Source of the DNA: Candidatus Levybacteria bacterium GW2011_GWA1_37_16 | GTDB taxonomy: Bacteria; Patescibacteriota; Microgenomatia; Levybacterales; UBA12049 | Direction: 5' to 3' | Length of the DNA stretch: 36,583 nucleotides | Assembly (NCBI GenBank): GCA_943354875.1 | Contig: CALRDJ010000006.1 | Span: 1-36,583 of the forward strand | Shown: piece by piece, positions 1 to 36,583 of the stretch | Numbering within the stretch: the stretch's first letter is position 1 | Layout: every line of letters starts with the position of its first letter | Notes under the pieces: model-generated | Seen by the model: the letters and a program-made list of their open reading frames with translations, nothing else | The model's database searches: none | What the model was told of the DNA's origin: nothing | Translations under genes and position numbers: made by a program

Positions 1-55
1 AGATAAAAATGAAGAATATCTCTGAAACTTCTAACGACTACAGGTTACTGAGAAT

Positions 56-2914
56 TTACTGCAGGACTAAGTCAAACCACCTAATAATATCCGCATCAGT
101 TACCACACCATCGCCATTTAAATCACACTGCACAGAAGTAATAACCCTATTTTTTTCCTTATTACACATAAATATATCCTTCAAGTCTACTACTCCATTT
201 CTATCTATGTCTCCTCGAGCAGAAGCAGCAGAGGTTGGAATAGGAGTATTCGTCGGCTGCACTCCCGATGACCCACCACAGCTAGTCGAGCATGCCCCTG
301 ATTTAATCCTAGCACAGTCACCTGCAGATGCATTCGAAACACCACCATTACACCATCCGTTAATAAGCTGGCCATCAGAACAGGAATTAAGCCCTGATGG
401 GAAAAGAGCTTTTATATCATTTACTCCACCTCTTTGGTTTTTTATACAGCTCACACAAGCATTTCCTGCATCTGGTGCCTGCTGTGCCATAGTACATGAG
501 GGACTTCCTCCACCCCCAGATTTAGCCTGTAATTGGAGACATCTACCTCCACCCTCAAACCCGTAACACCATGCGCTGGTATCTTTCAGGTTCGCAGGTA
601 GCGAATCGTTTTTCGGACAACTATTGTTCCCATTACAAGGATTTCCACACGAGATTGCTTTCCAGACATAGGAAGTATCTGTAACCGTAGTACTTGCACT
701 GGATGGAGTCGTTTGGCTCGGTGCTAAGTCACGACATGCATTACTAGATCCTCCATCACTAATTGTAATAGTTAGTGATTTACTACATTGCGTAGAGGTA
801 ATACCGCAATTATTGGTAGCACAGTTTTTCCATTCATGAGTCCATGCGTAAGCGCCTGATCTTGAAAAAGTACACGTAGCTGTGGTATTCCAAAAACCAC
901 CAGCATTATCGAAAGAGCAATTTGCTCCAGAAGGAGAGATGGAATCGTGCGGAAAGGTGGAGCCCTGTGACCCATTCACCGTCAAAGAAACAATACCACC
1001 TACAGCATTATTCTGAGAAGATACTGACATATTTACCGCATCTCTATTGCATGATGGCGCACCGTTGCCACCCGGTACAGGTGTTGAGGTTGCAATTGCC
1101 CCACCATTCCCTCCTCTTGATTGTAACTGCAAACATCTATTTCCAGTCGGAAAAGCATAACACCAAGCACTATTTCTTTTTAAATCTTCTGAAAGCGAAT
1201 CGTTCTTAGGACAATCCCCATTCGAGCCACACACTCTCCCTCCACAACTAGCCTTCCATGTATACCCACTCATAGGGGTTTCTGGATTATCTCGACACGT
1301 ATTTCCTCCTCCGCCGTCAGGTGTTGGTGTCGGTGTTGGTGTTGTACCACCACTAGTGGGACACGACACTTGCTGAGAGCAATCAGAAACATACCGACAT
1401 CCTCCAACTGGATTAAAACCACTTCCACCACTTCCAGAAAAACAAATGGCCTCTCCATCTCGATCCTGTGAATAACTACACGTTAAACGAGCACCACAAC
1501 TACCATCTCCTTCTCCTGGCGTGGGTGTTGGCGTTGGTACAACTGGTGTTGTAGGAGTGGGCACTTGGGTTGGTTCTGGCTCATCATTAACTCCGGCAAT
1601 TTGATTAATAGTATTGCTTAAAACTCGCTGAGAAACCAAATTAAAATATGGAATATCTATTGCGTGCATTATACTTGTCTCAGAGGATCTATAAAAATCG
1701 GGAATATTACATCCCCTTTTTAAATCGCTAGAAGAAATACCTCTCCAGTTTGGATGACTAATTAAGGCATTAGGATCTCCTGCGTAACAATTTGCAATAA
1801 CACCACTGGCATTACCTATAGTATTTGAATAGTTGTACTCATCATATAGGCCCATTGAGTGACCAAACTCATGAACAAAAACTTGCTCTTTTGTTCTCCC
1901 ATTTGTCGCTACAGAGACAACTCCACCAACTCCCCAAGCACCTCCCCCATACCCAGGATCATTAACAAGAACGACTATTTTGTCATATGCTGCCTGCCTG
2001 TTATTGGCTTCTTGAATAGATAGGCCTTGATTACATATCATTAGGCGCCCAAGCCCGTCTTGACCTCTTCCACATTGTAAGTCTGCCTCAGTTTCTATAC
2101 GAGCAAACCAAAACTGTGAAAAACGAGATTGAAAAGGCTCAAATGAAGATAAATGATGCCTCAGCGTCTCAATGTCATTGCGAAATTTACCATAATCACC
2201 ATTATATCTTTGACTAATAAAAAGAACCCTAACTTGTCTCCCTGACTGCGCCATAACATTTTTAGCAAGTACATTTATGAAACTCTCAGAGAGAGAATCT
2301 TTTTCTTCCAAAACTTCAAAATCAATATTATTATGTATTTGCTTTGCCTGTTTGATTTCGATAGAGATAAGAGGTTTTTTATTTGCTTCTATTATACGGA
2401 CATAGGCCGTTAAAGGATCATACTTAAAGTTAAAAGCTTGAGAAATCACTCCTATTGGATATTCGTGGCGCTGATCACTACCTTCCTCAGGAGGCGCCAT
2501 TAAAGGCGCTGATGGTTCTGTAAACCCAATCTGCTCGAGCACATTTCCCTTTGCATCAATGGTTTGAATATAATAATCTTTTTCTTCAACCACATATTTT
2601 GGTGTATATCCATCTAGTATGCGAAGCGATGAAAAATGAAATTGAGGAGTTGATGTACTATCATAAGAAAGACTAACTTCCAATATCTTACTCGGTGCTT
2701 CTATTTGTTTTTTTTCTATAAGTTCCTCAGCACTTTGCCAGACTAAATTTTCTCTTGTATCGACTATTTTTGATTGGGTATTTGATAAAAACCATATTAC
2801 ACTAGGAACAAGAATAATACACACTACTCCTAGAGCTAGCCAACGATTATTTTTTATTTGCAACAGCACATCTTTACCCATCTGCCTCAACCACAAAAAA
2901 TAGGACATATGCAT
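56..2914 (-). CDS. Secreted/membrane-anchored M64-like (IgA peptidase family) metallopeptidase with Cys-rich modules, PT-rich linkers and C-terminal dockerin-like Ca-binding repeats
   Basis: 952-aa ORF; N-terminal TM segment (WLALGVVCIILVPSVIWFL); zinc motif VFVHEFGHSMGLYDEY; PTPTPTP linkers; C-terminus GDIDRNGVVDLKDI...CDLNGDGVVTDADI resembles a two-loop dockerin. Confidence 0.85.
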   Translation of the reverse strand: MHMSYFLWLRQMGKDVLLQIKNNRWLALGVVCIILVPSVIWFLSNTQSKIVDTRENLVWQSAEELIEKKQIEAPSKILEVSLSYDSTSTPQFHFSSLRILDGYTPKYVVEEKDYYIQTIDAKGNVLEQIGFTEPSAPLMAPPEEGSDQRHEYPIGVISQAFNFKYDPLTAYVRIIEANKKPLISIEIKQAKQIHNNIDFEVLEEKDSLSESFINVLAKNVMAQSGRQVRVLFISQRYNGDYGKFRNDIETLRHHLSSFEPFQSRFSQFWFARIETEADLQCGRGQDGLGRLMICNQGLSIQEANNRQAAYDKIVVLVNDPGYGGGAWGVGGVVSVATNGRTKEQVFVHEFGHSMGLYDEYNYSNTIGNASGVIANCYAGDPNALISHPNWRGISSSDLKRGCNIPDFYRSSETSIMHAIDIPYFNLVSQRVLSNTINQIAGVNDEPEPTQVPTPTTPVVPTPTPTPGEGDGSCGARLTCSYSQDRDGEAICFSGSGGSGFNPVGGCRYVSDCSQQVSCPTSGGTTPTPTPTPDGGGGNTCRDNPETPMSGYTWKASCGGRVCGSNGDCPKNDSLSEDLKRNSAWCYAFPTGNRCLQLQSRGGNGGAIATSTPVPGGNGAPSCNRDAVNMSVSSQNNAVGGIVSLTVNGSQGSTFPHDSISPSGANCSFDNAGGFWNTTATCTFSRSGAYAWTHEWKNCATNNCGITSTQCSKSLTITISDGGSSNACRDLAPSQTTPSSASTTVTDTSYVWKAISCGNPCNGNNSCPKNDSLPANLKDTSAWCYGFEGGGRCLQLQAKSGGGGSPSCTMAQQAPDAGNACVSCIKNQRGGVNDIKALFPSGLNSCSDGQLINGWCNGGVSNASAGDCARIKSGACSTSCGGSSGVQPTNTPIPTSAASARGDIDRNGVVDLKDIFMCNKEKNRVITSVQCDLNGDGVVTDADIIRWFDLVLQ

Positions 2915-2951
2915 ACAGCATATGATATGAGGAAAAAGATTACAAGATTAG

Positions 2952-3845
2952 CTAAAACCAGCTTTTTTTCGATTTAGAAGAATCAAACTCTTCTAAGAGT
3001 TTTTTCTGTGCGACGGTCAGGCTTTTCGGAATTACGACTTTAAATTTTACATAATGATTTCCTTTTCCGCCTCCTCGCAGGGAGACTATTCCTTTTCCCT
3101 GAAGTCGAAATACGGTTTCTGGCTGAGTACCTGCTGGCACTTTCAGCTTTACTACTCCGTCCACTGTTTTTACATCGATCGTATCACCCAATGCTGCGAG
3201 CGTAAATGGAATTTCTATTTCAGAGATTACATCTGCGCCCTCTCTTTTGAACGTTTTATGCGGCGCTACACTCAGCACCACGTCATATTCTTTAAATCGT
3301 ATTCGGGCACCATCATCTACTCCTGCCGGAATTTTTATCGTCTGAGATTTCTCATCGATAGTCACTTTCTTCTCAGCACCCTTCACTGCGTCCATAAAAT
3401 CGATGGTGAGCGAATATACGGGACGTCTTTGTGCGCGAGCACCCCCAAATGGATTACCAGCTCCGCCACCAAAAAACTGCTCGAAAATATCAAACGGGTC
3501 AGAAGATCCGCCAAAGTCTCCACCATTTGAAGTACTATAACTATAAGAGAATGGCCCCTGTTGTCCACCAAATCCACCAGAGAATGGATTTCCGCCTCCA
3601 AATCCCTGCCCAGCTCCGCTGGACTCAAACCCTGCATGGCCTACCTGATCATACGTCTGACGTTTTTGGGTGTCCGACAATACTTCATATGCTTTCGTCA
3701 CTTCCTTAAATTTATCTGAGGCATCCTTCGCTTTATTTCGATCAGGATGATACTGAAGCGCTAATTTCCGATACGCCTTCTTTATCTCGTCTGCAGACGC
3801 AGTTTTCCCAACTCCGAGTAATGAATAGTAATCTTTACTTGCCAT
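2952..3845 (-). CDS. dnaJ: DnaJ/CbpA-like J-domain co-chaperone lacking the Cys-rich zinc finger
   Basis: N-terminal J domain with HPD ([13 protein letters not shown]), G/F-rich region, C-terminal DnaJ substrate-binding domain; no CxxCxGxG repeats. Confidence 0.9.
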
Positions 3846-4653
3846 ATGTTCTTCCTTCTCCTATTTCCCACACAGCTCGCTCCATAGCGCCTTTAGCAAA
3901 GGCTCCCAGGAACTTATGTCCATTTGTTATTTTAATCGCTGACTTATCATTAAACAATGAGAAGAAAACTCGCCTCAGTCGAACAACCGGTGAAACCGAA
4001 GCTTCAGGATTTTTTCCCTCAGGCTCTATTACACGAGTAGTCCTCGCAGCGATCGCACTAAAAAAATCTTTTTCGGGATCATCAGTTTCTCGAGGAAATA
4101 CAGTCGTAAATGATCTGCCGATATTTCCCAGATGATCATCACTACTACCGGTTACTGCTGCGCCAATTTCACTCGCTATCGCTCCTGCTTTTCTTAGATT
4201 TCTCGCTGATAACATCGGATGTCCAGCCTCGATAAAATCGATATGCATACCCTTATCTGTTATTCTTCGAGCCTCCTGCACCGAAGCCGAACCAGGAGGA
4301 AGAAAAAATCCGAGGTGGGCCAGTCCGACTACAAGCCCCTCCCCATTTGCCTGCTTCACTACTTCAGTCATAGGAGTGGCTATCTTAAACTCTACCGGTT
4401 TTATTCCTGTGGGTGCGTATACCAATACATGACCTTCTCGGGAAGATACCTCAACCCCTCGAAGATATGACGTGTCATCAGATGGTGTGTGCTCCTGCGC
4501 CCACACGTCGTGATCAGTCCTCCCATATAGACCAAGACGAGCATTTTTAGCCAGAATAGCCTGCTCTTCCCACGTTTTTATCCCGTCACTTCTGACAGAA
4601 TGCGTGTGAGGATCTGCTCTCCACATTCTTTTTTCTGCTATATCTCCTGCCAT
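3835..4653 (-). CDS. PHP-domain metal-dependent phosphoesterase-like protein
   Basis: [11 protein letters not shown] motif and later TDHD; likely start is ATG at 4653 ([11 protein letters not shown]) preceded by AGGAGG (CCTCCT at 4659-4664), not the longer ORF start at 4707; 3' end overlaps dnaJ start by 11 bp. Confidence 0.8.
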
Positions 4654-4672
4654 AATTTCCTCCTGTTTTACC

Positions 4673-4694
4673 AAAAAGCCTCGCTCCGCGAGGC
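4673..4694 (-). terminator. Rho-independent terminator downstream of dnaK
   Basis: Minus strand GCCTCGC-GGA-GCGAGGC-TTTTT: perfect 7-bp GC-rich stem, 3-nt loop, T5 tract. Confidence 0.75.
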
Positions 4695-4699
4695 AATGT

Positions 4700-4734
4700 C
4701 TACACACTACTCCCTATATGCTACCCCCTACTCA
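4700..4734. repeat. Degenerate 7-bp-period array (5 units) between dnaK and PHP gene
   Basis: CTACACA CTACTCC CTATATG CTACCCC CTACTCA; CTA at 4700, 4707, 4714, 4721, 4728 exactly; the last CTA is the dnaK stop (TAG). Confidence 0.85.
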
Positions 4735-6644
4735 ACCACTTCGCCTTCTTGCGCTTTATTTTCTTTTTTCTCTTCTGCTCCTTCTGATTCCTTTGTCTCC
4801 CCTGTCTCCTGTGGATCTTCTGGGTCAGCCACGTTTGACGCGGTAGCTTCCTGGTTCTTACTCATCGCTTCTCCAATTTTTTGTAAAGACTCTGATAATT
4901 CTTTCGTTTTTGTCTCTAATTCTTCCTTAGTGCCAGTATCTAAGATGTCTTTCAGGGCTGAAATCTTCTCTTCTATTTCTTTTTTTAAATCCTCTGCCAC
5001 TTTATCCCCTGCGTCTTTTAGCGCTTTTTCTGATGTGAAAATAAGAGAGTCTGCTTGATTTCGAGCTTCTACTCCTGCTTTCTTTTCTTCGTCTTCCTTC
5101 GCGTGCTCCTCCGCTTCTTTCGTCATCTTCTCGACTTCTTCTTTTGAAAGACCGGTCGATCCGGTAATCGTAATTTTCTGTTCTTTTCCGCTCGCTTTAT
5201 CCTTCGCACTGACATGGAGAATTCCACTCGCATCGATATCGAACGTTACTTCTACCTGAGGCATTCCTCGTGGAGCTGGAGGAATACCATCGAGCGCAAA
5301 ACGACCAAGAGATTTATTATCTGAAGCCATGGGTCGCTCTCCTTGGAGTACGTTAATTTCCACCTGTGTTTGATTATCTGCAGCAGTTGAAAACACTTGA
5401 GACTTAGAAGTCGGAATGGTCGAATTTCTCGGAATAAGTGGGGTCGATACGGAGCCGAGTGTTTCGAGTCCCAGTGTCAACGGCGTAACATCGAGGAGCA
5501 ATACATCTTTCACTTCTCCACCGAGAACCCCTCCCTGCACAGCTGCACCGATAGCCACCACTTCGTCTGGATTGACTGACTTATTTGGCTCTTTACCAAA
5601 GAACTTCGTAACCGTTTCGACAATCTTAGGCATTCTCGTCATGCCACCGACGAGTACTACTTCATCTATCTCAGATGCTTTCATCTTCGCATCATCCAGA
5701 GCTTGCTGAACTGGCTTAATCGTTTTCTGGACCAGATCATCAACCAACTGCTCTAGTTTTGCTCGGGTCAACGCTACAGTCAAGTGCAATGGACCGTCTT
5801 TTCCTTGGGTTATAAACGGCTGATTTATCTGCGCCTCTTGTGACGTAGAAAGTTCAATCTTAGCTTTTTCTGCAGATTCCTTTAATCTCTGAAGCGCCTG
5901 AGAATCTTTTCGGAGATCTACGTTATTTTCTTTCTTAAATTCATCAGCTAAGAAGTTTATGATTACCTGGTCAAAATCATCACCACCGAGATGTGTGTCG
6001 CCATTTGTAGATTTTACTTCATATACACCCTCACCAAGCTCGAGAATGGAGATATCAAAGGTTCCTCCTCCGAGGTCATACACAGCAATTGTGTGAGCGT
6101 TTTTCTTATCAAGTCCATAAGCCAAAGCTGCTGCAGTCGGTTCATTTATAATACGGAGTACTTCGAGGCCCGCGATTTCTCCGGCCTGCATGGTAGCCTG
6201 ACGCTGTGAATCGTCAAAGTATGCAGGAACAGTGATAACCGCTTGGGTTATTTTCCCACCCAGATATGCTTCGGCATCTGCTTTTATTTTCTGCAGAATA
6301 GTTGCTGAAACTTCCTGAGGCGTATAGGTTTTTCCATCTACTTCGACCACTGCCATTCCATCACGACCAGATTTAACGGTATATGGCAAAAGCTTCATAT
6401 CGCGCTGCACAGAAGGATCAGTAAACTTTCGACCCATAAGGCGCTTCACCGAATAGATAGTCTCTTTCGACTTTAATACCATCTGACGCTTCGCCACATC
6501 ACCGACGACATGGGATTTCGGATCAACCACTGATGGTATTACGTTACGACCCTCTGCAGAATGGATTACCTTTGGTGCTCCACCCTCCATGACCGCTACC
6601 GCTGAATTTGTCGTTCCTAAATCTATTCCTATAATCTTAGCCAT
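4728..6644 (-). CDS. dnaK: Molecular chaperone DnaK (Hsp70)
   Basis: 638 aa; [44 protein letters not shown]. Confidence 0.98.
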
Positions 6645-6655
6645 ATATTCCTTTC

Positions 6656-6739
6656 AGTTTAATTGAAAATTAAAAATGCAAAATTTAAAATAATGGTACT
6701 TTTATTTTACACTTTTCACTTTTAACTTTGAACTTTCTT
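6656..6739. repeat. Degenerate 7-bp-period A/T-rich array spanning the grpE 3' end and grpE-dnaK gap
   Basis: In one phase: AGTTTAA TTGAAAA TTAAAAA TGCAAAA TTTAAAA TAATGGT ACTTTTA TTTTACA CTTTTCA CTTTTAA CTTTGAA CTTTCTT. Confidence 0.7.
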
Positions 6740-7240
6740 TCCAACTATTACCCCTGCTGGTCTTAGTATTTTATCATATAACATAAACCCTGCGCGCGTC
6801 TCCTGCAGCACCTTATCATTTTCTCCCTCTTCTGCGCTCACGACCTCCATAAGACTTGGATCAAAAGATTTGTTTTTCGTATCAATCCGTATAACCCCTT
6901 CCGCCTTCAACGTGTCTAAGAATTGACTTATAGAAAGCTTCAATCCCTGATCATCGACATGACGCGCTGCCATCATGAGCGTATCAAGCACTGGAAGAAG
7001 CTGGAGCAAGAGTTGCTTATTCGCTGAAAGTATTATCTCTCGACGCTCTCCTGCTATACGCTTTTCCAAGTTTTGATAATCTGCCAATGTGCGTCTTATC
7101 TGGTCCTGTAACGCTTTTGCCTCCTCGCCACATTTACAATTTTCGCATATACAAGAATCGTCCTGCTTTACCTGCTTACCATCAGGCATGGCTTCTTCTG
7201 TTTTGGTATCTTTTTCATCAGTATCGTTTTTATGTGTCAT
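6722..7240 (-). CDS. grpE: Nucleotide exchange factor GrpE
   Basis: LADYQNLEKRIAGERREI...LLPVLDTLMMAARHV, C-terminal LRPAGVIVGKK; between hrcA and dnaK. Confidence 0.93.
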   Translation of the reverse strand: MTHKNDTDEKDTKTEEAMPDGKQVKQDDSCICENCKCGEEAKALQDQIRRTLADYQNLEKRIAGERREIILSANKQLLLQLLPVLDTLMMAARHVDDQGLKLSISQFLDTLKAEGVIRIDTKNKSFDPSLMEVVSAEEGENDKVLQETRAGFMLYDKILRPAGVIVGKKVQS

Positions 7241-7248
7241 GTTTTTAT

Positions 7249-7283
7249 TTAGAAGCTAGCATCTAGTTGCTAGCTTCTAGGTT
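7249..7283. repeat. 7-bp-period CTAG array forming a perfect hairpin in the hrcA-grpE gap
   Basis: TTAGAAG CTAGCAT CTAGTTG CTAGCTT CTAGGTT; CTAG at 7256, 7263, 7270, 7277; TAGAAGCTAGC / GCTAGCTTCTA 11-bp inverted repeat (7250-7260 / 7269-7279), 8-nt loop. Confidence 0.85.
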
Positions 7284-8014
7284 TACCAACCTTTTGCTAT
7301 TTCCTCGATAAGCCCTCCGAAGTATCGAACAGTCGGCACTACATTAGTGTAATTCAAACGTACCGGTCCGATAACTCCGATTTGCCCACCACTATGAAGT
7401 GGCGTTTTATAATTCGTAAATACAAATCCATATTCATGAGATAACTTCGGACCGAAATCTTCACCGAGCATGATATGAATATCCTCTTCTCCTACAGACT
7501 GGGCGAAAATCTCACGAAAGAGATCAAATTCGTCTACCAAGCCAAGTAAATTTTTCGTGATATCGATATCATAAAATTCCGGCATATCGAGGATATTTGC
7601 ATATCCTGAGCAGTATATATCTCCCTCGTCAGTGGTGATGACTGCCATGGCTTTTGTTTTTTCTGCTAATCTTTTCGTCACTTCCTTCAAAAACCTCTGA
7701 TCTCTTTCGCGGTAATCCCAGAGTTTTTCTTTTACGGCTACTTCTTCTGCCACAGACAGCTCTTTTTCTTTCATCAGCTGGGTTACATAAAATTTCATAC
7801 CAAGTGGGGTAGGAATACGTCCGGCTGAAGTGTGAGGCTTCTGGAGATAACCCAGCTCTGTGAGACGAACCATTTCATTTCTGATGGTAGCTGGAGATGC
7901 TGAGACACTGTGCTTTTTTTCAAGGGTTTCTGAACCGACTGGATTTGCGGTTTCGATATATTCCTCTATAAGAGATTTGAGGATGTCTATTTGTCGTTGC
8001 GTTAAGTCATGCAT
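7283..8014 (-). CDS. hrcA: Heat-inducible transcription repressor HrcA (short form)
   Basis: LTQRQIDILKSLIEEYIETANPVGSETL...SPATIRNEMVRLTELGYLQKPHTSAGRIPT; 243 aa; CIRCE upstream. Confidence 0.93.
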   Translation of the reverse strand: MHDLTQRQIDILKSLIEEYIETANPVGSETLEKKHSVSASPATIRNEMVRLTELGYLQKPHTSAGRIPTPLGMKFYVTQLMKEKELSVAEEVAVKEKLWDYRERDQRFLKEVTKRLAEKTKAMAVITTDEGDIYCSGYANILDMPEFYDIDITKNLLGLVDEFDLFREIFAQSVGEEDIHIMLGEDFGPKLSHEYGFVFTNYKTPLHSGGQIGVIGPVRLNYTNVVPTVRYFGGLIEEIAKGW

Positions 8015-8029
8015 ACGCTAAAACTGTTA

Positions 8030-8056
8030 TTAGCACTAATATAGCACGATTGCTAA
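8030..8056. promoter_or_regulatory. CIRCE operator (HrcA binding site) of hrcA-grpE-dnaK
   Basis: TTAGCACTA-N9-GATTGCTAA vs consensus TTAGCACTC-N9-GAGTGCTAA (one mismatch per arm). Confidence 0.9.
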
Positions 8057-8066
8057 TTCTTGTCAA
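8038..8066 (-). promoter_or_regulatory. Sigma70-type promoter of hrcA operon overlapped by CIRCE
   Basis: Minus strand TTGACA (8066-8061) - 17 bp - TATATT (8043-8038). Confidence 0.85.
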
Positions 8067-8125
8067 GAGAGAAAATCACTTTCATTATAATCTAAGAGGA
8101 AAAATAGAGCTTTTTAATGAAGAAC

Positions 8126-8365
8126 TTAGTGGACAAATACAACTGTACCATCGCTACCAGCGCTCTTACGCCCTGCTAATGTGACTTGCTCACCCTCTCG
8201 CAAAGCATTTCCAGCTGACACTGCTTTTACTCCTAAAAACCTCGCTCTTATATCTTCTGCTCCTACTTGCACTACGACGTCTCTGCTAATCGTATGTCTT
8301 CCTCTGACACCTACTCCTATTTCGACTACGCGTCCTCCAAAACTTGGTCGGTGTAATTCTGTCAT
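8126..8365 (-). CDS. Small hypothetical protein (79 aa), Gly/Val-rich, beta-rich composition
   Basis: ORF preceded on minus strand by TTGCAA-17-TATACA ending 8 nt before the ATG; no family recognised. Confidence 0.45.
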   Translation of the reverse strand: MTELHRPSFGGRVVEIGVGVRGRHTISRDVVVQVGAEDIRARFLGVKAVSAGNALREGEQVTLAGRKSAGSDGTVVFVH

Positions 8366-8373
8366 ATTAAATA

Positions 8374-8402
8374 TGTATAATACTATTTATACCGTTTTGC
8401 AA
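8374..8402 (-). promoter_or_regulatory. Putative promoter for the 79-aa ORF (leaderless geometry)
   Basis: Minus strand TTGCAA (8402-8397) - 17 - TATACA (8379-8374); ATG at 8365. Confidence 0.5.
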
Positions 8403-8418
8403 GTGGTAAAATAAATTC

Positions 8419-8754
8419 ATGCGTCAGCCGAAACGAAACATCCTTCATCTCATCCTCGGCGTTGTATTCATCATAGTTTCTGCCTATTTCATATTTTTTT
8501 TCCCACCGAATTGGAAATTTGATATTTTGAATTGGAAATTAGAAATTCTGTATCTTTTCTTTATCTCTCTCTTTTTATCCATATATTTTATCTGTACTTT
8601 TTTACTGAACAACAGTCGTCGCGGATTATTTCTGAGCTCAGTAGCGGTGATCTACTTACTCTTACGACTCCTGCATCTCACCCAGCCTTTCTTCATAATT
8701 CTCTTGCTCGTATTTTTCGCGATCCTCGAACTAGCATTTTCGAAAAAGAGTTAA
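8419..8754 (+). CDS. Small multi-pass membrane protein, hypothetical
   Basis: 111 aa with several hydrophobic segments; start preceded by TAAAAT -10-like box. Confidence 0.65.
   Translation: MRQPKRNILHLILGVVFIIVSAYFIFFFPPNWKFDILNWKLEILYLFFISLFLSIYFICTFLLNNSRRGLFLSSVAVIYLLLRLLHLTQPFFIILLLVFFAILELAFSKKS
8511..8552. repeat. 7-bp-period array inside the 8419-8754 coding sequence
   Basis: TTGGAAA TTTGATA TTTTGAA TTGGAAA TTAGAAA TTCTGTA; encodes NWKFDILNWKLEIL (7-aa repeat from 3x7 bp). Confidence 0.75.
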
Positions 8755-8755
8755 T

Positions 8756-8784
8756 TTGTCGAAAGATCGATCGTCTGCTAGAAT
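8756..8784 (+). promoter_or_regulatory. Putative metG promoter
   Basis: TTGTCG - 17 bp - TAGAAT; ATG 12 nt downstream of -10. Confidence 0.6.
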
Positions 8785-8796
8785 CAGTACATCAAT

Positions 8797-10215
8797 ATGA
8801 GTAAGTTTTATATAACAAATGCCATTCCCTATGTAAACGCGAAACCGCATATCGGTCATGCGCTTGAATTCATTCAGTCTGATGTAATCGCCAGATTTCA
8901 TCGATTACTTGGTGACAAAACAATTCTTCTGTGCGGGGGGGATGAAAATGCGATAAAAAATGTCCAAGCTGCAGAAAAAGCAGAACAACCGATCCAGGAA
9001 TTTATCGATGAAAATACCCAATTGTTTTCAGAAGTAGCTAAAAACCTTCATGTTCAGTTTGACGTATTCCAAAAAGGAAGCGATGAAAAACACCACTTAG
9101 CATCCCAAAAACTCTGGAAGCTATGTGATAAAAATAGCGACATTTATAAAAAATCTTACACTGGATTTTATTGCGTCGGGTGCGAACAGTTTTACGAAAA
9201 AGAAGAACTAGACAAAGCAGGTGAATGCTTCGAACATCCAGGACGAAAACTCGATGAGGTTTCCGAAGAAAACTATTTTTTCAAATTATCTCACTATACC
9301 GACCAGATAATTAAACTGATTGAAAGCGATGAATTAAAAATTGTTCCTATCGTTCGAAAAAACGAAGCACTCGCATTTCTAAAAAGAGGGCTGAAAGATA
9401 TCAGTATTTCCAGAAGCAATGAACGCGCGAAAAACTGGGGAGTTTCAGTTCCCGGTGACGAAACACAAAAAATGTATGTGTGGTTTGACGCATTAAATAT
9501 TTATCAATCAGGCGTGGGTTTTGGTTTCGATGAAAATCAATATAACGCATGGTGGCCAGCCGATATCCACGTGATCGGGAAAGGAATTCTTAGATTTCAT
9601 GCCATCTATTGGATCGCATTTCTACTTTCGGCCAAACTCGCATTACCCAAATCTATTTTCGTCCACGAATACATCACAGTAAACGGTCAAAAGATGTCAA
9701 AGACCCTAGGAAACGTTATAGATCCAAACGAACTAATCTCCACCTATGGCGCTGAGGCACTTCGCTATTTCATGCTTGCCAAACTATCTCCTTTTTCTGA
9801 TGGTGATTTTTCAGAAAGTAAATTAAAAGAAACGTATAACTCAGATCTGGCAAATGGCCTCGGAAATCTTATAGCCAGAATTGCAAAACTCTGTGAAAAA
9901 GTTGCATTAAACATACAACCGATAAGCCAACCCCTGGATGAAGCTGTAGTTACAAAATTAAACGAATATAAATTCAATGAGGCTCTCAATATAGTGTGGG
10001 ATAAGATTTCTCGCTTGGACAAACATATTAACGAGAAGAAACCATGGACACTAGAGGGAGATGACTTGAACACTTTTCTCCAAGAAGCAAGCACAGATAT
10101 TATTTCTATAGCCTCCAATTTACAACCATTTCTACCCGAAACCGCAGAGAAAATTCTGACTCAATTTAGTGGATCTATCAAGTCAGCTCCCTCTCTGTTT
10201 CCTCGAATCCAGTAA
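8797..10215 (+). CDS. metG: Methionyl-tRNA synthetase (short form)
   Basis: ITNAIPYVNAKPHIGHALEFIQSDVIARF; GQKMSKTLGNVIDP KMSKS-like motif; 472 aa. Confidence 0.95.
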   Translation: MSKFYITNAIPYVNAKPHIGHALEFIQSDVIARFHRLLGDKTILLCGGDENAIKNVQAAEKAEQPIQEFIDENTQLFSEVAKNLHVQFDVFQKGSDEKHHLASQKLWKLCDKNSDIYKKSYTGFYCVGCEQFYEKEELDKAGECFEHPGRKLDEVSEENYFFKLSHYTDQIIKLIESDELKIVPIVRKNEALAFLKRGLKDISISRSNERAKNWGVSVPGDETQKMYVWFDALNIYQSGVGFGFDENQYNAWWPADIHVIGKGILRFHAIYWIAFLLSAKLALPKSIFVHEYITVNGQKMSKTLGNVIDPNELISTYGAEALRYFMLAKLSPFSDGDFSESKLKETYNSDLANGLGNLIARIAKLCEKVALNIQPISQPLDEAVVTKLNEYKFNEALNIVWDKISRLDKHINEKKPWTLEGDDLNTFLQEASTDIISIASNLQPFLPETAEKILTQFSGSIKSAPSLFPRIQ

Positions 10216-10244
10216 TTCTTTTTCCAGTCTTGTATACTAATTGC

Positions 10245-11054
10245 ATGGTTGATGTGCATTGTCATCTGAACTTCAAGTCGTTTTCCGAAGATTATGACGA
10301 AATTATAAAGCGGGCAGAAAAAGCAGGAGTTACCACTATTATAAATACAGGCACGCAAATAAGCTCGAGTACCAGAGCTGTCGAACTCGCGAGTGAATAT
10401 GAAAACTTGTATGCCATCGTCGGTGTTCATCCGCATCATGCAGATAAACTAGAAGACGGATGGATAGAGGAATTGGAAAAACTCACCAAACAGCCAAAAG
10501 TAGTCGGAATAGGTGAGTGCGGGATGGATTTTTATGCCTATGCATCCAATGGCATCGTAGACCCGAAATTACAAACAGAAGCGTTTGAGGCTCAGATTGA
10601 ACTCGCTCACCGTGCGGATCTACCACTCCAGATTCATAATCGCCAAGCAGGAAAAAAAGTTATAGAAATTCTAAAACACCACAAAAATAGTCTTAAAACT
10701 GGCATTCCAGGTATGTTTCATTGCTTTGCCGGTAACTTCGATTTCCTAGATGCAGCGCTTGATTTAGGCTTCTACATAGGCTTCGATGGGAATACTACCT
10801 ATGACGGCCTGGCCAAGGAAGAGGATACTGATCTAAAAGACATAGCAAGGCGCACGCCCCTGGAACGAATAGTTATAGAAACTGATAGTCCATATCTTCC
10901 TCCAGAACCACACAGACGTAGCCGAAATGAGCCTAGCTATGCTATAATTACTGCGGAATTTATAGCTCAATTGAAAAACGTTTCTTTTGAAGATTTCGAT
11001 CTCGTAACAACCGAAAACGCCAGAGCAATATTTCAATTAGACGCTAGACCCTAA
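10245..11054 (+). CDS. tatD: TatD family metal-dependent hydrolase
   Basis: MVDVHCHLNF, VGVHPHHAD, GIGECGMDFY, ETDSPYLPPEPHRRSRNEP; start placed at 10245 rather than TTG at 10230. Confidence 0.92.
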   Translation: MVDVHCHLNFKSFSEDYDEIIKRAEKAGVTTIINTGTQISSSTRAVELASEYENLYAIVGVHPHHADKLEDGWIEELEKLTKQPKVVGIGECGMDFYAYASNGIVDPKLQTEAFEAQIELAHRADLPLQIHNRQAGKKVIEILKHHKNSLKTGIPGMFHCFAGNFDFLDAALDLGFYIGFDGNTTYDGLAKEEDTDLKDIARRTPLERIVIETDSPYLPPEPHRRSRNEPSYAIITAEFIAQLKNVSFEDFDLVTTENARAIFQLDARP

Positions 11055-11071
11055 ACCCTATACGCTAACAT
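11037..11071. repeat. Telomere-like 7-bp-period array between tatD and GT2 gene
   Basis: TTAGACG CTAGACC CTAAACC CTATACG CTAACAT; contains the tatD stop codon (TAA 11052-11054). Confidence 0.85.
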
Positions 11072-11073
11072 AT

Positions 11074-12567
11074 ATGACTAACTTTTTTGACCACGTTTTT
11101 ACGAGATACCCTATTAAAACGAGACGGGCACTCGAAATGCTTCCTGGTCTCTTCTCATGGACACTTATTTCCTCACCCATCTGGGGATCATGGTTTTTTC
11201 CAAGTCCTATGGCCTATTTCATTCTTTTTTTCGATGTCTATTGGTTCTATAAATCTTTTACACTTGTAATCACCTCCTATATCGCCTCGAAAAAAATCCG
11301 CTTAGCTGAACAACAAGACTGGTATGGACTCACGAAAAATCTTCCCCATGCTAAAGACATGCATCATATTATCGTCATCCCAAATTACAAAGAGTCTGTT
11401 TCCAAAATGAAAGAGTCTATTCAATCCATGGCAAATCAAACATTTCCCACAAGACAACTCCACGTAGTACTCGCCATGGAGGAACGAGAATCAGATGCGC
11501 CAGAAAAAGCCCAAGCTCTTATCAAGGAATTTAAGAAGACATTTGGCAGCATCTTTGCTACCTACCATCCTGACATTCCGGGCGAAGTAAAAGGCAAATC
11601 GTCGAATGAATCGTTTGGCGGAAAAGTAGCATACGAAAAACTAGTAATCGGAAAAATTATCGACATCGATTATGCGACTATTTCTTCTGTAGACGCTGAC
11701 TCTATATTTGATAAAAGTTATTTTTCCTATCTTTCATTTAAATTCTTAACCGACAAAAATCCATATAATAAATTCTGGCAATCAGCAAACGTCCACTACA
11801 ATAACTTCTGGGATGTTCCGGCTCCGGTCAGAGTTCTTTCATTCTTCGGAAACCTGTGGCGAACAGCAGTACTAGTTCAAAAAGATAGACTCATCGCTAA
11901 CTCAACCTACTCTTTGTCACTAAAACTTCTCGTCGACATAGGATTCTGGGATACTGATGTTATTCCTGAGGACTATAGAATATTTTTCAAGGCATTCTAT
12001 AAAAAACAAGGAAATGTTTTTTCTGAACCAATATTTTTGAAAACCTCTATGGATGCACCACTTTCTAGTAGCTACTGGAAAACGTTAAAAAATAAATATA
12101 ATCAAGAACTCAGGTGGTCATGGGGTGTTTCTGACGATCCATTATTTATCAAATGGTGGTTCACCGTTCCAGGCGTTCCGTTCATAAGAAAAACCACCAT
12201 GCTCGTGAATGTTCTCATGGAACATTTCCTCTGGCCAGTTAATTGGTTTATCATAACTATCGCAGCAAATGTCATGCCATTCATAAACCCAGAATTTACT
12301 CGTACAACGATCGGCTATAACCTCCCAAAACTTGCTGGCTTCATCCTTACCTCCTGCTTATTTGCTATGCTTGCCATGATCATCATAGATTTTAAAAATC
12401 GCCATAGAAACACACCCATATCTAAGACGAAACAACTCTTATTCCCCTTAGAATTTGTTCTTCTACCGGTAGTAGGATTTTTTCTTTCGACTCTTCCGGC
12501 GCTCATATCTCACACCCAGCTTATGCTTGGAAAACGCATGGAATATAAGGTGACTGAAAAGCTTTAG
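11074..12567 (+). CDS. Membrane-associated glycosyltransferase family 2
   Basis: GT2 features: HIIVIPNYKESVSKMKESIQSMANQTFP, SSVDADSIFDKSY (DxD), NQELRWSWG; C-terminal TM helices. Confidence 0.85.
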   Translation: MTNFFDHVFTRYPIKTRRALEMLPGLFSWTLISSPIWGSWFFPSPMAYFILFFDVYWFYKSFTLVITSYIASKKIRLAEQQDWYGLTKNLPHAKDMHHIIVIPNYKESVSKMKESIQSMANQTFPTRQLHVVLAMEERESDAPEKAQALIKEFKKTFGSIFATYHPDIPGEVKGKSSNESFGGKVAYEKLVIGKIIDIDYATISSVDADSIFDKSYFSYLSFKFLTDKNPYNKFWQSANVHYNNFWDVPAPVRVLSFFGNLWRTAVLVQKDRLIANSTYSLSLKLLVDIGFWDTDVIPEDYRIFFKAFYKKQGNVFSEPIFLKTSMDAPLSSSYWKTLKNKYNQELRWSWGVSDDPLFIKWWFTVPGVPFIRKTTMLVNVLMEHFLWPVNWFIITIAANVMPFINPEFTRTTIGYNLPKLAGFILTSCLFAMLAMIIIDFKNRHRNTPISKTKQLLFPLEFVLLPVVGFFLSTLPALISHTQLMLGKRMEYKVTEKL

Positions 12568-12572
12568 TACAT

Positions 12573-14021
12573 ATGAAGTTTCTAGCAAAACTTGAAAAAG
12601 GCAGGGATATATGGATTCTCATATGGTCCTGCGTATTATTTTTTCTTCTGAGACTCCCCTCTTTATTTGAACCAAGATGGTATGGAGATGAAGGAATTTA
12701 TCAGGTCATTGGTCTCGCACTTCGAGACGGAGGACTACTTTACAGAGACACCTACGATAACAAGCCTCCTCTTTTATATCTTATATACGCACTCGGCAAC
12801 GCCGATCAATTCTGGATCCGCTTGATGTCTTTGATTGTGGGAATACTAACCATAGTCACACTTCTTTTCCTCGCTAAAAAATTATTTATAAACAATAAAG
12901 CGGTCTATGTAAGTGTGTTTTTCTTCTCAATCACGTTCGGAGTTCCGTACTTCGAAGGAAACATAGCAAATGCAGAAAATTTCATGCTCCTCCCTATTCT
13001 ATTAGCAGGATATTTCGTGTTTGAATACGAAGCGAAACACACCAGGTTCTTATTTCTCGCAGGAACTCTTCTATCCCTAGCATTTCTTATAAAAATTGTC
13101 GGATTATTTGACGCTGTAGCATTTGGCGTATTCCTCGTGATACAGAATTACACATCACTGAGGAATGTCGTTCAGACAGAACTAAAACGATTATTTCCAC
13201 TCATAATTGGCTTCCTCATCCCCATTTTTTTAACCGGTGCATTTTTCTATTTTCATGGAGCGCTCTCATTATTTATCAGTGCTGCATTTCAGCAAAACGT
13301 AGGATATGTAGGATATGGGAATACATTTATAATTCCTCAGGGACTACTCATCCTAAAACTAGTAGCTCTTGGCGCAACATGTTTCTATCTTTTTATAAAA
13401 CGACGCTCTATAAGTCCTGCATTTATGTTCATCCTCTTGTGGCTCATGTTTTCACTTTTTAATGCATATTTTTCCGGAAGACCATATACTCACTATCTTC
13501 TCGTACTACTTCCCAGTTTTTCACTTCTCATCGGTACGCTTTTTGAAACTGCAAAAAAAAGAACTGTTCAGATCATTCTCGTCATAGGCATCTCCCTGTT
13601 AGTCTATAAATCTTTCGATCTCTACACAAAAACTCCTCAGTATTATGGTAATTTTCTTTCATTTATGACTGGTGGCAAAAGCCTGTCTGACTATCGTGGT
13701 TTTTTCGATAAACGAACGCCAATGGACTACGATCTAACCAGATATCTAAAAGAGCATATGGAGAAAAACGATCGGATATTTCTCTGGGGAAACAGCGCGC
13801 AGGTATACGCATTAGTCAAAACTCCTCCTCCTGGGAGATACGCCGTGGCATACCATATTCTATGGTCTGAAGCTGCCATACGAGAAACTACTGCTGACCT
13901 TAAGCTCATAAAACCTCGATTTATAATTCTCACTTCAGTCCAACCATTCCCATTTAATCTCAATGGATATGCGTATACATACACGATCGGAGATATGAAT
14001 ATTTATGAAAAAATTCGTTAA
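12573..14021 (+). CDS. GT-C fold glycosyltransferase (GT39/ArnT-like), polytopic
   Basis: EPRWYGDEGIYQVIGLALRDGGLLYRDTYDNKPPLLYLIYAL, typical PMT_2/ArnT-like N-terminal acidic motif; many TM helices. Confidence 0.85.
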   Translation: MKFLAKLEKGRDIWILIWSCVLFFLLRLPSLFEPRWYGDEGIYQVIGLALRDGGLLYRDTYDNKPPLLYLIYALGNADQFWIRLMSLIVGILTIVTLLFLAKKLFINNKAVYVSVFFFSITFGVPYFEGNIANAENFMLLPILLAGYFVFEYEAKHTRFLFLAGTLLSLAFLIKIVGLFDAVAFGVFLVIQNYTSLRNVVQTELKRLFPLIIGFLIPIFLTGAFFYFHGALSLFISAAFQQNVGYVGYGNTFIIPQGLLILKLVALGATCFYLFIKRRSISPAFMFILLWLMFSLFNAYFSGRPYTHYLLVLLPSFSLLIGTLFETAKKRTVQIILVIGISLLVYKSFDLYTKTPQYYGNFLSFMTGGKSLSDYRGFFDKRTPMDYDLTRYLKEHMEKNDRIFLWGNSAQVYALVKTPPPGRYAVAYHILWSEAAIRETTADLKLIKPRFIILTSVQPFPFNLNGYAYTYTIGDMNIYEKIR

Positions 14022-14358
14022 TACGCTACAATCAGATAAAATAATCTATCGAAGCAGTCTCGTAGCGGGAATCTTTACTATCTTCGCGCTCACTGTCGGT
14101 GGAGCCACATATTTCTTTCTTCCTCCTGTTATTCCCCTTTTCAATCAAATGCCGTGGGGAGAGGGAAGACTTGGCATCCGAGAGGCAATATTTATACCAG
14201 GAGTTCTTAGCATTGCTGTGTACATAATCAACCTATTTTTGTCTATAACCGCTTATGATAAAATGCCACTGGCATCTCGCATCATAGCTGTTACCACAAT
14301 TTTCATTTCTATATTTGCATTTCTACTCACCCTAAGAACAGCATTGCTGGTCATATAG
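14005..14358 (+). CDS. Small membrane protein, hypothetical (3-4 TM)
   Basis: 117 aa; overlaps upstream gene by 17 bp; 1-bp gap to the next gene. Confidence 0.7.
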   Translation: MKKFVNTLQSDKIIYRSSLVAGIFTIFALTVGGATYFFLPPVIPLFNQMPWGEGRLGIREAIFIPGVLSIAVYIINLFLSITAYDKMPLASRIIAVTTIFISIFAFLLTLRTALLVI

Positions 14359-14359
14359 T

Positions 14360-15427
14360 ATGATATTACATTTATTATTCTTTTCTTTTATAGCTACTGT
14401 TATTAGTACTCCAATTTGTCTTTTTTTTCTAAAAAAGTATCGCATCATTGATGACCCTAAGTCTCACAAGCATCCTGGAATTATTCATAAGATACCCATC
14501 CCGAGAGGCGGTGGCGTTCCATTATTCCTAGGCATTCTTATTCCTGGACTTATATTTCTCCCACTCACTAAAATAACCATAGCTCTGTATGTAGCTGGTG
14601 TCATCGCTGTAGCTATTGGCGTATTAGATGATAAAAAGGATGTCTCGCCATATATTCGATTCCTTGTTAATATCGTAGTCGCTGGTATTGTGGTAGGAAG
14701 TGGCGTAGGAGTTCCCTTTATTACCAATCCGCTCGGGGGAATTCTACATCTAGATATGCCTACAATTTCTTTTGACTTCTTTGGCCATCATTCTTTCATG
14801 CCACTTTCAGATTTAGTAGCGCTTATTTGGATCGTATGGGTTATGAATATGCTGAACTGGAGTAAGGGTGTCGACGGACAGATGCCAGGAATCGTAGCCA
14901 TATCGGCAATTGCCATTGGCGTACTCAGCTTGAGATTTTCAGTCACTGACGATCACACGCTACTAGCGGCTCAACTCTCATTCATGATAGCTGGAAGCGC
15001 ACTTGGCTTTCTCTTATTTAATTTTTATCCTGCAAAGATTTTCCCAGGATATAGTGCTACTGCTATCTATCTCTTTCTAAGTGTCGTCTCTATTCTTTCT
15101 GGTGCCAAATTGGCTACTGCAATTTTGGTCATGGGGGTTCCCATGGTCGACGGCGTCTTTACCGTAGTCCGCCGAATAGTATCTGGCAAATCACCATTTT
15201 GGCACGACAGGAAGCACCTTCATCATCTCCTGCTAAAACTAGGACTTTCTCAACGCCAAATAGCCTTGTGTTACTGGACTTTTTCTGCCATATTGGGGGT
15301 AATTGCATTAAATCTCACAAGCGAAGGCAAATTATTTGCACTTATTGTATTATTAACATTAGTTGGCGGGGCTCTTATTTTTCTCCATTTAGGAATGGAA
15401 TATTATGAAAATAAAGATTCTGTATGA
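14360..15427 (+). CDS. WecA/MraY-superfamily polyprenyl-phosphate glycosyl-1-phosphate transferase (GT4-type)
   Basis: DDPKSHKHPG...HKIPIPRGGG, GVLDDKKDVSP, NMLNWSKGVDGQMPG, DRKHLHHLLLKLGLSQRQ. Confidence 0.88.
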   Translation: MILHLLFFSFIATVISTPICLFFLKKYRIIDDPKSHKHPGIIHKIPIPRGGGVPLFLGILIPGLIFLPLTKITIALYVAGVIAVAIGVLDDKKDVSPYIRFLVNIVVAGIVVGSGVGVPFITNPLGGILHLDMPTISFDFFGHHSFMPLSDLVALIWIVWVMNMLNWSKGVDGQMPGIVAISAIAIGVLSLRFSVTDDHTLLAAQLSFMIAGSALGFLLFNFYPAKIFPGYSATAIYLFLSVVSILSGAKLATAILVMGVPMVDGVFTVVRRIVSGKSPFWHDRKHLHHLLLKLGLSQRQIALCYWTFSAILGVIALNLTSEGKLFALIVLLTLVGGALIFLHLGMEYYENKDSV

Positions 15428-16349
15428 CATCTTCCGCCTTCTTCGACCAAGACAGTGGATTAAAAATCTAGCGATTTTTGCTACTGTTACATTTACCGGC
15501 CAGCTATTTGAGCCAGATACATTCGAAAAAGTATTTCTCGGATTTTTAGTTTTCTGCTCACTTTCTTCTGCTATTTATGTCGTAAACGACATAATCGACC
15601 GAGATAAAGACAAGAAACATCCTTTCAAGCGCTTCCGGCCTATACCGAGCGGCGACGTCTCAGTCTTTCTCGCAGTCATTATCGCATTCGTACTTACAGT
15701 AGGATCATTTATCGTAGGGTCTATGGTTACGCCAGCATTCCTACTTCTACTACTGGTCTATTTCATCCTCCAAATACTCTACTCCATGTTTTTCAAAAAC
15801 ATCGCAGTAGCAGATATTATGGCTATCGCCGCAGGATATATCCTGCGAGTATACGCAGGAGAATTTGCCACGGGACTTCATATCTCTGTATGGCTACTTT
15901 TAACTACCATTTCGTTATCATTATTTCTAGCTATCGGAAAGCGCCGCTCGGAACTAACACTTATTTCGAAATATCCGCCTGCTCAAATAAAAATGGTCCG
16001 CGCCTCACTTTCTCACTATTCAGAAAGGCTTTTAGATGTATATGCATCAATTTTTGCCACTTCTACATTTATCAGCTACTCTCTTTTTACTTTTCTAGAA
16101 AACCCTGCTGGATTCAAACTCAGTCTTAGCATTCTCATGCCAGAATTCTTCCCAGATTTTTTTCAAAGAAAATGGCTTATGATAACTATCTTTCCCGTCG
16201 TATACGGACTCATGCGATACCTTCAAGATATTTACGAAAAACACGAAGGAGAAAGTCCTGACAAAGTACTACTCTCTGACAAACCACTTCTGGCAACTGT
16301 ATGTCTTTGGATTATCATGGTGCTCGTTATCATCTACGTCGTCGGATAG
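15405..16349 (+). CDS. UbiA-family prenyltransferase, decaprenyl-phosphate phosphoribosyltransferase (DPPR synthase)-like
   Basis: LRPRQWIKNLAIFA, VVNDIIDRDKDKKHPFKRFRPIPSG (NDxxDxxxDxxHPxKxxRPI), polytopic. Confidence 0.88.
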   Translation: MKIKILYDIFRLLRPRQWIKNLAIFATVTFTGQLFEPDTFEKVFLGFLVFCSLSSAIYVVNDIIDRDKDKKHPFKRFRPIPSGDVSVFLAVIIAFVLTVGSFIVGSMVTPAFLLLLLVYFILQILYSMFFKNIAVADIMAIAAGYILRVYAGEFATGLHISVWLLLTTISLSLFLAIGKRRSELTLISKYPPAQIKMVRASLSHYSERLLDVYASIFATSTFISYSLFTFLENPAGFKLSLSILMPEFFPDFFQRKWLMITIFPVVYGLMRYLQDIYEKHEGESPDKVLLSDKPLLATVCLWIIMVLVIIYVVG

Positions 16350-16351
16350 CT

Positions 16352-16960
16352 ATGATAACTTTTTACCTAATCCGCCACGGCGCGAAAGAACAAATCCACG
16401 GAGATCCGACCTTAACTGAAGTCGGAATAAAACAAGCAGAGATTACAGGTACATATTTATCAGATAAAAATATAAACCTTATTATCTCGAGTCCTTTGAA
16501 AAGGACTCTCCAAACAGCCTCTCTCATAAACGAGAGACTACAGGTGCCCCTCTCTACAGATACTAGGCTCACGGAGCGAATGAATTGGGGAGATAAAAAA
16601 GATGAAACATTTGCGGAATTTATAGAAGAATGGCAAAAGACTGACTCAGATAGGAATTATAAACCCTCTCATGTCAAATCATCATCTGAAAACGGAAATG
16701 GATTACGATCACTTGTGGACGAACTATCACTAAAAAACGAGAGTGCGACTATTCTTATAGTAACTCATGGGGGAACTATTGGAGACTTCTTGCGAAACGA
16801 ATTTAACGAAAATGAATTAGAGCTGGCTGTAAATTCAAAGTTTCAAACCCGCTATGTAGATATTTCAGAATGTTCGATAACAATTGTGGAAAAGGAGAAA
16901 AATAAATATCGACTAAAAGAATTTGGGTCAACTCACCATCTTCCTACACCTATTACCTAG
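16352..16960 (+). CDS. Histidine phosphatase (phosphoglycerate mutase-like) family protein
   Basis: YLIRHGAKEQIHGDPTLTEVGIKQAEITG, SSPLKRTLQTA, VTHGGTIGDFL; ATG at 16352. Confidence 0.88.
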   Translation: MITFYLIRHGAKEQIHGDPTLTEVGIKQAEITGTYLSDKNINLIISSPLKRTLQTASLINERLQVPLSTDTRLTERMNWGDKKDETFAEFIEEWQKTDSDRNYKPSHVKSSSENGNGLRSLVDELSLKNESATILIVTHGGTIGDFLRNEFNENELELAVNSKFQTRYVDISECSITIVEKEKNKYRLKEFGSTHHLPTPIT

Positions 16961-16962
16961 GC

Positions 16963-17787
16963 TTATTTCTTCCCATACTGACTACTAATCCATCCAAGTT
17001 TTCCATCAGCGAGCTTTATCTGATACCAATCAGGCTGTTCAGAAACAAGCTCAAATAATGCACCTGGTAAAACACGAGTGACTTCTGCTGCGGAAACTGA
17101 TGGATCTGTACGAACGCGCAGGAATCCAGTCGGCGTTTCGAGTATCGTAACTTTTACGACCGGCGCTGCGGAGAGAGAAGCAGTAGGAACCACAGGAGCT
17201 AAGACTTGAGGATTTATAGCCAGAAAAACGGTAGCAGTCAGCTTATATCCTGCCACTGTTTTTATCCGTACTATTTTTTCTCGATATCCATCTTTATTAA
17301 ATCTCACTTCGTGATCTGACTCAGTAACATTTTTTAAAAGTAGTGGGGTATTCCCGCTTTCAGAATTATCGAGCGAAACTGTTGTCTTATCGGGAGATGA
17401 AAGCACCAGTAGTTGCACTACTTTTTTTTCATCAATGGGAGAAAGCGTTATAATACTTCCTTCTGAATCCACTCCTTTTCCAAATGTTCTATCGACTACT
17501 GTCAGAACAGACTTATTCACCGGTATTTTCTGCTCAAACGCTGAATATCCATCTTCCACAGGAGCTATACGGATCGTATACTCTCCTACGCTTAACATGT
17601 CTTTAATTTCACATTTACAAATCGGTGTTTGACCGATAAGCTGACCATTTAGATATACGTTACTTTTCGGATTTGCAGTTACTTGGATCGCACCTTTACC
17701 ACCATTCTTACCTAAAAAATATACTACCCCTACGAAAACTATAATAGCGAGGATGAGTGGAATACCGAAAAATAAAACTCTACGCAT
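16963..17787 (-). CDS. Membrane-anchored protein with two PEGA domains and C-terminal SH3-like domain
   Basis: N-terminal TM; GAIQVTANPKSNVYLNGQLIGQTP and VLSSPDKTTVSLDNSESGNTPLLLKNVTESDHEVRFNKDGYREK (PEGA); LRVRTDPSVSAAEVTRVLPGALFELVSEQPDWYQIKLADGKLGWISSQY (SH3). Confidence 0.88.
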   Translation of the reverse strand: MRRVLFFGIPLILAIIVFVGVVYFLGKNGGKGAIQVTANPKSNVYLNGQLIGQTPICKCEIKDMLSVGEYTIRIAPVEDGYSAFEQKIPVNKSVLTVVDRTFGKGVDSEGSIITLSPIDEKKVVQLLVLSSPDKTTVSLDNSESGNTPLLLKNVTESDHEVRFNKDGYREKIVRIKTVAGYKLTATVFLAINPQVLAPVVPTASLSAAPVVKVTILETPTGFLRVRTDPSVSAAEVTRVLPGALFELVSEQPDWYQIKLADGKLGWISSQYGKK

Positions 17788-17798
17788 AGAAGATTTCT

Positions 17799-17827
17799 AC
17801 TATACCAAAAATGCCTTTTATTTACAA
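17799..17827 (-). promoter_or_regulatory. Promoter of the PEGA/SH3 gene
   Basis: Minus strand TTGTAA (17827-17822) - 17 - TATAGT (17804-17799); ATG 11 nt downstream of -10. Confidence 0.65.
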
Positions 17828-17843
17828 TTCGCATTCATACTAT

Positions 17844-17990
17844 GCAAGCTTCGAACGCAGCGCGTTAAAAGTTCGAACGAGGGATGTCAGGGGAAACCGG
17901 ACTGATTCCGATGGAGTCGGAAGAATGTCCGAAGGGGTGTTATAACCCGACTAGCCTGAGTGCGAACTTAGCGACCGTTCATTAGCTTGC
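17844..17990. other. Structured noncoding element (candidate ncRNA, mobile palindromic repeat or 3'-UTR structure) downstream of groEL
   Basis: Closing stem GCAAGCT (17844-17850)/AGCTTGC (17984-17990) plus GAACG (17853-17857)/CGTTC (17976-17980); internal hairpin CGGAC-TGA-TTCCGA-TGGAG-TCGGAA-GAAT-GTCCG (17898-17931); TTCGAAC/GTTCGAA inverted repeat; no supported ORF. Confidence 0.55.
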
Positions 17991-17999
17991 GAGTTTTGC

Positions 18000-18022
18000 C
18001 ATACTTTTGCGGAAAAAGTATG
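18000..18022. repeat. Perfect 9-bp inverted repeat hairpin
   Basis: CATACTTTT-GCGGA-AAAAGTATG. Confidence 0.75.
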
Positions 18023-18036
18023 AAAGACAGTAGGAG

Positions 18037-18057
18037 ATCCTGAAACAAGTTCAGGAT
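18037..18057. repeat. Perfect 8-bp inverted repeat hairpin (REP-like), just 3' of groEL
   Basis: ATCCTGAA-ACAAG-TTCAGGAT; minus-strand context GTCATCCTGAACTTGTTTCAGGATCTC. Confidence 0.75.
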
Positions 18058-18066
18058 GACAGAGGG

Positions 18067-19716
<1,650 letters not shown>

Positions 19717-19722
19717 TCAATC

Positions 19723-19785
19723 GTTAGTTGGTTAGTTAGCTATTCATTCGCTAGTCCTAACTCTGAACTATGAACGAACTAATCC
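19723..19785. repeat. Irregular 7-bp-period array in the groES-groEL gap
   Basis: GTTAGTT GGTTAGT TAGCTAT TCATTCG CTAGTCC TAACTCT GAACTAT GAACGAA CTAATCC; clearest sub-array ACTCTGA ACTATGA ACGAACT. Confidence 0.6.
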
Positions 19786-19788
19786 GCC

Positions 19789-20088
19789 TTACCCAACTAT
19801 CGCGAGAATGTCTGTTTGTTTTACGAGCTTCCATTCTTCGTTTTCCACTTTCACTTCATTTCCACCCCATTTGGTGTGCATAACAGTATCTCCAATTTTC
19901 ACTACCATAGGTTTTAACTCTCCCTTTGGCGTCATTTCTCCGGCTCCAATAGCCATGACGGTACCGGTCTGAGGTTTTTCTTTGGCAGTTTCTGGAAGAA
20001 GGATTCCGCTCGCAGTTTTCTCTTCTGCCTGTAATGGCTTTACGAGTACGTAATCAAATAGTGGCTTAATGTTTATTTTAGTCTTCAT
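19789..20088 (-). CDS. groES: Co-chaperonin GroES
   Basis: IKPLFDYVLVKPLQAEEKTASGILLPETAKEKPQTGTVMAIG; 99 aa. Confidence 0.97.
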   Translation of the reverse strand: MKTKINIKPLFDYVLVKPLQAEEKTASGILLPETAKEKPQTGTVMAIGAGEMTPKGELKPMVVKIGDTVMHTKWGGNEVKVENEEWKLVKQTDILAIVG

Positions 20089-20119
20089 AGCTGAGTGGGA
20101 CAGAAAGGTCTTTTAAGAA

Positions 20120-20146
20120 ATGTCACTTACGAGAAGTGACTGCTAA
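20120..20146. promoter_or_regulatory. Degenerate CIRCE-like operator of groES-groEL, containing a separate perfect inverted repeat
   Basis: Minus strand TTAGCAGTC-N9-AAGTGACAT (8/9 and 5/9 matches to CIRCE arms); overlapping perfect GTCACTT-ACGAG-AAGTGAC at 20122-20140. Confidence 0.65.
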
Positions 20147-20175
20147 TTTATACACTACGTCAAAAATTTTGTCAA
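20147..20175 (-). promoter_or_regulatory. groESL promoter
   Basis: Minus strand TTGACA (20175-20170) - 17 - TATAAA (20152-20147). Confidence 0.85.
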
Positions 20176-20183
20176 GCCCTGAC

Positions 20184-20213
20184 TTGACATTATCTTCATA
20201 TCTCCTATACGAT
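20184..20213 (+). promoter_or_regulatory. Divergent promoter for the cohesin-like/PKD gene
   Basis: TTGACA (20184-20189) then TATACG (16-bp spacer) or TACGAT (18-bp spacer). Confidence 0.65.
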
Positions 20214-20253
20214 AAATTCAGTGCCTTTTAAAAATCGATGAAGGTACTCTATT

Positions 20254-21402
20254 ATGTTTAGCGGAAAAAAATTAATTTTACTCGGTACCATGGTGGTACT
20301 TTTACTGGCAATTCCTCTTACCGTATACTATTCCCAGCAGCAGCAAGATACTCGCTCCCGCGCCACCGCTGCCACTACGATTTCTCTCTGTGCGACAAGC
20401 CTTACACCATCTACCAACTGCACTGCAACCATCTCAACTCAAGCAGGTCAACCATTTGGACTAGATGTCATGATGAATCCCGGAAGTAATACCGTAACCT
20501 TTCTAAAACTCATTATCACGTATGACCCTACGCTTCTTGCCACAGCGAGCGCACAGGCGCTTGTGCCCAATAGTGCCGCAGTTAGCTCATTTGGAAGTCC
20601 AGTATTCACTCCTGGCACTATCACCGTAAGCTTTGGTATCGTAGCTAATCCTGCTGAAGTCAATCCAAATCTGGCTATACAAACGGGTACAAAAATTGCC
20701 ACTATTAACTTTACTGGGCTCGCTGTCACGCCTGGAACGAAAGTCGATTTTGGCGCTACGGCACAGGCATTATCCTCTAGCACTGCTGACGGACAAGGAG
20801 AAAATGTATTAGCGAGTAAAAATCCTGCGACGATCACCATTACTGCAAGCACAATACCAACAGTCACTCCCACGTCTGGTGCTCAAGCAGCTAATCAACC
20901 ACCTGTCTGTACTGCGCTGAATATGGATCGTGCAAATTCAGGTACCGCTCCATACTCGCTTACATTTACCGCTGTGGGAAGTGATAAAGATGGTAATATC
21001 CAAAAAATTACGTTTAACTTTGGCGATGGCCCAGTACAAGATCTCACCCAAGCAGGGGGAATCGGCACTAACTCAGTTAGCTCGCAAGTTGCTCATACCT
21101 ACAGCAATCCAGGAACATATTCTGCATCCGCAGTACTCACCGATAATCAAAGCGCAGTGAGTAGTTCGTCAGCATGTCTCCAGACCATTACGGTAGCTAA
21201 AGGTACGACTGGAGGAGGCACCAATGCATCAGGAAGCGCAGGGCCTATCGTCACTGCTGCCACTCCCACTCCCACACCCGCTATCCTTGTTGCTAAGCCA
21301 ACCATAGATAAACCTGGTCCAGGAGGAAACACACTCTTAAATATCGGAGCAATCGGAGCAGTTATGTCTATCGTCGGAGCAGTTCTCTTCTTCGCACTAT
21401 AA
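20254..21402 (+). CDS. Surface protein with cohesin-like domain and PKD domain, N- and C-terminal TM segments
   Basis: N-term TM LILLGTMVVLLLAIPLTVYY; PFGLDVMMNPGSNTVTFLKLIITYDPTLL...GTKIATINFTGLAVTPGT resembles cohesin; FTAVGSDKDGNIQKITFNFGDG...VAHTYSNPGTYSASAVLTDN (PKD); C-terminal hydrophobic anchor. Confidence 0.75.
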   Translation: MFSGKKLILLGTMVVLLLAIPLTVYYSQQQQDTRSRATAATTISLCATSLTPSTNCTATISTQAGQPFGLDVMMNPGSNTVTFLKLIITYDPTLLATASAQALVPNSAAVSSFGSPVFTPGTITVSFGIVANPAEVNPNLAIQTGTKIATINFTGLAVTPGTKVDFGATAQALSSSTADGQGENVLASKNPATITITASTIPTVTPTSGAQAANQPPVCTALNMDRANSGTAPYSLTFTAVGSDKDGNIQKITFNFGDGPVQDLTQAGGIGTNSVSSQVAHTYSNPGTYSASAVLTDNQSAVSSSSACLQTITVAKGTTGGGTNASGSAGPIVTAATPTPTPAILVAKPTIDKPGPGGNTLLNIGAIGAVMSIVGAVLFFAL

Positions 21403-21410
21403 CTCAGAGG

Positions 21411-23135
21411 CTAATTAGATTCGATCATGGAAAATAGTGCTTCCTGAGAAAGATTTACTTTTCCAGAGTGATTCATCCTTGATTTTCCCTTTTTCTGTGC
21501 CTCTAAAAGCTTGTCTTTCCTACTTCTATCTCCTCCTGACATTTTCGCGAGAACATCTTTTCGGAACGGGGATATCTCTTCACGAGCCACACTTTCTCCA
21601 TTTATCATTCCTTGGATAACTTGACGAAATTGCTGACGATCAAGCGAATCCTTCAGTTTTTGAGTTTTTTCTCGAGCCCTAGAAGTTCCCTCTTCTCTAT
21701 AAACATACTCTGAAAGAACGTCTATCGGATTATCGTTGATCCGTACCTCCAGCTGAACGAGGTCTGCTTTCTTATATCCGTTTTGATCATAATCAACACT
21801 GGCAAACCCAGAGGAAATAGATTTTAACTCCGCAGAAACTCCCCGAATAAACATACTATATGGCATGTCATACTCCAGAATCGCATTTGCTTCGTGATAT
21901 GTCATATTGGTCAAATTTCCTTTTCGTTTTTGACAAACTGTCATAATACCCCCTACATATTCTGAAGGCGCATAAACAGTAAGAGAAATATACGGCTCTA
22001 ACATATCTTCTTTCTCAAATCGATAGAGCACTTGAGGCATAGTAAATAGGAGATCGAGACCAAATTCCTGAGATAACCGTTCTTTTACGATCTCTGCATG
22101 CAAAAGTCCTAAAAATCCTACTCGATATCCACTCCCTAAATATGCTGAGTATTCATCAGAATACGTGAGTGCGGTATCATTCAATGTTAACTTCAAAAGC
22201 GCCTCTTTCAAACTCCTCAATTCGTTCGTGTTTTTCGGATATAATCCTAAAAAAACCATAGATTTTGGTATATTATATCCAGGAAGTGGCGAAACAGGAT
22301 GATTTGCAGACATTACCGTATCTCCGACCCGACACTGACGAATATCTTTTATTCCAGTTATTATATATCCGATCTCACCTGCTGATAACACATCTGCTGC
22401 ACAAAGATAGGGAGAGAATGTGCCCACTTCAGTCACCTCTGCTTTTACTCCGCTTTGAGGCAATTGGATCTTATCGCCTTTCCTCACGGATCCATCTACC
22501 ACTCTCGCATAGGTGACTACTCCTCTATATTCATCATAGGCAGCATCGAAAATGAGCGCCCGAAGAGGCTCAGGAAGCCCTGTGGGCGCTGGAACTTTCT
22601 CTACTACCCTATCCAAAACCTCTGCAACGCCCTCACCAGTTTTGGCTGAGATAAATAATATCTCGTCTTCTTTGACTCCAGTTAGGTCCATAACTTCTTT
22701 GACTGTCTGCTCGACCTGGGCATTTGGTAAGTCAATTTTATTAATTACTGGAATAATCGGAAGCTTCTCTTTCTGAGATGAACGGTAGTGGGCTACTGTT
22801 TGGGCTTGAATTCCCTGCGTAGCATCTACTAAGAGTATTACTCCCTCACATGCCGCAAGCGTTCTAGAAACTTCATAGGAGAAATCGATATGACCAGGAG
22901 TATCAATCAAATTCAGTACGAACAACTCACCATTCACTAAATAACTCATCCGAACAGGAGCTAGCTTAATCGTAATTCCCCGCTCACGAGAAATAGGATT
23001 TTGATCCAAAAACTGTTCTTGCAATTTATCCTTTGCAATCGTTTTCGTAATCTCGAGCATGCGATCTGCGAGGGTTGATTTACCATGATCAACATGCGCG
23101 ATAATGGCAAAGTTTCTAATATATGACTGATCCAT
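21411..23135 (-). CDS. lepA: Elongation factor 4 (LepA)
   Basis: YIRNFAIIAHVDHGKSTLADRMLEIT; NLIDTPGHIDFSYEVSRTLAACEGVILLVDATQGIQAQT; start placed at MDQSYIRNF (23135). Confidence 0.97.
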   Translation of the reverse strand: MDQSYIRNFAIIAHVDHGKSTLADRMLEITKTIAKDKLQEQFLDQNPISRERGITIKLAPVRMSYLVNGELFVLNLIDTPGHIDFSYEVSRTLAACEGVILLVDATQGIQAQTVAHYRSSQKEKLPIIPVINKIDLPNAQVEQTVKEVMDLTGVKEDEILFISAKTGEGVAEVLDRVVEKVPAPTGLPEPLRALIFDAAYDEYRGVVTYARVVDGSVRKGDKIQLPQSGVKAEVTEVGTFSPYLCAADVLSAGEIGYIITGIKDIRQCRVGDTVMSANHPVSPLPGYNIPKSMVFLGLYPKNTNELRSLKEALLKLTLNDTALTYSDEYSAYLGSGYRVGFLGLLHAEIVKERLSQEFGLDLLFTMPQVLYRFEKEDMLEPYISLTVYAPSEYVGGIMTVCQKRKGNLTNMTYHEANAILEYDMPYSMFIRGVSAELKSISSGFASVDYDQNGYKKADLVQLEVRINDNPIDVLSEYVYREEGTSRAREKTQKLKDSLDRQQFRQVIQGMINGESVAREEISPFRKDVLAKMSGGDRSRKDKLLEAQKKGKSRMNHSGKVNLSQEALFSMIESN

Positions 23136-23185
23136 AGTGATTTGTAGTATAGAGATCTTTGAGGCTAAAAGCAAATAAAATTCTC

Positions 23186-24850
23186 TTAAGGATTAAGTCG
23201 TGTCGGGTCAATTGTCTCGGACCTTATACCCAGAATTTCTCTCCAGTTTCCTAGCCTCTTGAACATAAGAATAAATGTCATCGCTTCTTTCACATTAAAA
23301 AGCCAGGTCAGAAAAAGATAGAGTGAAAGCCCAGCTGCACTAGAAATTCCAGTCAGAAATATTAAATTCATAGTTTTTGTCGTATCAAAAACTAGCTGAT
23401 CGAGAAGTTTTATCGGAATATACAATGCAAATCCAGTAAAAACTGTAGCAAGCGCAATCTTAGAAAATGGCAGAAGCAACGATCCTCTATCAAACCCGTT
23501 CACCTTTTTCCCAAGAAATAGCATGGATACAACTACATTCAGTATCCCAGCAACCGAGTAAGCGAATGCTATACCCTCCACTCCCCACTGCCCATACGTA
23601 ACGAGTGTGTATCCAAGTCCCATCATAAAAAGAGTAGAAACTCCTCCTATCCAAAGAGGAGTTTTCGTATCGTGCAGAGCATAAAATCCGCGAGAAATAA
23701 GATAAATAAGAGCCTGAGAAAATATTCCTATCGCGAAAAATGCGAGCGTACGACCAGTTAGAACGGTAGCATCCCAGTCAAACTGTCCTGCTCCAAATAT
23801 AAGACGTACGACCGGAATACGAAGGACCAAGAAGATTACTGAAACTGGTAATACCAAATACACCATCTGATTGAAACTAGTTAAAAAAGTTGACTTAAAT
23901 GAATTCAGGTTATTTCGCTCACGAGACAAAACAGGGAAAGCTGCTTGGGCTATTGTTTGACCAAATAATGCTACCGGAGCAAAAGCTAAGGTCTGGGCGT
24001 AATCAAAAATTACATAATGACGACCTGCATCTGGTAAAAACGACACAAGACTTACCGTTAAGAGAGCGCCTACTTGAAAAATTGCCAGTGAAACAGTACG
24101 AGGCCACATAAGCACCAACACTTCCTTCACGCCCGCAACTCGAGCACTCAGAATAGGTATAAATGAGAAGCCCATTTTTTTAACAACTGGTAATTGTGCA
24201 AGAATAAAAAAACATGCACCGATCACATTTCCTACCGCTGGCGCATAGATACCCAGTGACTGAGAGAATAAAAGAATTCCTATAATCACCCCTAAGTTGT
24301 ATAGTGCTGCGGCAATTCCTGGAATAAAAAAGTGATTATATGACTGCAATAGAGCTGAAAAAAAAGTAGCGATAATAAATAAGAACTGACTGAAAATAAT
24401 AACGCGCATGAGACTCGCCATAAGACTCATGTCGGATGCAGAAAAGCCAGAACCCAAATTCATCAATTGCAGAAAAAATGGCGCAAATATAAAAAGGATT
24501 AAGGACACTATGGAAAATATTCCTATCGCAAACAAAAGAAGTGTCGAAGCCATTCGATTTGCCTTCTCCTGTTCGTTCTTAGCCAAAAATTCAGAAAATA
24601 CCGGAATAAATGCAGATGATAACGCCCCGGCTATGATGATCTGAAACAGCAAGTCTGGTATTCTACCCGATGCTAAGTAAATTCCAAGCGTATTAGATGC
24701 ACCGAAGATTGATACCAGCAACCGTTGTCTTACGAGCCCGAGTAGCTGAGAAAAAACAACTGTAGCCATTATGACAAACGCTGCCGAAAGAATATTTGTT
24801 TGGCGCTGAAGTAAAATGCGTAAGCTTTTTTGCAAGAAATCAGAAGGCAT
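23186..24850 (-). CDS. murJ: Lipid II flippase MurJ (MviN family)
   Basis: 554 aa polytopic; SQLLGLVRQRLLVSIFGASNTLGIYLASGRIPDLLFQIIIAGALSSAFIPVFSEF; FYALHDTKTPLWIG. Confidence 0.95.
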   Translation of the reverse strand: MPSDFLQKSLRILLQRQTNILSAAFVIMATVVFSQLLGLVRQRLLVSIFGASNTLGIYLASGRIPDLLFQIIIAGALSSAFIPVFSEFLAKNEQEKANRMASTLLLFAIGIFSIVSLILFIFAPFFLQLMNLGSGFSASDMSLMASLMRVIIFSQFLFIIATFFSALLQSYNHFFIPGIAAALYNLGVIIGILLFSQSLGIYAPAVGNVIGACFFILAQLPVVKKMGFSFIPILSARVAGVKEVLVLMWPRTVSLAIFQVGALLTVSLVSFLPDAGRHYVIFDYAQTLAFAPVALFGQTIAQAAFPVLSRERNNLNSFKSTFLTSFNQMVYLVLPVSVIFLVLRIPVVRLIFGAGQFDWDATVLTGRTLAFFAIGIFSQALIYLISRGFYALHDTKTPLWIGGVSTLFMMGLGYTLVTYGQWGVEGIAFAYSVAGILNVVVSMLFLGKKVNGFDRGSLLLPFSKIALATVFTGFALYIPIKLLDQLVFDTTKTMNLIFLTGISSAAGLSLYLFLTWLFNVKEAMTFILMFKRLGNWREILGIRSETIDPTRLNP

Positions 24851-24876
24851 AAGAATTAGTCATAGTAGCGAACCTG

Positions 24877-24905
24877 TTGCGATTTACAGTATAGCATGCT
24901 AAAAT
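24877..24905 (+). promoter_or_regulatory. rpsT promoter (leaderless geometry)
   Basis: TTGCGA - 17 - TAAAAT; ATG 6 nt after -10. Confidence 0.65.
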
Positions 24906-24911
24906 ATAGCT

Positions 24912-25223
24912 ATGCCAGTAATAAAATCAGCTCAGAAAAAATTACGACAAGATAAAAAGCGCGAAAAGAAAAATGACGTGCTAAGACATGCTTTACAAAA
25001 AATTGTTAAGATGGCGCGAAAAAATCCTGCAGAGAAAACGATACAGGATGCGACACGCGCACTAGATAAAGCAGTTAAAAAGAATATTCTTCACAAAAAC
25101 AAAGCAGCTAGACTTAAGTCTGCGATGTCCAAACTTCTCAGTGGCAAAACAACCGTCAACTCAGCACCGAAAAAACCAACTAAAAAGAAAAAACCAGTCA
25201 TTAAGAAATCCACAAAAAAATAA
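24912..25223 (+). CDS. rpsT: 30S ribosomal protein S20 with Lys-rich C-terminal extension
   Basis: MPVIKSAQKKLRQDKKREKKN...KAVKKNILHKNKAARLKSAMSKLL. Confidence 0.93.
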   Translation: MPVIKSAQKKLRQDKKREKKNDVLRHALQKIVKMARKNPAEKTIQDATRALDKAVKKNILHKNKAARLKSAMSKLLSGKTTVNSAPKKPTKKKKPVIKKSTKK

Positions 25224-25245
25224 TCCTTTTTAGCCTCTAATTCCT

Positions 25246-25274
25246 TTGACAAACAGATCAAATTCCCCTAGACT
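25246..25274 (+). promoter_or_regulatory. Promoter of PilN/PilO-like operon
   Basis: TTGACA - 17 - TAGACT; ATG 8 nt after -10. Confidence 0.7.
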
Positions 25275-25282
25275 TAAAGGTA

Positions 25283-25834
25283 ATGCCTATAAAGCTTCCT
25301 TCTATCAACCTAAACAGGCTAAATCAAAAAAATTTTGTCGATAAGTTTATTGACTGGGCTATGACTTTTGGAAGAGTTGCAGTGATACTCACTGAGATCA
25401 TAGCACTCTCAGCTTTTCTCTACCGCTTTACCCTCGACCGCCAACTTGTTGACTTACATGACAAGATAGTTCAAAAAGAAACATACGTAAAACTATTAAA
25501 ATCAAACGAAGATAAATACAGAAATCTACAAGATCGTCTTTCTGCCATAGCGCACCTTGATAGCGATGCAAAAAGAAAAATAGCCCTGCTTTCTACCATA
25601 TATTCCCTCGCACAAGGCAGTTTCTCTATAACAGATATTCGTATGGCTGATCAAAGTCTACATGTAAATGCTCGAGCTGCCTCCATTAATGATGTTTCCC
25701 AGTTCATCAATCAGGTTAAAAAACAACCTGATATAGATTCTGTTAGCGTAGATAAGATAGAAAATAAGACCACGAGCGCCATCATAATCGTAGGCATCAC
25801 GGTATCCATAAAGAAACAACAAGCCAGAATATAA
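25283..25834 (+). CDS. PilN-like pilus-assembly membrane protein
   Basis: Short cytoplasmic N-terminus (IKLPSINLNRL), one TM, coiled coil, PilN-like ferredoxin-fold C-terminus; followed by PilO-like gene. Confidence 0.6.
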   Translation: MPIKLPSINLNRLNQKNFVDKFIDWAMTFGRVAVILTEIIALSAFLYRFTLDRQLVDLHDKIVQKETYVKLLKSNEDKYRNLQDRLSAIAHLDSDAKRKIALLSTIYSLAQGSFSITDIRMADQSLHVNARAASINDVSQFINQVKKQPDIDSVSVDKIENKTTSAIIIVGITVSIKKQQARI

Positions 25835-25835
25835 C

Positions 25836-26447
25836 ATGAACTTTCAAAAACAATTTTCAAAAATTGATCCCAAATACTTAGAGCTATTACCTGATTTCAA
25901 AGAGAGAAAAACTCAGGCATTTACCACTCTCTCCCTAACCCTCGTAGCGCTCTCGCTGCTTGGAGTTTTTGCTATCAGCCCCACCCTCTCTACCATCACA
26001 GAGCTTCGACGTCAACATTCAGACAGTGAATTCGTATATGAAAAACTTACTGAAAAACTTACCAATCTAGGATTGCTACAGCAAAAATATGCAGCGCTTG
26101 AAGGAGATATGCCTGCTATCTTGGCTGCCTTACCTGAAAAACCCTCGGTACCAATTCTTATCGGTGAGATTCAAGCACTAGCGAAAAAAAACTCTACAAC
26201 CATAAGTCATATCGAAGTATTTGAAGTGGATTTGGGAAAAGTCGAAGAAGGACCTAGGAAATACTCAGCTTTTACATTTGCCGTAGACGCACAAGGTGAT
26301 TATAAAAATCTACTCGATTTTTCCAAAGCACTTGTTGAGTTTCAGAGAATTGTGACCTTGGAAAACATAGCTATAAATAAGAGTGTTTCAGAATCGAACA
26401 TAAAACCAAAACTAAATATTAGGGGACAGGCCTATTTTAAAAAATAA
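25836..26447 (+). CDS. PilO-like pilus-assembly protein
   Basis: One TM, coiled coil, PEKPSVPILIGEIQALAKKNSTTISHIEV, DFSKALVEFQRIVTLENIAI. Confidence 0.65.
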   Translation: MNFQKQFSKIDPKYLELLPDFKERKTQAFTTLSLTLVALSLLGVFAISPTLSTITELRRQHSDSEFVYEKLTEKLTNLGLLQQKYAALEGDMPAILAALPEKPSVPILIGEIQALAKKNSTTISHIEVFEVDLGKVEEGPRKYSAFTFAVDAQGDYKNLLDFSKALVEFQRIVTLENIAINKSVSESNIKPKLNIRGQAYFKK

Positions 26448-26764
26448 TGAAAAGAAGAGAAATTATGATTGCTATAGTGTCGTTATTTGTACTCGTCGTT
26501 CTATGGGTTGCACTAGGCATATATCATAACTCTATTACCTCAACCATACCAAATGCCCTCAACTTACGCATTGTCGGTATTTCAAATTCATTTGATATGA
26601 AAACTATTGATACCCTTAAAAAACGCACCCAGATCCCCCCTGAATACGAGACTGCGAGCCAAAGCGCAACTCCTACTCCACAACCGACACCACTTCCTGT
26701 GCCTACTGCAATACCGCTGGCTACGTCGTCAGCGCAAGCATCAGAGGGAGGATCGCTACGATGA
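26447..26764 (+). CDS. Small single-TM protein with PT-rich C-terminus
   Basis: 105 aa; junction with PilO-like gene is TAATG; overlaps next gene by 4 bp (ATGA). Confidence 0.65.
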   Translation: MKRREIMIAIVSLFVLVVLWVALGIYHNSITSTIPNALNLRIVGISNSFDMKTIDTLKKRTQIPPEYETASQSATPTPQPTPLPVPTAIPLATSSAQASEGGSLR

Positions 26765-28236
26765 ACAACTCCATTCTTCAAAAACGAATACCAACATTAT
26801 TAGGCATTCTTCTTATTATGGTAGGGCTGGGAGTAACCTCTTTTTTAGTCCAGACAGGAGTAATCACGATAGGACAAGCGAGTCCAGCGGAAGAACCTCA
26901 AAACATACGCGTAACTAATATAACTGATACATCATTTAGCGTCTCTTACGTGACCACCAGCGCTGCTCCTGGAGTTGTCTCAACAGGTGATACTCAAGCG
27001 CTTGGCCAAACTGTACTAGATGATCGAGACCAACAAAGCGGAGCGATTAACTCATACAAGGTTCACCACGTTACCATACGAAACTTAAAACAAACAACGA
27101 AATACTATTTCTCAGTTGTTAGCGGAAGAGATACATATCTACAAAATGGACAACCATATGAAGTCGTTACCGGTGCTACGATTTCTACCTCGCCTACATC
27201 ACAAGAACCACTCAGCGGAAAAGTTACTCTTCCGAACGGCACAGCTCCAGCAGAGGCACTCATCTACGCTACCGCGACTTCAGGACAGACACTCTCAGTT
27301 CTATTGAAATCAAACGGCACATATGTAATGCCTATGAATGCCATGAGAACTACTACTCTTACCACCTATGTTCAGCTTACGAAAGATACTGCTATCCAGA
27401 TGCTTATTGTTAATGGAGATGCAAAATCCTCCATCTCGATCCTAGCAAGTCAGGTAAACCCAGTTCCACTTATTTCTCTGTCTTCGGATTATAATTTCAT
27501 TCAAGGCAATGCACCTATTGCGCACATAGCCACGAATTCTGCTCTCATAAAATTTCCTACATTACCTTCTGCGAAAATAGCTGATCTTCCTACTACGCCA
27601 CAAATTTCTACGCCGAAAAAAGATCAAGGATTTACCGATGCACAACCACTACTTCGAGGAACAGCGACCCCAAACTCTACTGTTACTATCGCCATTCATT
27701 CTGACGAACAAATTTCAGACCAAGTAAAAGCAGATGCCACCGGAAACTGGAGCTATCGCCCATCCAAACCACTTTCGCCTGGAAAACATACCATAACAAT
27801 TACTGCACCAAATAGTGCCGGCATCATGAAAACAATCACTCAATCATTTACCGTACATGCTGCTGGATCACAAGTAAGCCAAACTGCTACTCCATCTGCC
27901 ACGCCGACACTAAAAACTCCTACCTCAACGCCTACACCTACCGCGACTACATCCTCACCTACTCCCATACTCCCATCTCCTACCCCGACACCTACTATCG
28001 TGACCACGCCAACACCTACTCCCATCGCGCTCGTACCAACTGGGCCATCACCTACTACCATAGCCATCGGAGGCATTACTACTCCTACACCACAAGTCCT
28101 TAGCGAAAAATCAAAAGGATCTATACCAGCCGCAGGTGATCCAAAAATCGTTACTGCTGGAATCCTAGCTGTAGTACTCACTGGATTAGGACTCGTGCTT
28201 TTTTTCCTCTCCCGTGGTAGTATCTCTTCTATATGA
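26761..28236 (+). CDS. Surface protein with FnIII-like and Ig-like domains, PT-rich stalk and C-terminal TM
   Basis: PQNIRVTNITDTSFSVSYVTTSAAPGVV...KQTTKYYFSVVSG (FnIII); PLLRGTATPNSTVTIAIHSDEQISDQVKADATGNWSYRPSKPLSPGKHTITITAPNSAG; TPTPT region; C-term GDPKIVTAGILAVVLTGLGLVLFFLSRG. Confidence 0.8.
   Translation: MNNSILQKRIPTLLGILLIMVGLGVTSFLVQTGVITIGQASPAEEPQNIRVTNITDTSFSVSYVTTSAAPGVVSTGDTQALGQTVLDDRDQQSGAINSYKVHHVTIRNLKQTTKYYFSVVSGRDTYLQNGQPYEVVTGATISTSPTSQEPLSGKVTLPNGTAPAEALIYATATSGQTLSVLLKSNGTYVMPMNAMRTTTLTTYVQLTKDTAIQMLIVNGDAKSSISILASQVNPVPLISLSSDYNFIQGNAPIAHIATNSALIKFPTLPSAKIADLPTTPQISTPKKDQGFTDAQPLLRGTATPNSTVTIAIHSDEQISDQVKADATGNWSYRPSKPLSPGKHTITITAPNSAGIMKTITQSFTVHAAGSQVSQTATPSATPTLKTPTSTPTPTATTSSPTPILPSPTPTPTIVTTPTPTPIALVPTGPSPTTIAIGGITTPTPQVLSEKSKGSIPAAGDPKIVTAGILAVVLTGLGLVLFFLSRGSISSI
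27888..28092 (+). repeat. Low-complexity PT-rich coding repeat (stalk)
   Basis: Repeated CCTACTCCC/CCTACACC-type codons encoding TPTPTATTSSPTPILPSPTPTPT. Confidence 0.8.
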
Positions 28237-29501
28237 ATATCGCTATAATAGGTGCCGGTTTTACCGGATTAGCAGCTGGATATCGACTTGCCAAAAACGG
28301 CCATACTGTTACTATTTTTGAAAAAGATAGCGAACCTGGCGGACTTGCTATCGGATATCAAGAGAAAAATTGGGCATGGTCACTGGAGAAGCACTATCAT
28401 CACTGGTTCACCAATGATCACTTTATTCTCGACTTAGCAAAAGAAGTGAATTATCCGGTTATAATTAAAACACCCCAAACAAACTGGTACGTAAACGGAA
28501 AAATCTACCAATTTGTTTCTCTACAAGCAGCGCTCGCTTTTCCACTCCTCTCACCCCTAGAACGCCTGAGACAACTATTTGCGCTAGGATTACTACGAAT
28601 TAATCCATTCTGGAAACCACTTGAGCGCTTTAAAACAAATGATATTATGCCAAAACTTATGGGAAAAAAAGCCTATGAAATGCTATGGCAATCTATCTTA
28701 AATAACAAATTTGGGAAATACGCGAATGACATATCGCTCGCTTGGTTTTGGGCTAGGATAGCGACTCGAACTCAATCTCTCGCATATCCTGAAAAGGGTT
28801 TTCTACATTTTTCCAAGCATTTAGCACATGAGATTACAAAACTTGGAGGAACTATCCACTTCAATACATCAGTTGAAGCCATTGAGGGAAAAAATGACAA
28901 AATACAGCTAGGAAAATATGGAGTTTTTGATAAAGTACTTGTCACACTTCCTTCTTTTGCTTTTGTAAAACTAACACCCAAACTACCGGAAACATATAAA
29001 AAACAGGTTACTAACCTAAAAGGCCTTGGAGCCATAAATCTTGTATTGCGATTAAAAAAACCCTTTTTTACTAATAATACGTATTGGCTAAGCGTCGCTG
29101 ATAAGACATCGCCGGTGATGGCAATTGTCGAACACACCAACTTTATGAATCCCAAACACTATGATAACGAACATATCATATATGTAGGAAATTACAAATC
29201 TATCGATGATCCACTTTTTAAAAAAACCAAAGAAGAACTTTTAAAATTATACGACCCATTCCTTAAGAAAATAAATCCTTTGTATAAAAAAACTCTTATC
29301 GACTACGAAGTATTCAGGGCACCCTTTGCTCAACCAATTATTCCCATTAACTATTCTAAAATGGTTCCGTCTCTTAAAACACCCTTAGCAAATGTGTACC
29401 TAGCAAACATGCAGCAAGTGTATCCTTGGGATAGAGGTACTAACTATGCAGTAGAGCTTGGAGAAAAAGTAGTAAGACTTATTCAAGCTGACTGTGCATA
29501 A
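28233..29501 (+). CDS. FAD-dependent oxidoreductase (amine oxidase / protoporphyrinogen-oxidase-like)
   Basis: MNIAIIGAGFTGLAAGYRLAKNGHTVTIFEKDSEPGGLA Rossmann motif; ATGA overlap with upstream gene. Confidence 0.88.
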   Translation: MNIAIIGAGFTGLAAGYRLAKNGHTVTIFEKDSEPGGLAIGYQEKNWAWSLEKHYHHWFTNDHFILDLAKEVNYPVIIKTPQTNWYVNGKIYQFVSLQAALAFPLLSPLERLRQLFALGLLRINPFWKPLERFKTNDIMPKLMGKKAYEMLWQSILNNKFGKYANDISLAWFWARIATRTQSLAYPEKGFLHFSKHLAHEITKLGGTIHFNTSVEAIEGKNDKIQLGKYGVFDKVLVTLPSFAFVKLTPKLPETYKKQVTNLKGLGAINLVLRLKKPFFTNNTYWLSVADKTSPVMAIVEHTNFMNPKHYDNEHIIYVGNYKSIDDPLFKKTKEELLKLYDPFLKKINPLYKKTLIDYEVFRAPFAQPIIPINYSKMVPSLKTPLANVYLANMQQVYPWDRGTNYAVELGEKVVRLIQADCA

Positions 29502-31140
29502 AAAAAACATATTATCATCTGCGCTATTCATCCTTATAGTAATAACCGGTGCCACTCTGCGCTTCTATAATCTTAACTGGGATTTAGGTAATTTTTTTCA
29601 TCCAGACGAACGAAACATAGCAAATGCCGTCTCACGAATTAGTTTTTTTAACCAACTTAATCCGCAATTTTTTGCATATGGAGGACTCCTCATATACTTA
29701 GATCGCGCACTTGGCGAACTTCTTTTTTTCGTTACTAAAAATCATGATTGGGTTAGTAACTGGGCGCATATAAATATAGTGGGACGATTTTTGGGTGCAT
29801 TTTTTTCAACGCTAACCATACCCATATTTTTTTTCTTAACGAAAAAAATAACGCATAGCACGACTGCTGCATATCATGCAACTATCATTAGTGCTTGTAC
29901 CGTAGGATTTATCCAAACATCTCACTTCGGTATTACTGAAAACTTACTAACGCTTCTCGTCTCACTTATAGCACTTTTTTCATTAAAACTATATGAATCT
30001 CCTACCATAAGAGCTTACATATTCCTCGCAATTTTCTGCGGACTTGCTGTCGCGACCAAAACTACTGGAATCACTTTTCTCATTATTCCCGCAGCAACCA
30101 TGATCCTAATAACAGTAAGAAATAAACAATATATACGGACAGCTTCACATGGATTCTTATTCACTATCGTTGCATGCCTCATCTTCTTTATATTCTCACC
30201 TTATACGTTACTGGACTATCCTCATTTTTCGGAATCGATGAGATATGAATCGGGTGTCGCGCTCGGAACTCTTCCTGTTCCATATACGCTACAGTTTACG
30301 AATACCACCCCATATCTCTATCAACTAAAAAACTTCTTCTGGCAATTAGGTCCTATCGCGCTTATTTCTTACTTCGGATTTTTACTATTTGCCGTAGAAG
30401 GTATTTTAAAAAAGAAACCTCTCCATATAATTTTCTTACTTTTTCCACTTATATATTTTCTCTATGTAGGAACATGGCATACGAAATTTATCCGCTTTAT
30501 GATGCCGACACTTCCCTTTCTTATCGTGTTTGCTAGTTTCGGACTTATGTGGCTTCAAAGAAAATGGGGAACAATAGGTAAAATTATCGTTAGTATTTTT
30601 TTAGGAATAACTGTTTTTTGGAGTCTCGCTTTTTTCTCAATTTACCTAAGACCTCAAACACGAGTCGTTGCATCCGAATGGATCTACTCCAACATACCCA
30701 AAGACTCTAAGCTACTTACCGAGCAATGGGATGATGGGCTACCAATTCCACTCCGAGATCATCCTACCAGTACATACATCGGCGAACAATTAATCATGTA
30801 TGACACAGACTCAGAGGCGAAAATGAATTATCTGGCAGACAAACTCGCTTCATATGATTATATTATTCTCAATAGTCGCAGACTCTATGGAACCCTCATA
30901 TATCTTCCGAATAAATATCCACTAACCAGCCAGTATTATGAACACTTATTTAATGAATCGCTCGGATATAAGCAAGTGAAGGAATTTTCTTCGTATCCTC
31001 AACTCTTTGGACTTATTATTAATGACGACTCATCTGAGGAAACATTTCAGGTATATGAACATCCTAAAGTTATCATATTTAAAAATGAAAAAAGATATTC
31101 GAAGGAAAAGTTATTTATGATTTTAGAAAATAAAAATTAA
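29494..31140 (+). CDS. GT-C glycosyltransferase (GT39-like)
   Basis: WDLGNFFHPDERNIANAVSRI N-terminal acidic motif, ATKTTGITFLIIP, polytopic; GTG start. Confidence 0.82.
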   Translation: MHKKNILSSALFILIVITGATLRFYNLNWDLGNFFHPDERNIANAVSRISFFNQLNPQFFAYGGLLIYLDRALGELLFFVTKNHDWVSNWAHINIVGRFLGAFFSTLTIPIFFFLTKKITHSTTAAYHATIISACTVGFIQTSHFGITENLLTLLVSLIALFSLKLYESPTIRAYIFLAIFCGLAVATKTTGITFLIIPAATMILITVRNKQYIRTASHGFLFTIVACLIFFIFSPYTLLDYPHFSESMRYESGVALGTLPVPYTLQFTNTTPYLYQLKNFFWQLGPIALISYFGFLLFAVEGILKKKPLHIIFLLFPLIYFLYVGTWHTKFIRFMMPTLPFLIVFASFGLMWLQRKWGTIGKIIVSIFLGITVFWSLAFFSIYLRPQTRVVASEWIYSNIPKDSKLLTEQWDDGLPIPLRDHPTSTYIGEQLIMYDTDSEAKMNYLADKLASYDYIILNSRRLYGTLIYLPNKYPLTSQYYEHLFNESLGYKQVKEFSSYPQLFGLIINDDSSEETFQVYEHPKVIIFKNEKRYSKEKLFMILENKN

Positions 31141-31148
31141 AGAAATAC

Positions 31149-32714
31149 ATGGATCCTCATGCATTGAAAAATATCATAAAAAGTAAGGCAATTTTTTTAG
31201 GACTCATTATAATCCTACTTTTAGGATTTTTTTTAAGATCTTACCGACTAGTTGATAATCCCGCTGGGTTTTTCTGTGATGAGGCATCTATTGGCTATAA
31301 TGCATACTCTATTCTTAGTTCTGGAAAAGATGAATATGGAGTTTTTTTTCCAATTTTTTTCCAATCACTTGGCGATTATAAATCACCTATAGAAATCTAT
31401 TCTACCGTTCCTTTTGTCGCCATTTTTGGATTGAATGAGTTAAGCACGCGTCTCCCTTCCGCTTTTTTTGGACTCATAACAATTTTTTTGATGTATTTAT
31501 TAGGAAAGGAACTTAGCCCCAAAAACCCTAAGTATCTTGGGCTTTTAGCTGCGTTTATCACGGCTACCATGCCGTGGCTCATTCACTATAGTAGAATAGG
31601 AGTCGAGTTCAGCGTATATTGTGCCTTTTTTACAGGAACCGTCTACTTATTTACTAAGGCGCATGAAAATAAAAAGTTTATAGTGCCTGCATTTCTTCTC
31701 TCAGCCATAACTCTTTATACGTATCAACCACCTAAATTACTTATTCCAATGTTACTACTGGGCATTTTACTTATTTATAGAAAAACGTTTTTATCACATA
31801 TGAGACATACTATTATGGGAGTATTTTCGTTTTTTATTATCAGTATTCCACTTTTAATAAGTTTTTTTAATGGGGAGGGCTTTGCTCGTTTTAATATGGT
31901 ATCTATTTTTTCAGCAAAGCTTTCCTTTACCGAAAGCATCTTACATATTCTCCAAAATTACCATATACAATTATCCCCCTCCTATTTTCTTATAGGAGAA
32001 CCTACATTTATCACACGACATTTCACTGGAGGATTAACACCTATACTCCTTATCACTATTCCATTTCTTTTGATTGGAATAGTGTATGCAGCTTCTACAA
32101 TTAAGCAGTCTAAAATTTCTCAAATACTCATCTACTGGCTGCTCATATACCCAGTCGCAGGAGCAATCACTGTCGATGCGCCATTCACGAGCCGTTCTGT
32201 TATCGGCGCTCCTTTATTCGCACTATTTATAAGCCTAGGTATTGCAGTAACTATCTTCCATGCAAAGACATTTGCTCACAAACATACTCTCACAGCCATT
32301 ATTATCGGTACTATATTATTAAATTTGAGCTTCTTTACAAAGTTTTATTTTACTCAGTACCCTTTGTACTCAGCAGATTTCTGGGGATGGCAATATGGAG
32401 CGAGGGACATCGTGCGTTATTTCCAAGAAAATCAATCTGAATATGATGATCTCGTCATGGCACCAGAATTTAATGCACCTGAAATATTTTTTAAATTTTA
32501 TGCACCACATAACTGCTCTAAATGTCAGACTGGATTTCCTCACGACCGATGGAACCCAGACAGAAAACAGCTATTTGCAATAACACCAGCATATCTTGCT
32601 CTTCATAAAGAGTTTATGTTTCAAACCAAAAAATCTGTATACTACCCGGATGGACAGACTGCCTTTGAAATAGGGACAATACTCAAATCAACGAATGATA
32701 CAATATTAAAATAA
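31149..32714 (+). CDS. GT-C glycosyltransferase (GT39-like)
   Basis: NPAGFFCDEASIGYNAYSILSSGKDEYGVFFPIFFQSLGDYKSPIEIY; polytopic. Confidence 0.82.
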   Translation: MDPHALKNIIKSKAIFLGLIIILLLGFFLRSYRLVDNPAGFFCDEASIGYNAYSILSSGKDEYGVFFPIFFQSLGDYKSPIEIYSTVPFVAIFGLNELSTRLPSAFFGLITIFLMYLLGKELSPKNPKYLGLLAAFITATMPWLIHYSRIGVEFSVYCAFFTGTVYLFTKAHENKKFIVPAFLLSAITLYTYQPPKLLIPMLLLGILLIYRKTFLSHMRHTIMGVFSFFIISIPLLISFFNGEGFARFNMVSIFSAKLSFTESILHILQNYHIQLSPSYFLIGEPTFITRHFTGGLTPILLITIPFLLIGIVYAASTIKQSKISQILIYWLLIYPVAGAITVDAPFTSRSVIGAPLFALFISLGIAVTIFHAKTFAHKHTLTAIIIGTILLNLSFFTKFYFTQYPLYSADFWGWQYGARDIVRYFQENQSEYDDLVMAPEFNAPEIFFKFYAPHNCSKCQTGFPHDRWNPDRKQLFAITPAYLALHKEFMFQTKKSVYYPDGQTAFEIGTILKSTNDTILK

Positions 32715-32719
32715 CCATT

Positions 32720-34897
32720 ATGACACTTGGACTTTCTCTTCCTGATTTTTTTTACATCATTAGATGGTGGCTGATTATTTTTATAATTGGCGTATCTTTC
32801 TTCCCATTTGTATCTCGCTTATTTTCTCACCTCCCTGATAAGGGATATGCATTCTCAAAAATCATAGGCATCGGTATTACTACCTACGTAGTTTTTACAT
32901 TAGGAGTTCTTCATCTCATCGCCTTTACTCCCGTTAATATAATTCTTATTCTTATTTTAGTCACATTATCTAGCCTTCTACTTCCTAGAAAACGAGATGA
33001 GACACCTTTTCTTCATATAATTAAAAATAATTTACTTCTCCTTATTTTTGAAGAAGTCGCATTCCTCATCCTACTTATAATATGGGCAGTGGTCAGATCT
33101 TACCAACCAGATATTCATGGTCTTGAAAAGTTTATGGACTTTGGATTTATAAACTCTGCACTACGAAGTACTTATTTTCCTCCACAAGATATGTGGTTTG
33201 CTTCTCACACTATTAACTATTATTATTTCGGACATCTCATCACTGCACTACTCACCAAGATCTCCGGTATTCCATCGTTTATTTCTTATAACCTAATGGT
33301 TGCAACTATCTTTGCGCTTTGTGTCATAGAGAGTTTCTCTATCGTCCTAATGCTATTCCACTCATCTGCTTTTGAGACCCATATACGCTCTACTAAAAAA
33401 GCTGTTACTTCCATAGCTGCTGGCATGCTGGGAGCTACGCTTATAGCTTTAGGTGGCAGTGTCCACGCACTCTATTCATTTTTCAAACCATACCAAAATG
33501 ATAACCCTATTCCCTTTTGGAGTCTTAATTTTTCTCCGCTCACGTTCCCAAACATGTATTGGTATCCAAATGCTACTCGCTTTATTCATAACACCATACA
33601 TGAATTTCCCCTCTATTCATTTGTGGTATCAGATCTACATGGGCATGTTCTCAGTATTCCTATCGTGCTCTGCTTGATAGCGCTGGTCATGCAGCAATTT
33701 GTCAGTGGGAAAAAATTATCTATTTTCCAAAGCATTTTTTATGGATTTTTTATATCGCTTGCATACATGACGAATGCTTGGGATGGCGCTATCTACATAT
33801 TATTGCTAGGAATATCACTTCTCGTTTTCGAAAACGCTCAGAGCAAATCACCCTTGCGCATTATATACCTAGTTTGGAAACCACTCGTAATTATTGTCGT
33901 TGGACTTATCATATTTTCTCTTCCATTCTCTCTCTCTTTTAAGCCATTTGTTTCTGGAATTGGAGTCTTGTGTGCGCCATCATTCCTCACGTCCATCGGT
34001 AAGCTAGGACCATTTCTTTTTGAACCAAACCACTGCCTACGATCTCCACTTTGGCAGCTTCTTATACTCTATGGATTTTTCTATATATGGATTTTTTATT
34101 TTATAATACAAAAAATTAAAAATAAATCTGTAAATCTTTTAGAAAAAGGAGTCATGGTGCTCATTATCACTTCAAGCATTCTTATAATAATTCCTGAATT
34201 TATTTATATGAAGGACATTTACCCAGCGCATTATCGTGCAAATACGATGTTTAAACTTGGGTACCAAGCATACATGATGCTTTCTCTTTCGTGTGGCTAT
34301 ATTATTATAAAATCCATTTCAAATTTTCCGAATGTTCTCAAGACTCATCATGCATACGTATATAAGATCTCATCAATACTTATTTTTTTCTTAGGCTTAG
34401 TATCTTTATTTTTAGTCCTACTCTATCCTTACTTTGCGATACATTCATATTATGATAATTTAAAATCCTATCGTGGACTTGATGGAGTTGCGTATTTAAA
34501 ACTAATACATCCCCATGATTACGATGCTATCGTATGGCTTCAAGAAAATATTTCAAATCAACCAGTAATACTTGAGGCACAAGGAGACTCATATACTGAC
34601 TACGCTAGAATATCTGCCAACACTGGACTACCGACAGTCCTAGGCTGGTTGGTACACGAATGGCTATGGCGCGGGGACTACAGCATTCCTGTGCCACGAG
34701 TTGAAGAAATTAAAACTCTATACGAGACGCCTAACACATCTGACGCCCGAAAAATCATAGAAAAACACCGAATAAAACTTATATACATAGGTGGTCTTGA
34801 AAAAGAAAAATATCTAAATTTATCAGAAGAAAAATTTAAAACGTTAGGAAAAATTATTTATGAAAACGCAGAAGTTCGTATTTATGAATTATATTAG
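32720..34897 (+). CDS. DUF2298 / YYY-domain membrane protein (putative GT-C)
   Basis: HTINYYYFGHLITALL YYY motif; PDIHGLEKFMDFGFINSALRSTYFPPQDMW; 725 aa polytopic. Confidence 0.88.
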   Translation: MTLGLSLPDFFYIIRWWLIIFIIGVSFFPFVSRLFSHLPDKGYAFSKIIGIGITTYVVFTLGVLHLIAFTPVNIILILILVTLSSLLLPRKRDETPFLHIIKNNLLLLIFEEVAFLILLIIWAVVRSYQPDIHGLEKFMDFGFINSALRSTYFPPQDMWFASHTINYYYFGHLITALLTKISGIPSFISYNLMVATIFALCVIESFSIVLMLFHSSAFETHIRSTKKAVTSIAAGMLGATLIALGGSVHALYSFFKPYQNDNPIPFWSLNFSPLTFPNMYWYPNATRFIHNTIHEFPLYSFVVSDLHGHVLSIPIVLCLIALVMQQFVSGKKLSIFQSIFYGFFISLAYMTNAWDGAIYILLLGISLLVFENAQSKSPLRIIYLVWKPLVIIVVGLIIFSLPFSLSFKPFVSGIGVLCAPSFLTSIGKLGPFLFEPNHCLRSPLWQLLILYGFFYIWIFYFIIQKIKNKSVNLLEKGVMVLIITSSILIIIPEFIYMKDIYPAHYRANTMFKLGYQAYMMLSLSCGYIIIKSISNFPNVLKTHHAYVYKISSILIFFLGLVSLFLVLLYPYFAIHSYYDNLKSYRGLDGVAYLKLIHPHDYDAIVWLQENISNQPVILEAQGDSYTDYARISANTGLPTVLGWLVHEWLWRGDYSIPVPRVEEIKTLYETPNTSDARKIIEKHRIKLIYIGGLEKEKYLNLSEEKFKTLGKIIYENAEVRIYELY

Positions 34898-34928
34898 TTC
34901 CTATCAAAATTAAAACAAGAAAATATTT

Positions 34929-35678
34929 CTATTTTTCTTTTTCGCCAATCACTATCAGTGTATCTTGCAATGATGGAATAAAAAGCATTACTGTGTAGTT
35001 ACACCATTTAACAAGTGCGAGCAAAAATCTATCATCAATACGTTTTTTTCGATTTGGAGTATAGCTTATAAAATATCCAGATTCTTTAATCCTAAAATCT
35101 GTGCTACTCATCAAATCTTTTACTTCCCAAAGTACGTATTCTCGATTATGCCTATGGTAAATAAGATTTCCTTTTTTTTCATTTTCGAAAAAAACTGAAA
35201 TAGGATATTGAATTTGCTTGCCAAACAAAAGCTTAAAACGATTTATAGATCTTACGATATTAGGAGTCGTTACCATAAAAAATCCTTTTGGTTTTAATAC
35301 CCTTTTAATTTCTGAAAACGCTAGAAGCGGTGACTGAGGAAGATGCTCGAGCACCTCATTACACAAGACCAAATCAAAAAAATTATTTTTATGCGGGAAC
35401 TTCTCTGTCTCTATATTTACGACCGCAATATTTTTATTCTTAACTGGTTCATGTGATGAAGCAATACCATATACATCATGTCCCAAAAGTTCTAATGCTT
35501 TTCCAACATGATAAGGAAAACATCCAATATCTAAAATCTTACAGGGACGATTTCCCGTAATCTCCTGAATCTTTTCTAAAATTATTCGATATCGCTCTTG
35601 ATGAATTGCGAAATAATCATACTCATGATCTGAACGAATTGACTGCTGAACAAGAATCAATGCTGATGAGGGATTCAT
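34929..35678 (-). CDS. Class I SAM-dependent methyltransferase
   Basis: CKILDIGCFPYHVGKALELLGHDVYGI; FDLVLCNEVLEHLPQSPLLAFSEIKRVLKPKGFFMVTTPN; ATG at 35678 overlaps upstream stop as TAATG (ORF track extends to 35717). Confidence 0.88.
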   Translation of the reverse strand: MNPSSALILVQQSIRSDHEYDYFAIHQERYRIILEKIQEITGNRPCKILDIGCFPYHVGKALELLGHDVYGIASSHEPVKNKNIAVVNIETEKFPHKNNFFDLVLCNEVLEHLPQSPLLAFSEIKRVLKPKGFFMVTTPNIVRSINRFKLLFGKQIQYPISVFFENEKKGNLIYHRHNREYVLWEVKDLMSSTDFRIKESGYFISYTPNRKKRIDDRFLLALVKWCNYTVMLFIPSLQDTLIVIGEKEK

Positions 35679-36583
35679 TACTTGAGGACACACTCTTTCT
35701 GTACAGTTATATAACAAGAAACGTAATCATTAATCTCCTGATAGTTTCCACTACCGATCCGAGGAATAAGTACCCACGCTCCATCATAATTACTTACGGG
35801 CGGATTAAGAAGTAGTCCTCTTTTATTCTCATCGGGAAAATCCTCAGCTATGAGAGTCGAACGGACTTGCGATGTTTTCATTTTTTGGATGAGCTTTATA
35901 AAGTCATCAAATTCTGACTGTGGAATATCTGTGTCGATACTGTCAGATAAAACTGAGTATAGATCTGCAATTTTAAGAGGATTCAAAATCAACCCTACAG
36001 AAAACGCTTTTTCTTTCAATGCAGTGATCATGAGTTGCTGTCGACGACTCCTAGCAAAATCAGTACCTTCTACTCCTAGCGCATACCGGGATCTTACATA
36101 TTTAAGCGCAGACTCTCCATTCATGTGTTGCTGTCCTTTATTAAAGTGCAGATCCTCGTATCGACAAGGAAATACTTCCTGCGCAGATTCAGAAGCCAAG
36201 CGCTCTGTCGCCTGCTCTAAAGTATTGTCACACAAATCTGTATATTTCGATTCTATGGGATATTGACGATCGTCAAATGCATTTTCTACGTTTATATCTA
36301 CCCCTCCTAACAAGTCTACTGCTTTCACGAATCCGCTAAAATTAATAACAAGTCCATAATCTATATGCTGCCCAGTCACCTTACTCACCACTGCCTTTGC
36401 TAATATAAGTCCTCCTTCGCTGCTTTTGCCTTTTCCGCTCGCATATGCTGTGTTAATTCTTCCCTTTAATTCTTCTATCCACAAGTCGCGAGGAATAGAG
36501 ATCATACTTACTGTATTTTTTTCAGGGTTAATACTAATAAAAATTACTGCATCGCTTAAATTGGGACCATCATGAACTCCTCC
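35678..36583 (-). CDS. LytR-CpsA-Psr (LCP) family protein, 5'-truncated by the window edge
   Basis: Reading frame stays open past 36505 to the edge (GGVHDGPNLSDAVIFISINPEKNTVSMISIPRDLWIEELKGRINTAYA); typical LCP motifs. Confidence 0.9.
   Translation of the reverse strand, partial: GGVHDGPNLSDAVIFISINPEKNTVSMISIPRDLWIEELKGRINTAYASGKGKSSEGGLILAKAVVSKVTGQHIDYGLVINFSGFVKAVDLLGGVDINVENAFDDRQYPIESKYTDLCDNTLEQATERLASESAQEVFPCRYEDLHFNKGQQHMNGESALKYVRSRYALGVEGTDFARSRRQQLMITALKEKAFSVGLILNPLKIADLYSVLSDSIDTDIPQSEFDDFIKLIQKMKTSQVRSTLIAEDFPDENKRGLLLNPPVSNYDGAWVLIPRIGSGNYQEINDYVSCYITVQKECVLK

Follow-up and report, generated by a model that had tools for sequence, protein, structure and literature searches.

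Between hrcA and grpE in the chaperone operon of this Levybacterales genome lies a short array of CTAG-bearing heptamers that also folds into a perfect hairpin. Its position and shape raise the question of whether it is a regulatory element of this junction or one product of a process that acts on the genome as a whole. We examined the array in the window (the whole 36,583-nt stretch of DNA analysed), in the genome and in related bacteria.

The array and hairpin at the hrcA–grpE junction

The array occupies 34 bp (7250–7283, no strand assigned) and has the unit CTAGNNN with a palindromic core. It overlaps the last base of the stop codon of hrcA, which encodes the heat-shock repressor (7283–8014, minus strand; PF01628, PF03444), and lies ahead of grpE (6722–7240, minus strand; PF01025). 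The four CTAG copies start at 7256, 7263, 7270 and 7277, in the exact 7-bp steps described in a sequence-only reading of this DNA. A read of positions 7240–7290 also upheld the perfect stem of that description and corrected its size: 12 bp with a 6-nt loop (7262–7267), instead of 11 bp with an 8-nt loop. On the minus strand the 5′ arm of the mRNA hairpin corresponds to 7268–7279 and pairs with the 3′ arm at 7250–7261. Two further details of the description held, namely the 9 bases (7241–7249) that separate the stem from the grpE AUG and the presence of stops in all six frames. The stops arise because a step of 7, not being divisible by 3, shifts the frame with every unit, and because TAG is contained in both strands of CTAG. 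The hairpin, in turn, results from the palindromic core together with matching variable triplets.

Folded on the mRNA strand, the array reaches −22 kcal/mol (z −5.1), and none of 200 shuffles folded as well. Given the CTAG framework, the chance of a stem of at least 11 bp is P ~0.009; the hairpin is therefore unusual, yet largely pre-paid by its palindromic core, and with roughly 40 arrays to draw on, a chance of ~1% is unremarkable. It is locally unusual all the same: of 148 CTAG arrays in other bacteria, not one has a stem of at least 9 bp. The supposed rarity of CTAG amounts to a mild depletion in the window (82 observed vs 119 expected). When the window was scanned for four equally spaced identical tetramers, only lag 7 gave hits, at two places (6711 and 7256). 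Genome-wide statistics of CTAG spacing, to which the sequence-only reading had pointed as a check, agree: the whole genome has CTAG(N3)CTAG(N3)CTAG at 5 places, with 7 matches, and the reversed control at 0. The array has no other copy in the genome, the best other match having E ~0.1.

Several familiar roles were considered for the array and rejected. As an intrinsic terminator it lacks a U-tract after the stem, both on reading and in a terminator scan that called no terminator-like site there, which bears out the earlier remark on the missing T-tract. As a known structured RNA it has no Rfam match at the gathering score; within 6000–9000 of the window the sole sub-threshold match lies inside hrcA. 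As an HrcA operator it does not match CIRCE (TTAGCACTC-N9-GAGTGCTAA); a CIRCE-like HrcA operator, TTAGCACTA-N9-GATTGCTAA, is found instead at 8030–8056 (no strand assigned), with 2 mismatches to the consensus. This site overlaps a sigma-70-like promoter (TTGACA-17-TATATT, 8038–8066, minus strand), called by consensus match only, and transcription of the operon is presumably controlled there, upstream of hrcA. The promoter-like site is of the extended −10 type, and together with the operator it takes up 8030–8066. The operon also carries a gene with a PHP-associated domain (3835–4707) between dnaK and dnaJ.

Period-7 arrays in the genome, in genes and in relatives

To place the array in its genomic setting, we scanned 1,038,985 of 1,050,209 bases (99%), with stretches joined per contig and genes called as the longest ORFs of at least 80 aa, which makes gene starts approximate. 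Intergenic arrays of three identical tetramers numbered 39 at lag 7, against 0–6 at lags 5–6, 8–13 and 15; the signal at lag 14 is the expected harmonic of 7. Genome-wide, lag 7 gave 51 arrays with a score of at least 16, and each of the remaining lags tested between 4 and 13 gave 0–8. Two genomes of the same family, sampled over 400 kb each, contained 27 and 41 lag-7 arrays, and in one genome from another family of the class lag 7 was not dominant, with 7 arrays against 18 at lag 9. The CTAG array is one of many and is not peculiar to the hrcA–grpE junction. Three further arrays lie in the window itself: one with inverted arms that fills the grpE–dnaK gap (6661–6736) and is a copy of a dispersed palindromic repeat of ~80 bp (6655–6740, no strand assigned); one of TAGACGC, TAGACCC and TAAACCC (11038–11067, plus strand), which spans the stop codon of a gene ending at 11054; and one within an ORF (8509–8547, plus strand), encoding the peptide NWKFDILNWKLEI.

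The units are locus-specific (TTAGTTA, TTTACGC, AAGTTAA and CTAGNNN among others): 57 arrays from three genomes have ~40 different consensus units, and no genome has a single dominant one. What the arrays have in common is their place and size. Their density is 372 per Mb between genes vs 31 per Mb in ORFs; tandem and divergent gaps are similar in this respect, and convergent gaps have a somewhat lower density. The median distance is 0 nt to the upstream stop codon and 9 nt to the downstream start. Length peaks at 4–5 units, the median being 34 nt in genes and 35 nt between genes, which the 34-nt CTAG array matches. The CTAG unit is also met elsewhere. Among 287 genomes of the phylum, 32 contain three copies at 7-bp spacing, compared with 18 for a spacing of 6 bp and 6 for one of 8 bp, and four phylum genomes (G244, G051, G149, G037) hold many CTAG heptamer arrays (11–41 matches). 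In a species-wide collection, the matches listed for four copies at 7 bp include cyanobacteria, Bacteroidota, Shewanella, Acidobacteria, other candidate-phyla bacteria and more. A viral control gave 75 occurrences at 8 bp, while its totals for 7 and 6 bp are lower bounds from which no contrast between 7 and 6 can be read.

The same detector, applied to ORFs of the three genomes, found 91 arrays at lag 7 vs 0–15 at lags 5, 6 and 8–11. These arrays mostly have their stop-free strand as the coding strand, and the product is a peptide with a period of seven residues (KFKIQNSKFKI and LYAIRYTLYAI, for example). For 75 of the 91, a homologue could be aligned through the array; among the 59 pairs with better conservation, identity to the homologue is 30% within the array and 62% in the flanks. 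Equal positions in orthologues can be filled by different units: ELKVKSSKLKI in a gene on contig C2 corresponds to EILNLKSQISN in the family genome G006. In-gene arrays were seen in G006, G032 and the genome studied here, the orthologous position sometimes being kept and the units not. Rickettsia palindromic elements likewise lie both between and inside protein genes in frame-compatible form; those are longer palindromes of shared sequence, whereas the present arrays are heptameric, ~34 nt long and locus-specific.

Among 60 relatives, all of other genera, HrcA was found in 54 and the hrcA–grpE junction could be read in 49. The junctions mostly measure either −7 to 11 nt or ~33–60 nt, and the longer ones are usually heptamer arrays. 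Their units are AATTAAA, AATTCAA, AATTAAG or TAG-centred (in three genera); CTAG occurs only in the genome studied here. At one threshold, arrays were detected at 13 of 19 family hrcA–grpE junctions of 15–120 nt and at 39 of 378 other tandem junctions (odds ratio 19, Fisher p 1e-8, uncorrected for shared ancestry). On the HrcA tree, presence of the array requires 13 changes, not far from the 15.3 with shuffled labels, four labels being set by reading and not by score (L210, L212 and L221 as array, L235 as none). Well-supported sister pairs differ: the stop and start overlap in L209 and are 43 nt apart in L220, and the gap is 1 nt in L303 and 51 nt in L306. The grpE–dnaK junction shows a similar picture, with arrays in 13 of 49 genomes read, the present one included. 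For other gene pairs, arrays are rarely common to genomes, and the counterpart of an array gap in the present genome is often a near-zero gap in a relative (92 vs −4, 81 vs 3 and 98 vs −11 nt). A distant relative, L315, has a strong run of period 8, not 7, after hrcA. The sequence-only reading had let its proposals depend in part on recurrence of the hairpin or the spacing in relatives, and here the outcome is divided. The 7-nt spacing does recur at the orthologous junction; the hairpin does not, since of the array-bearing junctions folded only that in the window has z < −4 and most others are nearly unstructured, nor does the CTAG core.

Weighing the possible origins

The period and size of the arrays recur while their sequence does not, and we therefore favour a repeat-generating process with a 7-nt step that acts genome-wide and makes arrays which survive mainly at gene junctions, as spacers, with a probability of about 60%. 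The data show an excess at 7 nt, units specific to each locus, recurrence at the hrcA–grpE junction, gain or loss between sister genera and presence in genes; that the arrays arise by slippage or template switching, and that they act as passive spacers, is what we infer. DNA-polymerase slippage would turn a short local sequence into ~4–5 heptamer copies (~34 bp), with template switching joining in where arms are inverted. Arrays arising in coding sequence would survive only when the reading frame stays open, and those at gene junctions would survive readily. At hrcA–grpE, a nearly overlapping stop and start would in this way have become a spacer of 42 nt. Whole-element copying also contributes, because about a third of the genome's own arrays fold better than shuffles (13 of 42 with z < −2, some of them large inverted pairs) and some belong to dispersed families. 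Several points, this one among them, count against the favoured reading. The copy number peaks at 4–5 instead of falling off geometrically, contrary to what simple slippage predicts; units that bear stops are more frequent than composition predicts; and the hotspot at hrcA–grpE hints at selection or a targeting preference.

It is conceivable, if unlikely, that an unusual polymerase, primase or repair pathway is at work in this family of ultra-small bacteria and actively writes locus-specific heptamer arrays of ~34 nt into junctions, and even into conserved genes, returning to the same sites again and again, with the result that the periodicity is inherited and the sequence is not.

The hairpin can also be read as a regulatory device. 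The 12-bp stem would hide the ribosome site of grpE until a ribosome finishing hrcA invaded and opened the upstream arm, so that GrpE would be made only when HrcA is translated. The strength of the fold fits such a translation-coupling gate, as do the upstream arm beginning 3 nt after the hrcA stop, the stem ending just ahead of the AUG and the lack of terminator features and, on reading, of any Shine-Dalgarno-like sequence at the grpE junction. These features make the gate plausible in mechanical terms in this one genome. Conservation gives it no support: orthologous junctions lack the hairpin, and in many relatives the stop and start almost touch. We regard the gate as a rather improbable explanation.

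Selection could alternatively act on stops, with stop units at 7-nt spacing ending translation between genes in every frame and on both strands. All three sense frames are closed by 21 of 33 tandem-gap arrays vs 15% of control windows, and units with stops on both strands number 32 of 57, where composition predicts 16.6. Some of this excess is automatic, because successive copies of a stop in a 7-nt unit fall into every frame in turn; some may be an artefact, as the calling of gaps from the ORFs on either side favours stop-bearing arrays. A cassette of this kind would work with every step that is not a multiple of 3, yet only 7 is used; arrays are present in ORFs as well; and among orthologous junction arrays, that of L210 has no sense stop and those of L211 and L222 close one frame only. 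A selected stop cassette appears improbable on these grounds. A stop 7 nt past the real stop occurs in 6 of 33 array gaps vs 7% of other gaps. Seeding of the array by the upstream stop codon was considered and rejected: it is suggestive in a few cases (L220), and in the window the offset is 6.

The arrays might also be degenerate REP- or MITE-like palindromes inserted at gene ends by a mobile element. Copies do exist: 28 of 49 arrays have another in the genome. The array in the grpE–dnaK gap belongs to a family of imperfect palindromes of ~80 bp with heptamer-periodic arms and a GTAC-type centre, five further copies of which (on contigs C63, C56, C62, C36 and C10) are 84–88% identical over most of their length. 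On the other side, the CTAG array is present once, units differ from locus to locus, and a search for the Y1 transposase (Y1_Tnp) found none in the genome while its controls gave signal, which argues against a REP/RAYT system. Mobility thus seems a doubtful source for the CTAG array. A second long inverted heptamer element, GAAATGAAT...TTTGATTGAAAATT, looks alike in two genera by eye (C37:11531–11631, C29:9079–9127 and C53:5163–5229 here; 116141, 27502 and 149956 in G006), and its three copies in the present genome match one another.

A protein-binding array, for instance a cooperative operator with palindromic CTAG boxes, is very improbable, contrary to one suggestion of the sequence-only reading: exact phasing and the palindromic core are common to a few other loci, but units differ between loci and genera, relatives retain the phasing and not the sequence, a CIRCE-like operator is already present at the operon's promoter-like site, and a 7-bp step does not hold one helix face. 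Taken together, the interpretation offered by that reading, which named an RNA-processing or stability hairpin, a translation gate or a protein-binding array, is partly supported.

Relation to known heptamer repeats

Heptamer repeats have been described in several bacteria. In Xanthomonas, GGGAATC or (GGGANTN)n repeats are heterogeneous, mostly of four units, located near the upstream gene and often in inverted pairs, with no function found, and Nostoc has the heptamer GGGGA(C/T)T (PMC4692102). The present arrays resemble both in the 7-nt unit with a conserved core and variable positions, in the number of about four units, in the mostly intergenic location near the upstream 3′ end and in the inverted pairs; they differ in that a single G-rich unit able to form G-quadruplexes dominates in Xanthomonas and Nostoc (PMC4692102), whereas here the units are locus-specific and mostly AT-rich, and in that many arrays lie within conserved genes. 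TAACTGA direct repeats of Beggiatoaceae, Cyanobacteria and Bacteroidetes, many of them just upstream of starts, are likewise short intergenic heptamer arrays with stop-bearing units; unlike the present arrays, they have one invariant unit genome-wide, form no hairpin and are a proposed target of an RNA-binding regulator (PMC4679880). Cyanobacterial short tandemly repeated repetitive (STRR) heptamers, as cited in PMC4692102, are tandem and have several units per genome (Calothrix), a likeness to the present arrays that is by description. A single dominant unit is therefore a trait of the Xanthomonas and Beggiatoaceae cases and not of heptamer repeats as a class. By their length of 7, their intergenic bias and their roughly four units near the upstream gene, the present arrays are to be classed as a variant of the intergenic heptamer repeats already described from bacteria; what sets them apart is that period and size recur and sequence does not.

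Such repeats have been noted since at least 2007, when, as cited in PMC4692102, polymerase slippage at 7 nt was proposed, and they have no accepted cause. The present family separates the period from the sequence: orthologous junctions, and some positions within proteins, carry arrays of equal step and similar size made of other units, which argues for a 7-nt mutational process over a sequence-specific regulator. The striking hairpin between hrcA and grpE is accordingly a caution against reading such a structure as a conserved riboregulator, and the origin of the arrays becomes a question testable through the comparison of close strains.
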